A DNA stretch of 64,000 nucleotides. It comes from Chloroflexota bacterium (lineage in GTDB: Bacteria > Chloroflexota > Anaerolineae > Anaerolineales > Villigracilaceae). The position numbers and the translations under genes are program-made. Below, one piece after another: positions 1 through 64,000 of the stretch. Within the stretch, counting starts at the first letter, position 1, and each line of letters starts with the position of its first letter. Under the pieces are notes generated by a model that was not told the origin of the DNA, made no database searches, and worked only from the letters and a program-made list of their open reading frames with translations. The stretch spans positions 1-64,000 of the forward strand of contig JAIOAU010000012.1 in the NCBI GenBank assembly GCA_019873655.1, written 5' to 3'.

Positions 1-1
1 T

Positions 2-70
2 GCTTTGGCTGAATTGCCTGCTCCAGAGCCTTTTCAATTGCCGCTCCCTATCCCTTTGTCAGGGGTATGA
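2..70 (+). CDS. Possible 3' end of an upstream gene (partial)
   Basis: One plus frame is open from the window edge to a TGA at 68-70 and would encode a Pro/Leu-rich tail of about 22 residues (..PAPEPFQLPLPIPLSGV). Its composition looks like a protein C-terminus, but the stretch is too short to assign a family. It could equally be non-coding. Confidence 0.2.
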   Translation, partial: ALAELPAPEPFQLPLPIPLSGV

Positions 71-143
71 TTTTATGAGACTGTAAAGGTACGAATTTAT
101 GAGACTTTACATAGTGAGTAGTAAATAGTGAGGAGTGAGGAGT
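65..143. repeat. Short direct repeats ahead of purD
   Basis: Two 24-bp near-copies lie head to tail at 65-88 and 89-112, sharing the core TTTATGAGACT. They are followed to 143 by a micro-repeat built on AGTGAG/AGTAGT steps. The last step supplies the purD ribosome binding site (AGGAG at 131-135, 8 nt before the ATG). Confidence 0.6.
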
Positions 144-1421
144 ATGAACGTGTTGCTGGTTGGGGCGGGGGGGCGCGAACATGCGATGGCGTGGACGTTG
201 GCGCAGTCGCCGAAATTGACCAAACTCTACGCCGCGCCCGGCAATCCGGGGATGGCGGCGCTGGCGGAGTGCGTCTCCCTGCGGCCGGAGGACCACGCCG
301 CGCTGGCCGCCTTTTGCCGCGAGAAGGGCGTTGACCTGGTCCTGGTCGGCCCGGAAGCGCCCCTGGCGGCGGGTCTGACCGACGACCTGCTGGCGGCCGG
401 GGTCAAGGTCTTCGGCCCGACGAAGGCGGCGGCGCAAATCGAGGCCTCCAAAGTCTTTGCCAAGCACTTCATGGCGCGGCACGGCATCCCGACGGCGCGC
501 TACGCGGTCTTCCGCAGGCATGCCGAGGCGGTTCGATTTTTAGAGACGGTGGATTACCCGATCGTCATCAAGGCTTCCGGACTGGCGGCGGGGAAGGGCG
601 TGATTTTGCCCGCCTCGAAAGAAGAAGCCCTGGCCGCGCTGGAGGCCGTCATGGTGCGGCGGGAATTCGGCGCGGCGGGCGAGGAGGTGGTCATCGAGGA
701 GCGACTGAGCGGGCCGGAGGTCTCACTGATGGCGTTCTGCGACGGGCGGCGGGCGGTCGCGATGCTCCCGGCGCAGGACCACAAACGCCTGCTGGACGGC
801 GATCGCGGCCCGAACACGGGCGGGATGGGCGCATACGCGCCGGCCCCGGTCTGCCCGCCGGAGATGGTGGACGAAATCGTCGAGACCGTTCTCCAGCCGG
901 CGGTCAGCGGCTTGCGGCTGGAGGGCGCGCCCTTCGTCGGCGTGCTGTACGCCGGGCTGATGCTGACCGAGCGCGGTCCGCAGGTGCTGGAGTTCAACTG
1001 CCGCTTCGGCGACCCGGAGACTCAGGCGGTGCTTCCGCTGCTGGAATCGGATTTGCTCGACCTCGCGCTGGCCTGCGCCGAGGGGCGGCTGAATGAGGCC
1101 GAGATTCGCTGGCGGCGCGGCGCGGCGGTCTGCGTGGTGCTGGCCTCGGCGGGCTATCCCGCCGCGCCGGAGACGGGGAAGCCCATCCACGGGCTGGACG
1201 CCTTGCCGGAGGACGTCCTGTGTTTCCACGCCGGGACGAAGTCGGTGGACGGGCGAATCGTCACCGCCGGCGGCCGCGTCCTGGGCCTGACGGCGCGGGC
1301 GGCGACGCTGCGCGAGGCGGTCGAGAAGGCGTATCGGGCAGTGGAGAAGGTGGAGTTCGAGGGGAGGCAGTATAGGCGGGACATTGCAGTCAGCGGACTT
1401 CGTCACGGAATCGCGGATTGA
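144..1421 (+). CDS. purD: Phosphoribosylamine-glycine ligase (GAR synthetase)
   Basis: PurD joins glycine to phosphoribosylamine using ATP, the second step of de novo purine synthesis, in the cytoplasm. The protein opens with the N-terminal motif VLLVGAGGREHA, has an ATP-grasp middle (IKASGLAAGKGV, MGAYAP) and the metal/ATP motif EFNCRFGDPETQ, and is of normal length (425 aa). The ATG at 144 is preferred over the in-frame GTG at 135 because GVGGREHA-type proteins begin right there and AGGAG lies 8 nt upstream. The C-terminus is odd. After the family-typical YRRDI, the last roughly ten residues (VSGLRHGIAD) are encoded by the first unit of a 43-bp tandem repeat, so the original tail appears to have been replaced. 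It heads the purine cluster. Confidence 0.96.
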   Translation: MNVLLVGAGGREHAMAWTLAQSPKLTKLYAAPGNPGMAALAECVSLRPEDHAALAAFCREKGVDLVLVGPEAPLAAGLTDDLLAAGVKVFGPTKAAAQIEASKVFAKHFMARHGIPTARYAVFRRHAEAVRFLETVDYPIVIKASGLAAGKGVILPASKEEALAALEAVMVRREFGAAGEEVVIEERLSGPEVSLMAFCDGRRAVAMLPAQDHKRLLDGDRGPNTGGMGAYAPAPVCPPEMVDEIVETVLQPAVSGLRLEGAPFVGVLYAGLMLTERGPQVLEFNCRFGDPETQAVLPLLESDLLDLALACAEGRLNEAEIRWRRGAAVCVVLASAGYPAAPETGKPIHGLDALPEDVLCFHAGTKSVDGRIVTAGGRVLGLTARAATLREAVEKAYRAVEKVEFEGRQYRRDIAVSGLRHGIAD

Positions 1422-1576
1422 AGCGGATTTTTGCAACGGACTTTGTCACGGAATCGCGGATGGGAACGGATTTTTTCAACGGACTTCGTCACGGAATCAC
1501 GGATTGAAGCGGATTGTTTCAACGGACTTTGTCACGGAATCACGGATGAGAACGGATTACGGAATCACGGATTTTT
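1394..1576 (+). repeat. 43-bp tandem repeat, four copies plus a partial
   Basis: Units start at 1394, 1437, 1480, 1523 and (partial) 1560. Each carries CGGACTTyGTCACGGAATC followed by a GGAT...CGGATT half. Units 1 and 3 share one variant (GATTGAAGCGG) and units 2 and 4 the other (GATGrGAACGG), so there is a higher-order 86-bp period. The array overlaps the end of purD and stops 18 bases before the next ATG. There are no spacers, so it is not a CRISPR array. Related units in inverse orientation lie at 2150-2231. Confidence 0.9.
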
Positions 1577-1594
1577 GGCAGGAGAGGAGGACTC

Positions 1595-3244
1595 ATGAAA
1601 AAGAAGCCGGGTCTGGTCAGAACGCCGCTGGATGAATTGACGTACAAGGTCAATGGGTTGGCAATGCAGGTTCATCGCGAACTGAAAGCGGGACATAAGG
1701 AGGTTGTCTACCAACGCAGGCTTGCAGAATTGTGCCGACAAGCCGAGTTGCGAGTCGAAATGGAGAAACGCGTCGAGGTTTGGATTGGAGATCAGTTGGT
1801 AGGGTATATCTACATTGACCTGTGGATTGAGGAGCGCCTGGTGGTCGAGTGCAAGGCGCTCAACCACGATTTGACGGATGATGAACTCAGCCAAGTCTTG
1901 GTGTACCTGGCCGCGACCGGCGCGCCGGTGGGGATACTTTACAATTTTGGACGATCCAGCCTGGAATTTCGCCGTGTTCTGCGTCCGCAGCCGGTTCAGG
2001 ATTGGCAAAAATACCTGCTCCGCGGCGTCTGGAGGCCGCACGGTTCTCCTCCGATCCTGGTTTCCGGCGAAGCATCTCAGCCTATCCGCTTTTCGGTGGT
2101 CAGTCCGCTTGCCTCTCAGCCATCTGTGCTTCAACCAACATCTCCAGAGAAATCCGTTCCCGTCCGTGAGTCCGCGACAGAGTCCGAAACCAAATCCGTT
2201 CCCGTCCGTGAATCCGTGAAAAAGTCCGTTGATCATTACGCCGCCTCCGGCGTCTCCATTGACGCCGGCAACCGCGCCGTTGAATTGATGCGCGACGCTG
2301 TCCGTTCCACGTACGGGCCGGAGGTGCTGGCCGGAATCGGCGCGTTCGGCGGGCTTTATGATGCCGCCGCCCTCAAAGGGATGCGATCGCCAGTGCTGGT
2401 CGCCTCAACCGATGGGGTGGGGACGAAGGTTAAACTCGCCGCCGCGGCCGGGCGTTACCGCTCGATAGGACACGACATCGTCAACCATTGCATTGACGAC
2501 ATCCTCGTCCAGGGCGCCCGCCCGCTGTTCTTTCTGGATTATTTTGCCACCTCGCGGCTCGATCCGCAAATCGTCGCCGAGGTGGTGACCGGCGCGGCCG
2601 AAGCCTGCCGCGCAGCGGGCATGGCCCTGCTCGGCGGCGAGACGGCCGAGATGCCCGGCGTCTACGCCGACGGCGAGTTCGACCTGGCCGGGACCATCGT
2701 CGGCGTGGTGGAGCGCGAGTCCGCTCTGCCGCGCCCCGGCGTCTGCCCCGGCGACCTGCTGGTCGGCTTGCGCTCGTCCGGGCCGCATACTAACGGTTAC
2801 TCGCTCATCCGCCGCGTCTTTGCCGATGTCCCGCTCGACATGGTCTTCCCCGAACTGGGCATTCCCCTCGCCGATGCCCTCCTCGAACCGCACCGCTCCT
2901 ACCTGAACCTGCTCTGGCCTGTCGTCAGCAGTCCGTCCTCGCCGGTGAAAGCCCTGGCGCACCTGACCGGCGGCGGCTTTTTCGAGAACATCCCGCGCGT
3001 CCTGCCGGAGGGAGTCGGCGCGGTCGTCCGCCGCGGGTCGTGGCCCGCGCCCGCCCTCTTCGACTTGATTCAGACGCGCGGCGGCGTGGACTCGTCCGAA
3101 ATGCACCGCGTTTTCAATATGGGGATTGGGATGGTCGCTGTGGTCGCGCCCGACAGGGTGGATGAATTTCGAGCCGCCCTGGGCGAGCCGACCTGGATAA
3201 TCGGGGAACTCGTCCCCGGCGAACGCAAAGTTGTTTTGGAATAA
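1595..3244 (+). CDS. purM: GxxExxY domain fused to phosphoribosylformylglycinamidine cyclo-ligase (PurM)
   Basis: The reading frame encodes 549 aa. Residues 1 to about 130 form a GxxExxY protein (GHKEVVY at 33-39, and a VECK motif of the PD-(D/E)xK nuclease fold); this family has no settled function. Residues about 140-212 are low complexity and include two copies of KSVPVRES encoded by inverted 43-bp-type repeats. Residues about 213-549 are a complete PurM (SIDAGN, STDGVGTKVK, LLGGETAEMPG, LTGGGFFENIPR), which makes AIR from FGAM. The ATG at 1595 has a strong GGAGAGGAGG site. PurM has lost its own ATG. The only nearby in-frame start is a GTG at 2216 without a Shine-Dalgarno sequence, so either a fusion protein is made or PurM starts weakly at 2216. 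It lies between purD and the AICAR transformylase. Confidence 0.9.
   Translation: MKKKPGLVRTPLDELTYKVNGLAMQVHRELKAGHKEVVYQRRLAELCRQAELRVEMEKRVEVWIGDQLVGYIYIDLWIEERLVVECKALNHDLTDDELSQVLVYLAATGAPVGILYNFGRSSLEFRRVLRPQPVQDWQKYLLRGVWRPHGSPPILVSGEASQPIRFSVVSPLASQPSVLQPTSPEKSVPVRESATESETKSVPVRESVKKSVDHYAASGVSIDAGNRAVELMRDAVRSTYGPEVLAGIGAFGGLYDAAALKGMRSPVLVASTDGVGTKVKLAAAAGRYRSIGHDIVNHCIDDILVQGARPLFFLDYFATSRLDPQIVAEVVTGAAEACRAAGMALLGGETAEMPGVYADGEFDLAGTIVGVVERESALPRPGVCPGDLLVGLRSSGPHTNGYSLIRRVFADVPLDMVFPELGIPLADALLEPHRSYLNLLWPVVSSPSSPVKALAHLTGGGFFENIPRVLPEGVGAVVRRGSWPAPALFDLIQTRGGVDSSEMHRVFNMGIGMVAVVAPDRVDEFRAALGEPTWIIGELVPGERKVVLE
2150..2231 (-). repeat. Inverted copies of the 43-bp repeat inside the GxxExxY-purM frame
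   Basis: Two units with a 42-bp period (start points 2151 and 2193, AATCCGTTCCCGTCCGTGA) are the reverse complement of the units at 1394-1576. They end directly before the first conserved PurM codons. Together with the upstream array they bracket the GxxExxY gene as inverted flanks of an insertion of about 840 bp. Confidence 0.85.
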
Positions 3245-3253
3245 GGAGATGCT

Positions 3254-4426
3254 ATGCCTCAAGAACTCCCCCTGCGCTACGGCGCCAACCCGCACCAGAC
3301 CCCGGCGCGGGTGTACATGAAATCCGGCGACCTGCCCTTGCGCGTTCTGAACGGCGCGCCCGGCTACATCAATCTGCTCGACGCCCTCAACGGCTGGCAG
3401 TTGGTGCGCGAACTGCGGGCGGCGCTGAACCTGCCGGCGGCGGCTTCGTTCAAGCACGTCAGCCCCAGCGGCGCGGCGGTCGCCGTCCCGCTCTCGACCG
3501 CCCTGGCGAAGGCCTGTTTCGTCGAAGACCTCGACCTCTCGCCCCTGGCCGTCGCCTACGCCCGCGCCCGCGGCGCAGACCGGATGTCGTCCTTTGGCGA
3601 TTTCGTCGCTCTCTCCGACCCGGTGGATGTCCCGACCGCCCGCCTGCTGGCGCGCGAGGTCTCGGATGGCGTCATCGCCCCGGGCTGCGAACCGGAGGCG
3701 CTCGAAATCCTGAAGAACAAGAAGGGCGGCAAGTACGTGGTCATCGAGATCGACCCGGACTACGCCCCCGGCGAAATGGAAACGCGCGAGGTCTTCGGCG
3801 TGACCTTCGAACAGCGCCGCAACGACCGCCTCGTCACGCCCGACGACTTGCAGAACATCGTCACGGCCAACAAGGACCTGCCGGAGAACGCCCGCCGCGA
3901 CATGATGGTGGCCTGGATTACGCTCAAGTACACCCAGTCCAACTCGGTCTGCTACGCGTTGAACGGACAGGTCATCGGCGTCGGCGCGGGACAGCAGTCG
4001 CGGGTCCACTGCACCCGCCTCGCCGGTCTGAAAGCCGACCTGTGGTGGCTGCGACAGCATCCGGCCGTGCTGGGGCTGAAGTTCCGGCCCGAGGTCAAAC
4101 GCCCGGAGCGGGACAACGCCATTGACCAGTACCTTCAGCCGGATGTCACCGCCGCCGAAAAGGCCGACTGGGGCGAGGTCTTCGCCGAAGTCCCCGAGCC
4201 GCTCTCTCCCGCCGAGCGCCGCGCCTGGCTGGACAAATTGACCGGCGTCACCCTCGGCTCGGACGCCTTCTTCCCCTTCCGCGATTCGATTGACCGGGCG
4301 GCGCTTTCGGGCGTCAGGTACGTCCTCCAGCCCGGCGGCTCGGCCCGCGACGAGGAGGTCATCCGCGCCTGCGATGCGTACGGCATGGTCATGGTCTTTT
4401 CCGGCGTGCGCCTGTTTCACCATTAG
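3254..4426 (+). CDS. purH: AICAR formyltransferase, stand-alone form (PurH C-terminal domain)
   Basis: The enzyme formylates AICAR to FAICAR with 10-formyltetrahydrofolate. The 390-aa protein opens with [12 protein letters not shown], carries the [11 protein letters not shown] and [10 protein letters not shown] regions of the transformylase and ends with the RDEEVI...[14 protein letters not shown] block. It lacks the MGS-fold IMP cyclohydrolase domain that is fused in the usual PurH of about 520 aa; that domain is encoded separately at 5073-5654. AAGGAG lies ahead of the ATG and purN follows after 3 bases. This short non-fused type is known in some bacteria. Confidence 0.93.
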
Positions 4427-4429
4427 CCT

Positions 4430-5038
4430 ATGACTGCCCGGCTGGTCGTTCTCATCTCCGGCAACGGCTCGAATCTGCAGGCCATCCTGGACGCCTGCGC
4501 CGAGGGGACGCTTCCCGCCCGCGTCGTGGCTGTTTTCTCGAACAAGCCCGAAGCCTTCGGCCTGGAGCGGGCGCGGCGGGCCGGCGTCCCGGCGATTGCC
4601 TTTCCCAAACGGGACGGCGAGTCCCGCGCCGACTATGACCTGCGTCTGGCCGAAGCGGTGACGTCCTTTCGGCCCGATTACGTCATCCTGGCCGGCTGGA
4701 TGCGCCTGCTGACGATGGCCTTCCTGGGGCGTTTCCCGCAGCGGGTCGTCAACCTGCATCCGGCCCTGCCTGGAACGTTCCCCGGCGTGCATGCCATCGA
4801 GCGCGCCTACGCCGCCTGGCAGCGCGGCGAGATTGACCGCTCCGGCGTCATGGTTCACCTCGTCCCCGACGAGGGCGTGGATTCCGGCCCCGTGCTGGGA
4901 GTCGAGGAAATCCGCTTCCGGCCGGCCGAGACGCTGGAGGCCTTCGAAGCGCGTGTCCACGAAGTCGAACACCGCTTGCTGGTCAAAACCATCCAAGAAA
5001 TCATTGCAAAGGACGCCAATTGCCCCAATTTTTCGTGA
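4430..5038 (+). CDS. purN: Phosphoribosylglycinamide formyltransferase (GAR transformylase)
   Basis: PurN transfers a formyl group from 10-formyl-THF to GAR. The 202-aa protein has [11 protein letters not shown] at the N-terminus, the catalytic Asn and His in [12 protein letters not shown] and the catalytic Asp in [11 protein letters not shown]. It lies between the two separated PurH activities, 3 bases after the transformylase stop, so it is probably translationally coupled; no good Shine-Dalgarno sequence is seen. Its last residues (DANCPNFS) and its stop codon are encoded by a partial copy of a dispersed repeat (5027-5066), so the C-terminus may have been altered. Confidence 0.95.
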
Positions 5039-5066
5039 AATTCGTGCTATTCGATGCGAAAAGGAG
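5027..5066 (-). repeat. Partial copy of the MITE-like repeat
   Basis: This stretch shares TTTTTCGT-AAATTCGTG and ATTCGATGC with the core of the elements at 29804-29942 and 34413-34551. It spans the end of purN and runs up to the ribosome binding site (AAGGAG) of the next gene. Confidence 0.6.
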
Positions 5067-5072
5067 TTTTCA

Positions 5073-5654
5073 ATGCCAAAAGCCATCCTCTCCGTCCATG
5101 ACAAGACCGGCGTGGTCGAATTCGCCCGCGGTCTGGTTGACCTCGGCTGGGCCCTGCTCGCCTCCGGCGGGACGGCGCGCCTGCTGCGCGAGAACGGCCT
5201 GCCGGTCATCGAAGTGGCTGACTATACCGGCTCGCCCGAAATTCTCGGCGGGCGGGTCAAGACCCTGCACCCGGCGGTGCACGGCGGTCTGCTGGCGCGC
5301 CCGACCGACGCCGACCATCAGGAATTGCTCGCCCTCGGCTGGGATTACATTGACCTGGTCGCCGTCAACCTCTATCCTTTCGAGCAGACGGTGGCCCGTC
5401 CCGGCGTGACCTATGCCGAGGCCATCGAGAACATCGACATCGGCGGCGTGACCCTCATCCGCGCCGCGGCCAAGAACCACGAGCGCGTCACCCTGGTCTG
5501 CGACCCGGCCGATTACGCCGAAGTGCTGGCCGCGTTGCGCACTGGCGGCGTCCCGTTTGCGCTGCGTCAGCGGCTGGCCGTCAAAGGCTTTCAGACGACG
5601 GCGCGCTACGACGCCGCGATTGCAGATTATCTTTCGGCTCAGGAAACCGGATAG
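5073..5654 (+). CDS. purH: IMP cyclohydrolase, stand-alone form (PurH N-terminal domain)
   Basis: It closes FAICAR to IMP, the last step of purine synthesis. The 193-aa protein is only the MGS-like half of Pur[44 protein letters not shown] and IENIDIGG...RAAAKNH. The ATG at 5073 follows AAGGAG by 5 bases; a longer frame from 4791 is read through from inside purN and is not used. The matching transformylase is at 3254-4426, with purN between them, so the complete IMP-forming tail of the pathway is present as separate polypeptides. Confidence 0.94.
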
Positions 5655-5732
5655 TTTGGACTTCGTTCGAAGAAAAGGAAGTCATGATAAACTTGCATAG
5701 CCGTTTTCATTTCCCCTCGTCAGGAGTCTCTT

Positions 5733-6710
5733 ATGGTTAAGGTCGTTGGTTCCCCGCTCCCCAACATCCCCTGGGAGGAACGTCCCGCCGGTTGCTCGGA
5801 CGTCGTCTGGCGTTACAGCAAGAACCCTATCATCCCGCGGGATTTGATTCTCTCCTCGAACAGCATTTTCAACAGCGCGGTCGTCCCCTTCAAGGGCGCT
5901 TTCGCCGGCGTTTTTCGCTGCGATGACAAGCGCCGCCATATGAACATCCACCGCGGCTTCAGCCCGGACGGATTCCACTGGCAGATTGACAACGAGCCAA
6001 TCGAGTGGTTGTGCGACGACCCCGAGGCGGCTTTTACCTATTACCGCTACGATCCGCGCGTCTGCTGGATCGAAGACCGCTATTACGTCATGTGGTGCAA
6101 CGGCTATCACGGCCCCACGATTGGGGTGGGCTACACCTTCGATTTCGAGAAATTTTACTTCTTGGAAAACGCCCTCCTGCCCTATAACCGCAACGGCGTG
6201 CCCTTTCCCCGCAAAATCAACGGCAAGTATGTGATGCTCAACCGCCCCTCCGACAACGGTCACACCCCCTTTGGCGACATCTACCTTAGCCAGAGTCCCG
6301 ACATGATTCACTGGGGCGAGCATCGTTTCGTCATGGGGACGGCTGGCGGCTGGCAAAGCACCAAGGTCGGCGCCGGGCCGGTCCCGATCGAGACTGACGA
6401 AGGGTGGCTGCTTTTCTATCACGGCGTGCTGACCTCGTGCAACGGTTTCGTCTATTCTTTCAGCGCCGCTTTGCTCGACCTGGAGAAGCCCTGGAAAGTC
6501 ATCCGCCGCGCTGCGCCCTATCTGCTCTCGCCGCAGACGCTCTACGAATGCGTCGGCGACGTGCCCAACGTGGCCTTTCCCTGCGCTGCGCTGGTTGACG
6601 CGCCCACCGGACGGGTGGCCATTTACTACGGCGGCGCGGATACGGTCACAGCCCTGGCCTTCTGCCGCGTCGACGAAGTGCTCGATTTTCTCAAGGCCAA
6701 TTCGCTTTGA
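5733..6710 (+). CDS. GH130-family glycoside phosphorylase
   Basis: The 325-aa protein has the five-bladed beta-propeller pattern of GH130, enzymes that phosphorolyse beta-mannosides (for example 4-O-beta-mannosyl-glucose or beta-1,4-mannooligosaccharides). Visible marks are [10 protein letters not shown] followed by [41 protein letters not shown] and the C-terminal YYGGADT with an acid partner. There is no signal peptide, so it acts in the cytoplasm. CAGGAG lies ahead of the ATG. The gene stands alone between the purine cluster and a bidirectional terminator. The exact substrate cannot be read from the sequence. Confidence 0.85.
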
Positions 6711-6712
6711 CT

Positions 6713-6747
6713 GAAGAACCCGTTTCCTTCAAGGAAACGGGTTCTTC
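6713..6747. terminator. Bidirectional hairpin terminator
   Basis: A perfect 17-bp inverted repeat (arms 6713-6729 and 6731-6747; core GAACCCGTTTCC / GGAAACGGGTTC) lies between the convergent GH130 and ABC exporter genes. The A/T ends of the arms give short U tracts in both directions. Confidence 0.85.
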
Positions 6748-6749
6748 AA

Positions 6750-8624
6750 TTACACCGCCCGGCCCTCGAACTGACTGTTGTACAGTTCGGCGTAGAAGCC
6801 TCCCTTGGCCAGCAGTTTCTCGTGCTTGCCCTGTTCGACGATGTCGCCGTCCTTCATGACCAGAATCCAGTCGGCGTCGCGAATGGTGGAGAGACGGTGG
6901 GCGATGATGAACGAGGTGCGGCCTTTCATCAGGGCCTGCATGGCTCTTTGAATCAAGACCTCGGTGTGCGTGTCCACCGAACTGGTTGCCTCGTCGAGGA
7001 TCAGGATGTTCGGGTCGGTCAGGATGGCGCGGGCGATGGTCAGCAGTTGTTTCTGTCCGGCCGAGATGTTGGTCGTCTCTTCGTTGAGGACGAAGTCGTA
7101 GCCGCCGGGCAGGGCGCGGATGAAGTGATCGGCGTGAGCGGCTTTGGCCGCGGCGATCACCTCCTCGTCGGTGGCCGTGATGCGCCCGTAGCGGATGTTT
7201 TCCATGATCGTGCCGTTGAACAGCCAGGTGTCCTGCAGAACCATGCCGAACATGCAGCGCAGGTCGCCGCGCCGGAAGTGACGGATGTCGTGCCCGTCGA
7301 GCAGGATGGCCCCGCCGTTGACGTCGTAGAAGCGCATCAACAGTTTGACCATCGTCGTCTTGCCGGCGCCGGTCGGCCCGACGATGGCAATGCGTTGACC
7401 CGGCTCGGCGTAGAAGGTGAAGTCATGGATGATGATTCGGTCTGGCGTGTAGCCGAAGCGGACGTTCTTGAAGTCCACGCGGCCTTTGAAGTCGCTCAAT
7501 TGCACCGGCTCGGCCGGATCGGGAATCTCCTCCTCTTCGGCCAGAAATTCGAAGACCCGCTCCGCTGCCGCCGCCGTTTGCTGGAGGACGTTGGAGACAT
7601 TCGCGATCTGCATCATCGGCTGCGTGAAGGAGCGGACGTACTGGATGAAGGCTTGAATGTCGCCGACCGTGATGGTCCTCCGGATGGCGAGGTAGCCGCC
7701 CAGGATGCTGACGGCCACATAGCCCAGGTTGCCGATGAAGTTCATCATCGGCATCATCAGGCCGGAGAGGAATTGCGATTTCCAGGCCGAGGCGTAGAGG
7801 GTGTTGTTGAGATCGTCGAAGCGGGCGATGCTCTTCGCCTCGCCGTTGAAGGCCTTGACCACGACGTGCCCGCCGTACATTTCCTCGATGTGGCCGTTGA
7901 CGTGCCCCAGGTAATCCTGCTGCTGTTTGAAGTATTTCTGGGAATATTTGACGACCACGCTGATGAGAACGAGGGAGAGCGGCACAATCAGGAGCGCCAC
8001 CAGCGTCATCAGCCAACTGATGGAGAACATCATCACCAGCACGCCGAGGACGGTCGTGACGGAGGTGATGATTTGGGTCAGGCTCTGACTCAGGGTCTGG
8101 TTGACCGTATCCACGTCGTTGGTCACGCGCGAGAGGACTTCGCCGTGATTCGTCCCGTCGAAGTAACGCAGCGGCATGCGATCGATTTTCTCGGCGATGT
8201 CGCGGCGGAAGCGGTAGGCGATGTTGGCCGAGATGTCGGCCATGATCCAGCCCTGAATGTAACTCAGCAGCGCAGAAAGAGCATAGAGGACGAGTACGGT
8301 GAAGAGAACGTTGCCGATGTACTCGAAGTCGATGCCCGTCCCCGCGCCGGTAATCTGCCCCAGGACGCCCTCGAACAGTTTTGTGGTCGCTCTGCCCAGA
8401 ATCTTGGGGCCGATGATCGAGAAGACGGTCGAGGCGACCGCGATCAGCATGGACGCCAGGATGGCTAGGCGGTACCTGCCCAGATATTCGATGAGTTTGC
8501 GCATCGTGCCGCGGAAATCGCGGGCTTTTTCGCCTTTCATCATCGCCCGCGGACCGCCGTGTCCGAAGGGGCCGACCGGACGAGGAGGGCGATTGGTCGA
8601 GGCAGGGGCGTTTTGGTTGCTCAT
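6750..8624 (-). CDS. ABC exporter half-transporter, partner with canonical Walker B
   Basis: This is a type IV (MDR/lipid A-type) exporter subunit of 624 aa. It has a GPFGHGG-containing basic N-terminus, six membrane helices (about residues 45-330) and a nucleotide-binding domain with Walker A GPTGAGKTT, Walker B plus catalytic Glu ILILDEATSS and the switch His in IIAHRLSTI. The ABC signature is altered to ISAGQKQ instead of SGGQ. It overlaps the upstream partner gene by 4 bases (ATGA). In heterodimeric exporters such as BmrCD or TM287/288, one ATP site is degenerate; here this subunit's altered signature would face the partner's degenerate Walker B. Probable drug, lipid or peptide efflux; the substrate is unknown. 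Confidence 0.92.
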   Translation of the reverse strand: MSNQNAPASTNRPPRPVGPFGHGGPRAMMKGEKARDFRGTMRKLIEYLGRYRLAILASMLIAVASTVFSIIGPKILGRATTKLFEGVLGQITGAGTGIDFEYIGNVLFTVLVLYALSALLSYIQGWIMADISANIAYRFRRDIAEKIDRMPLRYFDGTNHGEVLSRVTNDVDTVNQTLSQSLTQIITSVTTVLGVLVMMFSISWLMTLVALLIVPLSLVLISVVVKYSQKYFKQQQDYLGHVNGHIEEMYGGHVVVKAFNGEAKSIARFDDLNNTLYASAWKSQFLSGLMMPMMNFIGNLGYVAVSILGGYLAIRRTITVGDIQAFIQYVRSFTQPMMQIANVSNVLQQTAAAAERVFEFLAEEEEIPDPAEPVQLSDFKGRVDFKNVRFGYTPDRIIIHDFTFYAEPGQRIAIVGPTGAGKTTMVKLLMRFYDVNGGAILLDGHDIRHFRRGDLRCMFGMVLQDTWLFNGTIMENIRYGRITATDEEVIAAAKAAHADHFIRALPGGYDFVLNEETTNISAGQKQLLTIARAILTDPNILILDEATSSVDTHTEVLIQRAMQALMKGRTSFIIAHRLSTIRDADWILVMKDGDIVEQGKHEKLLAKGGFYAELYNSQFEGRAV

Positions 8625-10855
8625 TTCAACGCCTCCTGGCCGATTTGAGAGAGGGCAATGTCGCGATACACATCACAGGTTTCCATCAATTCGCGGTGTT
8701 TTCCTTTCCCGACGATTTTTCCCTGGTCAAGGACGATGATTTGTTCGGCGTGCATAATGGTTGCCACGCGCTGGCTGACGATGAAAGTGGTGCTTCCTTT
8801 TGTCTTTTCCTTGAGCGCCTGGCGCAAGGCGGCGTCGGTCTTGAAGTCCAGCATCGAGAAACTGTCGTCGAAGATGTAAATCGGCGCTTTCTTGACCAGG
8901 GCGCGGGCGATCGCCAGACGCTGTTTCTGCCCGCCGGAGACGTTCGACCCGCCTTGTGAAATCTCGGCCTGCAATCCCTCTTCTCTGGCAAAGATGAACT
9001 CGCTGGCCTGGGCGATGTCGGCGGCCTCTTTCAACACATCGGCGCTGGCGTTTTCGTCGGCGTATTTCAGATTGCTTTCGATGGTTCCCGAGAATAGCGT
9101 CCCTTTCTGGGGGATGTAGCCAATCTTTGCCCGCAGATCGTGTTGGGCGACCTGGCGGACGTCCACCCCGCTGACGAGGACCGCGCCCTCGGTCACGTCA
9201 TAGAAGCGCGGAATCAGGCTCAGAATGGTCGACTTGCCCGACCCCGTCGAGCCGATGATGCCGATCGTCTCGCCCGGCTTGGCCGTGAAGTTGATGTTGT
9301 GCAACACGTCCTCCTGCGCGCCGGGGTAGCGGAAGGATACGTTGCGGAATTCCACCTGGGGGACGAACGAGTCCCCGAATGTGAGCGGCTTCTCCGGGTC
9401 TTTGATGGAGACCTCGGTTTCGAGCACGTCGGCGATTCGTCCGGCCGAGACGGAGGCGCGCGGCAGCATGATGAACATGAACGACATCATCAGGAAGGCG
9501 AAGACGATTTGCATGGCATATTGGAGAAAGGCCATCATGTCGCCGACCTGCATCTGGGATTGGGCAACCTGATGGGCGCCCACCCAGATGATCGCGAGGG
9601 AGAGGCCGTTCATGATGAGCATCATGACCGGCATCATCACCACCATGACGCGGTTGATGAACAGGCTGATTCCGGTCAGGTCTTGGTTGGCCCGGTCGAA
9701 GCGCTTTTCCTCGTACTCCTGCATGTTGAAGGCGCGGATGACCATCATGCCCGAAAGGTTTTCGCGCATCACCAGGTTGAGGCGATCCACCAGGTTCTGG
9801 ATCATTTTGAACTTCGGCAGGGCAATCGAAAAGACCGTCAGCACCAGGCCGAGCAGGACGATGACGGCCAGGGCGATGAGCCACCACATGGAGGTGCTTT
9901 TGCCCAGGGCGCGGATGATGCCCCCAATGCCGATGATCGGCGCGTAGATGACCATCCGCATCATCATGATGACGACCATCTGGATTTGAGTCACATCGTT
10001 GGTCGAGCGGGTGATGAGCGAGGCGGTCGAGAATTGATCGAACTCGGCGCTGGAGAAACTTTCCACTTTGCGGAAGACCTCGCGGCGCAGGTCGCGCGCC
10101 AGACCGGCGGCGGTGCGGGCGGAGAGAAAGCCGACGGCGATCGTACAGGCAATGGACAGGAGCGTCAGCAGGAGCATCGAACCGCCGATGCGCAGGATGT
10201 AGTCGGTTTGCAGTCGGTCGGTGTCCATGCCGAGGGCGAGGTATTCTTCTTTGACCGCGCCCACCGCCATTTGGGTGATCATTTTGTCGCCCAGGGCGGC
10301 GAACCGCTCCTGAATCATGCTGGTGATTTGGGCGCGTTGCGCGGGCGGGAGGTTGGCCAGGACAGTGAAAAGGTCCGCGCCGGGGGGCGGGGCGCCTAGG
10401 CCGAGCATCTGTCCCATCGCGGCGGCCGCTTGCGGGTCGGCGGCGAGGCGCTGGACACTGGCGACCACCAGCCAGGCTTTTCCCAGGATGGGGTTCATCT
10501 GTTCGAGCGTCGCCCGGTCAATGGGGTCCAGCACGTAAACGGGTTCGTCGGCCAGGGCGGGATATTTTTGAACCAGCGTCGCATAGTCGGCGGCGTTGGC
10601 GTCCACCAGCCGGTAGTGGTCGAGGACGAGCGTTCTTTCCTCGTCGGTCATGAAGAGAACGAGTTTCTCCATCTCGGCCTGGCGAATTGCCTCGGGGACG
10701 GCGTTTTCGATGCCGCCCTGCTGAATGCCGTTGTTGACGATTTTCGACATGTAGTCGGGCAGCGCCAGGTCGGCGTTGGCTTGCACGAACAATAGGCCGA
10801 TGGCAAGGAGAATCAGAAGCGTGTAGGGTTTGAGATATTTGAAGAGACGCAGCAT
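8621..10855 (-). CDS. ABC exporter half-transporter with degenerate ATP site and large extracellular loop
   Basis: Partner of the downstream subunit. From the ATG at 10855 it has 744 aa; an in-frame TTG at 10888 would add 11 residues. Walker A is GSTGSGKST and the signature VSGGQKQR is intact, but the residue after Walker B is Asp (IYIFDDSFS) and the switch His is Gln (IVSQRVATI), marking the degenerate site. Between the first and second membrane helices there is an insertion of about 170 residues, mostly hydrophilic with Ala/Pro-rich stretches, expected to be extracytoplasmic. A comparable extra domain is known in some heterodimeric exporters. The gene follows a MarR gene in one operon. Confidence 0.9.
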   Translation of the reverse strand: MLRLFKYLKPYTLLILLAIGLLFVQANADLALPDYMSKIVNNGIQQGGIENAVPEAIRQAEMEKLVLFMTDEERTLVLDHYRLVDANAADYATLVQKYPALADEPVYVLDPIDRATLEQMNPILGKAWLVVASVQRLAADPQAAAAMGQMLGLGAPPPGADLFTVLANLPPAQRAQITSMIQERFAALGDKMITQMAVGAVKEEYLALGMDTDRLQTDYILRIGGSMLLLTLLSIACTIAVGFLSARTAAGLARDLRREVFRKVESFSSAEFDQFSTASLITRSTNDVTQIQMVVIMMMRMVIYAPIIGIGGIIRALGKSTSMWWLIALAVIVLLGLVLTVFSIALPKFKMIQNLVDRLNLVMRENLSGMMVIRAFNMQEYEEKRFDRANQDLTGISLFINRVMVVMMPVMMLIMNGLSLAIIWVGAHQVAQSQMQVGDMMAFLQYAMQIVFAFLMMSFMFIMLPRASVSAGRIADVLETEVSIKDPEKPLTFGDSFVPQVEFRNVSFRYPGAQEDVLHNINFTAKPGETIGIIGSTGSGKSTILSLIPRFYDVTEGAVLVSGVDVRQVAQHDLRAKIGYIPQKGTLFSGTIESNLKYADENASADVLKEAADIAQASEFIFAREEGLQAEISQGGSNVSGGQKQRLAIARALVKKAPIYIFDDSFSMLDFKTDAALRQALKEKTKGSTTFIVSQRVATIMHAEQIIVLDQGKIVGKGKHRELMETCDVYRDIALSQIGQEALK

Positions 10856-10924
10856 AGAAAGGGAGGAACTCCTGAACAGGAATGACAAACCGTCCCATGG
10901 ATGGGGCAGGGGCGGCGATGACTC

Positions 10925-11368
10925 TCAATCTTCCATTTGGCGGGCGGCTTCGGTGAGCAGCGTCAGGGCGCGGATGACCATCTCTTGTTGTTCGGCAGTC
11001 AGGGATTGGGTGATGTTTTCGATCCACTGGCTGCGCGCCTCGATGCCCTTTTTGATCAGCGCCAGGCCGTCGGGCGTCAATTTGAGCCGCTTGGCGCGCC
11101 GGTCTTGGGGGTCTTCGGTGCGCTCGACCAGCCCCATTTGAACCAGCCGGTCAACGGCCTGGCTGGCGGCGGCATTGGTGATCCCCATTTTCTCCCCAAT
11201 ATCCGAGACGCCAATGCTGTCTTCGTGCATCATGCGCATCAGAATGTTGATTTGCGAAAACGACAGGCCGGTGGCGTCCATGAAGCGCTTGAAATCGCGG
11301 CCGGAACGGTGCATGAAGACCTTGGCCCACTCGCGCACCACTTCGGAAAATAGTTTATCTGTCTGCAT
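10925..11368 (-). CDS. MarR-family transcriptional regulator
   Basis: A winged-helix protein of about 147 aa. The recognition region is VSDIGEKMGITNAAASQAVDRLVQMGLVER, followed by the wing DPQDRRAKRLKLT and a C-terminal dimerisation helix. The ATG at 11368 is preferred (AGGA 9 bases upstream); an in-frame ATG at 11377 is possible. It is the first gene of the operon with the two exporter subunits. Two TAATTA boxes sit over its start region just downstream of a strong promoter, so it probably represses itself and the exporter until a ligand binds. Confidence 0.92.
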   Translation of the reverse strand: MQTDKLFSEVVREWAKVFMHRSGRDFKRFMDATGLSFSQINILMRMMHEDSIGVSDIGEKMGITNAAASQAVDRLVQMGLVERTEDPQDRRAKRLKLTPDGLALIKKGIEARSQWIENITQSLTAEQQEMVIRALTLLTEAARQMED

Positions 11369-11386
11369 AATTAACATTCCTAATTA
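11368..11386 (-). promoter_or_regulatory. Putative MarR operator (two TAATTA boxes)
   Basis: TAATTA occurs at 11368-11373 and 11381-11386, 13 bases apart, between the promoter and the MarR start codon. MarR proteins commonly bind AT-rich palindromes at this position. Function is inferred from position and symmetry only. Confidence 0.5.
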
Positions 11387-11400
11387 GTTAAGCGGGCTTG

Positions 11401-11429
11401 AATATATCGCTTTCGTGGAAAGTTGTCAA
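11401..11429 (-). promoter_or_regulatory. Sigma70-type promoter of the marR-ABC operon
   Basis: On the minus strand TTGACA (11429-11424) and TATATT (11406-11401) are separated by exactly 17 bases. Transcription would start near 11394, just ahead of the TAATTA boxes. Confidence 0.8.
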
Positions 11430-11491
11430 GAGGGCGGTCTCTTTTCGAGAAAAGTTTGGGCCGCTTCGCGCTCAATCTGGCCGAAATGCTG

Positions 11492-11497
11492 TATAAT
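11492..11497 (+). promoter_or_regulatory. -10 element of the tyrS leader transcript
   Basis: A perfect TATAAT lies 7 bases before the ATG of the leader peptide. The -35 region is poor. A start at about 11503-11505 would make the leader peptide mRNA leaderless or nearly so. Confidence 0.55.
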
Positions 11498-11504
11498 TAC
11501 GGTT

Positions 11505-11552
11505 ATGGAAGACCGCTCTCGCTCTCTGGGGTATTATTATCCTTGCCGCTGA
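11505..11552 (+). CDS. tyrS leader peptide with three tandem Tyr codons
   Basis: A 15-codon reading frame encodes MEDRSRSLGYYYPCR and stops at 11550-11552. The run TAT TAT TAT (11532-11540) sits where a stalled ribosome would control downstream RNA folding. A mutually exclusive antiterminator (11558-11564 with 11583-11589) and an intrinsic terminator (11575-11605) follow, then tyrS. This is the layout of amino-acid-operon attenuators such as trp or his, here with the codon that matches the downstream tyrosyl-tRNA synthetase. No Shine-Dalgarno sequence is seen; initiation may be leaderless. Translation of the peptide has not been shown. Confidence 0.7.
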   Translation: MEDRSRSLGYYYPCR

Positions 11553-11557
11553 CCGTT

Positions 11558-11605
11558 GCTGCGGATGAGTGCCACGCGCCTGCCGCAGCGGGCGCGTTTT
11601 TGTTT
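11558..11605 (+). terminator. Attenuator of tyrS: terminator with competing antiterminator
   Basis: Terminator: a 9-bp stem (11575-11583 with 11588-11596, one G-U pair), tetraloop CGCA, then TTTTTGTTT. Antiterminator: GCTGCGG (11558-11564) pairs perfectly with CCGCAGC (11583-11589), which includes part of the terminator stem. A third segment, CCGC at 11546-11549 inside the end of the leader peptide frame, can sequester GCGG (11561-11564). A ribosome stalled on the Tyr codons would cover CCGC and free the antiterminator; a ribosome at the stop codon would cover the antiterminator arm. Confidence 0.7.
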
Positions 11606-11640
11606 GCAACCATTAACCCTTCTTTGCCTCGGAGTTTTCC

Positions 11641-12864
11641 ATGACCACCCTCACCATTGACCAACAAGTCGCCCTCCTCATGCAAGGCACGGAATACGGC
11701 GACGAAGAACTCAAGCAAAACATGGCGCGCGAGTTGAAGGAACGTCTGCTCGAAGCGCAGAAGGAAGGCCGTCCCCTGCGCGTCTACTGCGGCTTCGACC
11801 CGCGCACCAGCGACCTGCACCTCGGCCATACCGTCCCGATGCGCAAACAGCGCCAGTTTCAGGAACTCGGCCACGAGGTCACCTTCGTCGTCGGCGACTA
11901 CACCTCGCTCATCGGCGACCCCTCGGACAAGGACAAACTCCGCCCGCGCCTGACGCCCGAAGAAGTGCGCCATAACGCCGCCACCTACGCCGAGCAGGCC
12001 TACAAGATTCTCGACCGCCACAAGACCAAAATCCGCTTCAACTCCGAGTGGCTTTCTGAGTTGACCTTTGCCGAACTCATCGAACTGGCCTCCAACTTCA
12101 CCGTCCAGCAGTTCGTGCGCGAACGCGAAAACTTCCGCCTGCGCTGGGAAAACAACGACCCCATCTACCTGCACGAGACCTTCTATGCCCTCATGCAGGG
12201 CTACGACGCCTACATGCTCCGGGCCGACGTCCAGATTGGCGGCACCGACCAGATGTTCAACATCATGACCGCCGCCCGCAAAATCATGACCGCCCTCGGG
12301 GCGCGTCCCAACATCGCCATCATCCTGGGCATCCTGCCCGGCACCGACGGCGAGGTCAAGATGAGCAAATCGCTCGGCAACCACATCCCTCTGCTGGCGA
12401 CGCCGGAGGACATGTACGGGAAGGTCATGTCCGTGCCCGACAAGGCGATGGGGCAGTACATGCGCCTCGTCACGCGCTGGACCCCTGACCGGATTGCCGA
12501 GATGGAGGCCGCTCTCCGCTCTGGCGCGCTGCATCCGCGCGACGCCAAGATGGCCATCGCCCGCGAGATCGTTTCCATCTTCCATGACGAAGAGTCCGCC
12601 GCCCGCGCCGAGGAGACTTTCAAGCGCGTCTTTCAGCAGAAGGATGTCCCGGACGAAATGCCCGAATACACCCTCCAGCCCGGGCAAACGGTGCTGGACG
12701 TGCTGCTCGCCGCTGGCCTGGCGACGAGCAAATCCGAGGGGCGGCGGCTGATGGACCAGAAAGGCGTCCGCCTGGATGGGGAAGTGCTGGAAAAATTCGA
12801 CGCTCCCTTTCCGCACCCCGGCGTCTTGCAGGTAGGCAAGCGGCGCTTTGTGCGCGTCAAATAG
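11641..12864 (+). CDS. tyrS: Tyrosyl-tRNA synthetase
   Basis: It charges tRNA-Tyr with tyrosine in the cytoplasm. The 407-aa protein is a class I synthetase of the second bacterial TyrRS type, with the HIGH-equivalent HLGH in CGFDPRTSDLHLGH, tyrosine-site residues around YALMQGYDAYML and IGGTDQMFN, KMSKS as VKMSKSLGNH, and an S4 RNA-binding domain at the C-terminus (VLLAAGLATSKSEGRRLMDQKGV). GGAG lies ahead of the ATG. Expression is probably controlled by the Tyr-codon attenuator in its leader. Confidence 0.97.
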   Translation: MTTLTIDQQVALLMQGTEYGDEELKQNMARELKERLLEAQKEGRPLRVYCGFDPRTSDLHLGHTVPMRKQRQFQELGHEVTFVVGDYTSLIGDPSDKDKLRPRLTPEEVRHNAATYAEQAYKILDRHKTKIRFNSEWLSELTFAELIELASNFTVQQFVRERENFRLRWENNDPIYLHETFYALMQGYDAYMLRADVQIGGTDQMFNIMTAARKIMTALGARPNIAIILGILPGTDGEVKMSKSLGNHIPLLATPEDMYGKVMSVPDKAMGQYMRLVTRWTPDRIAEMEAALRSGALHPRDAKMAIAREIVSIFHDEESAARAEETFKRVFQQKDVPDEMPEYTLQPGQTVLDVLLAAGLATSKSEGRRLMDQKGVRLDGEVLEKFDAPFPHPGVLQVGKRRFVRVK

Positions 12865-12882
12865 ACCTTCAACGGCGATCGT

Positions 12883-13080
12883 GGGGCTGTCCAAAAGGAG
12901 GGCGGGATACCCTCCCGCCCAGGGGCCAAACCTGTTTCATCTGTTTCTTCGGGGGCTTAGCCCCCGAGGAAACGTGTTAACAAACGAGTGTTGGACTTTG
13001 CCCCCGAGGGAGCAAAGGACTGTCCAAAAAGCAGGGGGCTGCCCAATCTTTTGGGAGAGCCTCACTTTTTGGACAGTTCC
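12883..13080. repeat. Cluster of hairpins between convergent tyrS and rodA-PBP genes
   Basis: Three inverted repeats occur. Arms 12900-12907/12913-12920 form GGGCGGGA / TCCCGCCC. Arms 12949-12956/12960-12967 form TCGGGGGC / GCCCCCGA. Arms about 13019-13031/13065-13078 form CTGTCCAAAAAG / CTTTTTGGACAG, and a further CTGTCCAAAAGG half occurs at about 12886. They can terminate both converging genes, and the repeated CTGTCCAAAA ends also suggest a small degenerate mobile element. No coding capacity is seen. Confidence 0.55.
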
Positions 13081-13121
13081 TCGTTTCCAGAAAGTCGTTC
13101 CAGCCGTTGCGGATAGGGGTG

Positions 13122-15605
13122 TTATGGATTCAGGGCCTCTTCTAGCAACCGCCGTCCCAGGTAGGTGGCCAGGGATGGATTTTCTTCTTCGAGCAGGACC
13201 ACCACCGTCAACGGAGTCGCCTGCCAGTCGGGGAGCGTGCCGCCCAGATACCAGGTCAGGCGGCTGCCGTTTCGAGAGTCGTGGCCGACCCATTCCCAGT
13301 AGGGCTTTCCGGCGACCAGCCGCTCTTCGGCGACGCGTCGGGCCGATTCGGGCGGCAAAGCCTGGACCGGTTCGCTCAGCGGCGGCAGGATGACCCATCC
13401 TTGCGCCGGGGTGTTGACGGCCATGGCGAGGCGCGGCGGGGGGCGGACGCCGTCGTTGCTGTAGGCGGCGGCGGCCAGGGCGGCTTGCAGCGGACTGATG
13501 AGCGGCAGTTCGGCAGGCGACGAGGCGGCCGCAACCGGGAGGGGCAGAGAGGGGGCCTGATACAGCCCCAGGGCGTCGAACAGTTCGACGGCGGCAGCGT
13601 TGGGCGGGGCGGCGGGACGGAGAGTCAGGCCGACGGTCGGGGCGAAGAGGCCGGTCAACAGGCTTGTGCAGGGGTAGCGTCCCTGCGCGGCGCGGTTGAG
13701 CAGCGGCGAGCGGGGGTCCTGGGTGAGGGCGGTCGCCTGTTCGTCCAGCAGGGCGGGATCGTAGGTGGGGTGAGAGGCCATCACCAGGATTTCGCCGCTC
13801 GAGGCGTTCAAGAGGACGACCGCGCCGGCATGATTGCCCAACATTTGGTCGGCTCGTCTCTGAAGGCGCAGGTCGAGGCTGAGACGGACGTCCAGGCCGG
13901 GGGGAGGCTGGCCGTATAGCAGGTGAGACCACCAGATGAGTTTGGCCGGATTGCCCTGCAGACCGCGCAGGTAGGGATCGAGGCTGGCCTCCAGTCCGGC
14001 CTGTCCATAGACGGGATGCGTGTAGCCAACAACCGGGGCCAGGTCAGGGTAAAGGTAGACGCGCTCGTATTGACCGGGGCGGCCTACGGTTTCGGTGATG
14101 CGGCCTTCGTTACGGTCGAGCAGCGCGCCGCGTTGGACGTAGCGGTCGGCGATGGCGCGGCGGGCGTTGTCGGTGCGGGTGAGCAGGTCGGGGCCGCGCA
14201 CGACGGCCCACCAGGTGTTGGTGAGGGCGGCGGCAAGCAAGCCCGCTCCGAACACCATCGCCAGGAGGAGATAGGGTTGCGATTGGCGAAGCGGAGCGGG
14301 TTCGTCTTCGGGCTGGCTGGAGATGAGCAGCAGCAGGAGCAGGGTGGCAAAGGAGGTCAAGAGGGATGAGCCGCCGTAGGAGATGAAGGGCAGGGTCACG
14401 CCGGTCAGGGGAAGCAGGCGCAGGTTGCCGCCGATGATCAAAAGGCTTTGGATGCCCAGATAAGCGGTCAGACCGGCGGCCAGGAGGCGGCGGAACTGGT
14501 CGGGGGCGCGCAACGCGATACGCAGGCCGCGGGCGAAGAACAGCCCAATGGCGGCCAGCAAGCCCATCGTCCCCATCAGGCCGGTCTCCTCGGCGATTGC
14601 CGCAAAGACGAAGTCGGAGTGCGTGACCGGCACCAGGCCGGGATTCCCCAGGCCGGGGCCGCGTCCGCCCAGTCCGCCGTTGGCGACGGCCAGCAGGGAC
14701 TGCACGATTTGGTAGGAGCGGCCGGTCGGATCGGCCCAGGGATTCAGCCAGGCGTCGACGCGCAGACGCACGACATCGAACAAGAAGTAACCGGCGATGC
14801 CGGTGAGAGTCAGGCCGAGCAGGCTGATGATCAGGACGCGTTTGCGGCCGGATGCGATGAACAGCATGACGGTGTAGAGCAGGATGAACAGCGAGGCGGT
14901 GCCGAGGTCGCGCTGGGCGATGAGCAGAATCAACGCCAGGCCGGTCACCAGAGCGGTCGGCGTCATGAGGGGCAGGAGTCGGGTGTTGAGGGGCAGGTGG
15001 TCGGCGAAATAGGCGGCCAAGTAAACGATGAGCAGCAGTTTGAGCGGTTCGGAGGGCTGGAAGTAGACTCCGCAGCAGCCCAACCACAGGCGCGGCCCGC
15101 CGCCCATCGGGTTGGCGCCGAAGATCAGGGTCAGGGCGGTCAGCAGCAGGCCGCCGGTGAGGGCGATGTACTTGTAGCGGCGCAGGAAGCGCAGTTCGGG
15201 GGCCAGCCGCATGCCGAAGGCCAGCAGGAGGCCGAGGGCGGTCAGCCAGAGCGCCTGGCGGATGCCGAAGGCGGTGGTCAACCGGAAGATGGTCAGCAGT
15301 CCCCATCCGCTGAGCAAGGCGGCCAGGGGGAGGAGATAGGGGTCGGCGTCAGGGAGGTAGCGTTTGCTTTGCCGGTGGGCGAAGTAGAAGATGCCTGCCC
15401 AGCCGAGGAATCCCGCCCAGTGAACGAGGCGGTAGTTGACGTCCCAGGCGCGTTCGCGGGCGGCGGGGGAGAGGGTCAGGGCCAGGGCGTAGAGGAAGAC
15501 GAAGAGGCCCGCCAGGGCGAGCAGGCGGCTTTCGATCTTGGTGGGGGCGAGGAAGCGGGCGAGCGGATTGCGCACAGAGTCGTCCCTGCTGAGGAGGGGG
15601 GACAT
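13122..15605 (-). CDS. RodA/FtsW glycosyltransferase fused to an inactive PBP-like domain
   Basis: The 827-aa protein joins two parts. Residues about 25-430 are a SEDS polytopic protein (YFQPSEPLKLLL, QRDLGTASLFI, the NPWADPTGRSYQIVQSLLA region and THSDFVFAAIAEETGLMG), the peptidoglycan polymerase of cell elongation or division. The rest resembles a class B penicillin-binding protein (RGALLDRNEG, YGQAGLEASLDPYL, LDLRLQRRADQML, GAVVLLNASSGEILVMASHPTYDP). At the position of the catalytic SxxK (normally PGSTFK) it has YPCTSLLTGLF with no Lys, and no KTG triad is found, although YSNDG remains. The transpeptidase half is therefore probably a regulatory pseudoenzyme. The start ATG overlaps the mtnP stop (TGATG); a TTG at 15608 is an alternative. 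It is the last gene of an fhaA-fhaB-mtnP run. Confidence 0.9.
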   Translation of the reverse strand: MSPLLSRDDSVRNPLARFLAPTKIESRLLALAGLFVFLYALALTLSPAARERAWDVNYRLVHWAGFLGWAGIFYFAHRQSKRYLPDADPYLLPLAALLSGWGLLTIFRLTTAFGIRQALWLTALGLLLAFGMRLAPELRFLRRYKYIALTGGLLLTALTLIFGANPMGGGPRLWLGCCGVYFQPSEPLKLLLIVYLAAYFADHLPLNTRLLPLMTPTALVTGLALILLIAQRDLGTASLFILLYTVMLFIASGRKRVLIISLLGLTLTGIAGYFLFDVVRLRVDAWLNPWADPTGRSYQIVQSLLAVANGGLGGRGPGLGNPGLVPVTHSDFVFAAIAEETGLMGTMGLLAAIGLFFARGLRIALRAPDQFRRLLAAGLTAYLGIQSLLIIGGNLRLLPLTGVTLPFISYGGSSLLTSFATLLLLLLISSQPEDEPAPLRQSQPYLLLAMVFGAGLLAAALTNTWWAVVRGPDLLTRTDNARRAIADRYVQRGALLDRNEGRITETVGRPGQYERVYLYPDLAPVVGYTHPVYGQAGLEASLDPYLRGLQGNPAKLIWWSHLLYGQPPPGLDVRLSLDLRLQRRADQMLGNHAGAVVLLNASSGEILVMASHPTYDPALLDEQATALTQDPRSPLLNRAAQGRYPCTSLLTGLFAPTVGLTLRPAAPPNAAAVELFDALGLYQAPSLPLPVAAASSPAELPLISPLQAALAAAAYSNDGVRPPPRLAMAVNTPAQGWVILPPLSEPVQALPPESARRVAEERLVAGKPYWEWVGHDSRNGSRLTWYLGGTLPDWQATPLTVVVLLEEENPSLATYLGRRLLEEALNP

Positions 15606-16471
15606 CAAGGCAGATATTTCTTGACCAGCAGGTCGAGTTTCTGGCGGGTGGCGGGGGGAATCACGGACGGGTCGGTGATGAGCGCCGAGGCAAGGGCCTG
15701 ACCGCAGGCGCAGGTTCGGTCTTCTGGAAGGGCGGCTACCAACTCGGCGATGGCGCGGCGGGCGGTTTCAGTGTTCTGATTCAGAATCTGGATGACCATT
15801 TCGACGGTCACGGGCGCCTCGCTGACGTGCCAGACGTCGTAGTCGGTGACGTGGGCCATGATGGCGTAGCACATCTCGGCTTCGCGCGCCAGGAAGGCCT
15901 CTGGGGCGGCGGTCATGCCGATCAGGTCCATGCCCCAGGAGCGGAAGACGTTCGATTCGGCTCGGGTGGAGAAACGTGGCCCCTCGACGACGATCAGCGT
16001 CCCGCCGCGGTGGATGACGGCCAGCGTCTTGCGGATCGCCGCTTCGAGGTGGTCGGAGAGATGCGGGCAGAAGGGGTCGGCGACGCCGATGTGGGCCACC
16101 AAGCCCTCGCCGAAGAAGGTGCGCGGCCGGCCGCGGGTGTGGTCGAAAATCTGGTCGGGGATGACGATGTGCCCGGGAGCGTAGTCCTCGCGCAGCGAGC
16201 CGACGGCGCTGACGCTGAGCAGGCGTTCCACGCCGAGCATTTTGAGGGCGTAAATGTTGGCGCGGGCGTTCACCTCTGACGGCAGAATGTGGTGGCCGAT
16301 GCCGTGGCGGGCCAGGAAGGCTATGCGGCGGCCGTTGAGCGTTCCGACCACGATGGGCGCGCTGGGTTTGCCGAAGGGCGTTTCGAGGTCGTATTCCTGC
16401 GTATCGGTCAGGCCGGGCATTTGGTACAGGCCGGAGCCGCCGATGACGCCGAGGCAGATGTTCTCTTTCAT
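15605..16471 (-). CDS. mtnP: S-methyl-5'-thioadenosine phosphorylase
   Basis: It cleaves methylthioadenosine with phosphate to adenine and methylthioribose-1-phosphate, salvaging the by-product of polyamine synthesis. The 288-aa protein shows GVIGGSGLYQM, the phosphate-site ARHGIGHHILPSEVNARANI, VEGPRFSTRAES and the purine-site NVFRSWGMDLIGMTAAPEAFLARE with the MTAP-type Asp in VTDYDVW. It is co-directional with the FHA genes (4-base overlap upstream) and with the RodA fusion (1-base overlap downstream), an unusual place for a salvage enzyme. Confidence 0.95.
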   Translation of the reverse strand: MKENICLGVIGGSGLYQMPGLTDTQEYDLETPFGKPSAPIVVGTLNGRRIAFLARHGIGHHILPSEVNARANIYALKMLGVERLLSVSAVGSLREDYAPGHIVIPDQIFDHTRGRPRTFFGEGLVAHIGVADPFCPHLSDHLEAAIRKTLAVIHRGGTLIVVEGPRFSTRAESNVFRSWGMDLIGMTAAPEAFLAREAEMCYAIMAHVTDYDVWHVSEAPVTVEMVIQILNQNTETARRAIAELVAALPEDRTCACGQALASALITDPSVIPPATRQKLDLLVKKYLP

Positions 16472-16947
16472 GCTGATTTCTCCTCTGCGGGCAGTTGCTG
16501 GGTGGGAGGCATCAGGTTGTCGCCGGCCATCAGCACGGTCAACTTGGCTTTGCCGCAGTTGATTTCATCGTTCGAGATGATGACGGTGGGCGTGGAGACC
16601 GGTTCGTTGTTGAGCAGCGTGCCGTTGGTCGAATGGAGGTCTTCTACCCACCATTGGTTGTGGTGGTAGGAAAGCCGGGCGTGGCGGGCCGAGACGGTGT
16701 CTTCCTTGATGGGGCATTCACAGGCCGGGTCGCGGCCGATGGTGATCTCGGGTTGGTTGAAGTGCCGAATTTGCGCCGGGCCGCCCTCGCGCTGGATGAC
16801 CAAACTGAGAGGAGGTACTTTGCGCAAGGCCAGCAACGCAGCCTGTTGCCGGATATCCTGCCAGAGCAGCAGGAAAGCCCAGACCAGGAAAGCGTACAGG
16901 CCGGCGGTCAGGAGGATGCGCAGGACCAGAAAGAGGATGCCGCTCAT
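16468..16947 (-). CDS. Membrane-anchored FHA-domain protein (FhaB-like)
   Basis: The 159-aa protein has one N-terminal membrane helix (about residues 5-29), a short juxtamembrane segment and a C-terminal FHA domain (ITIGRDPACECPI, VSARHARLSYH, DLHSTNGTLLNN) that would bind phosphothreonine peptides in the cytoplasm. Length and order match FhaB of Actinobacteria, which links Ser/Thr kinases to SEDS/PBP cell-wall machinery. It overlaps the fhaA-like gene and mtnP by 4 bases each, so the genes are translationally coupled. No Ser/Thr kinase gene lies in this window. Confidence 0.88.
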   Translation of the reverse strand: MSGILFLVLRILLTAGLYAFLVWAFLLLWQDIRQQAALLALRKVPPLSLVIQREGGPAQIRHFNQPEITIGRDPACECPIKEDTVSARHARLSYHHNQWWVEDLHSTNGTLLNNEPVSTPTVIISNDEINCGKAKLTVLMAGDNLMPPTQQLPAEEKSA

Positions 16948-17771
16948 TTGGCCGGTTGGTCTTGGTCGTTTTTTAGCACTGCCGTGGGACGGTCGGCGGA
17001 GGCGGGCGTTCCTGGTTGGGTATGCGGCTGGCTGCGGGTGTGCGGGGCGGTGGGCAGGTCTTGTCCGAAGATGAGCGTCACGCCTGCCAGAGAAATTACG
17101 TCCCCCGGATAGAGAATGGTCTGATTGATCGGCTGGCCGTTGACGAGCGTCCCGCCGGTGGAATTCAGGTCGAACAAGACAAAACGGCCTTTGACGGCCC
17201 GCAATTGGGCGTGATTGCGGGAAACGCGCGGGTCGTCAATGACGATGTGATTGTCCAGACGGCGGCCGATGTTGATGACTGCCTGGGTCAAGGGGATGAT
17301 TTTGGTGCCGTGCAGGATGAGGAAAGCGTTGCTGGGGACGGCCTCGGCGGACGTCTCTGCTTTGGGCGCGGCGGTCAGGCTGTCGGTCTCCTCCTCGGGG
17401 TTGTCTTCGCCGAAGGAGGTCAGCAGGCGCACTTCGCCGTCTGGCAGGCTGGAGTCGGCGGTGGTGGTGATCTTGGGCTGGCGGGCGAACGACAGGCCGG
17501 CCTCTTTGGCGACCGTTTGGATGGCCTCCAGCAATTTTTCCAGCAGAACGGCATCCTGCCGCCAGTCTGCCAGCGTGGCGGGGTTAGCCACCAGGATATA
17601 AACATCGGGGGCAAGGGGGGCGCCCTGGGCGTCCTGTTTCAGATTGGCTTGCATGGCGGTTCCCAGTTGGCGCGCCAGGCGCTCCTCGGTTTTTTGACCG
17701 GGGAGGAGGCGCATCAGATGATCTTCGAAGAGCGCTTGCAGGCGAGATTCAAGGGCGTCTAGGTTGGCCAT
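16944..17771 (-). CDS. FhaA-like protein (N-terminal DUF3662 plus FHA domain)
   Basis: The 275-aa protein starts MANLDALESRLQALFEDH, typical of the FhaA N-terminal domain, with ADWRQDAVLLEKLLEAI at about 85-105. An acidic Ser/Ala linker follows, then an FHA domain (NIGRRLDNHIVIDDPRVSRNHAQL, DLNSTGGTLVNG) and a Pro/Thr-rich tail. FhaA-type proteins bind phosphorylated partners in cell-wall regulation. The ATG at 17771 is chosen over a longer frame that would run into the zinc-ribbon gene, because it follows AGGGAT and the family N-terminus starts there. A good promoter lies 31 bases upstream. Confidence 0.88.
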   Translation of the reverse strand: MANLDALESRLQALFEDHLMRLLPGQKTEERLARQLGTAMQANLKQDAQGAPLAPDVYILVANPATLADWRQDAVLLEKLLEAIQTVAKEAGLSFARQPKITTTADSSLPDGEVRLLTSFGEDNPEEETDSLTAAPKAETSAEAVPSNAFLILHGTKIIPLTQAVINIGRRLDNHIVIDDPRVSRNHAQLRAVKGRFVLFDLNSTGGTLVNGQPINQTILYPGDVISLAGVTLIFGQDLPTAPHTRSQPHTQPGTPASADRPTAVLKNDQDQPAK

Positions 17772-17801
17772 ATCCCTGCTTCGTGGTTGGAGTTGCTGGC
17801 A

Positions 17802-17830
17802 ATTATAGAGGCGAGGCGATAATTGTGCAA
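17802..17830 (-). promoter_or_regulatory. Promoter of the fhaA-fhaB-mtnP-rodA run
   Basis: On the minus strand TTGCAC (17830-17825) and TATAAT (17807-17802) are 17 bases apart. The predicted start lies near 17795, about 24 bases ahead of the FhaA-like ATG. Confidence 0.7.
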
Positions 17831-17902
17831 GTCCGAGTTGGCAGGCTACGACTTGCGCGTAGTCAGCGTTTTCTTCCAGAACCGTTTTTTGCCAACGGGG
17901 GG

Positions 17903-18487
17903 CTAGAGCGGCCGCGCGCAGTTCGGGCAAACCGTCTCGCCGTGGACGAGCACGAAGCCGCAGTGACTGCAGGCGCGAGGTTGAACTTTGCCCAGCGGCG
18001 CGCCGCAGGCGACGCATTTTGCCTCGCCGACCGGATTGGCGCTGCCGCAATACTCGCAGATGATGCGGTTCAAACGTTCTGACAATTGATGACTGGCCCC
18101 CGCGGCGCGTACCACGTTTCCGACCACCAGCCAGACTTTTTCGCGCAGTTGCAGGTTGCTGATGTCCTGGGCGATGTCGTCGAGCCGGCCGAGCAGGTTG
18201 AACGGGTTGACCAGCGCCGAGATGGCCGATTGGCCCAAACTGGCGGCGATGCCCAGCCATTGTTGCTCGCCGACCTGCACCAGCACGCCGTCTTCCACCT
18301 GTTGGATGTTGATGGAGAGGGCAGTCTTGCCGCCGGAGCGCGCCCATTGGGAGGAAGCGATTTGGACGGTCAAGTTCTCGCGGCTGCCCAGGAGCTGCGT
18401 TTGCAGGTTGCCCTGGTTGAATTCGGCCATCAGGGCCTGGGCGATGTCGGTAGGGGTAATCTGACCGTGGTAGACTCGTCTTTCCAT
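17903..18487 (-). CDS. Zinc-ribbon protein of unknown function
   Basis: The 194-aa protein has an N-terminal alpha/beta region (residues 1-70, SENLTVQI-like strands, GGKTALSINIQQVEDGVLVQVGEQ) and a hydrophobic middle (LGIAASLGQSAISALVNPF). Two C-terminal CxxC zinc ribbons follow (CEYC...CVAC and CSHC...CPNC). I do not recognise a named family. The ATG at 18487 lies 7 bases downstream of a minus-strand TATAAT, so the mRNA may be leaderless. It faces the SH3 protein gene and precedes the FHA cluster. Confidence 0.8.
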   Translation of the reverse strand: MERRVYHGQITPTDIAQALMAEFNQGNLQTQLLGSRENLTVQIASSQWARSGGKTALSINIQQVEDGVLVQVGEQQWLGIAASLGQSAISALVNPFNLLGRLDDIAQDISNLQLREKVWLVVGNVVRAAGASHQLSERLNRIICEYCGSANPVGEAKCVACGAPLGKVQPRACSHCGFVLVHGETVCPNCARPL

Positions 18488-18494
18488 GAGATGG

Positions 18495-18502
18495 ATTATA
18501 AT
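18495..18502. promoter_or_regulatory. Overlapping divergent -10 elements
   Basis: The palindromic ATTATAAT gives TATAAT on both strands: 18500-18495 for the minus zinc-ribbon gene and 18497-18502 for the plus SH3 gene. The two promoters would exclude each other. The -35 boxes are weak. Confidence 0.5.
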
Positions 18503-18572
18503 CGCTTTGTTTGATGCAGGAAGGATTTATTTTCCACTCTGTTTACGAAATCTTGTCCTGGGAAGTTTCGAG

Positions 18573-19187
18573 ATGCGCATTGGGTCGAAAATCGGTTTGT
18601 GGCTTGTCTTTGTGTTGATTGGCGCGACGGCGCTCGTTTGGGGGCCGGCCGGTTCTCCGGCCGCGGCGCAGCAGCCGACCGGTTCGATTCCGACCGTGAC
18701 CGGCACGCCGACCGGCGTTTTTGCCACCGTCACGTACGAGGAGCCGATCAACGTGCGCGCCGGCCCGAGTTCGGTCTATTATCCCCGCATCGGGGCTTCG
18801 CTCTATCCCGGTCAGGTCGTGCCGGTCTTGGGGCGGACGGCGGGCGGCGAATGGATTCAGATTTACTATCCGGGCGTGCCGGGCAACGTGGGCTGGGTGT
18901 ACGCCCCGCTGGTGACGCTTTCGCCGGGGTTCGTGCCGATTGTCGAGCCGCCGCCGACGGCGACCCCGCGCACGACGCCGACCATCGACCCGACCCTGGC
19001 GGCCGCCTTCCAGGCGCCCATGACGCCGACCCGCCTGCCGACCTTCACGCCGCCGCCCGCCCTCGTGATCCCGACCTTCGAGGCCGGGGCCGGCGAGAGA
19101 GGGACGGTGCCTATGGGGCTGGTCATCTTCGGTTTGCTGGGGGTGGGGTTGTTTGGGGCGCTGATTTCTTTCCTGCGCGGCCGATGA
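18573..19187 (+). CDS. Secreted or anchored SH3-domain protein with TP-rich linker
   Basis: The 204-aa protein has a signal or anchor helix (residues about 8-33, ending PAAAQQ), a bacterial SH3 domain (about 45-115: EEPINVRAGPSSVYYPRIG, GRTAGGEWIQI, GNVGWVYAPLV), a Thr/Pro-rich wall-spanning linker (TPRTTPTIDPT, TPTRLPTFTPPP) and a C-terminal membrane helix followed by RGR. It is probably exposed outside the cell and held at the C-terminus. The ATG at 18573 is chosen because the signal sequence begins there; an upstream in-frame start would add an unlikely 29 residues. Confidence 0.82.
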   Translation: MRIGSKIGLWLVFVLIGATALVWGPAGSPAAAQQPTGSIPTVTGTPTGVFATVTYEEPINVRAGPSSVYYPRIGASLYPGQVVPVLGRTAGGEWIQIYYPGVPGNVGWVYAPLVTLSPGFVPIVEPPPTATPRTTPTIDPTLAAAFQAPMTPTRLPTFTPPPALVIPTFEAGAGERGTVPMGLVIFGLLGVGLFGALISFLRGR

Positions 19188-19202
19188 GTCGTCTTGCAAG
19201 TA

Positions 19203-19240
19203 AAAACGAGGCCCGGCAGAAGACTGCCCGGCCTCGTTTT
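19203..19240. terminator. Bidirectional terminator
   Basis: Arms 19203-19219 and 19224-19240 (AAAACGAGGC...CGGCAG / CTGCC...GCCTCGTTTT) form a long stem with one mismatch and a 4-base loop. A T-run follows on the plus strand and an A-derived T-run on the minus strand. It separates the convergent SH3 and ErpA/IscA genes. Confidence 0.85.
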
Positions 19241-19256
19241 CTTTTGGCGGCGGAGG

Positions 19257-19610
19257 TCAGAGTCCGCAGGATCCGCTTTCGCAACTGCAGGGGGGCAGAG
19301 CGTTCGGGTTCTCGACCAGAAATCCCTTGCCGCGGGCGTCGTCGATGAAATCGACCAGCGCGCCGCGCAGGTATTCGATGGATTGATCGTCCACCAGCAA
19401 TTTGACGCCTTCGCACTCGAAGATCAAGTCGGTCGGAGAGGGGTGGTTGTCCAGGGCCATGCCGTATTGCAGCCCCGAGCAGGTGCGCCCGGCGATGTAG
19501 AGGCGCAGGGCGTAACTTTCGTCCAGGTCGCGTTCTTTCCGCAACTGGCGCACCACCTCGGCGGCGGCGGGAGTCAGTTGGACGAGGTTGGTTTCGGCTG
19601 GGAGGGTCAT
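19257..19610 (-). CDS. A-type iron-sulfur carrier (ErpA/IscA family)
   Basis: The 117-aa HesB-fold protein would carry and insert Fe-S clusters. It opens with LVQLTPAAAEVVRQL, has RLYIAGRTCSGLQYG (first conserved Cys) and ends with CSCESGSCGL. The usual C-terminal CGCG pair is here spread over a CxC...C tail. The ATG at 19610 follows AGGAG by 5 bases. The gene stands alone, away from the suf cluster at 37-46 kb. Confidence 0.92.
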   Translation of the reverse strand: MTLPAETNLVQLTPAAAEVVRQLRKERDLDESYALRLYIAGRTCSGLQYGMALDNHPSPTDLIFECEGVKLLVDDQSIEYLRGALVDFIDDARGKGFLVENPNALPPCSCESGSCGL

Positions 19611-19702
19611 TCGTTCTCCTGGGTGCAAAATTTTGACTTATGCTATCAGGGTTGAGGGGTTTTGTCAATCGGCTTTCCCGCCGCGAACCGGCGAGGCGGG
19701 GG

Positions 19703-21970
19703 TCAGAACAACTTCATCTGCTCCGGCGGTTCGAGGGGATCGGCGTCGAGCAGGGTTTTCCACTGGGCGCGGTCCAGGGTGGAGAGGGCGGCCAGGCGGC
19801 GCAACTGGCGGTATTTGAGGACGCGCCAGCCGCCCGCCCACAGACGGGCGAGGACCGGGTCGCGGGCGAGTTTGCGGCTGAGCAGACTCACCCGTCCGCC
19901 GGGCAGGACCAGGAGGCTGTTCTCGGGCGGGTAGGGGTTGCTGCGCACCAGCCGACAGGCGGCGGCCGAGGCAAGCAGGTAGAAGGCGTGGACGAGGCGG
20001 CCCTTTTCCTCCCAGGTGAGCAGACGCGCTTCGGTTTTCTGCCAGCGCGGCAGGTAGCCCAGGCGGGCGCCCAGGTGGGTGAGCATCTCGCCCGCCTGTT
20101 CCAGATCGCGCAGACGGGCGGCGGGGGCGTCTTCGGGGCGCAGTTGGTAGCGGCCCTCGCTTTCGACGGCGTAGGAGTCCAGGACGGCGCGAATCAGGGA
20201 GAGGGGCGGGGTCAGCAGGCCGGGCAGTTCGGCGTAGACGGCGGATTCGATGGCGGTTCGATCGGCGCCGGGATGTTGGTTGAGATAGTTGACGATGACG
20301 CGCTCGACGCGGTCGGGAAGAGGGTCGTCGTTTTCCAGCTCGGGCAGGCCCCACAATCCGGTCTCGGGGTTGTCGCTGCCGCCGTGATGGATGAAGGTCG
20401 AGGATTGCAGGGCGGTCAGGATGGCGGTTTGCAGGGTGGTCAGGGCTTCTTCGCCCCAGGGCAGGAGGCCTTCCTCGGCGAGGGAGACCAGACCGGCGGC
20501 GTGAAGATGCAGGTAAGTGGCAGGTTCGCCGCGCCGGCTCAGGTAGGCGTGAATGGCCTGGCGGGCCAGGTCGGGCAGGGAGGGCGCCGGCCCGGCGGTC
20601 GCTTCCGAGGAGCGGGCTTCGCTGGTTCGGTCGGGTTCGACCCCCTCGGTCGGTTTGTGGGCGAAGGCGCGGCGTCGCCAGAGGAGGTAGAGGGGGTCGT
20701 CGGGGGTGCGCAGGGCGACGCCGCTCAGGTTCAGTCCGGCCGCCGCGGCCGCCAGCACGGCTGCGCTCAGGTAGGAGGGTTCGGGTTCGGCAATGACGCC
20801 GAAGAACGGCGCGGACAGGGGCAGGGAGGGGGTCAGGCTCTTGAAGGCGGCGTGGAGCGCTTCGGCGTGCCAGTTCCAATCGTAGCGGCGGCGGCGCAGG
20901 ACCATCTTGAACGGGGCGACGGCCTCGCGGCCCCACAGCCAGCCCGACCAGAGGGCCGAGAGCGTCCAGAAGGCCTGATTGGGGCGCGGCAGGGCGGCGA
21001 TGACGGCGCTGACGTCCAGCCCTTTGAGATGAGGGGCCAGGTCGCGGGCGGGGCCTTCGAAGAGGCAGATTCCGCCGCCCGGCGGCGGCAGGTCGGGCCA
21101 GGACGTCAGCGGGACGGTGTCCGCCTCGCCGGCCCAGAGGTCCACGCCGGCCTCCAGGGCGCGCCAGACGTTGTATTCGAGGAAGCGGGGCGGGACGGCG
21201 AGTTGTTTGGGGCGCGGCCGCTCGGTCGGATGGGGCCAGAGGGTGTTGGCCTGATCGCAGGCGGTCAGCAGGAGGGCGGTCAGGCAGCGGCGGCGGAGGG
21301 GCGGGAGGGCCAGGCCGTCCAGTTTGTTGACGATGGTCAGCAGGGCGTAGATCGGACGCGGCAGATAGACCGAGAGCGCTTCCTCGACGGCGGGCCGGTC
21401 GGGGTCGTCGAGGGCGGCGACGCGCTCGAGGGCGCGCGCCCGGTGCAGGCGCGCGGCCGCGGCGATCTGGAGCGCCCGCTGACGGTCGGTCTGTTCCGCG
21501 TCGAACTCGCCGCCTTCGCCGCACGGACAGCGGTACACGCGCCGGAGGGGCGCTTCGCCGCCGCGCTCCCAGACGAAGGCCTCGGCCGGGATGCTGCGGC
21601 GGCAGCGGACGCATTCGGTCAGGTAGAGGTCTTGCAGGTGGGTTTCGAGGCGTTCTTCGCCTTTGCGGGCGGCGGCCAGGGCGGCCAGGGCGGCCTGGAA
21701 TTCGGCGCGCGGCGGCGGGTCGGCGCTCATTTCGATCAGGAAGCGCGTCACCGGGTTGTTGACGGCCACCACCAGGCGCAGACCGGCGCGGGCGGCTTCC
21801 ACGGCCAGGCGGGGCGAAGCGCCGAAGGGGTCGAGCGCCAGCCCGCCCGAGGTCAGGGGCTGGGAGGCCAGGAAGGCGCTGACGATCCCGGCGGGGACGG
21901 GCGGCAGGAAGCGCGCCAGCGGTCCGGGGCGCGGCGGTTCTTCGCCGGGCAGGTAGGCGAACGATTCCAT
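19703..21970 (-). CDS. Degenerate DNA-methylase-like protein with zinc ribbon
   Basis: The 755-aa protein starts with a Rossmann-type motif (LALDPFGASPRLAVEAARAG...VAVNNPVTRFLIEM) like motif I of adenine-specific DNA methylases that carry a zinc ribbon. A CVRC...CPCG ribbon (about 118-148) and an all-alpha region follow. At the place of the catalytic (D/N/S)PPY motif it reads AALPRPNQAFWTLSALWSGWLWG, so the signature is lost while the neighbouring LSALW context of such methylases is kept. The C-terminal half is helical with no recognised domain. It may be a DNA- or RNA-binding pseudo-methylase. No restriction gene is adjacent. Confidence 0.7.
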   Translation of the reverse strand: MESFAYLPGEEPPRPGPLARFLPPVPAGIVSAFLASQPLTSGGLALDPFGASPRLAVEAARAGLRLVVAVNNPVTRFLIEMSADPPPRAEFQAALAALAAARKGEERLETHLQDLYLTECVRCRRSIPAEAFVWERGGEAPLRRVYRCPCGEGGEFDAEQTDRQRALQIAAAARLHRARALERVAALDDPDRPAVEEALSVYLPRPIYALLTIVNKLDGLALPPLRRRCLTALLLTACDQANTLWPHPTERPRPKQLAVPPRFLEYNVWRALEAGVDLWAGEADTVPLTSWPDLPPPGGGICLFEGPARDLAPHLKGLDVSAVIAALPRPNQAFWTLSALWSGWLWGREAVAPFKMVLRRRRYDWNWHAEALHAAFKSLTPSLPLSAPFFGVIAEPEPSYLSAAVLAAAAAGLNLSGVALRTPDDPLYLLWRRRAFAHKPTEGVEPDRTSEARSSEATAGPAPSLPDLARQAIHAYLSRRGEPATYLHLHAAGLVSLAEEGLLPWGEEALTTLQTAILTALQSSTFIHHGGSDNPETGLWGLPELENDDPLPDRVERVIVNYLNQHPGADRTAIESAVYAELPGLLTPPLSLIRAVLDSYAVESEGRYQLRPEDAPAARLRDLEQAGEMLTHLGARLGYLPRWQKTEARLLTWEEKGRLVHAFYLLASAAACRLVRSNPYPPENSLLVLPGGRVSLLSRKLARDPVLARLWAGGWRVLKYRQLRRLAALSTLDRAQWKTLLDADPLEPPEQMKLF

Positions 21971-22010
21971 CAGTTTTAGTATAACGGTTCGTCGGGAAAA
22001 AACAATCCCC

Positions 22011-22682
22011 TCAGGGTTTCCAGCCGATGAAGAGGCTGTTGAGGCCCCATTGCGTCCAGAAACGCTTGCGGCGGATCCGGCGGAAACCGGCGCGCTGGAG
22101 GCGCTCGATGATTTCGGCGGCGGTCAGGTAGTATTCTTCTTCGGCGTCCATGCCGCGTTCGCCGTCCATGTCGTGGCGGGTGCCGAAGAGGCGGTCGTAG
22201 ACGGCGACGACGCGGTGGACGAGGATTTCGGCCAGGGGATGGCCCATGGTGACGAGAATGTTGCCACCGGGCCGCAGACAGCGGAAGGCTTCGCTCAGTT
22301 CGAAGTCGCGCTGGGAGCGGGGGACGTGGTTGAGGTTGGCGATGAAGGTGACAGTGTCGAAGGAGGCGTCCTCGAAGGGGAAGCGGCCGCCGGGGGCGAT
22401 GAGGTGCGAGGCGTCCAGCCCTTCGTAAGGATAGACGTCGATGCCGCGGCCCGCGCCCCCCAGGAAGCGCTCGATGAAGAGGTTGTGGCGGCCGCAGCCC
22501 ACGTCCAGGCACTCGCCGCGCACTTCGGCGGCGCAGTAGTCGAAACGTTCGGTGCGCAGGGAGGAGAGTCCCCAGCGGTCGTCTTCGAAGAGGGTCAGGG
22601 CGCGCAGGGGAAAGGTGAGGAAGTCGAGCAGTTTTTGGGCGCGGCTGCGGCGCGGCCGAGGGAGGCGTTCAGCGTTCGTCAT
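22011..22682 (-). CDS. SAM-dependent class I methyltransferase
   Basis: The 223-aa protein has motif I LDVGCGRHNLFIERFLGG, motif II GIDVYPYEGLDASH, and the methyltransferase-11 core (FPFEDASFDTVTFIANLNHVP, AFRCLRPGGNILVTMGHP). The C-terminal region (YYLTAAEIIERLQRAGF) resembles small-molecule or lipid methyltransferases. It overlaps the glycosyltransferase gene by 14 bases, which suggests a role in glycolipid or polysaccharide modification; the substrate is unknown. Confidence 0.85.
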   Translation of the reverse strand: MTNAERLPRPRRSRAQKLLDFLTFPLRALTLFEDDRWGLSSLRTERFDYCAAEVRGECLDVGCGRHNLFIERFLGGAGRGIDVYPYEGLDASHLIAPGGRFPFEDASFDTVTFIANLNHVPRSQRDFELSEAFRCLRPGGNILVTMGHPLAEILVHRVVAVYDRLFGTRHDMDGERGMDAEEEYYLTAAEIIERLQRAGFRRIRRKRFWTQWGLNSLFIGWKP

Positions 22683-23592
22683 GGCGGCCGTCCTCCCCGC
22701 GGCGGTGCAGCAGACTCATGCGGATGGCCGAGAGCTGGCTGGCGATCAGGCCGATGAAGAGGCTGAGCAGGCCGGTGACGATGGCGAGCATCGAGCCGAC
22801 GCTGACGCCCCGGCCCATCAGGAAGAAAGGCGTTCCCCAGATCACGCCGAAGGAGATGAAAACCAGCGCCAGCGGCAGGAAGATGCGGATGGGGTTGAAG
22901 AGCATGGCGATGTTGATGATTTCGATGAGGGTGTCCACGGCGGTGTAGGTGGTGATGGTGCTTTTGCCGCCGCGGCGTTCGCGGACGGTGATGGGGTGTT
23001 CGAGCACCAGGTTGCGCTGGTTGATAAAGATGAGGGTGATGACGTCGCTGAAGGCCATGGTATTGGGGCAGAGGGGCAGGTACGTTTGCACCAGGTCGGT
23101 GCGGTAGAGTTTGAAGCCGGAGTTGAGGTCGTAAATCGGCAGGGGCAGGAGCAGGCGCGTAAAGGCCCGGATGAGGCGCTTGCCGAGTTCGCGGTAGCGG
23201 TTGGCGCTCTTCCAGGCGCCGCGGTTGCCGACCACCAGATCGGCGTCCGTGACCAGGGCGAACTGGAACATGGCCTCGATGTCGGCGGGCGCGTGCTGGC
23301 CGTCGCCGTCGATGGTGACGACGTGGGAGGTGGCGGCGCGGGCCAGGCCGCTCTTGAGCGCGCCCCCGTAGCCTCGGTTGACCTTGTGGTGAATCACCTC
23401 GACGAATTTTTCGTCCCGATGGGCGTCCAGGATGGCCCGGCTGCCGTCCGTCGAGCCGTCGTTGACCAGAATCAAGCGCCAGCCATTCTTGCGGCAGGCG
23501 GGGAGCAATTCGGCCAGGAAGGCTTCGAGCGAATCGGCTTCGTTGTAGATGGGGACGACGACGGTCAGGGAGGGTCGGGAGCGGATGGACAT
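22669..23592 (-). CDS. Family 2 glycosyltransferase with C-terminal membrane helices
   Basis: The 307-aa protein has a GT-A domain (VVVPIYNEADSLEAFL, VNDGSTDGS, GYGGALKSGL, the DXD-type IDGDGQHAP) and two C-terminal membrane helices (about 235-290). It is of the dolichyl/polyprenyl-phosphate sugar transferase type (DPM1/ArnC-like), which charges a lipid carrier at the membrane. The next gene upstream is a polytopic enzyme of the kind that uses such lipid-linked sugars, so the two probably work together. Confidence 0.9.
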   Translation of the reverse strand: MSIRSRPSLTVVVPIYNEADSLEAFLAELLPACRKNGWRLILVNDGSTDGSRAILDAHRDEKFVEVIHHKVNRGYGGALKSGLARAATSHVVTIDGDGQHAPADIEAMFQFALVTDADLVVGNRGAWKSANRYRELGKRLIRAFTRLLLPLPIYDLNSGFKLYRTDLVQTYLPLCPNTMAFSDVITLIFINQRNLVLEHPITVRERRGGKSTITTYTAVDTLIEIINIAMLFNPIRIFLPLALVFISFGVIWGTPFFLMGRGVSVGSMLAIVTGLLSLFIGLIASQLSAIRMSLLHRRGEDGRHDER

Positions 23593-23601
23593 AGGGGAAC
23601 C

Positions 23602-25302
23602 TTAACGGCGTTCCAGGAAGATGATCAGATTTTGCGGCTCGGCGTGGTCGCGGTATCTCTGCTGGATTTGAGCCAGGAGCGCCGGCTGGTCGGCGATGAC
23701 CGACCAGTTCTCGACGGTCAGGAAGGCGTAGTCGTAGTCGCCGGTCAGGAGGTCGGCGGCGATGCCGCTGTCGGCGGAGGACAGGCTGAACTGGTCGACT
23801 CCGGCCCGGGCGTCGAAATAGACGTTGAACATGCTGGCCAATTCGTTCCGGTCGGCGGCCAGCATCGGGACCTGGAGGCGGTTGGCCTCCAGGACGTAGG
23901 CGCTGATGCCGCTGTCCACGTAGAGGCGCGTGTCGGGGGCGGTTTCGATCCGATCGGCGAAGCGGGAGAACGGGTAGAAGTCGAAGCGGGAGAGGGCCTG
24001 GTTGGGGCGCTCGATGAACAGCAGACGGGCGTTGGCCAGCAGCGGCGAGACCAACAGGCCGGCCATGCAGACGAGGGGGACGACCCAGCCGTAGGGCGCT
24101 TCGCGTTTCGTGAGGAAGAGGGCTGCTAACAGGAGGGTCAACAGGAGGGGATGGAAGATGATTTCGAGGAATTGACCGAAATCTATCCCGCCGGCGTAGA
24201 CGAGCGGCCGGATGGCGAAGCGCAGGGCGACGGGCAGGATCAGGGCGGCGGTCAAGAGGGCCAGCCAGCGAAGTCTGGCCGTTCGTTCGGCCGGGAGGGA
24301 CATTTCGATGAATTGGGGCGCCAGCGAGGCCAGGACGGCGTACGCGGGCAGAAGATGACGGCTTTCGAAGCCCCAGATGTTGTTGGCGGTGAAGATCAGG
24401 AAGAGAAGCCCGCCGAGCGGCAGCAGCCAGACCAGACGATAGGGCCAGGTCAGGTCGGCGGCCCTTCTCACGCCGCTCAGAACATAGAGAAGGAAGGGAA
24501 TGTAGATGACGCGCAGGGCAAAGCCGGTGTACCAGTTGGTCGAATCGAGGGCGTAGTTTGCGGCGTCGAAGTGCTGCACATAGGAGGCGCGAAATTCCTG
24601 GATTTCGGCCAGCCGCCAGCCGAAGAAGGGGTCTTTGAGGACGAGGGCGCAAAGCGCGCCGTACACCACGACGCCGATGAGCGCCCCGCCCAGGAGATGG
24701 GCGAGACGAATCCCGAATTGGCGGAGATCGAAGCGGTCCCCGGCGTCGAATCCGAGGCCGGGGAGCAGCAAGGCGGCGATCAGCATCGTCTCTTTGGTCC
24801 GCAGGCCGAGGGAGAGGACGACGCCGAGGAGAATCGGCCAGAGCACCCGCCGGGGGCGCTGACAGGAGAGCAGGTAGAAGGTCAGGGCGAGCGAAAACAG
24901 GAAAGCCAGGGTCAGGTCCACGAAGGGCGTGCCGGCCCATTTGGCCAGGTCGGAGAGCGAGAGGAAGACGCCGACGGCCAGCAGCCCGTGCAGGGGGGTG
25001 CTTTTGTCGGAGCACAGGCGGGCGTTCAAGTAGATGAGAAAGGCGCTGGCGGCGATCAGAAAAGCCCAGTACGCCTGGACGCCGGTCAGCGGGGCGGGGG
25101 CGGCGCGGACGAAGAGCAGTTCGAGGAAGACGTGGAAATAGCGGTTGAGGATGAAGGGGTCTTTGGCGCCGGTCAGGCCGACGTTCAGGTACCACAGGAC
25201 GTCCGAGGAGAGCGGCCCGCCGGGGGCAAAGCGCGTCAGCAGGCCCCACAGCAGAAGGGCGGCCAGGCCGGCCAGGAGGAGTTCGAGGCGTTTGACTGGC
25301 AT
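23602..25302 (-). CDS. Polytopic glycosyltransferase-like membrane protein (GT-C type)
   Basis: The 566-aa protein has about 11-12 membrane helices in the first 440 residues and a C-terminal extracytoplasmic domain (FADRIETAPDTRLYVDSG...). The first loop (SSDVLWYLNVGL, RYFHVFLELLF) has an acidic residue where GT-C enzymes of the PMT/ArnT type keep their catalytic Asp. It would transfer sugar from a polyprenyl phosphate to an outer-surface acceptor. Exact family membership is uncertain. It lies between the GT2 gene and the GH13 gene, all co-directional. Confidence 0.7.
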   Translation of the reverse strand: MPVKRLELLLAGLAALLLWGLLTRFAPGGPLSSDVLWYLNVGLTGAKDPFILNRYFHVFLELLFVRAAPAPLTGVQAYWAFLIAASAFLIYLNARLCSDKSTPLHGLLAVGVFLSLSDLAKWAGTPFVDLTLAFLFSLALTFYLLSCQRPRRVLWPILLGVVLSLGLRTKETMLIAALLLPGLGFDAGDRFDLRQFGIRLAHLLGGALIGVVVYGALCALVLKDPFFGWRLAEIQEFRASYVQHFDAANYALDSTNWYTGFALRVIYIPFLLYVLSGVRRAADLTWPYRLVWLLPLGGLLFLIFTANNIWGFESRHLLPAYAVLASLAPQFIEMSLPAERTARLRWLALLTAALILPVALRFAIRPLVYAGGIDFGQFLEIIFHPLLLTLLLAALFLTKREAPYGWVVPLVCMAGLLVSPLLANARLLFIERPNQALSRFDFYPFSRFADRIETAPDTRLYVDSGISAYVLEANRLQVPMLAADRNELASMFNVYFDARAGVDQFSLSSADSGIAADLLTGDYDYAFLTVENWSVIADQPALLAQIQQRYRDHAEPQNLIIFLERR

Positions 25303-25318
25303 CGGCGCGATTCCTCCG

Positions 25319-26881
25319 TCAGCGCTGCAGGGCGACCAGGACGGCGTGGGGGGCGAGCGAGTCGATCTTCTCTTGACCGGCGCTTGCCAGCAGAATCTCC
25401 CAGTCGCCGGCGGGGGCGGAGAGGCGGGCCGGGCGGGCGGTGAAGTTGAGGGCGACCCAAACGGTCTGCGATTCGGAGCGGCGCAGGTAGGTCAGGACGC
25501 CGGGTGGGGCGGAGAGGGGGACGAAAGCGCCGCGCCGCAGGGCGGGATGTTCACGGCGGAGGGCGATCAGGCGGCGGGTGAAGTTCAGCAGGGAATGGGG
25601 GTCGGCTTCCTGGGCGGCGACGTTGCGGCGGGGATAATCGGGATGGACTTTGAGCCAGGGTTGGGCGCGGCTGAAGCCGGCCTGGGGCGAGTCGTCCCAT
25701 TGCATCGGGCCGCGGCAGCCGTCGCGGCCTTTGTAGATCGGCCAGTAGCGCTGTCCCGGCGGGTCGAGGATTTCGCGGCGCTTGAGCGGCAGGTCGCGCA
25801 TGCCGATTTCCTCGCCGTAGTAGAGGAAGGGGGTGCCGCGCAGGGTCAGCAGGAGGGCCATGGCGATGCGGGCCTGGGCGTCGTCCTCGCCGCGGCAGTA
25901 GCGGCTGGCGGCGCGCGGCAGGTCGTGGTTGCTCAGGACGGTCGTCGGCCAGACGCCGGCGGCCTCGAAGACGCGCTCGCGGGCGATGATTTTCTTCAGA
26001 ATCCAGGCCGGGTTCCAGGGATAGAAGAGGGCGGCCGAGGTGAAGTCGAAACTGAAGGCGGCGTGCAGTTTGTCGGGGCCGCAGTACGAGACGACCTTTT
26101 CGAGGGTGGGCAGGTAGGTTTCGCCGACGGCGTAGCGTTCGGGGTAGGAGTCGAGCAGGGCGCGCAATTCTTGCAGGAGGGGAATCATCTCGGGCTGGTC
26201 GATGTCGTAGAGGTGGCGCTGGCGGTCGAAGCCGCGCAGGCCAAATTTGGGCGGGTTGTCGGGCAGATCGGGGTGTTTGAAGTAGGCGTTGAAGACGTCG
26301 AGGCGGAAGCCGTCCACGCCGCGCTCGAGCCAGAAGCGGAAGACGTCCAGTTGCGCCTGGCGGACGGCCGGGTTGCGCCAGTTGACGTCGGGCTGGGCGG
26401 GGGTGAAGAGGTGCAGGTAGTACTGGCCGGTCTGCGGGTCGAAGGTCCAGGCGCGGCCGCCGAAGGCGGCCTGCCAGTTGTTCGGCTGGTCGCGCCAGAT
26501 GTACCAATCGCGCTTGGGATTGGCGCGGCTGGCGCGCGATTCCTGGAACCAGGGGTGCTGGTCGGAGGTGTGGTTCATGACCATGTCGAGGATGATCCGC
26601 AGGCCGCGGCGGTGGGCCTCCGCCACCAGCCGGTCGAAGTCGGCCAGCGAGCCGAAGCGCGGGTCGACGGCGCAGTGGTCGCTGACGTCGTAGCCGAAGT
26701 CCTTGTCGGGGGTTGGGTAGAAGGGTGAAAGCCAGAGGGCGTCTACGCCGAGGTCGCGCAAATAATCGAGTTTCTCGATGACGCCGGGCAGGTCGCCCAG
26801 GCCGTCGTCGTTGCTGTCTTTGAAGGAGCGCGGATAGATCTGGTAGATGATTCCGTCCTGCCACCAAGAATGCGATTGCAT
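25319..26881 (-). CDS. GH13 alpha-glucosidase / oligo-1,6-glucosidase-like
   Basis: The 520-aa alpha-amylase-family enzyme has the four conserved regions: [21 protein letters not shown] (nucleophile Asp), GETY (acid/base Glu) and SNHD (stabilising Asp). IYQIYPRSFKDSNDDGLGDLPG at the N-terminus (calcium site) and the PMQWDDSPQAGFS region are typical of exo-acting alpha-glucosidases. No signal peptide is present, so it would hydrolyse imported alpha-glucosides in the cytoplasm. GGAGG lies ahead of the ATG. A second GH13 enzyme (TreS) is encoded at 60652-62250. Confidence 0.92.
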   Translation of the reverse strand: MQSHSWWQDGIIYQIYPRSFKDSNDDGLGDLPGVIEKLDYLRDLGVDALWLSPFYPTPDKDFGYDVSDHCAVDPRFGSLADFDRLVAEAHRRGLRIILDMVMNHTSDQHPWFQESRASRANPKRDWYIWRDQPNNWQAAFGGRAWTFDPQTGQYYLHLFTPAQPDVNWRNPAVRQAQLDVFRFWLERGVDGFRLDVFNAYFKHPDLPDNPPKFGLRGFDRQRHLYDIDQPEMIPLLQELRALLDSYPERYAVGETYLPTLEKVVSYCGPDKLHAAFSFDFTSAALFYPWNPAWILKKIIARERVFEAAGVWPTTVLSNHDLPRAASRYCRGEDDAQARIAMALLLTLRGTPFLYYGEEIGMRDLPLKRREILDPPGQRYWPIYKGRDGCRGPMQWDDSPQAGFSRAQPWLKVHPDYPRRNVAAQEADPHSLLNFTRRLIALRREHPALRRGAFVPLSAPPGVLTYLRRSESQTVWVALNFTARPARLSAPAGDWEILLASAGQEKIDSLAPHAVLVALQR

Positions 26882-27026
26882 AGAAACCTCCGCTATCTTT
26901 GCAGTATGATGACATTTTACATGAAGACAGGATTCTTGGGATAAAAGTGATACAATATTAAGGCTGATTTTTTATGCCGGAGCGACGGTCTCACTGGACG
27001 GGACGTTTTTACAATTTCCGCTATCG

Positions 27027-27103
27027 GGGCGCGAAGGTGAAATGAAAGGGAAAGACGCCAAGGAATCGCTTGGCGATTTAAAATTCCCGGCTTTTTCGCG
27101 CCC
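27027..27103 (+). promoter_or_regulatory. Nested inverted repeats ahead of the receiver-GAF gene
   Basis: Three nested arm pairs are seen: GGGCGCGAA (27027-27035) with TTCGCGCCC (27095-27103), GGGAA (27048-27052) with TTCCC, and GCCAAG (27057-27062) with CTTGGC (27069-27074). The RNA would fold into one long hairpin ending 23 bases before the ATG. It does not match a riboswitch class I can recognise. It may be a regulatory leader or a decayed element. The rest of the 245-base divergent gap holds nothing I can name. Confidence 0.45.
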
Positions 27104-27126
27104 TGGCGGTTGTCAGGATAGGGTTG

Positions 27127-28296
27127 ATGAATACCACTGGTGAAAAAATCCTCCTTGTCGAATCTGATCCGGATATCAGCGATCTGATTGGGCGCCAGGC
27201 CTTGCAGCCGCTGGGCTATCAGGTGCAAGTGGTCGGGGATGCCAACGCGGCCATCTTGCAGGCTTCCCGCTTTGCGCCGGACTTGATTTTGATCGACTTG
27301 AACCTGACCGGCTTGAGCGGCAAAGATTTGTTGGTGGCGCTGACTTCGCAGGGGATTAATGTACCGGTCATCGTCATCGCCGAGAAGGGACAGGAGAGTC
27401 ACATCATTCAGACGTTCCGGCTGGGGGCGGCCGATTATCTGCTCTGGCCGGCGCGGGAGGCCGAGGTGGTCACCGCCGTCGAGCGGACGCTGAAGCAGAT
27501 CCGTGAGCGGCGCGCCCGCCAGCAGTTGGACGCGCAGTTGAAGGAGACCAATCAGGAACTCCAGCGCCGGTTGCGCGAACTGACGACTCTGTTCGCGGTG
27601 GGCAAGGCGGTCGTCTCGATTACCGACCAGCGCGTTCTCTTCGACAAGATCGTCGAGGGGACGATTTACGTCTCCGAGGCGGATTACGGATATCTGTTGC
27701 TGCGCGAGGACGAAAAGAAGACCTTTCTTTTGAGCGCACATCATAACCTGCCCAATGGATGGGGCAAGAAAATAGGCCAACCGCTGGACGACGGCATCAG
27801 CGCCCTGGTGACGCTTTCGGGGGAGACGCTGGCCATCAACGGCGAGCCGCTCAAGCGTTTCAAGGTCAGCGCGCTGGGGCAGGCGGCTGTTGTGGTGCCG
27901 ATCAAGGTTCAGCAAGAGGTGATCGGGGTGCTGGTGGTGGTGCGCAAGCAGAACAAGGCCTTCGAGCGCGGGACTCTGACGCTGTTGGAAGCGGTGGCCG
28001 ATTATGCCTCGATTTCTCTGGTGAATGCCCGTCTGTTTCGCGCTTTGCAGGACGCGGTCAGCGCGGCCCAGGCGGGGGAATCCCGCAAGCGCGAACAGTT
28101 GCTGGAGATGCGCCGCGAAATTCAGGCCCAGTTGCAGCCGTTGCTGGAACCCGTGGACGTTCTTTTGGCGGGTAAAATGGGCATGTTGAACCAGCAGCAG
28201 CAGGAGGCGCTCAAGACGGTCAAAGCGGCCTTGCTGCGCGCCATGCAGACGGTGACCGCCGATCTGCCCTCTCAGCCGGTCGAAGCGCGCCGATGA
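27127..28296 (+). CDS. Response regulator with GAF domain
   Basis: The 389-aa cytoplasmic protein has an N-terminal receiver domain (residues about 8-125) with an intact phospho-acceptor (LILIDLNLTGLSG). A coiled coil follows (RERRARQQLDAQLKETNQEL), then a GAF sensor domain (about 155-300, LFAVGKAVVSITDQ to GVLVVVRKQNKAF) and a Gln-rich C-terminal helix region. There is no DNA-binding or catalytic output domain, so it likely relays a signal to the kinase gene 18 bases downstream. Start ATG 27127; a TTG at 27124 is adjacent. Confidence 0.9.
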   Translation: MNTTGEKILLVESDPDISDLIGRQALQPLGYQVQVVGDANAAILQASRFAPDLILIDLNLTGLSGKDLLVALTSQGINVPVIVIAEKGQESHIIQTFRLGAADYLLWPAREAEVVTAVERTLKQIRERRARQQLDAQLKETNQELQRRLRELTTLFAVGKAVVSITDQRVLFDKIVEGTIYVSEADYGYLLLREDEKKTFLLSAHHNLPNGWGKKIGQPLDDGISALVTLSGETLAINGEPLKRFKVSALGQAAVVVPIKVQQEVIGVLVVVRKQNKAFERGTLTLLEAVADYASISLVNARLFRALQDAVSAAQAGESRKREQLLEMRREIQAQLQPLLEPVDVLLAGKMGMLNQQQQEALKTVKAALLRAMQTVTADLPSQPVEARR

Positions 28297-28314
28297 AATT
28301 TTGCAGGGGTTTCC

Positions 28315-29766
28315 ATGCCCAAGTCTGACTTGATTTTGCTTGCCCTCAGTGATATACACGTCCTGCCCTTGTTCGAGAGGGCGCTGGCCGCCGCCTCTTA
28401 TAAGGCGGCGATCGCGCGCGAGAAAGTCGCCCTCGACAAGATTCTGCAGGAAACTTCGCCGGCTCTGGTGATCGTGGAAGAAAATTTCGACGGGACGAGC
28501 GGTCTGGAAGTGGCCGAAGAGTTGCTGGAACGCTTTCCGACCATGCCGGTGGTGTTGTTTCTGGGCCAGGAGAACGCGCCGGCGCTGCGCAAGGCGATGC
28601 GGGTGGGGATCAGCGATTGTCTGTGCGCGCCGCTGAGGATCGAAGAGATTGGCAAGGCGGTCGAACGCAGCATACAACGGGCAGACCGCGTGGGGGACTG
28701 GACGCGCCGCGAAATCCGCCGCACCACGGCTTCGCTGGAACAGCGCGTCAAGGATTTGCAGAAGTTCGAGACCATCCTGAATAGCATCGAAGACGGGGTG
28801 ATGATCTTGGACGAGCGCCAATGCATTTTGCTGGTCAATCCGGCTGTTCGGCGCACCTTTGGCTTGTGGCAGGAAGAAGACCTGGTCGGTCGTCCGGTTC
28901 TGGATGTTATCAGTCATCCCGATCTGCGCACACTGTTGAACTCGGACCGGAAGACGGTCGCGCCCCATCATGAAATCAATTTCGACGATGGACGTTGTTT
29001 GAGCGCCCAGTGTACGCCCATCCCAGGCATTGGATTTGCCATCACCATGCAGGATATTTCGTACTTGCGGCAGATCGACCGTCTGAAGAGCGAGTTCATC
29101 AACACCGTTTCACATGATTTGCGCTCTCCACTGACGGCCATCCTGGGCTATGTGGACCTGCTGGAGCGGGTCGGCCCGCTCAACGACGCCCAACGCGAGT
29201 TCGTCCAGCGCGTCCAGGTCAGCGTGGAGAGCATTACCAATCTGGTCAACGATTTGCTCGAACTGGGCCGCATCGAGGCGGGCGTAGACAGCCAAAAAGA
29301 GATGATCCGCCTGGACACGCTGGTTCAGTTGACGGCGGAAACGTTCGAAGCCCAGATTCAGGAAAAGCGCCAGAAGTTGACTCTCGACATTCCCTCGGAA
29401 AAACCGCTGGAATTGCGCGGCAATCCGATTCGCTTGCGGCAGATGCTGGATAATTTGCTCGGCAACGCCATCAAGTACACGCCCGAAGGGGGCGAGATTA
29501 CCATCGAACTGGAAGAACAGGCCGGACAGATTATCCTGCGCGTTTCCGATACCGGACCGGGTATTCCGCCCTCTGACCAGCCTCATATCTTCGATAAATT
29601 CTACCGCGCCAGCAACGTCCCCAAGGGGGTGGGCGGTTCCGGGCTGGGATTGGCCATCGTCAAGTCCATTGTGGACAATCATCATGGCCGCATTTGGGTC
29701 GAGTCGGTGATGGGGAAAGGGTCCACTTTCGTGGTGGTTTTGCCGATCTATCGAAACGGAAAGTGA
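28315..29766 (+). CDS. Sensor histidine kinase with pseudo-receiver and PAS domain
   Basis: The 483-aa soluble protein begins with a receiver-like domain (residues 1-120). The expected phospho-Asp is replaced (ALVIVEENFDG instead of ..LLDxxLPG) and the conserved Lys is lost (LCAPLR), so it is probably not phosphorylated. A coiled coil, a PAS domain (about 150-250, ILNSIEDGVMIL), HisKA with VSHDLRSPLT and HATPase (DNLLGNAIKYTPEG, DTGPGIP, GSGLGLAIV) follow. With no membrane segment it would sense a cytoplasmic cue, probably with the receiver-GAF protein encoded just upstream. Confidence 0.92.
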   Translation: MPKSDLILLALSDIHVLPLFERALAAASYKAAIAREKVALDKILQETSPALVIVEENFDGTSGLEVAEELLERFPTMPVVLFLGQENAPALRKAMRVGISDCLCAPLRIEEIGKAVERSIQRADRVGDWTRREIRRTTASLEQRVKDLQKFETILNSIEDGVMILDERQCILLVNPAVRRTFGLWQEEDLVGRPVLDVISHPDLRTLLNSDRKTVAPHHEINFDDGRCLSAQCTPIPGIGFAITMQDISYLRQIDRLKSEFINTVSHDLRSPLTAILGYVDLLERVGPLNDAQREFVQRVQVSVESITNLVNDLLELGRIEAGVDSQKEMIRLDTLVQLTAETFEAQIQEKRQKLTLDIPSEKPLELRGNPIRLRQMLDNLLGNAIKYTPEGGEITIELEEQAGQIILRVSDTGPGIPPSDQPHIFDKFYRASNVPKGVGGSGLGLAIVKSIVDNHHGRIWVESVMGKGSTFVVVLPIYRNGK

Positions 29767-29803
29767 AAACCGAGAGGGGACGGCGCGCTCTTTTTCTCAA
29801 GGT

Positions 29804-29942
29804 GATTCAAACTTTTGCTGCGGCTGGCGCATTGCTGCTTTTCAGCATCGAATGACACGAATTTTACGAAAAAGATTTGGAGAATTCGCGAAATTCGATG
29901 CTTTTACCTTCTAGACAATCTTTGCAGCAAAAAGGTTGAATC
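29804..29942 (+). repeat. MITE-like element, copy A
   Basis: A 139-bp non-coding element with imperfect terminal inverted repeats: GATTCAAACTTTTGCTGC at the left end, reversed as GCAGCAAAAAGGTTGAATC at the right. It has a second inner palindrome (AGCATCGAAT at 29844-29853 with ATTCGATGCT at 29893-29902). A nearly identical copy lies inverted at 34413-34551. No ORF is present. The rest of the 541-base gap up to 30308 holds a hairpin and a possible tiny ORF. Confidence 0.75.
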
Positions 29943-29959
29943 AGTTCTTCCAGAAAACA

Positions 29960-29985
29960 GCCTCCGCTGGTGGACCAGCGGAGGC
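29960..29985. terminator. Hairpin downstream of the kinase gene
   Basis: A perfect 12-bp stem (GCCTCCGCTGGT / ACCAGCGGAGGC) with a 2-base loop. It has no T-run, so it may stabilise the 3' end or act as a factor-dependent stop rather than a classical terminator. Confidence 0.45.
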
Positions 29986-30005
29986 GTTCGCCAAAGGAGG
30001 AGACA

Positions 30006-30077
30006 GTGAAGAGCAAGTTTTGGAGGTGTCCTATTCCCGTCTCCGCTCTATATCATAGTGGATTATCGGCGGCGTGA
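30006..30077 (+). CDS. Possible 23-residue peptide
   Basis: A GTG-started frame encodes MKSKFWRCPIPVSALYHSGLSAA and is preceded by AAAGGAGGAGACA, one of the best ribosome binding sites in the window. It may be a small peptide or the remnant of a gene whose rest was lost next to the repeat. A hairpin at 30251-30271 (AGGCGGCC / GGCCGCCT) follows before the CPBP gene. Confidence 0.25.
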   Translation: MKSKFWRCPIPVSALYHSGLSAA

Positions 30078-30308
30078 ATAGCGTTGAACGTCACACTCGT
30101 CTCGTGATTTTGTTCACAAAGAGAGTGGGTTTTTCGAGAACGCGCATCGACAGGGGAGGAAAGGAATTCCCCCTTGTCAGGAATTGAATTGTCGGTTACA
30201 AAGGCTCAATGGCTTGCCGCGCCCCGGCCTCGCGCGAGATAAGTCCCCGGAGGCGGCCTGATGGGCCGCCTGGCTTCGACCAAACTGCAGGCCTTTGGAG
30301 GAAATTCC

Positions 30309-31142
30309 ATGAACGAAACTGCCCCTTTACCTGCGCCGCCTGTCCGTAAAGCCTTCGACTGGCGGCTGTTCCTGACCCTCGGCCTGCTGGGCTTTGTGGC
30401 CTCTTTTCTGATCATCCCTTACGCTCTGGCCTTGACCGATCCCCAAGCGCCTGCCGCCCTTGGCGGCGGCGAGACGACGTTGCTGGCGATGACGATCGCC
30501 GGTCAGGTCTGCAACGGGGCGCTGCTCTTCCCGCTGATCGCGCTTGGCCTGCTGGCCGGCAGCAAGGTGGGGCTGGGCGCGCCGATTCTGCAGGGTTTGT
30601 TCGACCGTCAACCGGTCAAAGCATTTGCCGGCAAGGCGCTGCTGTGGGGCTTTGTCGCCGGGCTGCTGGGCGGGGCGGTGGTGGTCGGCCTCTCTTCGGC
30701 CTTTGGCGTGCTGGTCGAAGCAGAGTACGCCCGTCTGGGTCTCGAAGTCCCCGATATTCAAATGCCGTCGCCCTGGAAGGGCTTCCTGGCTTCCATTTCG
30801 GCCGGCATCACCGAGGAGATCATGCTGCGCCTGTTCCTGATGACCGGGCTGGTCTGGCTGGGAAGCCTGTTCTGGCGCACGCCGGAGGGCAAGCCGCGGC
30901 TCTTCGTGCTGTGGAGCGCCAACATCGTGAGCGCGGTCGCCTTCGGCCTGCTCCATTTTCCGCTGGCTACCAGTCTCAGCCTGGTCACTCCTCTGGCCTT
31001 GCTCAACACGCTGCTCATGAACGCCCTGTTGGGCATCCTTTTCGGCTGGCTATACATGAAACACGGCCTGGAAAGCGCCATGATGGGACACTTCTCGACC
31101 GATCTGGTGCTGCACGTGCTGATGCCTTTGCTGTTCCCTTGA
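30309..31142 (+). CDS. CPBP-family intramembrane metalloprotease
   Basis: The 277-aa protein has about seven membrane helices. The CAAX-protease/bacteriocin-processing motifs are present: EEIMLR (the EExxxR motif, about residue 180), FGLLH (FxxxH) and GHFSTDLVLH. Members cleave prenylated or small membrane substrates, or act in bacteriocin immunity. TTTGGAGGA lies before the ATG at 30309; an upstream in-frame ATG at 30261 overlaps a hairpin and is not favoured. The gene lies inside the segment bounded by the inverted MITE-like copies. Confidence 0.88.
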   Translation: MNETAPLPAPPVRKAFDWRLFLTLGLLGFVASFLIIPYALALTDPQAPAALGGGETTLLAMTIAGQVCNGALLFPLIALGLLAGSKVGLGAPILQGLFDRQPVKAFAGKALLWGFVAGLLGGAVVVGLSSAFGVLVEAEYARLGLEVPDIQMPSPWKGFLASISAGITEEIMLRLFLMTGLVWLGSLFWRTPEGKPRLFVLWSANIVSAVAFGLLHFPLATSLSLVTPLALLNTLLMNALLGILFGWLYMKHGLESAMMGHFSTDLVLHVLMPLLFP

Positions 31143-31155
31143 GGCCGTTGACCTG

Positions 31156-31184
31156 TTGCGCAAGGCGAGAATTACAGGTATAGT
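31156..31184 (+). promoter_or_regulatory. Promoter of the M15-C39-SH3 gene
   Basis: TTGCGC (31156-31161) and TATAGT (31179-31184) are 17 bases apart, with a predicted start near 31191, 23 bases ahead of the ATG at 31214. Confidence 0.6.
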
Positions 31185-31213
31185 ATGCATGTTGCGCAAA
31201 ATGGAGGTGCGCC

Positions 31214-32683
31214 ATGCTAGAGTCGGAACGAAAGGCGCGTAACGCCGCCAAATTGCAGGAACTGCACCCGGTCTTCCGCAAGAAAATCGAGGCCGTGCTG
31301 GCAGAAATGGAGAGTTATCAATTGCGGCCGCGCATCCAGGAGGCCTGGCGCTCCCCCGAAGAGCAGTTGCGCGCCTTCCGCGAAGGCCGCAGCAAATTGG
31401 AATATGGCTTTCACAACGTTACTGCTCCGGATGGGACCAAGGAGGCCCTGGCGGTTGACATCATCGACGACAACCGTCCGCTCGGCCCGAAACTTCCCTA
31501 CATCTTGCACCTGGCCGCGGCGGCCGAGAATCAGGGCCTGACCACCGGCATCTATTTCGACCTGCCGCCTGACAAGGTGGCCAACATCAAGCGCGCCCTG
31601 GCTGCCAAGGACTGGAACGCTCCCGTTCACATCGGCTGGGATCCGCTGCACGTGCAGGTCGCCGACCTGACGATCGAGGAGGTCCGCGCCGGGGCGCGGC
31701 CGCAGCCCGAAGGGAGCGCAGCCGCGGCTCAGCCGTCTGCTCCGGGCGGAGGGACGGCTGCCGGTGCGCCGTCTGGCCCGGCGGGCGGAACGTCCGCTGA
31801 GAGTGGGCCGTCTGCCCCTGGCGGAGGGACAGGCGCGGGGGCGGCGGCTCCCGTTCCAGCGCCGGCCAGTCCCTATCTGACGCGTTACCGTGTCTTGAAC
31901 AGCAAAAACGATCGGGTGGTCGAGTATGACCTCGGCACCGCCTTGCGCCCGGCGACGCTGCTCCCCGTCCCCTACATCTCGCAACTCGGCCCGGGCGCCG
32001 ACTCCCACCGCAACGACTGCGGGGCGGCCGGCGCAGCCATGCTCCTGGCCGCCTATCTGGGCATCCGCATGACCCCCGACGAATTCTATACGCGCTTCAA
32101 CTTCCAGGGCGACGCTTACCTGAGTCAGTTGCAGATTCGCAACGCGATGAGCAGCCTGGGCCTGCTGACTGACTTCCGCTCCAACCTGACCTATCTGGAC
32201 TTGTTCACTTTCCTGGCCAGCAGCAAGCCGGTCATCGCCCTGATTCGTTACAAGGTGCTGGCCGAGGCCGGGCTGACCGAACGGCCCTTCCAGGGGCCGC
32301 ACTTCTTGGTGGTGGTGGGCATCGACTGCAAGTACGTTTACGTCCACGACCCGCTCTACACCGACCCGGCGGCGGGCGAGGCGCGCCCGTATCCGTTGGA
32401 CATTTTCTGGCAGGCCTGGAAAGAGGTGGCGCTGGTAGCCGAACTGCCCAACCCGGAGCGCTCGGCCATCGTCCCGACGGCGGGGATCGGCTTCCGCCTG
32501 GCCCGCAAAGTGCGCATCACGGCCGCGACGCTCAATATACGCGCCGGCCCGGGCGGCAACCATCCTGCCGTCGGCGTGGCGCGCAAGGACGAAATCTACG
32601 AGGTGACCCGCGAACTGAACGGCTGGGGCGAAATCGGCGAAAACCGCTGGATTGCCCTGACTTATACCGTCGCCGTCGCCTGA
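31214..32683 (+). CDS. Multidomain peptidase: M15-like, C39-like and SH3 domains
   Basis: The 489-aa protein has three parts. Residues about 15-155 resemble VanY/endolysin-type M15 peptidases (LHPVFRKKIEAVL, EAWRSPEEQLRAFREGRSK, zinc-ligand candidates in GFHN...ALAVDI and GWDPLHVQ). A Gly/Pro/Ala-rich linker with repeated PGGGT follows (about 165-225). Then comes a C39-like cysteine peptidase domain (HRNDCGAAGAAMLLAAYLG, GPHFLVVVGID, VHDPLY) and a C-terminal SH3 domain (ATLNIRAGPGGNHPAVG). No signal peptide is visible, which is unusual for a cell-wall hydrolase and recalls phage endolysins. Ferritin-like gene downstream after 27 bases. Confidence 0.82.
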   Translation: MLESERKARNAAKLQELHPVFRKKIEAVLAEMESYQLRPRIQEAWRSPEEQLRAFREGRSKLEYGFHNVTAPDGTKEALAVDIIDDNRPLGPKLPYILHLAAAAENQGLTTGIYFDLPPDKVANIKRALAAKDWNAPVHIGWDPLHVQVADLTIEEVRAGARPQPEGSAAAAQPSAPGGGTAAGAPSGPAGGTSAESGPSAPGGGTGAGAAAPVPAPASPYLTRYRVLNSKNDRVVEYDLGTALRPATLLPVPYISQLGPGADSHRNDCGAAGAAMLLAAYLGIRMTPDEFYTRFNFQGDAYLSQLQIRNAMSSLGLLTDFRSNLTYLDLFTFLASSKPVIALIRYKVLAEAGLTERPFQGPHFLVVVGIDCKYVYVHDPLYTDPAAGEARPYPLDIFWQAWKEVALVAELPNPERSAIVPTAGIGFRLARKVRITAATLNIRAGPGGNHPAVGVARKDEIYEVTRELNGWGEIGENRWIALTYTVAVA

Positions 32684-32710
32684 ACACGAATACCCCCAGA
32701 GGACCATACC

Positions 32711-33208
32711 ATGCAAAACGACAGCGTCGAAGACTTGTTTCACCTTGCCATCGCCCTGGAGCGGGCCGCCGAGACGTTCTACCGCGGCCTGGCCGCCAAA
32801 TTCGAAACTCAACCAAAGGTAGCCCTCTTCTGGAGAAAATACGAACGCGAAGAGGCCGGGCACGCCCGCTTTCTGGAAGAGTTGCTTGACCGCTTACCCC
32901 CGGAAAAGAGACGCCAGCCGGCCTCGACCGAACTGGTCGCCGCCGCCCGCCGCCTCCTGCAAACCTCGTCGGAAAGCCTGCTCGCCAGAATCACGAACCT
33001 GGAGGATGCCTACCGCGTCGCCCACGAGATCGAAACCAACGAGACCAACCTGATCTTCGAAACGCTCATCACCGATTTTGCCGCGTCCGACCGAACTGTC
33101 GCTTTTCTGAAGCGCCAATTGCGGGAACACGGCGATGGGATGGGGCGCGAATTTCCCCCGCCCTACGACTCGCCGGTCACCCGCCGGTCGGTCCAGGCCG
33201 ACGAGTGA
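32711..33208 (+). CDS. Ferritin-like / rubrerythrin-like diiron protein
   Basis: The 165-aa four-helix protein has diiron-ligand motifs: E in LERAAETFY (helix 1), EREEAGH (helix 2), and Glu-rich AHEIETNETN and the E in FETLIT region (helix 3-4). It lacks the rubredoxin domain of classical rubrerythrin. It may store iron or reduce peroxide in the cytoplasm. It is followed by a strong terminator. Confidence 0.85.
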   Translation: MQNDSVEDLFHLAIALERAAETFYRGLAAKFETQPKVALFWRKYEREEAGHARFLEELLDRLPPEKRRQPASTELVAAARRLLQTSSESLLARITNLEDAYRVAHEIETNETNLIFETLITDFAASDRTVAFLKRQLREHGDGMGREFPPPYDSPVTRRSVQADE

Positions 33209-33240
33209 CCGGCGCGCCTCGGGCGCTCGACCGGGCCGCC

Positions 33241-33274
33241 ATCCCCTCCGCCCCCCCGGAGGGGATCGTTTTTT
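33241..33274 (+). terminator. Intrinsic terminator
   Basis: A perfect 10-bp stem ATCCCCTCCG / CGGAGGGGAT (33241-33250 with 33257-33266) is followed by CG and six T residues. It ends the ferritin-like transcript and faces the convergent membrane-protein gene. Confidence 0.9.
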
Positions 33275-33277
33275 CGG

Positions 33278-34336
33278 CTACGGCTCTCGCACGCAGCGAT
33301 AGCCGTGCCGTGGATTGCCAAAGGTCTTGGGCTGGGCGCTGACGACGCCCTGGTAATTGACGTAGTAGGCCTCCGCCTCGTTGAACTCGTCCGCCGCCCA
33401 GTAATAGATGGGCGGGGCGGTCGGATCCCAGAGAGGCGTTTCCTTGTCGGGGGTGAGGGCGCAATCCGCCCGCCCCAGGCCGCCGTCCCAGACGCAGCCG
33501 GCGTTCTGCCCGCGGCGCGTCAGCGAGCGGACGAGTTCGTCCACCGTGGGCATGCGCCAGATGAATTGCGGGGTCTCGGCCAAGGCCAGGCCGTCGGCGG
33601 TCAGGTAGGCGCACAAACCGGTGGTCTGCATGTCGCTCGGACGGGCGGGTAGCCTCGATTTGTCGTCCAGGCCGAGGGGAGGCTGGCCGTAGAGGGCCAG
33701 GGCGTTCCAGGAGGGGTAGCCGCCCCATTCCTGCCGCCAGTTCCAGCCGGGGCCGGCCGGGGCCCAGACCAGGTCCACGCCCGGGGCGGCGATGCGCCGG
33801 GCGCCGCGTCCGCCGTCGTCGTAGCGGCGGAGCAGGGCGGGCAATTGCGCCGCCGAGACGAGAAGGACAATTGTCAGCGGGATGCCGGTTGCCAGCAGAA
33901 AAGCCAGGTTGCGCCGCCCCCAGACGGGCGACGGCCTCCAGCCTGCCTCCTGCCTGCGGCGGCGGTCGCGCCCCTCCAGCAGGAACAGGACGCCGGTCAG
34001 GACCAGCAGGGCGCTGAGGGGAATCATGCTCAGCACGCCGCTCAGGGTCAGGGCGCCGAAGCGGCGGAAGGCCATTCCCCACCACCAGAGGGTGAAAGCC
34101 GTCCCGCCTAGGACGAGAATCCAGCCTCCCAGGCGCGGCCAGCGCAGGGCGAGCAGGCTGAAGGTCAGGCAGACTGCCGCCGGGACCAGGTAGGCCAGCG
34201 GTTGAGGAAACGGCAGTCCCCAGCCTTCGTAGTACAGTTCGGCGATGCCCCAGAACGTCCACAGGCTGGTGGTCAGGATGACGAGCGCGGCGGCCAGAAG
34301 GCCGGGCAGGCGGCGCTTGAAAGAGGAGTTTGTCAT
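33278..34336 (-). CDS. Membrane protein with C-terminal FGE/DUF1566-like domain
   Basis: The 352-aa protein has about five membrane helices (residues 12-165). Its extracytoplasmic C-terminal half has aromatic-rich motifs (WRMPTVDELVRSL, YYWAADEFNEAEAYYVNY, GYRCVREP) characteristic of the Lcl/DUF1566 and formylglycine-enzyme-like C-lectin folds. Four Cys lie in this half (CAYL, CVWD, CALT, CVRE). The function is unknown; it is perhaps a surface sensor or ligand-binding module. It lies at the edge of the MITE-bounded segment. Confidence 0.7.
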   Translation of the reverse strand: MTNSSFKRRLPGLLAAALVILTTSLWTFWGIAELYYEGWGLPFPQPLAYLVPAAVCLTFSLLALRWPRLGGWILVLGGTAFTLWWWGMAFRRFGALTLSGVLSMIPLSALLVLTGVLFLLEGRDRRRRQEAGWRPSPVWGRRNLAFLLATGIPLTIVLLVSAAQLPALLRRYDDGGRGARRIAAPGVDLVWAPAGPGWNWRQEWGGYPSWNALALYGQPPLGLDDKSRLPARPSDMQTTGLCAYLTADGLALAETPQFIWRMPTVDELVRSLTRRGQNAGCVWDGGLGRADCALTPDKETPLWDPTAPPIYYWAADEFNEAEAYYVNYQGVVSAQPKTFGNPRHGYRCVREP

Positions 34337-34412
34337 TCTCTATCTGCTCTGTGCTTTGACTTTCCTCCTTATTCTACTTGTTTTCTATTTTCCCGTCAGG
34401 CGTTGATGGTTG

Positions 34413-34551
34413 TGGAACCGATTTTTGCTACAAAGATTGTCTGGAAAGTAAAAGCATCGAATTTCGCGAATTCTCCAAATCTTTTTCGTAAAATTCGTGT
34501 CATTCGATGCTGAAAAGCGGCAACGCGCCAGTCGCAGCAAAAGGTTGAATC
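34413..34551 (-). repeat. MITE-like element, copy B (inverted)
   Basis: The reverse complement matches 29804-29942 over almost its whole length; the differences are scattered and concentrated at the left end. The intact terminal repeat GCAGCAAAAGGTTGAATC lies at 34534-34551. With copy A it brackets about 4.5 kb in inverted orientation. The remaining bases of the 343-base gap hold only the TATAAT noted below. Confidence 0.75.
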
Positions 34552-34590
34552 ACCTCGTAAAGAACGCGTCAGACTGTTCGCGGCTGGGCT

Positions 34591-34596
34591 TATAAT
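34591..34596 (+). promoter_or_regulatory. -10 element of the transporter gene
   Basis: A perfect TATAAT with no good -35 box lies 40 bases after MITE copy B. Transcription would start near 34603, ahead of both possible start codons (TTG 34621, GTG 34681). Confidence 0.45.
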
Positions 34597-34680
34597 TAGG
34601 GCTGCGTTTTCCTGACCGCGTTGAGTCTGTCCGGATTTCTCGGCGGCAGAGCGACCGAAATACTTTGTTATGGATGGGCA

Positions 34681-36309
34681 GTGCACTTGACCACAATCTT
34701 CTCTGAGCAAATGCTGACGTTGTTCGTGATCCTGGCCGTCGGCGCGCTGTTGGGCAGTTTTTCCTGGCGCGGCGTTTCACTGGGGACGGCGGGTGTCTTG
34801 TTCGTGGCCCTTGTTTTCGGGCATTATGGACTGTCGGTTCCGAAAGCCGTGCAGGACCTGGGACTGCTGTTGTTCGTTTACGCGGTGGGGCTGCAGGCCG
34901 GGCCGCGCTTTTTTCGCACGTTCCGCCGCCTCGGGTTGCGCTTTGCCGCCATCGGGTTGACCGTGGCCTTGACCGGCGCGCTGGCGACGCTGGGGCTGAG
35001 CCGCTTGCTGGACCTGCCCGCCGACCTGGCGGCCGGTCTCTACACCGGCGCGCTGACCTGCACGCCGGCGCTGGCGGCTGCGATCGACACCTTCTCGCGC
35101 CTCTCGCCGCAGGCCGGCGGCGCGGTGTCGGTCGGATACGGGATTGCCTATCCCTTCAGCATGATCGGCATTGTCCTCCTCGTCCAGGCCTTGCCCCGCT
35201 TGCTGAAGCGCGACTTGCGGCTCGAGGAGAACGCCTGGCTGGCCGAACGTCAACGCGAATTGCCCATGCTGCTCGTCAAGCAATACCGCGTGACCAACCC
35301 GAACGCGGACGGCAAGACCCTGCTCGAAATCAACCCTCACCGTCTGGCGCGCGTCAACATCACCCGCATCCGGCGCGGCGAGGATGTCTTTCTGGTATCT
35401 CCGAACACTGTTTTGCGGCTGGGCGATGTCGTCCTGGCGGTGGGGCCGCAGGAAGAGTTGGAGAAAATCAAGATCATCCTGGGCGAGGAAACCGATGTCC
35501 CGATGGACAGGAACACGAAGATTACCACCCAGGACCTGGAGATGATCTCGCCGGCCTTCGCCGGCAAGACGCTGGCCGATTTGCGCGTCTGGGAGAACTT
35601 CGGCGTGGTCATCACCCGCATCCGCCGCCAGGGGGTGGAAATCGCCCCGATCGGCAGCGTGACCCTGGAGGTCGGCGACGGCCTGCACATTGTCGGCGAG
35701 AGAGAGAATGTCCAGGCGTTTGTCAAACAGGTGGGCGGCGATACGCGTCAGGCTCACGAGACGAGTATGCTGCCCTACCTGATCGGGCTGGTGCTGGGCA
35801 TTGGGGTCGGGATGATTCCGTTCCGTCTGCCGGGCGGGGTGGAGGTGGAACTGGGGATTGCCGGCGGCGCCTTTTTGGTCAGTCTGGTCTTCGGTCACTT
35901 TGGACGGATTGGGAACCTGCGCCTGTACGTGCCGGCCGCAGCCCGCAATCTGACCCGCGAACTGGGGCTGATGCTCTTCCTGGCCGGGGCGGGGACGACC
36001 GCTGGCGTCCACCTGGTCGAGGTCATCCGCGCCCAGGGCTGGATGCTGGCGCTGTGCGGCGCGGCGGTGACGATCCTCTCGGCGGCGGCCGGTCTGTTTT
36101 TGATGCTGCGGGTGTTCAGGATGCAGACGCTGGCCTCGCTGGGCGCGCTGACCGCCGCGATGACCAATCCGCCCGCGCTGGCGGCGGCCAACAACCAGAC
36201 CACGACCGATTTGGCCACCCTCTCTTACGCCAGCGTGTATCCGGCGGCGTTGATTTTCAAGATCGTCTTTGCGCAGTTGCTGGCCGCGGCCTTGCTGGCC
36301 TGGTTTTGA
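34681..36309 (+). CDS. AspT/YidE-type transporter with two RCK_C domains
   Basis: The product is a membrane protein of about 542 aa. The architecture is five to six helices (GTAGVLFVALVFGHYGL, GLLLFVYAVGLQAGP, ALTCTPALAAA), two central TrkA_C/RCK_C regulatory domains (about 205-290 and 295-370), then a second membrane half with matching motifs (GGAFLVSLVFGHFGR, LGLMLFLAGAGTTAG, AAMTNPPALAAA). This is the aspartate:alanine antiporter-like family. I prefer GTG at 34681 because family N-termini start about there; TTG at 34621 or ATG at 34711 are alternatives. The substrate is unknown. Confidence 0.85.
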   Translation: MHLTTIFSEQMLTLFVILAVGALLGSFSWRGVSLGTAGVLFVALVFGHYGLSVPKAVQDLGLLLFVYAVGLQAGPRFFRTFRRLGLRFAAIGLTVALTGALATLGLSRLLDLPADLAAGLYTGALTCTPALAAAIDTFSRLSPQAGGAVSVGYGIAYPFSMIGIVLLVQALPRLLKRDLRLEENAWLAERQRELPMLLVKQYRVTNPNADGKTLLEINPHRLARVNITRIRRGEDVFLVSPNTVLRLGDVVLAVGPQEELEKIKIILGEETDVPMDRNTKITTQDLEMISPAFAGKTLADLRVWENFGVVITRIRRQGVEIAPIGSVTLEVGDGLHIVGERENVQAFVKQVGGDTRQAHETSMLPYLIGLVLGIGVGMIPFRLPGGVEVELGIAGGAFLVSLVFGHFGRIGNLRLYVPAAARNLTRELGLMLFLAGAGTTAGVHLVEVIRAQGWMLALCGAAVTILSAAAGLFLMLRVFRMQTLASLGALTAAMTNPPALAAANNQTTTDLATLSYASVYPAALIFKIVFAQLLAAALLAWF

Positions 36310-36350
36310 AGTAAAATGAAGGCGAATTCTGGCGACAAAAGGAGAGCGAA

Positions 36351-36680
36351 ATGTCTGTTCTAACGGTCAAAGAGTTGTTCGAGCGCATGCCGCAGGCTTT
36401 TGTGGCTTCCAAGGCGGCGGGCGTGACGGCGGATATTCAATTCAAGTTCACCGGCGCCGAGGCGGGGGACTGGTATGTGACGATCAAGGACGGGACGCTT
36501 CAGGTCCACGAGGGCTTGAGCCCGGCGCCCAAACTGACCGTCTCGGCCGATTCGGGCGACATCGTCAAGATTTTCACCGGCCAGATGGACGGCATGCAGG
36601 CCTATATGTCCGGTAAATTGCGCGTTACCGGCGATATGACGCTGGCGATGAAGTTGATGGGGCTGTTCAAACTATCCTGA
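36351..36680 (+). CDS. SCP2 sterol-carrier domain protein
   Basis: The 109-aa protein consists of a single SCP2 fold: LFERMPQAFVASKA, IQFKFTGAEAGDWYVTIKDG, and PKLTVSADSGDIVKIFTGQMDGMQAYMSGKLRVTGD. It would bind a hydrophobic ligand in the cytoplasm. AAAGGAGAG lies 5 bases before the ATG. It is followed by a bidirectional terminator. Confidence 0.92.
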   Translation: MSVLTVKELFERMPQAFVASKAAGVTADIQFKFTGAEAGDWYVTIKDGTLQVHEGLSPAPKLTVSADSGDIVKIFTGQMDGMQAYMSGKLRVTGDMTLAMKLMGLFKLS

Positions 36681-36697
36681 CGGCGCTGTCGGTCTCG

Positions 36698-36741
36698 AAA
36701 AGCGAACTTCCGGCTTTGCGTGTAGCCGGAAGTTCGCTTTT
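36698..36741. terminator. Bidirectional terminator
   Basis: A perfect 17-bp stem (36698-36714 with 36725-36741; core GCGAACTTCCGGC) with a 10-base loop and A/T ends lies between the convergent SCP2 and MIP18-family genes. It touches the stop codon of the latter. Confidence 0.9.
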
Positions 36742-37097
36742 CATCCGTACAATCCCCAGTCGATCGCGCTGGGGTCTTCCATCATCGAGAAGTCCCACGG
36801 CTCGAACCCCAGTTCGACCTCGACCGGCAGGTTCAGGGCCTCCTGGGCTTTGATTTTGGTCATCTCGATCAGGGCTGGCCCGTAGGGGCAGAAGGGCGTG
36901 GTCAACAGCATGTAGAGTTTTGCCACCCCCTCTTCGATTTTCACGCGCCGCACCAGGCCCAACTGGATGATGTTGAGCATGATCTCGGGGTCGACGACTT
37001 CGGACAGTTTGGCGCGCAGCGGTTCGACCAGTTCGGGGTGGGTATCGTGCAGGTCCCAGATGACGCGGTTGAGGGGGCGGTCTTGCGTTTCGCTCAT
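36741..37097 (-). CDS. MIP18/SufT-family (DUF59) Fe-S assembly protein
   Basis: The 118-aa protein has the family core VDPEIMLNIIQLGLVRRVKI and LLTTPFCPYGPALIEM with the single conserved Cys. Proteins of this type help mature Fe-S proteins. The ATG at 37097 overlaps the sufR stop (ATGA), so the two are coupled. It stands opposite the suf operon, which fits the role. Confidence 0.9.
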   Translation of the reverse strand: MSETQDRPLNRVIWDLHDTHPELVEPLRAKLSEVVDPEIMLNIIQLGLVRRVKIEEGVAKLYMLLTTPFCPYGPALIEMTKIKAQEALNLPVEVELGFEPWDFSMMEDPSAIDWGLYG

Positions 37098-37717
37098 GAG
37101 GCTTTTTCCTCTGCCTGGACAAGGTAGGTGCATTTGGCGTCGCCGCTCAGAATGCACTGAACTTTCTCGGCCGGGACGGCCAGCAGTTTGGAAATGAGGG
37201 TTTGATCGACGACGCAGACTTCCGGGTGCTCCTGACCGATTTGCAGATAGGGACAGGTGATTTCATGGATATGGTATTGGCCGCCGGTCTTTTCCCACTC
37301 GACCTCGAACCCCTCTTCGGCCAACAGCGATTTGGCCAGTTCGAGGCGCTCCTCCATGGTCAGGCCGTGCATCTGTTCGGCGTATTCATTGGCGATCTGG
37401 CTGGCCATCTGCAGAAAGAGTTCTTTGACCATCGGGGCCGGCATGCTCGATTTGAGTTGGTCGAGCAAGCGCGAGGTCAGGCGCAGGTAGCGGGTGGGGA
37501 AGCGTTCCATGCCGTATTCGGTCAGCAGATAGACCAGGCGCGGCCGGCCGACGCCGTGGCGTTCTTCTTCGGCGGTGACCAGCCCCTCGGCTTGCAGATT
37601 GGTCAGATGATGGCGGGCCGAGATCGGGTTGATTCCCACCGCTTCGGCCAACTCGTTGATGGTGGCGCGGTGTCTCTTGGCCAGGGTGTGCAAAATACGG
37701 TCGCGCGTGCTTTTCAT
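37094..37717 (-). CDS. sufR: SufR-like Fe-S-sensing transcriptional regulator
   Basis: The 207-aa protein has an N-terminal winged helix (MKSTRDRILHTLAKRHRATINELAEAVGINPISARHHLTNL, wing ERHGVGRPRLVY). The C-terminal domain has clustered Cys (ITCPYLQIG, EVCVVDQ, QCILSGDAKC) that would hold an Fe-S cluster. In cyanobacteria and mycobacteria SufR represses suf when clusters are plentiful. It is divergent from sufC across a symmetric operator. ATG 37717 is chosen (GGAG 10 bases upstream); ATG 37726 has only one base of spacing. Confidence 0.9.
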   Translation of the reverse strand: MKSTRDRILHTLAKRHRATINELAEAVGINPISARHHLTNLQAEGLVTAEEERHGVGRPRLVYLLTEYGMERFPTRYLRLTSRLLDQLKSSMPAPMVKELFLQMASQIANEYAEQMHGLTMEERLELAKSLLAEEGFEVEWEKTGGQYHIHEITCPYLQIGQEHPEVCVVDQTLISKLLAVPAEKVQCILSGDAKCTYLVQAEEKAS

Positions 37718-37738
37718 GACCTTCATACTCCGTCTCAA

Positions 37739-37820
37739 AGTATAACAGGCTGGACGAACTTTGTCAATATTATAGATAATTATGATAAATATTGACATTT
37801 CTTACCGCCGGTGCTATAAT
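37739..37820. promoter_or_regulatory. Divergent sufR/suf promoters with shared palindromic operator
   Basis: Plus strand: TTGACA (37792-37797), 17 bases, TATAAT (37815-37820, preceded by TGC). Minus strand: TTGACA (37767-37762), 17 bases, TATACT (37744-37739). The two -35 boxes are the outer ends of an inverted repeat TGTCAATATT (37762-37771) / AATATTGACA (37788-37797), with a second palindrome ATAATTAT (37776-37783) in the centre. A regulator bound here would block both promoters. SufR as the binder is an inference from gene position. Confidence 0.85.
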
Positions 37821-37875
37821 CCGCTCGCTCGTGCAAGAAAGGCGAGAAATTCTGTTCTCCTCTCGGGAGGAAATG

Positions 37876-38661
<786 letters not shown>

Positions 38662-38702
38662 GTCATCGGTTTATCGAGCGCCTTTTACTGGATGGAGTGA
38701 CT

Positions 38703-41700
38703 ATGTCTGACGAGGCCAAGATTCTAGAAGAGATTGGGCAGTATCGCTACGGTTTTCGCGATCCGGAAAATTACGTCTTCAAGTCGCGCAAAGGGCTGGA
38801 TCGCGAGGTCGTCGAGCAGATTTCCTACATGAAAGGCGAGCCGAAATGGATGCTCGACTTTCGCCTGCGCGCCCTGGAGCACTTCCTGAGCCGTCCGATG
38901 CCCACCTGGGGGCCGGACTTGAGCGGGCTCGACCTGGATGACATCTACTACTACGTCAAACCGACCGAAAAACAAGAAAAATCCTGGGACGATGTGCCCG
39001 ACACCATCAAAAAGACCTTCGATCGCCTGGGCGTCCCGGAGGCGGAGCGCAAGTTCCTGGCCGGGCTGGGCGCGCAGTATGAATGCCTGAGCGGCAATAC
39101 GCGCGTTTATACGGCGCGCGGCGCGGTTCCTATCAAGGATATTTTGCCTGGTGATGTCGTCTTCTCGCTGGATGAAGCGACCAATCGGCTCATTCCTGCG
39201 CCGGTCAAGGCGTTCATGCCCAAAGGCGAGCGGCCTGTCTATGAAATCAAAGTAGGCACGCGCGCCATCCGCGCTACCGAAAATCATCCCTTCCTCGTGC
39301 TGGAACTCCAGCGCAAGGAAGGACGACGGCGCGGGCGATATGTGCGGTCGTGGAAGTATCTGCGCGACATCAAGCCTGGCGACCTGGTGGCCGTGGCAAA
39401 GGCATTGCCGGATGTCGGTCAGGATTACGTCTTGCAAGCCCCTGATGTGGAAACCAACTGGCGGCATAATCCCGTTGACCTGCCCCGGCAAACGACCCCT
39501 GACTTGATGTGGTGGCTTGGACTGTACCTGGGCGATGGGTTTATTCACCGCGAAGGCCGAAAAGCGCGGGTCGAATTTGCCATTCCTGAAACGGATGTCT
39601 CGCTGCGCTCGGAGTTCAAGCAGGTGACCCGCCGTCTGTTCGGCCTCGAAGCGCAAAATGGCGACCCATACCGCATGACAGTTGGCTCCAGCGTTATCGC
39701 GCGTTATCTGGAAGTCAACGGCTTCTCTGGCGGCGCGCTCGAAAAGCGCATCCCCTCGTGGGTGGCTTCTCTGCCGCGTGAGCAGATTCTGGCTTTCCTG
39801 GGCGGGTATGTGGATTCCGATGGATATGTGCGTGATCACGCCAAGAACAAGGATATCGTTCTGACCAGCGCCAATCCTGCCCTGTTGGAGGATGTCCGCG
39901 AATTGGCGGCCTTGTGCGGCATTGGCGTATCAAACGTTCATCGCTTCGAGGGGCCGCATCCGCATGATCAAGGCCGGACAATGGTCGGTTACCGCATGTT
40001 GTTCAGCGGCGATTTCGACCGAATTGGTTGCCGTTCGGAGCAACGCGTCAGCCGCATGGGACAGCGCAAGTTCCATCATTCCTACTCAATGGCGGAAGGT
40101 ACCAGTTTTCGCGGCCACGTCAACGAGTGGTTCGGATACGCCAAAGTCGAATCCATCACGCCGGCAGGAGTCGAACCGGTTTATGACATCGAAGTGGACG
40201 GCCCCCATAATTTCGTAGCCGAGGGCTTGATTGTCCATAACTCCGAAATGGTATACCACTCCATCCAGGAACACCTCGAAAAACAGGGCGTCATCTTCCT
40301 GTCCATCGAGGATGGACTGCGTCAGCATCCCGACCTGTTCCGCGAATATTTTGGGACGGTCATTCCCATCGAGGATAACAAGTTCGCGGCGCTGAACTCG
40401 GCCGTCTGGTCGGGCGGGTCGTTCGTCTACGTGCCGCCGGGCGTCAAGGTGGACTTGCCGCTGCAGGCTTACTTCCGTCTGAACACCGCCAACGTCGGCC
40501 AGTTCGAGCGCACGCTGATTATCGTGGACGAAGGCGCGCAGGTACATTACGTGGAGGGCTGCTTCCTGGCCGGGGCGCGCGTGCGGACTCGTCAGGGCGA
40601 AAAGCCCATCGAGCAGGTGCAGGTTGGCGATGAGGTCCTGACGCACCTGGGCCGCTGGCGCAGGGTGTATCACACGCAGGTCCGTCCGTATCACGGCAAA
40701 ATCTACAATATTCAATACTATGGCGACAGCAAACGCGAACTGCGGGTGACGGCCGACCATCCGCTCCTGATTGCCCGCCGCAAGCGCCGCGCCGAACGCA
40801 ACCAGGAATTCCAACTGGTTTGGGCGCGCGCCGATAGCGTCAAGAAAGGGGATTATCTGGTCGTTCCGGTCTATCAGCCCGAGGCGGAACTGGTGGCCGC
40901 CGGCATTCGGGTCGAAATTGGTCGTGGCCGCCATGCGCCCGAGGAGCGGTATGTCGCCTTCCCGCAGGAGCCGGATTTCTACCGCCTGCTGGGATACTAC
41001 TTTGCCGAAGGGCATGTGGACAACGAACATTATCTGACTTTCTCGTTCGGCGTGGCAGAAACCGCGTTGTTGGCCGATGTGCGCGAATTGCTCCAGCGCT
41101 ATTTTGGCAAAGCGCCCATTGAAAATGCTCCGCATCAGAACGGTCAGACGCTGGTGCTGGCTTCCACTGAAGCGGCGCGCGCCTTTGGGCGTGAGTTTGG
41201 CGCCAACGTTTACGAAAAGCGCGTGCCGGATTGGATCTTGAGCGCGCCCAGAGAATACCTGGCGCAGTTCGTGCGCGGCCTGTGGCTGGGCGATGGCAGT
41301 TACGACGCCCGCAAGAACATGTTCCGCTTCAACTCGGTCTCTGCCAATCTGGCGTATGCTTTCCGTGATGTTTTGCTGCGCCTAGGGATTGCCGCCTCGG
41401 TCAACCGCCAGAGCCGCGTTGCGCCGCGCCGCGATATTTACGCCGTTGTTATCGCTTCACCCTTCAACCCGCAGTTTGGTGAACTGGTGGGCGTGCCTGC
41501 CCCAGCCGGTTCCTGGCGCGGCTCGCCGTTTGCGCTGGACGAAAACTTCCAGTACATGCCCATCAAGCGCATTACGGTCGAAGAGCAGGAAACCGAAGTG
41601 TACAACTTCTCGGTCGAGGAAGATGAATCCTATCTCGCCGAAGGCGTGGTTTCCCATAACTGCACCGCCCCCCAATACACCACCGACTCCTTCCACAGCG

Positions 41701-42368
41701 GCGTCATCGAAATCATCGTCAAGAGAGGCGCCCGCTCGCGCTACACCACCATCCAGAACTGGAGTCACAACGTCTACAACCTGGTCACCCAGCGCGCCAA
41801 AGTCTATGCCGACGCCACCCATGAGTGGGTGGACGCGAATATGGGCAGTAAGATCACCATGAAGTACCCCTCCTGTTTCCTGATGGAACCCGGCGCGCGC
41901 GGCGAAATGCTCTCGATGGCTTTCGCCGGGCCGGGACAGATTCAGGACGCCGGATCGAAGATGGTGCACTTTGCCCCTCACACGTCCAGCAAGATTACCT
42001 CTAAGTCGATCTCGAAGGGCGGCGGGCGCGCCTCCTACCGCGGCCTGCTCAAGGTCTACAAAGGCGCGACCGGCGTCAAGTCCAACGTCGTCTGCGACGC
42101 GCTTCTGCTCGATCCGCAGTCGCGCACCGACACCTATCCTTATATCGAAATCGACGAGGACGACGTCAGCATCGGCCATGAGGCCTCCGTCTCGAAGGTC
42201 GGCGAGGAGCAACTCTTCTATCTGATGAGCCGCGGCCTGTCCGAGGAAGAGGCCACCACCATGGTTGTCTCCGGCTTCATCGAGCCGCTCGTCAAAGAAT
42301 TGCCGATGGAATACGCCGTCGAGATGAACCGCCTCATCCAGTTGCAAATGGAAGGTTCGATCGGTTAG
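38703..42368 (+). CDS. sufB: SufB scaffold protein interrupted by two inteins
   Basis: The precursor has 1221 aa; after removal of 386 and 367 residues the mature SufB would have 468 aa, the normal length. Extein landmarks: FLAGLGAQYE | SEMVYHSIQEHL, VIPIEDNKFAALNSAVWSGG, VHYVEG | CTAPQYTTDS and HFAPHTSSKITSKSISKGGG. Both junctions interrupt highly conserved SufB stretches, the second just before the Cys of CTAP. SufB assembles Fe-S clusters with SufC and SufD. The ATG at 38703 is preferred over GTG 38697. Correct splicing is needed for any Fe-S assembly, so it could act as a post-translational control. Confidence 0.97.
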   Translation: MSDEAKILEEIGQYRYGFRDPENYVFKSRKGLDREVVEQISYMKGEPKWMLDFRLRALEHFLSRPMPTWGPDLSGLDLDDIYYYVKPTEKQEKSWDDVPDTIKKTFDRLGVPEAERKFLAGLGAQYECLSGNTRVYTARGAVPIKDILPGDVVFSLDEATNRLIPAPVKAFMPKGERPVYEIKVGTRAIRATENHPFLVLELQRKEGRRRGRYVRSWKYLRDIKPGDLVAVAKALPDVGQDYVLQAPDVETNWRHNPVDLPRQTTPDLMWWLGLYLGDGFIHREGRKARVEFAIPETDVSLRSEFKQVTRRLFGLEAQNGDPYRMTVGSSVIARYLEVNGFSGGALEKRIPSWVASLPREQILAFLGGYVDSDGYVRDHAKNKDIVLTSANPALLEDVRELAALCGIGVSNVHRFEGPHPHDQGRTMVGYRMLFSGDFDRIGCRSEQRVSRMGQRKFHHSYSMAEGTSFRGHVNEWFGYAKVESITPAGVEPVYDIEVDGPHNFVAEGLIVHNSEMVYHSIQEHLEKQGVIFLSIEDGLRQHPDLFREYFGTVIPIEDNKFAALNSAVWSGGSFVYVPPGVKVDLPLQAYFRLNTANVGQFERTLIIVDEGAQVHYVEGCFLAGARVRTRQGEKPIEQVQVGDEVLTHLGRWRRVYHTQVRPYHGKIYNIQYYGDSKRELRVTADHPLLIARRKRRAERNQEFQLVWARADSVKKGDYLVVPVYQPEAELVAAGIRVEIGRGRHAPEERYVAFPQEPDFYRLLGYYFAEGHVDNEHYLTFSFGVAETALLADVRELLQRYFGKAPIENAPHQNGQTLVLASTEAARAFGREFGANVYEKRVPDWILSAPREYLAQFVRGLWLGDGSYDARKNMFRFNSVSANLAYAFRDVLLRLGIAASVNRQSRVAPRRDIYAVVIASPFNPQFGELVGVPAPAGSWRGSPFALDENFQYMPIKRITVEEQETEVYNFSVEEDESYLAEGVVSHNCTAPQYTTDSFHSGVIEIIVKRGARSRYTTIQNWSHNVYNLVTQRAKVYADATHEWVDANMGSKITMKYPSCFLMEPGARGEMLSMAFAGPGQIQDAGSKMVHFAPHTSSKITSKSISKGGGRASYRGLLKVYKGATGVKSNVVCDALLLDPQSRTDTYPYIEIDEDDVSIGHEASVSKVGEEQLFYLMSRGLSEEEATTMVVSGFIEPLVKELPMEYAVEMNRLIQLQMEGSIG
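39084..40241 (+). mobile_element. SufB intein 1 (386 aa, with LAGLIDADG endonuclease)
   Basis: It begins with Cys1 (CLSGNTRVYTARG), block B TENH at intein residues 65-68, and ends with block F/G VYDIEVDGPHNFVAEGLIVHN; the +1 residue is Ser. Between the splicing blocks lies a LAGLIDADG homing endonuclease with LGLYLGDG (145-152) and LGGYVDSDG (239-247), both acidic residues intact. All residues needed for splicing are present and the frame is open, so it is probably active and possibly mobile. Confidence 0.95.
40560..41660 (+). mobile_element. SufB intein 2 (367 aa, with LAGLIDADG endonuclease)
   Basis: It begins with Cys1 (CFLAGARVRTRQG), has block B TADH (64-67) and ends VYNFSVEEDESYLAEGVVSHN; the +1 residue is the conserved SufB Cys. 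The endonuclease motifs are LLGYYFAEG (143-151, Glu in place of Asp) and LWLGDGS (241-247). It is clearly different in sequence from intein 1, so the two were acquired separately rather than by duplication. Insertion before the CTAP Cys is a site I recall from mycobacterial SufB. Confidence 0.95.
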
Positions 42369-42373
42369 CAAGG

Positions 42374-42433
42374 TCCAACTTGCCAACGAGCCAACGAATA
42401 AACGCGCCAACGCGTAAACGTGTCAACGGATAA
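42374..42433 (+). repeat. 16-bp micro-repeat between sufB and sufD
   Basis: Repeated CAAC-n-TAAAC steps (CAACGAATAAACGCGC, CAACGCGTAAACGTGT, CAACGGATAAACC) with a 16-bp period, preceded by CAACTTGCCAACGAGC, fill the 68-base gap. No Shine-Dalgarno sequence for sufD is visible in it. Confidence 0.65.
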
Positions 42434-42436
42434 ACC

Positions 42437-43795
42437 ATGCAGGAAAAACCCAAAGTAACCATTTCACGAACTCGTCCAGCCGTCTCTGCCCTCCAGGACT
42501 TTGCCTTTACGGCGGAGATGCTTCCCGCAGGCGGCCCGCTCTCGGAGTACCGTCAACGCGCCTGGGAAATCTATCGCCGCCTGCCGATGCCGACCACCGC
42601 TGAGGAAGCCTGGCGGCGCACCGACCTGCGCGGCCTGCCCGCCGCGACCCTGCGCCTGCCGGCCGCCGAAGCCTGGCGCGACTTGCCGCCGGTTCCGAGT
42701 CACCTGCTTCAGCCGCTGACGGCCGAACAGCACGGCGGACAGGTGGTTCTGCTCCCCGGCGGCGGGGACGACCCTTCGACCGGCTCAGGGCAGCGCCTCG
42801 ATCCGGCGCTCGTCGCCCGCGGCGTCATCTTCACCGATCTTCGCGCCGCCGAACGCGAACATCCTGACCTGGTCGCTAGAATGGCCGGCCAGACGGTGCG
42901 GGTCGAGGAGGGCAAGTTCGCCGCCCTGGCGGGCGCTTTGAGCCAGAACGGCGTCGTGTTGTACGTGCCGCCGGGCGTGACGGTCGAACAGCCGCTTCAC
43001 AGCGTACTGTGGGGGCCGGGGGCCGGCCTGGCGCATTTGTCGCACATCCTCGTCTGGGTGGATGACGGCGCTTCGGTCACCTACGTACACGAGGCCGCCT
43101 CGCCCGACGAGGCCGACTCCATGCATGCCGGCCTGCTCGAGGTCCGCGTAGGGCAGGGCGCCCGCCTGACCTTCGTCGAGTTGCAGTCCTGGGGGCGCGG
43201 CGTCTGGAACTTTAGCCATGAGCGCATTCAGGTCGAGCGCGACGGCAACCTGGACTGGATTTTCGGCGCCGTCGGCTCGCGCCTGACCAAGAATTTCTCC
43301 GAACTCGAACTGGTTGGAGAAGGCGCGACCGGTCGGATGTCGGGTTTTTACTTTGCGGATGGCAACCAACATCTCGACCACGACACCCAGCAAAATCATC
43401 TTGCGCCTCACACCACCAGCGACCTGCTGTTCAAGGGCGCGTTGAAAGGCCGCAGCCGTTCGGTCTGGCAGGGGATGATTTACGTCGCCCCCGGCGCGCA
43501 GAAAACCGACGGTTATCAGGCCAACCGTAATCTGGTGTTGAGCAAGGAAGCCCGCGCCGATTCGATCCCCGGCCTGGAAATTCTGGCCGACGACGTGCGC
43601 TGCACCCACGGCGCGACGGTCGGCCGGCTGGAAGAGGAGCCGTTGTTCTATCTCAAATCGCGCGGCATCCCCCCCGCCGAGGCCGAGCGGCTGATGGTCG
43701 AGGGATTCTTCGACCCCATCATGCAGCGCATCCCCTTCGACGGCGTCCGCCAGCGTTTCCAGCAGGCCATCCAGGACAAAATGATGGCGGCCTGA
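42437..43795 (+). CDS. sufD: SufD, SUF scaffold subunit
   Basis: The 452-aa beta-helix protein pairs with SufB. It has GVVLYVPPGVTVEQPLHSV, FVELQSWGRGVWNFSHER, HLDHDTQQNHLAPHTTSDLLFKG (conserved His) and CTHGATVGRLEEEPLFYLKSRGI. Around residues 112-119 the sequence DDPSTGSGQ is encoded by a short dispersed repeat (42771-42793) in a surface-loop region that family members lack or vary. It is the third gene of the suf operon. Confidence 0.95.
   Translation: MQEKPKVTISRTRPAVSALQDFAFTAEMLPAGGPLSEYRQRAWEIYRRLPMPTTAEEAWRRTDLRGLPAATLRLPAAEAWRDLPPVPSHLLQPLTAEQHGGQVVLLPGGGDDPSTGSGQRLDPALVARGVIFTDLRAAEREHPDLVARMAGQTVRVEEGKFAALAGALSQNGVVLYVPPGVTVEQPLHSVLWGPGAGLAHLSHILVWVDDGASVTYVHEAASPDEADSMHAGLLEVRVGQGARLTFVELQSWGRGVWNFSHERIQVERDGNLDWIFGAVGSRLTKNFSELELVGEGATGRMSGFYFADGNQHLDHDTQQNHLAPHTTSDLLFKGALKGRSRSVWQGMIYVAPGAQKTDGYQANRNLVLSKEARADSIPGLEILADDVRCTHGATVGRLEEEPLFYLKSRGIPPAEAERLMVEGFFDPIMQRIPFDGVRQRFQQAIQDKMMAA
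42771..42793. repeat. Dispersed repeat inside sufD
   Basis: CCTTCGACCGGCTCAGGGCAG matches the pattern CCTTCGACnGGCTCAGGGCAG, which I recognise as a short dispersed repeat of many environmental genomes. It is read in frame as PSTGSGQ, so it inserted into the gene without breaking it. Confidence 0.6.
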
Positions 43796-43853
43796 TTGGC
43801 CCTTGATTTTTTCCCCGTTTTGGCGCGATAATAGGCCGCCTGTCTTACCGAGT

Positions 43854-43879
43854 CACTGAACACTGAACACTGAACACTG
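43854..43879 (+). repeat. 7-bp tandem repeat ahead of a suf-operon gene
   Basis: CACTGAA is repeated three times plus CACTG. It lies 20 bases before the ATG at 43899, just upstream of its ribosome binding site (GGGGAGG). Confidence 0.8.
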
Positions 43880-43898
43880 TTTACCGGGGAGGTTCCAC

Positions 43899-44186
43899 AT
43901 GTCCATCTCTTACATGCGCGCCCCTGACGCCGAACACGTCTTCGAAGTGGGCGACATTGTCGAAGTCTATTGCGATCACGAAAGAAACCACGACCGCGTG
44001 CGCGGCTGGATCAAAGGCATCGTCGTCCAGGTGGACAACAAGATGCTGGCGGTTCAGTTCCGCTCGAACGTCTTCTTGACCGATGGCTGGATGGTGCCCG
44101 ACCGCATTCTCTGGTATCCGCTCAATTCCGAGCATTTGCGGCCCGTCCAGCCCAAGAAGGCCGGACGCAAGATTGTGGATTACTGA
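43899..44186 (+). CDS. Small conserved-looking protein of the suf operon
   Basis: The 95-aa protein is rich in beta strands (FEVGDIVEVYCDHE, RVRGWIKGIVVQVDNKMLAVQFRSNVFLTDGWMVPDRI). It looks like a small barrel, perhaps of the SH3/Tudor or KOW type. I do not recognise a named family. The stop overlaps the sufS ATG (TGATG), and GGGGAGG lies upstream of its own start, so it is certainly translated with the suf genes. It may be an accessory of SufS or SufBCD. Confidence 0.8.
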   Translation: MSISYMRAPDAEHVFEVGDIVEVYCDHERNHDRVRGWIKGIVVQVDNKMLAVQFRSNVFLTDGWMVPDRILWYPLNSEHLRPVQPKKAGRKIVDY

Positions 44187-45412
44187 TGACCCTGGACACT
44201 CTGCGCATCCGCCAGGATTTTCCCATTTTCGAGCGGCAGGTGCGGCCTGGCGTTCCGCTGGTTTATCTCGATTCGACGGCCACCACCCAAAAACCGCAGT
44301 CGGTTCTGCGGGCGATGGACGAGTTCTATCGCCGCTCGAACGCCAACATTCACCGCGGCGTGCACACGCTGGCAGAAGAGGCCACCGCCCTGTACGAGGC
44401 CGCGCGCCAGAAGGTGGCGGCTTTCATTCACGCCGCCGACGCGCGCCAGGTCATTTTCACCCGCAACGCCAGCGAGGCGATCAACCTGGCGGCTTACGCC
44501 TGGGGACGCGCTCATCTCAAGGCCGGAGACCTGATTCTCCTGACCGAGATGGAGCACCACTCCAACCTTGTCCCCTGGCAGATGCTCGCCGCTGCGACCG
44601 GCGCGAGCCTGGACTTCGTCCCCGTCACCGACGACGGCCTGCTCGACCTGGACGCTTATCGCTCCCTCTTGACTCGCCAGCCTCGCCTGGTGGCCTTTAC
44701 GCACATGTCCAACGTCCTGGGGACGATCAACCCTGCCGCCGAGATGATTCGCCTGGCCCATGCCGCCGGGGCGCGGACGCTCGTCGACGCGGCCCAATCT
44801 GTCCCTCATCTGCCGGTGGACGTCCAGGCGCTGGACGCCGATTTCCTGGCTTTCTCGGCCCACAAGATGCTCGGTCCGACCGGCATTGGCGTCCTTTATG
44901 GCAAGCGCGATCTGCTCGAAAGCATGCCGCCTTTCCTGGGCGGAGGCGACATGATCAAGACCGTCCACCTGCGCGATTTTGTCCCCAATGAACTGCCGCA
45001 CAAGTTCGAGGCCGGCACCCCGGCAATCGCCGAGGCGGTTGGTTTCGGCGCGGCGGTGGACTATCTTTCTGCCCTCGGCATGGACGCCGTCGCGGCCCAC
45101 GAGCGGGAGATCATCGCCTACGCCCTCGAACGTCTGGAGGAGATTCGCGGGGTGCGGGTGTTTGGTCCCCCCGCCGAACAGCGCGGCGGAGTGGCCTCGT
45201 TTACCCTCGAGGGCGTTCACCCGCACGACGTGGCCCAGATTCTGGATACGTTTGGAATTGCCGTCCGGGCCGGACATCACTGCGCCCAGCCGCTGCACGA
45301 AAAGTTTGGCATCCCTGCGACCACGCGCGCCAGTTTTTACGTTTATTCCACCAAGGAAGAGGTCGACCAACTCGTGGAGGGCCTCTACCGCGTCAAGAAA
45401 ATCTTCGGCTGA
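44186..45412 (+). CDS. sufS: SufS cysteine desulfurase
   Basis: The 408-aa PLP enzyme removes sulfur from cysteine for cluster assembly. It shows STATTQKPQSV, NIHRGVHTLAEEAT, TRNASEAINLAA, MEHHSNLVPWQ, the PLP Lys in FLAFSAHKMLGPTGIG and the catalytic Cys in RAGHHCAQPLHEKFG. ATG 44186 is the family start; a longer upstream frame overlaps the previous gene and is rejected. SufU follows after 15 bases and would be the sulfur acceptor. Confidence 0.97.
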   Translation: MTLDTLRIRQDFPIFERQVRPGVPLVYLDSTATTQKPQSVLRAMDEFYRRSNANIHRGVHTLAEEATALYEAARQKVAAFIHAADARQVIFTRNASEAINLAAYAWGRAHLKAGDLILLTEMEHHSNLVPWQMLAAATGASLDFVPVTDDGLLDLDAYRSLLTRQPRLVAFTHMSNVLGTINPAAEMIRLAHAAGARTLVDAAQSVPHLPVDVQALDADFLAFSAHKMLGPTGIGVLYGKRDLLESMPPFLGGGDMIKTVHLRDFVPNELPHKFEAGTPAIAEAVGFGAAVDYLSALGMDAVAAHEREIIAYALERLEEIRGVRVFGPPAEQRGGVASFTLEGVHPHDVAQILDTFGIAVRAGHHCAQPLHEKFGIPATTRASFYVYSTKEEVDQLVEGLYRVKKIFG

Positions 45413-45427
45413 CCACGGATCGGCGTT

Positions 45428-45823
45428 ATGGAAGATCTCTATCGCGAAATCATCATCGATCGCTACAAGAACCCGCAATACCGCGGTCATCTCGACCCGC
45501 ACGATATTTCCTTCGAGGATGACAATCCCCTCTGCGGCGACCACATCGAGGTGACCCTGCGCGTGGACGCGGAAGGCCGCGTCAGCGAAGCCCGGTTCGA
45601 CGGCAAGGGCTGCGCCATCTCCCAGGCCTCTGCCGATCTCCTCATCGAGTCCATCATTGGCAAATCGCTTGAAGAGGTCAAGAAAATGACCAAGCAGGAT
45701 TTGCTCGACCTGCTCGGCATCGAACTCGGACCGGTGAGGCTGAAGTGCGCTCTCCTGTCGCTCAAGGTGCTCAAGGCCGGGGTCTATGGCCTGGGCGAGG
45801 CCAGCGACGAGTTGGTCGAATAG
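45428..45823 (+). CDS. sufU: SufU sulfur-transfer protein
   Basis: The 131-aa protein opens with LYREIIIDRYKNPQYRG and has the three conserved Cys in NPLCGDHIEV, GKGCAISQASADLL and RLKCALLSLKVLK, with Asp43 as the fourth zinc ligand. SufU accepts persulfide from SufS and delivers it to SufBCD, the pairing typical of Gram-positive and related bacteria that lack SufE. Confidence 0.95.
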   Translation: MEDLYREIIIDRYKNPQYRGHLDPHDISFEDDNPLCGDHIEVTLRVDAEGRVSEARFDGKGCAISQASADLLIESIIGKSLEEVKKMTKQDLLDLLGIELGPVRLKCALLSLKVLKAGVYGLGEASDELVE

Positions 45824-45861
45824 GCGGGGGAGTCAAAGAGTCTGATAGGCGGTGCAGGGAT

Positions 45862-46206
45862 ATGTTCAATTACACGCAGTATGACGAGTCTCAAGTCGAT
45901 TTTATCGAAATTGCGCCTTTGAGCGAATTGCCTCCTGGCGAGCGGCTGTTCGTCGAAATTGAAGGCCAGCCCATCGTGCTGTTCAATATCGCCGGTCGGG
46001 TCTTTGCCATCGGCGACGTCTGCACCCACGACAACGGCCCGCTCGGCGACGGCGAGGTCGAGGGCCACGAGGTCATCTGTCCGCGTCACGGGGCGCGCTT
46101 CGACCTGCGCACCGGTCAGGCGCTGCTGCTTCCGGCGGTGGTGGACATCCCTGCCTATCCCGTGCGGGTGCGGGAGGGGCAGATCGAGGTGGGCATCCCC
46201 AAGTGA
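45862..46206 (+). CDS. Rieske-type [2Fe-2S] ferredoxin
   Basis: The 114-aa soluble protein has the Rieske ligand pairs CTHDNG and CPRHGARF and the strand pattern of dioxygenase-type ferredoxins (VRVREGQIEV at the end). It is the last gene of the suf operon and may deliver electrons for cluster assembly. ATG 45862 follows GCAGGGAT; a longer frame overlapping sufU is rejected. Confidence 0.93.
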   Translation: MFNYTQYDESQVDFIEIAPLSELPPGERLFVEIEGQPIVLFNIAGRVFAIGDVCTHDNGPLGDGEVEGHEVICPRHGARFDLRTGQALLLPAVVDIPAYPVRVREGQIEVGIPK

Positions 46207-46233
46207 TTCAAAGACCAGCGTTAGATATTGGCG

Positions 46234-46242
46234 TGCTATAAT
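46234..46242 (+). promoter_or_regulatory. Extended -10 promoter
   Basis: TGCTATAAT is a TGn-extended -10 box with no clear -35. It lies 42 bases before the ATG of the lipoprotein-like gene. Confidence 0.55.
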
Positions 46243-46283
46243 AGCCGCCAAACCAACGAGCGAACAGCCAGGAGGGAAAGGAT

Positions 46284-46931
46284 ATGTCCTCGTTTCCAAA
46301 AATCAAAGATCGGACATGGAGAGAGAATCTTCTCGACCGGCGTCACAGGCCGCGCTTGGGGGGCGGTCAGCCAGGGAAAGATGGCCGGGAAGGCGCTCGA
46401 TCACGGCGGCGGGAGGAAACGGTTGGACGGCCGGGCCGAGCGAAATGGCTGGCGTTCTTCGTCTTGTCTGTCTTCTTCTTGCTCGGCTGCGGCGCCGTAA
46501 GGGTTGTTCCTTTTGCGCCCTCTTCCCCACCCTTGACTCTCCGAATCCGCGCCCGCATCGACGGCCTGAGCCGACTGGTGATTCAGGAGGATACGGCCTA
46601 TTGGTTTCATCTCATCGCCAGCGCCCCAGGCCGCTGGATTCCGGCGCCTACGTTTCTCAATGAGATAGAATGGAACCCGGATTGGCCAGACGTCCCCGAC
46701 CGCAACAATCAGAGTTGTCTTTGCTCTTCCTCTGCCATTCACGGCCTTCCCCCCATTGCCCAACACCCGCCCATTTCTCTCGAAATCGTCCAGGCTCGCG
46801 GCATCGTCACTATCGTCCAGCAGCCCTCCCCCCGCAACGACTTCACCCTCATCGTCGAATTCGACGACCTGACGCCGCCAGATACGTATGGCGATGAATG
46901 GTACGAGGTCATACTGATCGCCTCTCCGTAG
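46284..46931 (+). CDS. Putative membrane-anchored or lipoprotein of unknown function
   Basis: The 215-aa protein has an unusually long Arg-rich N-terminus (about 52 residues), one hydrophobic segment KWLAFFVLSVFFLLGCGAV with a lipobox-like LLGC, and a beta-rich exported domain (RLVIQEDTAYWFHLIAS...FTLIVEFDDLTPPDTYGDEWYEVIL). GGAGGGAAAGGAT before the ATG supports the long form. It could be a lipoprotein with an extended n-region or a type II membrane protein. No family recognised. Confidence 0.6.
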   Translation: MSSFPKIKDRTWRENLLDRRHRPRLGGGQPGKDGREGARSRRREETVGRPGRAKWLAFFVLSVFFLLGCGAVRVVPFAPSSPPLTLRIRARIDGLSRLVIQEDTAYWFHLIASAPGRWIPAPTFLNEIEWNPDWPDVPDRNNQSCLCSSSAIHGLPPIAQHPPISLEIVQARGIVTIVQQPSPRNDFTLIVEFDDLTPPDTYGDEWYEVILIASP

Positions 46932-46956
46932 GATTTGCGGCGCCCGGGTCGTTCGT

Positions 46957-47715
46957 TCAGTGGGAGGCGGCCAGTCTTCTCATTCCTTCGCGGTAAGCCA
47001 GCGCCGCGAAGGTGTAGAGATAGAGCATCAACAGGAACGTGTACAGGGCTACGAAGAAAGGGAAGAGAGGCATGAGCACAACGGTGACGATAAAAACTTG
47101 CCCTACCATCATGATGACTGCACCGAACAGCGACGCCAACAGGAGAACAGCCAGGAAAGGACCAAGGCCGGCTCTTAGAATTGGCCAGTAGCCCTTGATT
47201 TCGAAAGCCGCTTTGAACTCTCCCTTGCGCGCCATGTGGCTCAATCCGGCTTGCTGGAACAGACTGAGCGCTGATCCAATCAGGAGACCCAGGAATATGA
47301 GCGCAAATCCGATCAATAAACCCAGCAGCAGGTAGGGGAAGATTTCCCATTGCGTTTGTAAGTTCCTGTTCGTTGAAATGAGGACCGATAGTAATACGGG
47401 GACGAGCATCATGACTGCGCCGGCGAAGAGGAACAGCAGCATGGGCAAGCTGTAGAGGATCGACACGCCCCAGAATTTCACCCCGTCGGACAGCAAACCG
47501 CCCCAGTCGTCCCACTCCGGCAAAGACGGCTCGCCGTTTTCGACCAGGATACGGCGCATGATTCGGTAGCAATAGCCGGTAGCAATCCAGGCCGGTATGA
47601 ACGGCACGGCCAGACTGCTGATCATCAGCAAGAAACCGATGCCCAATTTTTTGGTCCAATTGGGATCTCTGAAAGGGAAAGCCAGCATCCGAAAGAGCAA
47701 TCCAAAGAAACTCAT
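46957..47715 (-). CDS. DUF4013-like polytopic membrane protein
   Basis: The 252-aa protein has about six membrane helices and the conserved opening PFRDPNWTKKLGIG, followed by ATGYCYRIMRRILVENGEPSLPEWDDWGGLLSDGVKF, typical of the DUF4013 family of unknown function. AGGAGAGGAAAATT lies before the ATG. It converges on the lipoprotein-like gene. The 210 bases between this gene and btuD hold a minus-strand TATAAT at 47902-47897 that could drive it with a leader of about 175 nt. Confidence 0.8.
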   Translation of the reverse strand: MSFFGLLFRMLAFPFRDPNWTKKLGIGFLLMISSLAVPFIPAWIATGYCYRIMRRILVENGEPSLPEWDDWGGLLSDGVKFWGVSILYSLPMLLFLFAGAVMMLVPVLLSVLISTNRNLQTQWEIFPYLLLGLLIGFALIFLGLLIGSALSLFQQAGLSHMARKGEFKAAFEIKGYWPILRAGLGPFLAVLLLASLFGAVIMMVGQVFIVTVVLMPLFPFFVALYTFLLMLYLYTFAALAYREGMRRLAASH

Positions 47716-47925
47716 AATTTTCCTCTCCTGGAGATAGTGGTTGGGTCTGCCGCCCTTGCCGAAGCGCTCGCACCCTTCTTGGGACAGGGACGTCCAAGGA
47801 TCTACGCAAAAGCGATGTTCACGAAAGACCCGGCGTCTGGATGCAACCTTCGGCGCTCTTTGCGCCTGGTTGGCGGCTGGCTTTTCATAAGCCCAGATTA
47901 TAACAAGGAATTACGCGTTGCTTGT

Positions 47926-48696
47926 TTACTCCCCCGCCAGCACCAGCGGCGCGTCGACCAATGGATGGGCGACCACCGCCACCGGCAAATGATAGGCCGC
48001 CGAGAGAGCCTCCGGCGTCAGCACCTGACGCGGCGAGCCGGCAGCCTGGATTTTTCCCCCGACCAACAGGGCCAGGCGGTCGGCGTAACGGGCGGCCAGG
48101 TTCAGGTCGTGCAGGGCGAGCAGCACCGCCAGGCCATCGCGGTGCGCCAGGGAGCGGACCGTTTCCAGAAAGTCCACCTGATAATGCAGGTCGAGGTGGG
48201 CGGTCGGCTCGTCCATCAACAGGATGGGGGTGGATTGGGCCAGGGCGCGCGCCAGCAGGACGCGCTGCTGCTCGCCGCCCGAGAGTTCGCCGACGCGCCG
48301 CTCGGCCAGATCGAGGGCGTCGACGCGCGCCAGGGCGGCGCGGGCAATCTGCTCGTCGCCGTCCGAGACCTGGCCGAGGAAATTCAGATAGGGGGTGCGT
48401 CCCAGCAGGATTGTCTCCCAAACCGTGAAAGCGGACGGCAGGGTGACCGCCTGCGGGACGACCGCCACCCGGCGGGCGCGTTGCAGCGCCGGCAGGGCCA
48501 GCAGATCGTCGCCGTTGGCGCGCACCCGCCCGGCCTCGACCGGAATCACGCCGCTGGCGGCCCGAATCAGGGTCGATTTGCCCGCCCCGTTCGGGCCGAT
48601 CAACGCCAGAACCTCGCCCGACGCCACCTCCAGCGTCACGCCGTGCAGGACCGGCCGCGGGCCGTAGGAAACCGACAGATTTTCGATCTTGAGCAT
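47926..48696 (-). CDS. btuD: Cobalamin ABC transporter ATP-binding protein
   Basis: The 256-aa ATPase of the FepC/BtuD type has Walker A GPNGAGKST, Q-loop VVPQAVTLPS, signature LSGGEQQR, Walker B plus Glu ILLMDEPTAHLD and switch His ALHDLNLAARYAD. It works with the permease and binding protein upstream. Cobalamin as substrate is inferred from the riboswitch that heads the operon; iron-siderophore transporters have the same architecture. Confidence 0.9.
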   Translation of the reverse strand: MLKIENLSVSYGPRPVLHGVTLEVASGEVLALIGPNGAGKSTLIRAASGVIPVEAGRVRANGDDLLALPALQRARRVAVVPQAVTLPSAFTVWETILLGRTPYLNFLGQVSDGDEQIARAALARVDALDLAERRVGELSGGEQQRVLLARALAQSTPILLMDEPTAHLDLHYQVDFLETVRSLAHRDGLAVLLALHDLNLAARYADRLALLVGGKIQAAGSPRQVLTPEALSAAYHLPVAVVAHPLVDAPLVLAGE

Positions 48697-48708
48697 CTCT
48701 TCCTCGCC

Positions 48709-49713
48709 TTACCAGTATCCCTGGTTCTTGGCCCGCCGCAGGACCCACAGGAAGAACGGCGCGCCGGCGACGGCCGTCACCAGGCCGACCGGCAATTCCT
48801 GCGGCCGCATGACCAGCCGCGCCAGCACGTCGGCGACCAGCAGCGCGCCGGCCCCGCCGAGGGCCGCCAGCGGTACCAGGCGGCGGTAATCGGGGCCGAA
48901 CCACAAGCGCATGACGTGCGGCGCAATCAGGCCGATGAAGCCGATGATTCCCGAAAAGGCCACCGCCGCGGCCGTGGTCAGCGAGGCGGCCAGCAGGATG
49001 ACCGTCTTGGCGCGCGTCACCGCCAGGCCCATCTGGGCGGCTTGCTCGTCGCCGAACTGGAGCAAATTGAGGGCGTGCCCGCTCAGGACCAGGACGCCCA
49101 GCCCGACGGCCAGATAGGGCAGCACCGTCAGCGCCGGTTTCCAGCCTGCCATCGCCGATCCGCCCAGCAGCCAGGCGACCGCCCGGTGCAGTTCGCCGCT
49201 CGAGCGCAGCATCAGGAAGGAGGTCAGGGCGCTGGCAAAGGCGCTGACCGCCACCCCGGCCAGGATCAGATTGGTGGTCGGGACGACCTTGCCCACCCGC
49301 GCCAGGAGGTAGACGAGGAAGACTGTCAGCAGCGCGCCGACGAAGGCCGCCGCCGGAATCGCCAGCAGGCCGAGCGGCGAGTACGGCCAGCGCAGGCTCA
49401 TCGCCAGAACTGCCCCCAGCCCGGCCCCCGAAGCGACGCCAATCAGATACGGGTCGGCCAGCGGGTTGCGGAAGACGCCCTGATAGGCGGCCCCCGAACC
49501 GCCCAGCGCCGCGCCGGTCAACAGCACCAGCAGCGTGCGCGGCAGGCGCAGGGTCAGGATGATGACGGCCGCCTGGGTCACCTCCTCGGGCGGACGGCCG
49601 GTCAGCACCCGCCACAGGTCGGCGGGCGGGATGAAGACCGAGCCGACCGCAATCGAAAGCGCGGCGGCCAGCGCCAGAAAGAGCAGGGTCAGGAGATAGG
49701 GACGAGAGTTCAT
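48709..49713 (-). CDS. btuC: Cobalamin ABC transporter permease (FecCD family)
   Basis: The 334-aa protein has about ten membrane helices and the family motifs LRLPRTLLVLLTGAALGGSGAAYQGVFRNPLADPYLIG and GIIGFIGLIAPHVMRLWFGPDYRRLVP (contact loop for the ATPase). It is co-directional with btuF and btuD. Confidence 0.92.
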   Translation of the reverse strand: MNSRPYLLTLLFLALAAALSIAVGSVFIPPADLWRVLTGRPPEEVTQAAVIILTLRLPRTLLVLLTGAALGGSGAAYQGVFRNPLADPYLIGVASGAGLGAVLAMSLRWPYSPLGLLAIPAAAFVGALLTVFLVYLLARVGKVVPTTNLILAGVAVSAFASALTSFLMLRSSGELHRAVAWLLGGSAMAGWKPALTVLPYLAVGLGVLVLSGHALNLLQFGDEQAAQMGLAVTRAKTVILLAASLTTAAAVAFSGIIGFIGLIAPHVMRLWFGPDYRRLVPLAALGGAGALLVADVLARLVMRPQELPVGLVTAVAGAPFFLWVLRRAKNQGYW

Positions 49714-49722
49714 AAGAGCAGG

Positions 49723-49749
49723 AGGGGCAGACGGGCAAGGTCTGCCCCT
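49723..49749 (-). repeat. Intercistronic hairpin between btuF and btuC
   Basis: AGGGGCAGA (49723-49731) pairs with TCTGCCCCT (49741-49749), with a 9-base loop and no T-run. Like the hairpin after the sugar-binding protein gene (58451-58480), it sits right after a binding-protein gene. It may stabilise that part of the mRNA. Confidence 0.6.
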
Positions 49750-49762
49750 CGAAAGGCAAAGA

Positions 49763-50743
49763 TTACGGGAACAGGGTCGGGTGCAGCAGGCGCGCCAGCG
49801 CCTCCAGGCCGTCCACCAGACGCGGCCCGGGGCGGCTGACCAGGTTGTCGTCGAAGGGGTAGATGGCCCCGGCCTGGACGGCGCTCAGGGCGTTCCAGCC
49901 GGGCCGGGCGGCGACCGTCTCGGCCGATTCGCCCCAGGCGGCGTCGCCCAGCAGAATCAGGTCGGGATCGTACACCAGCAGGGTTTCGATGTCGATCTGC
50001 ACCCAGGGGGTCTCGATCTCGCCGGCCACGTTCACCCCGCCGGCGCGGGTGATGAGCAGATCAACGAAGGTGCCGGCCCCGGCCGTGTAGGGCCGCGAGG
50101 GGTCGGTGGCGTCCAGTTCGTAGTAGACGGTCGGCCGCTCGGCGACGGCGGCAATTTTCTCGTCCACCACGGCGACGCGGGCGCGCAGCGACTCGATCAG
50201 CGCGGCCGCCTCGGCCTCGTGACCGGTCAGGGCGCCGACCGTCTCCAGGTTCAGGTACATCTCCTCCAGCGTCAGCGGATTGGGCAGGAAGTAGACCGTC
50301 AGGCCGAGTTCCTCCAGCGCGGCGACCAGTTCGGGCGGATTGATGCCGCCGGCCAGCACCAGGTCGGGCTGGAGGGCGACGATCGCCTCGAGGTTGTATT
50401 CGCCCATCGAGCCGCCGATCTCCTGCACGGCGAGCGCCTCGGACGGGTAATCAGAGAATAGATCGCGGCCGACCACCTGGCTGCCGGCGCCGATGGCGAA
50501 GAGAATCTCAGTGTTCGACGGCGCCAGCGAAACGACCCGCTCGGCCGGGGCGGCCAGGCTGACCGTCCGGCCCAGGCCGTCGGTCAGGGTCAGGGGGGCG
50601 GCGATCAGCACGCCGGCGGTCGGTTGCGAGGTCGCGGTCGGGGCCTGGACGGCGGCGGGGGCGGCTGTCTCGGTGACGCTTGCGCCGCAGGCGGTCAGCA
50701 GCAGAGTCAGAATCAGCAAAGCGAAGAATGATTTGCGGAACAT
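49763..50743 (-). CDS. btuF: Cobalamin-binding lipoprotein of the ABC transporter
   Basis: The 326-aa protein has a lipoprotein signal (LLILTLLLTACG), a Thr/Ala/Pro-rich linker and a class III periplasmic-binding fold (RVVSLAPSNTEILFAIGAGSQVVGRD, PDLVLAGGINPPELVAALEELGLTV, LITRAGGVNVAG). ATG 50743 follows AGAGGAAA and starts the signal peptide; the longer frame upstream is not used. The cobalamin riboswitch lies directly upstream. Confidence 0.9.
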   Translation of the reverse strand: MFRKSFFALLILTLLLTACGASVTETAAPAAVQAPTATSQPTAGVLIAAPLTLTDGLGRTVSLAAPAERVVSLAPSNTEILFAIGAGSQVVGRDLFSDYPSEALAVQEIGGSMGEYNLEAIVALQPDLVLAGGINPPELVAALEELGLTVYFLPNPLTLEEMYLNLETVGALTGHEAEAAALIESLRARVAVVDEKIAAVAERPTVYYELDATDPSRPYTAGAGTFVDLLITRAGGVNVAGEIETPWVQIDIETLLVYDPDLILLGDAAWGESAETVAARPGWNALSAVQAGAIYPFDDNLVSRPGPRLVDGLEALARLLHPTLFP

Positions 50744-50864
50744 CGCAATTTCCTCTTTGTGGAATAGTCTGAAACAAAATCCCCCGTCGCAAGGACAGGG
50801 GAGGCAGGAGTGGCAATCCAACAGGCCGTTCCCCACCTCCTTTCCGCGAGAGTGTGGCAGAACC

Positions 50865-50990
50865 GACCAGGGCGGGCGACCTGACTTGGGATTGGTCTAA
50901 CTTCCCTCACAGTTGCGGGACAGCGCCGGACTCGCACCGGCTTCGCCTTTGAGCCTGCCCATCCGGGGGCGAGGCACCCTGGCCGTGACT
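50865..50990 (-). ncRNA. Cobalamin riboswitch
   Basis: The minus strand carries the conserved core CCGGTGCGAGTCCGGC (50940-50925), CTGTCCCGCAACTGT (50924-50910), and a B12-box-like AGTCAGGTCGCCCGCC (about 50886-50871). The 5' stem begins with AGGGTGCC. The layout (promoter, aptamer, about 120 nt, btuF) suggests repression when cobalamin is plentiful; the exact expression platform was not resolved. The remaining 120 bases before btuF hold no ORF I support. Confidence 0.92.
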
Positions 50991-51003
50991 CGATTGTGGC
51001 GCT

Positions 51004-51032
51004 ATTGTATGCGCGGGCAGGCAAAACGTCAA
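51004..51032 (-). promoter_or_regulatory. Promoter of the riboswitch-btuFCD transcript
   Basis: On the minus strand TTGACG (51032-51027) and TACAAT (51009-51004) are 17 bases apart, with a start near 50997, right at the 5' side of the aptamer. Confidence 0.75.
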
Positions 51033-51066
51033 CGGTAAGTGTAGTAGAATCCAGGCCGGGTTTTCT

Positions 51067-53478
51067 ATGCAACCTTCCGACTCTCCTTCGCGCGGCCGTT
51101 TCGACGATCTGGCGACGCGCCTGCCGCTGACCTGGCTCTCGCTGGCCTTTCTGGGCGGCATCCTGCTCGCCGATTGGCAGCGCGCCCCGCTCTCTCTCTG
51201 GCTGATTCTGGCGGGCGGGGCGGCCGTCCTGGCGGCGCTGGCGGGGTTCGTCCTGCCGCGCCTGATGACCCGGCTGGGAAGGAGCGCGCCCGCCATCTGG
51301 TTCCTGCTCGCCCTGGCACTGACGGCGGCCTTCCTGGGCGCGGCCCGCTACCGCGCCAGCCTCCCGGCCAACACGCCTCACTCCATCACCTGGTTCGCCG
51401 ACCGCCCCGATGACCTGCTCGTCACCGGCGTGGTGGCCGCCCCGCCCGATGTGCGCGACCGTTACATCAACCTGCGGCTGGAAGTGCGTTTCGTCAACAG
51501 CGGCTACGGCGACATCCCGGTCGAGGGGTTGATTCTGGCGCGGCTGGAGCCGGGCGGCGACTATCGCTACGGACAAGTGCTTCGCCTGCGCGGCCGACTC
51601 GTGACCCCGCCCGAAGGGGAAGCCTTCTCCTATCGCGACTACCTGGCCCGCCAGGGCATCCGCGCCTACATGCCCGCTGCCACCGTCACCCTCCTGCCGC
51701 TGCCGCCGGCGGGCAATCCCATCCTCCACATCATCTTTGCCTTCAAGGAACGCTGCCTGGAGCACGTCTATCGCCTCTTCCCCGACCCGGAGGCCTCGCT
51801 CCTGGCCGGCATCCTGCTCGGCGAGGACAACGGTCTGCCCGCCGACCTGCAGGCCGCCTTCAAGAACACCGGCACGGCCCACATCATCGCCATTTCGGGT
51901 TTCAACATCGCCATCATCGCCGGCCTGTTCATGACCCTCTTCGGGCGTCTGCTCGGGCCGCGGCGCGGGACGCTGGCCGCCGTGGTCGGAATCGCCCTGT
52001 ACACCCTGCTGGTGGGCGCCGAACCGGCGGTGGTGCGGGCGGCCATCATGGGCGGGCTGGGGCTGTTCGCCCGTCAGGTGGGCCGCCGCCAGACCGCCCT
52101 CAATACGCTGGCCTTTACCGGCGCGGTCATGGCGGTCATCAACCCCAACATTCTGTGGGAAGTCGGTTTCCAGTTGTCTTTCTTTGCCACTCTCGGCCTG
52201 ATTCTCTACGCCCAGCCCTTCCAGGATTGGGCCGTCCGCCTGCTGACGCGCGCCGCCCAACCGTCCCTGGCGGCCCGCATCGCCCGGCCGATCTCCGAGT
52301 TCGTGCTCTTCACCCTGGCCGCTCAACTGACTACCCTGCCGATCACGGCCTATCACTTCCATCAGATCTCGGTGGTCTCGCTGATCGCCAATCCCTTCAT
52401 CCTGCCCGTCCAGCCGGCGGTGATGATTCTGGGCGGGCTGGCGCTGCTGCTCAGTTTCGTCTACTTTCCCCTCGGTCAACTGGCCGCCTGGGCGGCCTGG
52501 CCCTTCCCGGCCTACACCATCCGGGCGGTGGAACTCTTCGACCGCCTGCCGCACGGGACGATTGTCCTCGGCGACTTCTCGCTCCTCTTCGTCCTGGTTT
52601 TCTACGCCCTTCTCTTCGGCTGGACCTTCAGCCGGGAGCGCCTCCGCCAGGCGCTGCGTCCGGCGCTGACGCCGACCGTCCTGCTGAGCGCCCTGGCCAT
52701 CCTGAACCTGCTGACCTTCCGGGCGGCCGTCCTCCTGCCCGACGGCCGCCTGCACGTCGCCTTCCTGGATGTGGGCGGCGGCGAGGCGATTCTCATCCGC
52801 ACGCCGAGCGGCGGGCGCGTCCTGGTCAACGGCGGGCCGAGCGCCAGCCGCCTCTCCGACGCCCTCGGACGGCGCATCCCTCTCGCCGGGCGCGACCTGG
52901 ACTATCTGGTGCTTACTTCGACTCAGGAGAACAACCTGGCCGCCCTGCCGAGTCTGCTCGACCGCTTTCCGCCGCGCGCCGTCCTGTGGTCCGGCAGGCG
53001 GGACGGCTCGACCGCCGCCCGTCAACTGGATCGCTGGCTGGCCGAACACGGGACCCCCATCGAGTACGCCGCGCCGGGCCAGGCGCTCGACCTCGGGTCC
53101 GGGGCGCGGCTGGAGGTCCTGACCGTCACGCCGCGCGGCGCGGTCCTCCTGCTCACCTGGCAGGGGTTCCGTCTCGTGATTCCCGGCGGCCTCAACTTTG
53201 AGGCACTGGAGGAACTCGACTACGGCGCCGACCTCGGGCCGGTCTCCGTCCTGTTGCTGGCCGAGTCGGGCTACGCCCCGGCCAATCCGCCCGAATGGAT
53301 CGCCAATCTGCAGCCGCAACTGGTCGTTTTGAGCGTCGCCGCCGACGATCCGTTTGGCCTGCCCGATGACGCCGTTCTGGAGAGTTTGCGCGGCTACACG
53401 CTGCTGCGCACCGACCAGGACGGCTGGATCGAGATCGCCACCGATGGGACGCAGATGTGGGTCGAGAGCGAACGATGA
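51067..53478 (+). CDS. comEC: ComEC/Rec2-type DNA uptake channel with degenerate metallohydrolase domain
   Basis: The 803-aa protein has an N-terminal membrane/OB region (DUF4131-like, RLRGRLVTPPEGEAFSYRDYLARQGI), the competence channel core (LLAGILLGEDNGLPADLQAAFKNTGTAHIIAISGFNIAII) and a C-terminal metallo-beta-lactamase-like domain (AFLDVGGGEAILIRTPSGGRVLVNGG). In the last domain the DVGQGD motif is DVGGGE and the HxHxDH zinc site is replaced (VLTSTQENNLAAL), so nuclease activity is probably absent. It would move single-stranded DNA into the cytoplasm during transformation. Confidence 0.9.
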   Translation: MQPSDSPSRGRFDDLATRLPLTWLSLAFLGGILLADWQRAPLSLWLILAGGAAVLAALAGFVLPRLMTRLGRSAPAIWFLLALALTAAFLGAARYRASLPANTPHSITWFADRPDDLLVTGVVAAPPDVRDRYINLRLEVRFVNSGYGDIPVEGLILARLEPGGDYRYGQVLRLRGRLVTPPEGEAFSYRDYLARQGIRAYMPAATVTLLPLPPAGNPILHIIFAFKERCLEHVYRLFPDPEASLLAGILLGEDNGLPADLQAAFKNTGTAHIIAISGFNIAIIAGLFMTLFGRLLGPRRGTLAAVVGIALYTLLVGAEPAVVRAAIMGGLGLFARQVGRRQTALNTLAFTGAVMAVINPNILWEVGFQLSFFATLGLILYAQPFQDWAVRLLTRAAQPSLAARIARPISEFVLFTLAAQLTTLPITAYHFHQISVVSLIANPFILPVQPAVMILGGLALLLSFVYFPLGQLAAWAAWPFPAYTIRAVELFDRLPHGTIVLGDFSLLFVLVFYALLFGWTFSRERLRQALRPALTPTVLLSALAILNLLTFRAAVLLPDGRLHVAFLDVGGGEAILIRTPSGGRVLVNGGPSASRLSDALGRRIPLAGRDLDYLVLTSTQENNLAALPSLLDRFPPRAVLWSGRRDGSTAARQLDRWLAEHGTPIEYAAPGQALDLGSGARLEVLTVTPRGAVLLLTWQGFRLVIPGGLNFEALEELDYGADLGPVSVLLLAESGYAPANPPEWIANLQPQLVVLSVAADDPFGLPDDAVLESLRGYTLLRTDQDGWIEIATDGTQMWVESER

Positions 53479-53494
53479 ACCCTTCTGCAGGAGG

Positions 53495-53523
53495 TTGTCA
53501 TTTTGGCTGGCAGTTCTTACAAT
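53495..53523 (+). promoter_or_regulatory. Promoter of the membrane-protein gene
   Basis: TTGTCA (53495-53500) and TACAAT (53518-53523) are 17 bases apart, with a start near 53530, 70 bases before the ATG at 53600. Confidence 0.65.
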
Positions 53524-53599
53524 CCTGAAACGATGGGTCGGAGCATAGCGGGTTGATTTTTACCCTTGTTGGGCATTATCTCACTTGATGAGGTTCTAC

Positions 53600-54322
53600 A
53601 TGAAGGCGTTTCGTATCGGAGTGCGTTTGCTGGCCGTCCTGCTCTTCTTAATTGGCGCCTTGAGCGGCGCGGCGTTGTTCATGGCCGCCAATTGGGCGGA
53701 TGTCGAGTCCATCCTCTATGGCTTTCCGCGGTACGGGAATAAGAGCACGTTTGCCATGCACTGTCCGCTCATCATCACCACTGGCGAGACAGGAATGGTT
53801 ACGTTCACCTTTGAAAACGACAGCGACGTGCTGCTGCGCCCCACTGTGCGCTTCCAGGTCAGCAACCCCGGCCCCTTCCGCCTGATTTCAGAGCGGCTGG
53901 AACTTCAGCCCGGCGAAAGCCGCCAGTTGCAAATCGAAGTCTTCCCCGAAGATGCCGTGCTAAGCCGGTATATTTTCGTCAAGATGTTCACCTTTGCTAC
54001 CTATCCAATCCGGCAAGTCGAACAGACCTGCGGCATCTTGCTGCTGGATTGGCCGGGAGTGACGGGCCGTCAGGTGGTGACGATGGGGGTGACGCTTGCC
54101 TTGCTGGGGATGCCGCTCGGTCTTGGGTTGTGGATCGCGTTCAGTCGGCCGCTCACAGGTCGGGCTCTCGACGCGGCGCGCGCCATGGGGGCGCTGACCG
54201 TCTCCATTTGGCTGGGACTGCTGGCGGTCTTCCTGTCATGGTGGCTGCTGGGGCTGGTGATGATGGCAGTGACCATTTTGCTGGCGGGAGTGATTCTTGC
54301 CAGTCTGATCCAAACGCACTGA
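53600..54322 (+). CDS. Membrane protein with extracytoplasmic beta domain
   Basis: The 240-aa protein has one N-terminal membrane helix (about 8-30), an outer domain of about 115 residues resembling an Ig-like/CARDB fold (PLIITTGETGMVTFTFENDSDVLLRPTVRFQVSNPGPF, LELQPGESRQLQIEV) and three C-terminal helices. ATG 53600 has GAGG six bases upstream. I do not recognise a named family or function. Confidence 0.75.
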   Translation: MKAFRIGVRLLAVLLFLIGALSGAALFMAANWADVESILYGFPRYGNKSTFAMHCPLIITTGETGMVTFTFENDSDVLLRPTVRFQVSNPGPFRLISERLELQPGESRQLQIEVFPEDAVLSRYIFVKMFTFATYPIRQVEQTCGILLLDWPGVTGRQVVTMGVTLALLGMPLGLGLWIAFSRPLTGRALDAARAMGALTVSIWLGLLAVFLSWWLLGLVMMAVTILLAGVILASLIQTH

Positions 54323-54419
54323 CTCGGAAGCCCGGCGTCGGACGCGCTCAAGGGTTGTCCTGTAGATCGTTCTGGCGCATTCCCGACGCGGGTTTTGTTC
54401 GGATTCTGGCGCATTCTGT

Positions 54420-54425
54420 TATAAT
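54420..54425 (+). promoter_or_regulatory. -10 element next to the DsbA-like start codon
   Basis: TATAAT ends 7 bases before the ATG at 54433, so the transcript would start at or next to the start codon (leaderless). The -35 region is weak. Confidence 0.5.
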
Positions 54426-54432
54426 CGCCAGC

Positions 54433-55110
54433 ATGTCTCCATCATCTTCTTCCTCCCGCAGCCGTAAACCCCCGGCCGATAACACCATCATTTTCGTCAT
54501 CGCTTTGCCAATCGTCTTTCTGTTTGGCCTGCTGCTAGGGTATGCCATCTGGGGGCGCAACGCCGCGGCCGAGGCGCAGACGACCCCCGCCGACGCCGGC
54601 GATCTCATCCTCGGTCCGGAAAACGCGCCCGTGACCATCGTCGAATACAGCGACTACCAGTGTCCCTTCTGCAAGCGCTGGCACGATCAGGTCTTCTATC
54701 GCTTGATGGAAGAATACCCCGACCAGATTCGTTTCGTTTACAGGGACTTCCCCCTGATGAGCATCCATCCCGGCGCGTTGCCGGCGGCCGAGGCGGCTAA
54801 CTGCGCCGCCGAACAGGACGCTTACTATGACTACCACGAAGCCCTGTTTAGCAACCAATACAACATGGACAATGCCGGTCTGCTGCAATACGCCGCCGAC
54901 CTCGGGCTGAACACCGACGACTTCAGCGCCTGCTTGAGCAGTCAGCGTTACCGCCAGGAAGTGATGGCCGATTTGCAGTATGGCATGAGCATCGGCGTCC
55001 AGTCCACGCCCACTTTCCTCATCAATGGCACGGTCGTCATCGGCGCTCAGCCTTACGAGGTCTTCAAACAAATCATTGACGAAGAACTGGCTCGTCTCGG
55101 CCAACCCTAG
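54433..55110 (+). CDS. Membrane-anchored DsbA-like thioredoxin-fold protein
   Basis: The 225-aa protein has a Ser/Arg-rich cytoplasmic start, one membrane helix (about 20-40) and an outer DSBA domain with the redox pair CPFC (EYSDYQCPFCKRWHD), an inserted helical part with two more Cys (ANCAAEQDA, SACLSSQ) and the cis-Pro loop GVQSTPTFLING. It would form or isomerise disulfides outside the cell. ATG 54433; no Shine-Dalgarno sequence, which fits leaderless initiation. Confidence 0.9.
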   Translation: MSPSSSSSRSRKPPADNTIIFVIALPIVFLFGLLLGYAIWGRNAAAEAQTTPADAGDLILGPENAPVTIVEYSDYQCPFCKRWHDQVFYRLMEEYPDQIRFVYRDFPLMSIHPGALPAAEAANCAAEQDAYYDYHEALFSNQYNMDNAGLLQYAADLGLNTDDFSACLSSQRYRQEVMADLQYGMSIGVQSTPTFLINGTVVIGAQPYEVFKQIIDEELARLGQP

Positions 55111-55128
55111 ATTGCCGGAGGAAAGGAT

Positions 55129-55794
55129 ATGAAGAAGTTCGTCGCCGTCGCCGGGAATATCGGGGTGGGGAAGTCGACTCTGGTCGAGATGTTGTGCGCC
55201 AAACTGGGCTGGACGCCGTTCTTCGAACCGGTGGCCGAAAACCCTTACCTGGCCGATTTCTACCGCGACATGCAGGCCTGGGCCTTCCATTCGCAGATTT
55301 TTTTCCTGACCCACCGCTTGCGCGCCCATCACCAACTGGCTCAATTCCCCTCCTCGGCCATTCAGGACCGCTCGGTGTATGAGGACGCCGAAATCTTTGC
55401 CCATAACCTGTTCCTGCAAGGACACATCCGCCCGCGCGACTACCAGACTTACCGTGAACTGTACCTGACCCTGATCGAATTCCTGCCGCCCCCCGACCTG
55501 GTCATCTATCTGCGCGCCTCGGTGCCCACGCTGCTCTCGCGCATCGCCCGCCGCGGCCGCGACTATGAGCGCACGATCCCGGCCGACTACCTTTCGAGCC
55601 TGAACAACCTGTACGAATCCTGGATCGCCAATTTCACCCTGTGCCCGGTGCTGGCCGTCCCAGCCGATGACCTGGACTATGTGGCCCATCCGGGTCATCT
55701 GAATCTCATCGCTTGTAAGGTCGAAGAGAAACTGACCGGCAAAGAGGAGGTCGTCTTCGAGCCGGAGGAAGTGGTGCGGGCCGCGCAGGATTGA
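55129..55794 (+). CDS. Deoxynucleoside kinase
   Basis: The 221-aa protein is of the dGK/dCK/dAK family, which salvages deoxynucleosides with ATP. P-loop GNIGVGKST, substrate-site region FEPVAENPYLADFY and FLTHRLRAHHQ, the DRS motif in IQDRSVYEDAEIF, and lid Arg in RIARRGRDYE. GGAGGAAAGGAT lies before the ATG. It is probably co-transcribed with the DsbA-like gene (18-base gap). Base specificity cannot be told. Confidence 0.92.
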   Translation: MKKFVAVAGNIGVGKSTLVEMLCAKLGWTPFFEPVAENPYLADFYRDMQAWAFHSQIFFLTHRLRAHHQLAQFPSSAIQDRSVYEDAEIFAHNLFLQGHIRPRDYQTYRELYLTLIEFLPPPDLVIYLRASVPTLLSRIARRGRDYERTIPADYLSSLNNLYESWIANFTLCPVLAVPADDLDYVAHPGHLNLIACKVEEKLTGKEEVVFEPEEVVRAAQD

Positions 55795-55883
55795 AATAAG
55801 GGGAGATTGACTGCTCCTCGAGACCAGGCCGGGCGGGGCAAGAACAGGTTCGGCTGCATTTTGAAAAATCCACCTCCAGCTAC

Positions 55884-55931
55884 TTGACAAACCTCTCGAA
55901 ATTTTGTATACTGGGTAAGTAACACGTGTTA
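55884..55931 (+). promoter_or_regulatory. lacI-type gene promoter and operator 1
   Basis: TTGACA (55884-55889), 17 bases, TATACT (55907-55912). The perfect 12-bp palindrome TAACACGTGTTA (55920-55931) lies at the predicted transcription start, so the regulator should repress itself. The identical operator recurs at 56996-57007. Confidence 0.85.
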
Positions 55932-55947
55932 GTTGCGAGGCGTATCG

Positions 55948-56973
55948 ATGCCCAAACGTCGCAGTACCAGTTTCGATGTTGCCAGGCTGGCCGGCGTTTC
56001 CCGGACGACCGTCTCGTTTGTGTTGAATAATGTACCTGGGGTCAATATCAGCGAGTCCACCCGTCAGCGGGTTCTCGAAGCGGCGCGTCAACTCAACTAT
56101 CATCCGAATTCCATGGGCCGCAAATTGGTGAGCGGACGGTCCAGCACGCTGGGTCTGGTGCTGCGGCAAAGCCCCGAACAAGTCTTTGCCGACGCGGCCC
56201 TGCTGCGCGTCATGCTGGGGATCGAGCATGCGGTCGCCCAGCAGGGCTTTCATGTGCTCCTCAAGCCTGTCCCTCCCGATGACAACAGCGGCTACCTGCG
56301 CCTGATCGAAGAGAATCATGTGGACGGAATCATCCTCTCCGGTCCGCGCCAGGATGACCACGAGATCGTCGCCCTCCACCGGCAGGGGGTCCCGATCATG
56401 TTGATGGGACAGTTGCCCGGCAGCGAGATTCCGTTCGTGGACATCGACACCATTGCCAGTTCGGCGATGGCTGTGCGTCATTTGCTCGAACAGGGATACC
56501 GGCAGATTGCGATGATCACCAACGCCTCGCTGACCTACACTTCGGCCCAGCAGCGTTACGCCGGTTTCCGGCAGGCCCTGGACGATGCGGGCATCGAATT
56601 TCGAGAGGAGTGGCTGCGGGAGGGGAGTTACACCCCTGCCAGCGGTTTTGAAGCCATGGCCGATTTGCTGCGCCAGCCGCAACGACCGCGGGCCGTTTTC
56701 GTCGCCAGCGATGTGGTGGCGCTGGGCGCGCTTCAAGCGGTCAAGCAGGCCGGGTTGCGAATCCCGGAGGATATTGCTATCGTAGGGTTCGATGACATTC
56801 CCTTTGCCGCGTACTGCGATCCGCCCTTGACGACCGTCCATTTGCCGGCCTACGGACTGGGCTGGGCGGCCGGCGAGCGGCTGGTTCGCCTGGTCTTGAA
56901 CGAGGGGCTGGGCGAGACGGGCCTGCTCCTGGACGCCGAATTGGTGGTCAGAAAGTCGAGCATTTGTCAGTGA
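55948..56973 (+). CDS. LacI-family repressor of the trehalose/alpha-glucoside operon
   Basis: The 341-aa protein has the LacI helix-turn-helix (FDVARLAGVSRTTVSFVLNN, hinge helix NYHPNSMGRKLVSG) and a periplasmic-binding-type sensor domain (GLVLRQSP, VDGIILSGPRQDD, AVFVASDVVALGALQAVKQAGLRIPEDIAIVGFDD). ATG 55948 is favoured (GAGG 7 bases upstream) over TTG 55933. Operators flank the gene on both sides. The inducer is probably the sugar carried by the adjacent transporter. Confidence 0.93.
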   Translation: MPKRRSTSFDVARLAGVSRTTVSFVLNNVPGVNISESTRQRVLEAARQLNYHPNSMGRKLVSGRSSTLGLVLRQSPEQVFADAALLRVMLGIEHAVAQQGFHVLLKPVPPDDNSGYLRLIEENHVDGIILSGPRQDDHEIVALHRQGVPIMLMGQLPGSEIPFVDIDTIASSAMAVRHLLEQGYRQIAMITNASLTYTSAQQRYAGFRQALDDAGIEFREEWLREGSYTPASGFEAMADLLRQPQRPRAVFVASDVVALGALQAVKQAGLRIPEDIAIVGFDDIPFAAYCDPPLTTVHLPAYGLGWAAGERLVRLVLNEGLGETGLLLDAELVVRKSSICQ

Positions 56974-56995
56974 GGTTTGTTTTTTCGCAATTCGT

Positions 56996-57007
56996 TAACA
57001 CGTGTTA
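56996..57007 (+). promoter_or_regulatory. LacI-type operator 2
   Basis: TAACACGTGTTA, identical to operator 1, lies 91 bases before the binding-protein ATG. No clear -35/-10 pair was found beside it. Confidence 0.8.
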
Positions 57008-57097
57008 GTTCGAAGGAGGTGAGCGGTTTAGAAGAGATTCTTGAGTATCCAAGCCCGTGCGTTTCAATCTCGTCTAAAATTTCCTAAGGAGGAAGAA

Positions 57098-58438
57098 ATG
57101 TCCAAGAAAGTTGTCTTTACTCTGCTGGTGGTCGTGGGGATGATGCTGGCTGCTTGCGGCCCGGCGACGACTCCCGAGCCCACCGAGGCCCCGGCGACCG
57201 AAGCGGCGACTGAAGCGCCGACGGAGGCCGCGACCGAAGCGCCCGCCGCGCCCGAAATCTGCATGGGCGCCCAGCCCGGCGACACGGTGACGGTCATGTA
57301 TCAATGGTCCGGCACCGAAGAGGAAAAAATCAACGCCATCCTGGCTCCGCTGGTGGAGACCTGCGGCATTCAGATTGTGGCCGAATCCACCCGCGACGAC
57401 GCTGTCCTCGACGCGCGCGTTCAGAGCCAGCCGCCCGATATTCTGTTCTGGCCGAACATCTCGCCGTTGCGCCTCTACACCGACCGTTTGCAGAACCTGG
57501 ACGCGGTCGGCGCGAACGCCGAGAACTATGCGCCTTACTGGATCGAAATGGGGACGGTGGACGGCCGCTGGCTGGCCATTCCGGTCAAGGCCGACATTAA
57601 GTCGATCATCTGGTACAGCCCGGCTCAGTTCGAATTGTACGGTTATCAAGTCCCGACCACCTTCGAGGAACTCGAGGCCCTGGTCGAGCAGATGGTTGCC
57701 GACGGCAACATTCCGTGGTCGATGGGCATGGAGAGCGGCGCGGCCACCGGCTGGACCGGCTCCGACTTTATCCAGGACTTGCTGCTCGTTCAGCAGGGAC
57801 CGGACTATGTCATGGGCCTGATTGACGGCTCGATTCCGTACAATGATGCGGGCGTCGTTCAGGCTTACGAAACCTACGTCCGCTGGGCCTCTGACCCGCG
57901 CTACACGGTCGGCGGCGCGACCGGCACGCTCAACACCAGTTTCCTGGACGCCATCTACATCACCTTTGCTGAACCGCCTCAGGCGATGATGGTCAAGCAA
58001 TCCGGTTTTGCCGGCGGCGAGATCGTCTCCCGCTACCCGAACCTGGTCTACGGGCAGGATTTCGACTTCTTCCCGTTCCCGGGCGCGCAGGGCATGCAGG
58101 GCGGCGCGGACTTCATGATGGTCTTCAATGATACGCCGGCCGTGCGCGCCGTGGTGGCTTATTTGACCGGTCCGGAGGGCGCGGCCGCCTGGGCGCAGGT
58201 GGGCTTCGACCTCTCGCCCAATCTGCTGGCTACTGGTCAGTATACTGACCCGCAACTGGCCAAGAAGGCCGAGGCGCTGGCGAACGCTTCCGGCTTCACT
58301 CCTGACATGGGCGATACCATCGGCGCGCCGTTTGGCGAGGCCGAGTGGGCGGCCATCATTGCGGCTGTTCAAGGCGAAGATATTCCTACCGTTTTGCAGG
58401 CCGCTGCCGCGGCTCAGGCAGAAGCGCTCGGCCGCTAG
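57098..58438 (+). CDS. Sugar-binding lipoprotein of an ABC importer
   Basis: The 446-aa solute-binding protein has a lipobox MMLAACG, a Thr/Glu/Ala/Pro-rich linker (about 25-53) and a family 1 sugar-binding fold (PDILFWPNISPLRLY, AIPVKADIKSIIWYSPAQFELYGYQVPTTFEELEAL, a maltose/trehalose-binding-protein-like arrangement). It starts at ATG 57098 behind AAGGAGGAA. TreS in the same operon points to trehalose or maltose as ligand. A stem-loop follows the gene. Confidence 0.93.
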   Translation: MSKKVVFTLLVVVGMMLAACGPATTPEPTEAPATEAATEAPTEAATEAPAAPEICMGAQPGDTVTVMYQWSGTEEEKINAILAPLVETCGIQIVAESTRDDAVLDARVQSQPPDILFWPNISPLRLYTDRLQNLDAVGANAENYAPYWIEMGTVDGRWLAIPVKADIKSIIWYSPAQFELYGYQVPTTFEELEALVEQMVADGNIPWSMGMESGAATGWTGSDFIQDLLLVQQGPDYVMGLIDGSIPYNDAGVVQAYETYVRWASDPRYTVGGATGTLNTSFLDAIYITFAEPPQAMMVKQSGFAGGEIVSRYPNLVYGQDFDFFPFPGAQGMQGGADFMMVFNDTPAVRAVVAYLTGPEGAAAWAQVGFDLSPNLLATGQYTDPQLAKKAEALANASGFTPDMGDTIGAPFGEAEWAAIIAAVQGEDIPTVLQAAAAAQAEALGR

Positions 58439-58450
58439 TTTTTCTCCTCG

Positions 58451-58480
58451 GGCTGGGGGGACGGTTCAGTCCCCCCAGCC
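58451..58480 (+). repeat. Hairpin after the binding-protein gene
   Basis: A perfect 12-bp stem GGCTGGGGGGAC / GTCCCCCCAGCC with a 6-base loop and no T-run. Such structures after binding-protein genes usually raise the level of the upstream mRNA relative to the permease part. Confidence 0.8.
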
Positions 58481-58505
58481 GCTCAAGGTACCAGGCAGGT
58501 GAGAT

Positions 58506-59417
58506 ATGGCCTCCTCGATCATGAAGCAGGGACGGTTGACGCCGTGGCTGTATTTATTGCCGGCGCTTGTCATCATGTTCATTTTCATCGTTTATCCAAC
58601 GTTCAACACCATTTATCTGAGTTTTCTCGATAAGACCAGCACTCAACCGGCGTCCGTCAATTGCGTCGAGGGGCAGCCATGCTGGGGCATCTTCGAAAAT
58701 TATCATTACGCTCTGACCAACCCCGAAATGGTCACCGCGCTGCGCAACAATGCCCGCTGGCTGCTGCTGATGGTGCCGGGGACGGTCCTGTGCGGTCTGT
58801 TCTTTGCGGTGCTGGCCGACCGGGTGCGATACGAAAGCCTGGCCAAATCGATCATTTTCATGCCGATGGCCATTTCGTTCATCGGAGCGGGCATCATCTG
58901 GCGTTTCGTTTACTATATCGAGACCGGCAGCGGCGAACAGATCGGCTTGCTCAACGCCATCCTGGTCGCTCTGGGACGTCAGCCAGTGGCGTTTCTGAGC
59001 AATCCGGCCATCAACAATTATGCGCTCATGCTCGTTGGCGTCTGGTTGTGGGCCGGGTTCTGTATGACGATCTTATCGGCGGCCATTAAAGGCTTGCCGT
59101 CCGAGGTCCTGGAAGCGGCGCGGGTGGATGGAGCCAGCGAATGGCAACTGTTCTTCCAGATTATGTTGCCCATGATTATGCCGACCATCGCCGTGGTGAC
59201 GACCACGATGGTCATCAATGTGTTGAAGATTTTCGACATCGTCTTTGTCATGACCGGCGGCAATTTCGGCACCGAGGTGATCGCTAACCGCATGTTCACC
59301 TTGATCGTGACCGACACCGGCCGTTCGATGGCGATCGCGGTGGTGCTCATCCTCCTGACCGTCCCGATCATGATCTTCAATGTGTATCGCTTCCGCAAGC
59401 AGGAGGAGATGGCATGA
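58506..59417 (+). CDS. Sugar ABC transporter permease 1 (MalF-like)
   Basis: The 303-aa inner-membrane protein has six helices and the cytoplasmic EAA loop LPSEVLEAARVDGASEWQLFFQIMLPMIMP that contacts the ATPase. The first outer loop holds a pair of Cys (NCVEGQPCWG). It overlaps permease 2 by 4 bases. No ATPase gene lies in this operon, so a shared MsmX-type ATPase encoded elsewhere must serve it. Confidence 0.94.
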   Translation: MASSIMKQGRLTPWLYLLPALVIMFIFIVYPTFNTIYLSFLDKTSTQPASVNCVEGQPCWGIFENYHYALTNPEMVTALRNNARWLLLMVPGTVLCGLFFAVLADRVRYESLAKSIIFMPMAISFIGAGIIWRFVYYIETGSGEQIGLLNAILVALGRQPVAFLSNPAINNYALMLVGVWLWAGFCMTILSAAIKGLPSEVLEAARVDGASEWQLFFQIMLPMIMPTIAVVTTTMVINVLKIFDIVFVMTGGNFGTEVIANRMFTLIVTDTGRSMAIAVVLILLTVPIMIFNVYRFRKQEEMA

Positions 59418-60628
59418 AACCGCTGACGGGTCTCAACCGCTTCTTTCGCAATTTGCCTACCCACCTGGCGATCGTGACGATGTGCGTCTTGTGGATCATT
59501 CCCACCCTGGGCCTGTTCATCACCTCGCTGCGGCCGCGCGAGGCCGTCCGCACCAGCGGCTGGTGGACGGTTTTCCGCCCCCAGGTTCAGGTGGGGGAGA
59601 CAGAGTACCGAACCTATTGCGCCTCCTGTCACGGCGTGGACGGCGACGCCATCGCCGCGGCCGATTTGAGCGACCCGGCGGTCGTCTCGGCCTACCCGCG
59701 CTCCAACCGGCTGTTGACCATGCTCCGGCGCGACCTCGAAAGCGGCCCCCATCTTGTTGACCCGCCTCTGCCTGCGGAGCCGAACGCCGCCCTCGAGGTT
59801 TTGTCGCCCATTGTGACCTACCTGCAAACGCTTTCTGGAATCAACCCCGAAGCCGAGCGCTTTACCCTGCGCAATTACGCCGACGCCTTGGTCGGTTACA
59901 AGGGCAGTCAGGATTACCTGACCGATTGCGAACAAGGCGTGGTCAGCACGCTGGCCAAGTTCGATTGCGACGCCAGCGACCTGCTGAAACCGGAGGGGAT
60001 GGGGCGCGCCTTTGTGAACACGCTCATCATGGCCATTCCCTCGACCATTTTGCCCATTGTCTTTGCCGCGCTGGCCGCCTATGCCTTTGCCTGGATGGAT
60101 TTCAAGGGCCGTCAGTGGATTTTTGCCCTGCTGGTCGGACTGCAAATCGTCCCGTTGCAGATGACTCTCGTCCCGATTGCCCGCCTGTACGTGCAGATTG
60201 GCCTCGCAGGCACCTTCTTGGGCATCTGGCTGTTCCATACCGGCTTTGGGCTGCCGTATGCCATCTATCTGATGCGCAATTTCATCGGCGGCCTGCCGCG
60301 CGAAATTTTCGAATCGGCCTATCTGGATGGCGCGAATCACTGGACTGCTTTTTGCAAACTCGTCCTGCCGCTCACTTTGCCGGCCATCGCTTCGCTGGGC
60401 ATTTTCCAGTTCCTGTGGGTGTGGAACGACTTTCTGGTGGCCAAAGTGTTCCTGAGCACGCATCCGGTCCTGACGGTGCAGGTGACCAATCTGATCGACC
60501 CGCGCGGGGCCAACTGGCACATTCTGACCGGAGCGGCTTTCCTTTCCTTCATCATCCCCATGATCGTCTTCTTTGCCTTCCAGCGGTATTTCGTGCGCGG
60601 CCTGTTGGCCGGTTCGGTGAAAGGATAG
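59414..60628 (+). CDS. Sugar ABC transporter permease 2 (MalG-like) with an embedded cytochrome c domain
   Basis: The 404-aa protein is a MalG-type permease (first helix about 18-38; EAA loop [30 protein letters not shown]; six helices in all). Its first outer loop is greatly enlarged. Residues about 58-143 read like a class I cytochrome c: [19 protein letters not shown] with the heme motif C69-x-x-C72-H73, and the domain-ending [12 protein letters not shown]. The frame then returns to the normal [10 protein letters not shown] of these permeases. A typical distal Met is not obvious (M103 or H113 are candidates). The loop faces outward, where c-heme is attached, so a heme-carrying transporter is plausible. 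Role unknown: redox sensing or gating is speculation. Confidence 0.92.
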
Positions 60629-60651
60629 AGGACGAACGCGACAACCGACCC

Positions 60652-62250
60652 ATGGATGTTCAACCCTGGTACAAGAACGCCGTCTTCTACGAGGTCTACG
60701 TCCGCGCTTTTTTCGATGGCAACGGCGACGGACATGGCGACCTGCAGGGACTGACCCAGAAACTGGATTACTTTCAGGAACTCGGCGTTGACTGCCTCTG
60801 GCTCATGCCGATTTACCCCTCGCCGCTCAAGGACGATGGGTATGACATCTCGGACTATTACGGCATCCACCCCGATTACGGCACGCTCGAGGATTTCCGC
60901 GCCCTGCTCGACGCCGCCCACGCCCGCGGCCTGCGCATCATCACCGACCTGGTGGTGAATCACACCTCCGATCAACATCCCTGGTTTCAGGCGGCCCGCC
61001 GCGACCGTCATTCTCCCTATCGGGATTACTACGTCTGGAGCGATGACCCTTCGCGGTACGCGGATGCCCGCATCATCTTCCTGGATACCGAGACATCCAA
61101 TTGGACTTTTGATTCCCTGGCCGGACAATATTACTGGCATCGTTTTTATTCTTCCCAGCCCGACTTGAACTATGACAACCCGGCTGTGCGGCTCGAAATG
61201 CTCAAGGTGATGAAATTCTGGCTGGACCTGGGGGTGGACGGTTTTCGCGTCGATGCAGTTCCCTATCTCTTCGAAAGGGAGGGGACGAATTGCGAGAATT
61301 TGCCGGAGACGCACGCCTATCTCAAGAAAATGCGCCGCTTTGTCGATGAGCATTATCCCGACCGCATTCTCCTCTGCGAAGCCAATCAATGGCCGCGCGA
61401 TGTGCGCGCGTATTTCGGGCGCGGAGACGAATTCCACATGGCCTTTCACTTTCCGCTGATGCCGCGCTTGTTCATGGCCATCCGCCGCGGCGACTCCGAG
61501 CCTATTCGCTGGGTGCTCTCGGAAACGCCTCCTATTCCCCCTTCCTGCCAGTGGTGCACGTTCCTGCGCAATCACGACGAATTGACCCTCGAAATGGTCT
61601 CCGAAGAAGAGCGCCAGTGGATGTGGCAAGAATACGCCCCCGACCCGCGCATGCGCCTCAACCTGGGCATTCGTCGCCGTCTGGCCCCTCTGCTCGATGA
61701 TGACCGCCGCAAAATAACGCTGGCCTACTCTCTGCTCTTTACGTTGCCCGGTTCTCCAATCATCTACTATGGGGATGAAATTGGCATGGGCGACGATCTG
61801 TCTTTGCCCGACCGGAACGGCGTGCGCACGCCCATGCAGTGGGAGGCGGGACCCTCGGCCGGTTTCTCGACCGCCCGCGACCTCTACAGCCCGATTGTCA
61901 ACCCGCATATTAACGTCGCTGCCCAGCGCGCCGACCCGGCCTCGCTCTGGCAAACAATTCGCAAGATGATTGCGGTTCGCAAATCTCATCCTGCTCTCGG
62001 CGGCGGCGAAATCGCCTGGATCGAGTATGAAAACCGCAGCATTGCTGCTTATCTGCGCACGCTGGGGGACAGTCAGTTGTTGATCGTGAACAATTTGAGC
62101 GGCGCGCCGCAATCGGTCCGCCTGCCGTTCCCGGGCCAGCCTTTCCAGGATGTGCTGACCGGCCGCGTCTTTGATCCCCAAGGCGGGACGGCGGAAGTGA
62201 ACTTATCGCCCTATGAGTATTGCTGGCTGAATTTATTGGAGCCAGTCTGA
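60652..62250 (+). CDS. treS: Trehalose synthase (GH13, maltose alpha-D-glucosyltransferase)
   Basis: The 532-aa enzyme interconverts maltose and trehalose. GH13 regions: [22 protein letters not shown] (nucleophile Asp), EANQWP (acid/base Glu) and LRNHDE. The TreS hallmark [17 protein letters not shown]...[18 protein letters not shown] is present. ATG 60652 is chosen because the family begins [17 protein letters not shown]; a much longer frame from 59926 overlaps the permease gene. It is the last gene of the operon and processes the imported disaccharide. The maltokinase domain found fused in some TreS is absent. Confidence 0.94.
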
Positions 62251-62284
62251 TGCGTTGACCTGCGAGGGGCCGCACCTTGCGGAT

Positions 62285-62644
62285 TCATTCTTTGTGCAGA
62301 CGCTGACTCAGATCGCGCAACTGGGTAAATGAGATCGGCTTGATCAGCACGACATCCGCCTGATCCTGATACGCCTCTGCCAGGCGGGCGTCGGCGGTGG
62401 CGACGACCACGATGGTCTCTTTCAGGCGCGGGTCGGAGCGGATTTGTTCGAACAGCGAAGGGCCGTCGACCAGCGGCAGGTGCAGGTCGAGGATGACCAC
62501 TTTGGGTATGGTAGTCGTCAACAAATCGCGCGCTTTTTGCCCATCGCGAGCAGTCTCGACCTCGAAGCCGGCGGCCTGCAGGGCTTCGGAGAAGATAATC
62601 GCCAGATCCAGGTCGTCTTCAACGACCAGTCCCAATTCGCTCAT
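62285..62644 (-). CDS. Single-domain response regulator
   Basis: The 119-aa receiver has the acidic pair VVEDDLDLA, phospho-Asp in KVVILDLHLPLVDGP, and Thr/Lys in VVATAD and VLIKPIS. With no output domain it is likely a phospho-relay or protein-interaction partner of the kinase encoded directly upstream (4-base overlap). Confidence 0.92.
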   Translation of the reverse strand: MSELGLVVEDDLDLAIIFSEALQAAGFEVETARDGQKARDLLTTTIPKVVILDLHLPLVDGPSLFEQIRSDPRLKETIVVVATADARLAEAYQDQADVVLIKPISFTQLRDLSQRLHKE

Positions 62645-64000
62645 GTTTTCCTCCTCTTGGTTTGTGCGTTTACGACCAGCGGAAGCGTGACGGTGAAGAC
62701 GCTTCCTACTCCTATTTTACTCTTGACGGTGACCCCGCCGCCCATCAAATTGGCCAGTTGCTGCACGATGGTTAGCCCCAGGCCAAAGCCGCCGTGGCGG
62801 CGGGTGAGGGTGCTGTCTGCCTGACGAAAGGCCTCAAAGATGTGGGGTAATTCATCTTCGGGGATGCCGACGCCGGTGTCGGTGACCTCGATGCTCCACT
62901 GCTTCTTGTTGGGCCGAAACAGGCGGATGTGGACCGAGCCTCGGTCGGTGAATTTGATGGCGTTGTTGGTCAGGTTAATCAAGATTTGCTGAAGCCGGGC
63001 GGGGTCGCCGGTGAGCGTTTGAGGCAGTTCGGGGTCCAATTCGCTGGTCAGGGTCAGGCCCTTGTCGGCGGCGGTCTTGTTCATGATTTCGATGACGTTC
63101 TCCAGCAGGGCGGCAGGCTGGAAGGGCTGCATCTGGATGGTCATCTTACCGGCTTCGATTTGAGCCTGGTCGAGCAGGTCGTTGACGATGTCCAGGAGGC
63201 GGCGCACGTTGGAGAGGATGCGGTCGGAGGCGCGCACCTGTTTTTCGTTGACCGGGCCGTAAATGGCTTCCTTCAGCATTTCGGCATAGCCCAGGATGGC
63301 ATTGAGCGGCGTGCGCAGTTCGTGCGAAACGATGGCCAGGAAGGTGTTCTTCATCCGCTCGACCTCGGCCTCGCGGGTGTAATCGCGGAAGACGGCCACG
63401 GTGCCGATTCGCTCGCCGTTGATGTCGGTCACCTGCGCGGCGCTGACCGAGAGGGTCTTTTTGCCCCATTGGATGCGGTAACTGCTGATTTGTTTGCCAG
63501 AGGCGGCCAGGAGCCCGGCCAGGATGCCGCGGTTCTTGGCGTCCAGGGCAGGGGCGCGGGACAGTTCGTCCACGGTGATGGCGGACAGTTTTTCTTCGGG
63601 GATTTCCAGCAGGCGGACGAGGGCGGGGTTGACGTGGGTGGCTTTGTTGCGTAAGTCGAAGACGATCACGCCGTCAGCGATGCTTTCGAGGATGGCGCGG
63701 CTCCGTCCGGCCTCGGCGCGCTCGCGTCCCAGAGCGCTCACCAGCGCCTGGGTGCGTTCCTGGACGAGTCTGTCCAGGTTGGCGTTGACGAGACGCACCT
63801 CGGCCAGGGCGCGTTCGAGGTTGGATGCGATGATCCAGCTGATGAAAGCCATGGCAAAGTACAAGAACAAGGCGACCAGGTTAGGAAAAAGATTGTTCTC
63901 AAGAGCCATGACCACGATGATGCCCGACGAGAAAGCAGCAACGATAAAGGACGACCAGGATTTGAGCAGGCCGCTGGCAAGAATGATGGGGACGACGAAT
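62641..64000 (-). CDS. Sensor histidine kinase (5' end beyond the window)
   Basis: The frame is open to the window edge, so the start is missing. The visible part has at least two membrane helices at its N-terminus (FVVPIILASGLLKSW; LFPNLVALFLYFAMAFISWIIAS), a coiled coil, a PAS domain (ILESIADGVIVFDL), HisKA with IVSHELRTPLNAILGYAEML and a HATPase with NLTNNAIKFTDRG, DTGVGIPEDE and GGFGLGLTIV. A start at GTG 63915 is possible but would cut off the first helices. It pairs with the receiver protein downstream. Confidence 0.92.
   Translation of the reverse strand, partial: FVVPIILASGLLKSWSSFIVAAFSSGIIVVMALENNLFPNLVALFLYFAMAFISWIIASNLERALAEVRLVNANLDRLVQERTQALVSALGRERAEAGRSRAILESIADGVIVFDLRNKATHVNPALVRLLEIPEEKLSAITVDELSRAPALDAKNRGILAGLLAASGKQISSYRIQWGKKTLSVSAAQVTDINGERIGTVAVFRDYTREAEVERMKNTFLAIVSHELRTPLNAILGYAEMLKEAIYGPVNEKQVRASDRILSNVRRLLDIVNDLLDQAQIEAGKMTIQMQPFQPAALLENVIEIMNKTAADKGLTLTSELDPELPQTLTGDPARLQQILINLTNNAIKFTDRGSVHIRLFRPNKKQWSIEVTDTGVGIPEDELPHIFEAFRQADSTLTRRHGGFGLGLTIVQQLANLMGGGVTVKSKIGVGSVFTVTLPLVVNAQTKRRKT

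Follow-up and report, generated by a model that had tools for sequence, protein, structure and literature searches.

The leader of tyrS in the stretch of DNA analysed here (64,000 nucleotides, hereafter the window) very probably acts as a ribosome-mediated transcription attenuator responding to charged tRNA-Tyr. The predicted device, consisting of a short peptide ORF with consecutive Tyr codons and of a terminator and an antiterminator that preclude each other, is conserved across the Anaerolineales, the order of the host, though some clades lack the element.

Organization of the tyrS leader in the window

The host genome comprises 3.04 Mb in 45 contigs. In its tyrS leader, TATAAT, a gap of 7 nt, the ATG of MEDRSRSLGYYYPCR (followed by a stop), the antiterminator and terminator stems, and tyrS follow one another in this order:

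11492–11497, + strand: −10 element TATAAT of the tyrS promoter; predicted start point at or adjoining the peptide ATG
11505–11552, + strand: leader peptide ORF (MEDRSRSLGYYYPCR and stop), 15 codons, with ATG at 11505 and TGA at 11550–11552
11532–11540, + strand: putative regulatory codons, three Tyr (TAT TAT TAT); runs of Tyr codons also occur in relatives
11536–11549, + strand: segment 1, end of the peptide ORF, predicted anti-antiterminator; its partner is the segment 2 region (11557–11569)
11558–11564, + strand: segment 2, 5′ strand of the antiterminator, GCTGCGG
11583–11589, + strand: segment 3, 3′ strand of the antiterminator, CCGCAGC
11574–11601, + strand: intrinsic terminator with a 10-pair stem, a 4-nt loop, and T5; kept in relatives
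11641–12864, + strand: tyrS, tyrosine--tRNA ligase, 407 aa (TIGR00234 equivalog)

The encoded TyrS scores 333 bits against the equivalog model TIGR00234 (cut-off 113.8), and a ribosome-binding site, CGGAG, lies at 11630–11634. The 15-codon leader peptide with Tyr-Tyr-Tyr that the original prediction had placed before tyrS is confirmed by the ORF and the Tyr codons listed above. The terminator, which is the sole strong + strand terminator near the leader ORF, is built from the arms ACGCGCCTGC/GCGGGCGCGT (11574–11597, one G-U) and the loop CGCA, followed by T5 at 11597–11601; the T5 is as predicted, and the stem, given earlier as 9 bp, is counted at 10 pairs.

Segments 2 and 3 form a 7-bp perfect complement, and segment 3 spans the inner 5′ arm of the terminator, its loop, and the first bases of its 3′ arm, so that the antiterminator draws on arm and loop bases of the terminator and the two stems are mutually exclusive. 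In partial-transcript folding, the antiterminator is the minimum free-energy structure (−16.7 kcal/mol) when RNA polymerase is only at 11589, and it is overtaken by the terminator (−19.5) once the 3′ arm of the latter exists. Both the pairing and this folding bear out the perfectly complementary and mutually exclusive antiterminator proposed earlier. Segment 1 pairs with 11557–11569 at −8.8 kcal/mol. Folding of the leader RNA, which had been proposed as a check, yields the alternative stems, but the overall stability of the 102-nt leader is unexceptional (z −0.88). Since the window fold is ordinary by itself, the case rests on comparison with relatives, whose conservation and covariation raise the element above chance at the level of sequence.

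Two further features of the window may be recorded. The divergent ORF at 10925–11377 (− strand), resembling a MarR-type regulator by eye, adjoins two ABC-transporter-like ORFs and has a near-consensus promoter (TTGACA-17-TATATT at 11429–11401), and a cobalamin riboswitch (RF00174, 65.8 bits) is found at 50854–50996 (− strand).

Conservation and covariation among relatives

The tyrS leaders compared number 259, of which 219 are distinct, and were drawn from the family, order, and class of the window; the named TyrS relatives belong to Anaerolineales and other Anaerolineae, almost all being metagenome-assembled genomes. When the last eight residues of any ORF ending 10–45 nt ahead of the terminator were inspected in the distinct terminator-bearing leaders, at least two adjacent Tyr were found near the ORF end in 102 of 132, the runner-up, Ile, reaching 6 leaders and every other residue at most 6. 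The Tyr runs are 2–5 codons long (TAT 218, TAC 67) and lie 3 codons ahead of the stop in 82 of 105 leaders, and the distance from the stop to the terminator is 19–24 nt in most. Segment 2 usually starts about 5 nt past the stop and 20–30 nt past the first Tyr codon, so that a ribosome at the stop codon would cover it and a ribosome on the Tyr codons would not, in accordance with the earlier proposal that the spacing fits a stalled ribosome.

Within the family of the window (86 distinct leaders), 66 leaders were called dedicated, with a peptide ORF of their own, and 9 were called tail form, with the Tyr codons at the end of an upstream protein, while L025 and L027 also proved dedicated on inspection and several of the remaining leaders are truncated; besides these two leaders, the calls were corrected by hand for L007, L050, and L101 (tail form) and for L199 (a false call). 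The element is absent from about 6 of the 86, besides the truncated ones, and from several clades of the order. Conservation of the Tyr run and of the alternative stems in related tyrS leaders, named in the original prediction as its test, thus extends across the order. In the host genome, the pattern TATAAT-6..9-ATG-9..39-TAYTAY has two matches only, one of them the tyrS leader.

The distance from the end of TATAAT to the start codon is exactly 6 nt in 52 of 81 dedicated leaders (60 of 90 in a second tally) and 6–9 nt in 79 of the 81, and because of this spacing the transcription start very likely coincides with the peptide ATG at 11505 or adjoins it, upstream of position 11540, beyond which a start would have been incompatible with the original prediction. 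This peak recurs among ordinary ORFs of 100 codons or more in the loci compared, with 45 of 108 at 6–7 nt, and within the window a TATAAT lies 7 nt ahead of the ATG in two ORFs. A start at 11504–11505 leaves no room for a Shine-Dalgarno sequence before the leader ATG, and the mRNA that encodes the leader peptide is probably leaderless.

The antiterminator helices of the relatives include GCTGCGG/CCGCAGC, CTGTGGAG/CTCCACAG, GCGATGGTG/CACCATCGC, GCGGTAGTG/AACTATCGC, GCGAGGG/CCCTCGC, TTTTACGAC/GTCGTAAAA, CCGTC/GACGG, and others, many of them unrelated in sequence. The energy of linker:terminator pairing is −19.84 for native partners versus −15.64 ± 0.28 for swapped ones (mean and s.d., 105 leaders), partner swapping weakening the antiterminator in all of 20,000 permutations. 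In a 22-row alignment, where the terminator stem is mostly invariant, double-sided changes occur in 8 of 9 antiterminator helix pairs, with lower values for slid partners, these counts being taken over related sequences aligned by MAFFT or by energy. The alignment of related leaders for covarying stems that had been called for thus came out positive, in the double-sided changes as in the swap test (0/20,000 as low), and it is by compensatory change that the predicted antiterminator is maintained. Comparison of sequences likewise establishes the ORF, its Tyr codons with their frame, and both stems as features of the leader. The pairing of segments 1 and 2 gave −8.78 for native and −6.71 ± 0.23 for swapped partners in 80 dedicated leaders, with 0/20,000 swaps as low, but was not significant in 25 tail-form leaders (3880/20,000 as low); the third segment suggested to block the antiterminator is therefore conserved in the dedicated form only.

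Other Tyr leader types were seen in the Anaerolineae. In other families of the class, L230, L237, L241, L245, L247, L251, and L253 carry a different leader whose peptide ends in YxYxxGL before the stop; as viewed in the last 260 nt before tyrS, its last codons with the stop (AGCGGATTGTAGCGC) pair with a GCGCTACAATCCGCT further downstream into a long hairpin, behind which most of these leaders have a second hairpin, CCCAC/GTGGG. The segment hardly varies between leaders, apart from one compensated change in L251. Yet another type, YxY..GG, occurs in L083, L098, L205, L210, L226, L250, and L257, with a GGGGCG/CGCCCC-like hairpin within the ORF and a GCGTGGCG-type terminator 29–46 nt past the stop. 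In other classes of Chloroflexota, the apparent YY of L323 and L325 is promoter sequence, and these candidates were rejected.

Tyrosine codons at the end of a membrane protein

Of the 105 leaders, 25 have their Tyr codons at the C-terminal end of a full-length upstream membrane protein, behind which lies the same terminator switch. This protein, of about 170 aa and ending in YY[S/A]Rx before the stop in most cases, contains hydrophobic segments which, judged by eye, look like a pair of membrane helices; a match to the PH-like domain bPH_6 lies above the cut-off in L071 (25.1 bits) and is weaker in three others. At the six loci where the same upstream gene precedes a dedicated leader, its product has only one Tyr at the end (YSR-like), compared with YY in 22 of 28 cases where no dedicated leader is present (Fisher p = 0.0007); since YY is also the criterion that defines the tail class, it is the comparison with the six dedicated-leader loci that is informative. 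On the TyrS tree, in which L050 was counted as 'none' and L199 as dedicated and which may differ from the species tree, at least 6 interchanges between the dedicated and tail forms are needed, and the clade that contains the window has a tail-form leader, L036 (the same locus as L007), as its sister. We consider it likely that a synthetase attenuator can have its sensing codons at the C-terminus of an ordinary full-length protein, and that lineages switched between the two forms several times. The interchange between a dedicated leaderless peptide and a membrane-protein tail would offer a natural series for the origin and loss of leader peptides.

A further leader, L016 (G067), has a terminator and an antiterminator-like linker after a different, acidic upstream protein with a single terminal Tyr (EDEY before the stop), and is possibly a degenerate or third form.

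Predicted mechanism and relation to known systems

In the predicted mechanism, for which we infer the start site, leaderless translation, stalling, and the response to tyrosine limitation from the leader sequences, RNA polymerase would start at about 11505 and a ribosome would load onto the leaderless message and translate MEDRSRSLGYYYPCR. With plentiful Tyr-tRNA, the ribosome would reach the stop codon, cover segment 2, and then free segments 1 and 2 to pair, upon which the terminator (11574–11597) would form and end transcription ahead of tyrS. With scarce Tyr-tRNA, the ribosome would stall at the Tyr codons and mask segment 1, leaving segment 2 (11558–11564) free to pair with segment 3 (11583–11589); this pairing would preclude the terminator, and tyrS would be transcribed.

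The conserved Tyr residues in a short ORF just ahead of a terminator would also suit nascent-peptide arrest, for which TnaC and the Erm leaders are examples and in which the peptide itself would stall the ribosome on free tyrosine or a drug, not by waiting for Tyr-tRNA. We judge this highly improbable, as the peptides share little beyond Tyr (PCR, SHP, YLP, ALF, SRE, and VRP endings), and the frequent SHP-like endings fit RNA pairing with segment 2, the common ones encoding the 1:2 pairing segment. Moreover, the target gene is the Tyr synthetase, and in the tail form the Tyr codons sit at the end of an unrelated protein.

Evidence on the reading frame bears on another reading, in which the Tyr run is non-coding. 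On this view, TATTATTAT would be a second −10, an AT-rich element of a promoter, and the hairpin would simply terminate upstream or antisense transcripts. TATTAT does look like a −10 element, and the YY-like stretches in two leaders of another class are promoters. However, in 78 of 78 leaders tested, the Tyr run is read in the same frame as the start codon linked to TATAAT, and it never occurs in either of the remaining frames. This argues against a non-coding run, as do the synonymous TAC present in 57 of 105 runs, the stop mostly 3 codons away, and the 25 leaders in which a full-length protein ends, in frame, with the Tyr codons. The non-coding reading is thus extremely improbable, and translation of the Tyr codons, as required for ribosome-mediated attenuation, is preferred.

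A tRNA-binding T-box or other riboswitch with an incidental short ORF has a practically negligible probability, for although tyrS is a T-box gene in Firmicutes (PMC2494555) and the host genome has seven T-box matches, these precede other genes, none lying before tyrS, and neither the window leader nor the leaders of 20 related tyrS loci match any Rfam family (T-box, RF00230, included), the sole T-box found at those loci, in L057, being on the other strand. The seven matches (L303–L309) precede a trpB-like gene, valS, ileS, pheS, thrS, leuS, and serS; only L303 is over the gathering score, the six below it having E-values of 3e-9 or better. No consistent Phe or Trp leader peptides were found before the relatives' pheS and trpS, and a T-box over the gathering score occurs in 6 of 13 pheS loci searched. 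The original prediction had set the peptide attenuator against the T-boxes of tyrS in Firmicutes; the host belongs to the Chloroflexota (Anaerolineales), and with T-boxes at six other synthetase genes the contrast falls within one genome, so that a single cell would have two mechanistically distinct means of sensing tRNA charging.

The trp, his, and pheST systems of Proteobacteria are classical ribosome-mediated attenuators, and the window copy is one as well by its predicted design, sharing with them the short ORF with a run of cognate codons, the alternative 1:2, 2:3, and 3:4 pairings, and the intrinsic terminator, but differing in its Tyr codons, in tyrS, and in the phylum; what is new is the target, the taxon, and the protein-tail form. 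The tail form alone resembles the E. coli rph-pyrE attenuator, whose terminator is governed by translation of the last part of the full-length gene ahead of it, although rph-pyrE responds to polymerase pausing at low UTP and not to stalling at specific codons. No Tyr-specific ribosome-mediated attenuator on tyrS was found described in the open-access literature searched; a survey of synthetase attenuation reportedly made by Lopatovskaya and colleagues in 2010 (cited in PMC4833913) might mention related cases. The proposed tyrosine attenuator lies in a phylum whose gene regulation is little studied, and its many different antiterminator sequences provide an unusually clear covariation record for an attenuator.

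In Streptomyces, ribosome-mediated attenuators have been described for trpS and leuS, with no such element found at tyrosine genes in Actinobacteria and T-boxes at tyrosine genes elsewhere (PMC1262725). The leaderless leader peptides of Streptomyces lividans, LeuL2-leuS, TrpL2-trpS, and ThrL-thrS (12–18 codons), similarly carry cognate codons ahead of a synthetase gene, but concern other amino acids and another phylum, and a U-rich terminator follows only some of them (PMC8079986). With the T-box tyrS leaders of Bacillus subtilis, the present leader would share transcriptional control of tyrS through Tyr-tRNA charging; in those, unlike here, the RNA binds the tRNA directly, without translation (PMC2494555).

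Follow-up and report, generated by a model that had tools for sequence, protein, structure and literature searches.

So far as is known, ABC importers are regulated through cytoplasmic domains or partner proteins. The closest described systems to the transporter considered here are type I importers such as MalFGK2, LpqY-SugABC and AglEFG, which share with it the permease core, the fold and an operon that includes a binding protein, a MalF-type partner and a GH13 enzyme. The difference lies in the outer loop between the first two transmembrane helices (TM1-TM2), which has ~20 residues in mycobacterial SugB, whereas here it has ~145 and holds both a cytochrome c-like domain and an insert with a Cys pair; in alphaproteobacterial AglG a different loop, without CxxCH, occupies this place. 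For a cytochrome joined to carbohydrate-related proteins, the closest parallel is offered by X183, c-type heme domains that Teredinibacter and Cellvibrio carry on extracellular carbohydrate-related proteins (PMC10916295). In both cases a cytochrome domain is joined to carbohydrate-related proteins outside the cell, with the heme predicted in ours, and TtX183A was among our structural and sequence matches, but the arrangement differs, as X183 has His/Met ligands and is carried on large secreted multidomain proteins rather than on an importer. Among heme-linked ABC transporters the nearest is CydDC, again with a different arrangement, since it presumably has an exporter fold and no CxxCH cytochrome domain. 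This heterodimeric ABC transporter is reported to bind or transport heme, which acts as modulator or transported substrate, so that the common point is an ABC transporter associated with heme (PMC4132815, PMC10374445).

The locus lies in a stretch of Chloroflexota DNA of 64,000 nucleotides, the whole of which is referred to here as the window; all features described in it are on the + strand. The sequence-only reading that singled out the locus knew of no described case, and in the open-access literature of PMC we found no ABC importer permease described as having a cytochrome domain and no sugar importer whose membrane subunit was reported to hold a covalent redox cofactor. If the heme is attached, a single polypeptide would link sugar uptake to redox chemistry, in a bacterial class that is widespread but poorly understood. 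Retention of the domain across dozens of species of mostly anaerobic bacteria suggests that sugar import may be tied to redox chemistry in these cells.

The permease and its operon

The permease gene (59414..60628) encodes 404 aa in a stop-free frame, with an ATG that overlaps the stop codon of the preceding MalF gene (ATGA), and the translation agreed with the earlier placement of CASCH at residues 69-73 and TYLQTLSG at residues 135-142. BPD_transp_1 matched residues 216-396 with 45.6 bits (cut-off 26.4). The core formed by transmembrane helices 2-6 (59999..60625, residues 196-404) was matched to SugB and MalG by Pfam, PDB and Foldseek searches, the Foldseek E-values of the permease against these two proteins being ~1e-7 to 1e-6. 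By every feature tested the protein belongs to the MalG/AglG family. The first transmembrane helix (59453..59524, residues 14-37), placed by AlphaFold secondary structure and hydropathy, is followed by an outer loop of ~145-150 residues. AlphaFold modeled the full-length permease with moderate confidence (pLDDT 72, pTM 0.51), at which the orientation of the inserted domain relative to the binding protein is not fixed. A frameshift or wrong strand was considered and rejected; the reverse strand is also open here, but it is the + frame that has a conserved protein and a signal of purifying selection.

Overlooked by the sequence-only reading was a second insert in the outer loop (59879..59983), which has ~35 residues (~156-190) and includes Cys172 and Cys185. 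Both cysteines are invariant (47/47 homologues) and a disulfide between them is probable. The same insert is also present in relatives that have no cytochrome domain (L026-L029 and L145).

Upstream of the permease are genes for a LacI-family regulator (55933..56973; NCBIfam LacI-family models), a sugar-binding lipoprotein (57098..58438; SBP_bac_1, 45.2 bits, cut-off 26) and the MalF-type partner permease (58506..59417; BPD_transp_1, 64.3 bits), all three assignments being supported by synteny, and downstream is a TreS-type maltose alpha-D-glucosyltransferase of family GH13 (60652..62250; TIGR02456, 829.9 bits, equivalog cut-off 678.35). The order LacI, binding protein, MalF, MalG with the cytochrome domain and TreS was found in most carriers with flanking sequence and also in the domain-less L026-L029; alphaproteobacterial plasmids have a comparable gene order with an alpha-glucosidase. 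Given the TreS neighbor, the substrate is probably an alpha-glucoside of the maltose or trehalose class. No ATPase gene was found among the operon genes examined, and a shared ATPase is assumed; nor was a redox enzyme able to set the state of the domain recognized in the operon. Carriers and non-carriers alike conserve one cysteine pair in the outer portion of MalF (C53, C59) and another in the binding protein (C74, C108). As candidate redox partners of the domain these pairs were rejected because they are equally conserved in non-carriers, and they are probably ordinary disulfides.

The inserted domain and its probable heme site

The cytochrome c-like domain spans 59582..59842 (residues ~57-143), and its location in the TM1-TM2 loop is supported by AlphaFold secondary structure and hydropathy. 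That such a domain lies in frame in the first outer loop had been proposed from the window alone, and this was borne out by the open frame and by PF13442 and PF00034, both of which match all 25 homologous domains in our alignment A2 (E<=1). The Pfam search suggested at that time was positive for BPD_transp_1, but neither cytochrome model reached its threshold on the protein of the window, where the matches lay mostly around CxxCH: PF13442 scored 19.0 bits on the full protein and 21.9 bits on the excised loop (cut-off 27), and PF00034 scored 15.1 and 18.5 bits (cut-off 21.3). Several homologous domains exceeded the curated cut-offs, some over nearly the whole model, for example with 31.5 bits for PF13442 and 30.2 bits for PF00034 (profile positions 3-88 of 90). 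When a profile of the domain was compared with the PDB, the best matches were CcoP subunits of cbb3 oxidases. With class-I cytochromes c and the Cytochrome_CBB3 family (PF13442, PF00034; e.g. CcoP) the domain shares Y-x3-CxxCHG, short helices and a terminal helix with YL-x-x-L, and it differs from them in having His rather than Met at the distal position, in being embedded in a transporter loop, and in forming a subfamily confined to the permease in the 298 genomes surveyed.

Structure prediction had also been proposed, and AlphaFold folded the domain by itself (59558-59869) with a mean pLDDT of 85.7 and a pTM of 0.75. All 16 Foldseek matches of this model in the PDB at E<=10 were c-type cytochromes or complexes containing one, including the M58H mutant of cytochrome c6; individually the matches are weak, with a best E of 1.2 and none significant singly, so the outcome is consistent with a cytochrome c fold rather than decisive for it.

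The heme-attachment motif CASCH (59618..59632) supplies C69, C72 and H73, and CxxCH was found in 47/47 homologues. The distal Met typical of class I is absent and there is instead a conserved His113 (59750..59752), the proposed distal axial ligand. Because some c-type cytochromes are bis-His, this replacement bears on the class of the cytochrome and not on heme binding. In two short-form domains (L020, L106) H113 stands 19 residues (inclusive) before the terminal-helix tyrosine, and in the genome's own cytochromes the corresponding spacing from axial Met to terminal-helix aromatic is 19 in one and 17, 18 and 22 in others; when the count is made from the opposite side, H113 falls one residue behind the Met of CcoP in the profile alignment. 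Sequence comparison thus places H113 at or adjoining the axial Met position of class-I cytochromes, which makes bis-His ligation, with H73 proximal and H113 distal, the likely arrangement. Covalent attachment of a heme to the permease domain is, we infer, very probable.

We take the permease family to be N-in, which would put the TM1-TM2 loop on the side where Ccm attaches heme. The window's genome is 99.8% complete and encodes CcmF- and CcmC-like proteins, the maturation system that was to be looked for. At least one Ccm-family match above cut-off was present in 42/42 relatives' genomes, including those without the insert, so Ccm was rejected as a discriminator: it is necessary but not informative for the presence of the domain.

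Conservation, distribution and history

Homologues with the same loop, which the sequence-only reading had advised looking for, number 47 distinct proteins after removal of duplicates, and these formed our conservation set. C69, C72, H73, G74 and L100 are invariant (47/47), G77 is kept in 98%, and H113 is also kept in 98% (46/47), the exception (L022) having a His two residues earlier. Occurrence of CxxCHG in all 47 is far beyond chance. Averaged over columns, the commonest residue reached a frequency of 0.82 in the permease core, as against 0.63 in the second insert and 0.55 in the cytochrome domain, whose surface is poorly conserved; by this measure the domain evolves fast yet retains its heme site. 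In 12 pairs, Nei-Gojobori dN/dS ranged from 0.05 to 0.25 in the domain and from 0.00 to 0.08 in the permease, indicating purifying selection of the domain, although dS was saturated in some pairs. We regard it as established that a transporter subunit has long kept, on the correct side of the membrane, both the site for heme attachment and a second His of the axial type. Cytochrome profile matches, relatives with the insert and maturation genes, the absence of which had been named in advance as counting against the proposal (for the relatives, together with signs of a chimera), were thus all found.

In a scan of GTDB genome contigs the insert turned up at 25 loci, every one of them labelled Chloroflexota and most of them Anaerolineae; the isolate Levilinea saccharolytica KIBI-1 supplied two of them, as identical copies. 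With a profile of the N-terminal half, a draw of 396 genomes of the class yielded 26 with the insert, each having CxxCH and together representing 13 family-level groups. In a 400-genome draw from the phylum, full-length matches were restricted to the window's own family, and matches outside the class stopped by profile position 88, covering mainly TM1. A profile of the domain itself, searched against 298 class genomes at E<=1e-6, had no match outside the permease, which points to a subfamily of its own without a visible donor and to a job tied to the transporter.

In a tree built on the permease core with the insert excluded, the 47 carriers and six non-carriers (L026-L030 and L145) formed one clade (100/99). 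The non-carriers were nested among the carriers, implying one gain and one loss, but an AU test did not reject trees that set all carriers apart as one clade (p 0.10 and 0.22). On the tree obtained the domain arose once and was probably lost at least once. Since the operon or permease is still present in the six non-carriers, transport presumably works without the domain. In L145 (L145:2845-3792, from CP069395.1), which belongs to a 180-kb plasmid from a Chloroflexota of a cold seep, the permease is cleanly without the cytochrome domain and keeps the Cys-pair insert. In Brevefilum (L030:6049-6819) just 257 aa of the permease are left, TM1 and the loop being gone, and this remnant follows another complete MalG-like gene.

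Differing non-heme inserts were seen in the same outer loop of L032, the Spirochaetales L039 and L044, and the alphaproteobacterial AglG proteins L146 and L147, and no Pfam domain was found in the inserts of L032 and L039. The idea that the window's insert is a general AglG loop was set aside, as the inserts of alphaproteobacterial AglG, Spirochaetales and L032 at the same place have no CxxCH and are not recognizably related. From these sequences the TM1-TM2 outer loop looks like an insertion hot spot in the permease family.

Possible roles of the domain

In the mechanism that we favor, tentatively, the MalG subunit of a type I ABC importer of an alpha-glucoside would carry, in its TM1-TM2 loop and so on the outer side of the membrane, a covalent c-type heme domain, with the heme attached via C69 and C72, H73 as proximal ligand and H113 most likely as distal ligand. 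Extracellular redox conditions or a donor would set the oxidation state of the heme, and this state would tune import by changing the contact between the loop and the binding protein or permease. The domain as a redox-responsive modulator of alpha-glucoside import is our first choice because in the 298 genomes it was found only within the permease, persists where few other cytochromes were detected, and sits on the outer side, where in this family the binding protein presumably docks. Its poorly conserved surface is a poor fit to a tight gating interface. The more specific proposition, that the redox state of a covalent bis-His heme on the outer loop sets the transport rate of the importer, is possible but more doubtful. 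If redox control is the true reading, nutrient import would be under direct redox control at the cell surface.

A coupling of uptake to redox state or to an electron donor, as the sequence-only reading proposed, has rivals of similar weight, and two of the rivals to redox modulation are serious. One makes the heme a structural cross-link that holds together a compact domain in touch with the binding protein, the cell wall or a partner, its redox state being irrelevant. Conservation concentrated at the heme-binding residues, the poorly conserved surface and the losses all suit such a docking domain, as do the conserved Cys pair in the same loop and the unrelated inserts that relatives (L032, L039/L044, L146/L147) carry there; we nonetheless consider it unlikely, because heme attachment is costly for mere structure and the distal His is nearly as invariant as the residues that attach the heme.

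In the other serious rival the main service of the permease is to anchor in the membrane a cytochrome that faces outward and relays electrons, with membrane carriers on one side and an extracellular acceptor, donor or sugar-active redox enzyme on the other. Fusions of cytochrome c domains to extracellular carbohydrate proteins have a precedent in X183 (PMC10916295), and other PF13442 cytochromes were found in 19/25 carriers and in none of the five domain-less genomes sampled (L026-L030), although these five are one lineage and their lack of PF13442 counts as one event at most. The window's genome has four other PF13442 matches in three frames and an NrfA-type nitrite reductase, and no heme-copper oxidase was detected in it. 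Across the carriers a heme-copper oxidase was matched in 11/25 and not detected in 14/25, and in six (G007, G008, G009, G013, G015 and G018), mostly incomplete MAGs, the permease was the sole PF13442 match; five of these six also had no NrfA match, in searches that covered PF13442 and NrfA among the multiheme and other cytochrome families. Retention of the domain in these 14 and six genomes argues against a simple respiratory carrier. One cytochrome per transporter would be an odd stoichiometry for a relay, the surface is poorly conserved, and the domain was not seen apart from the permease in 298 genomes; we judge this alternative unlikely as well, a little more so than docking. The window's genome also encodes, in another region (L093, G000 C1:80414), a protein that joins membrane helices and two CxxCH motifs and resembles a cytochrome b-c fusion.

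Heme c sensor domains exist in other proteins, and with its outer location the domain might respond to O2, NO, CO or sulfide, which would displace the distal His and alter transport; a second conserved axial ligand usually lowers ligand affinity and specific support was not found, which makes a gas or small-ligand sensor improbable. That the loop is degenerate and has lost heme binding would agree with the sub-threshold Pfam scores of the window protein, but is very improbable in view of CxxCH in 47/47 homologues, the distal His in 46/47, dN/dS well below 1 and the presence of Ccm. An assembly chimera or frameshift artefact is refuted by 46 further distinct sequences that share the architecture and come from many assemblies, among them that of the isolate Levilinea saccharolytica.

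As a cultured isolate, Levilinea saccharolytica makes the proposed link between sugar uptake and redox chemistry testable now. Its two operon copies (L005, L006) lie in opposite orientation on one contig (NZ_LGCM01000045.1) and are identical over at least 9,180 bases, which may be a true duplication or an assembly artefact. At three loci (L006:2352-4934, L011:1089-3635 and L015:2953-5472) the binding protein is tandem-duplicated, two complete binding domains being fused in a protein of 840-861 aa.
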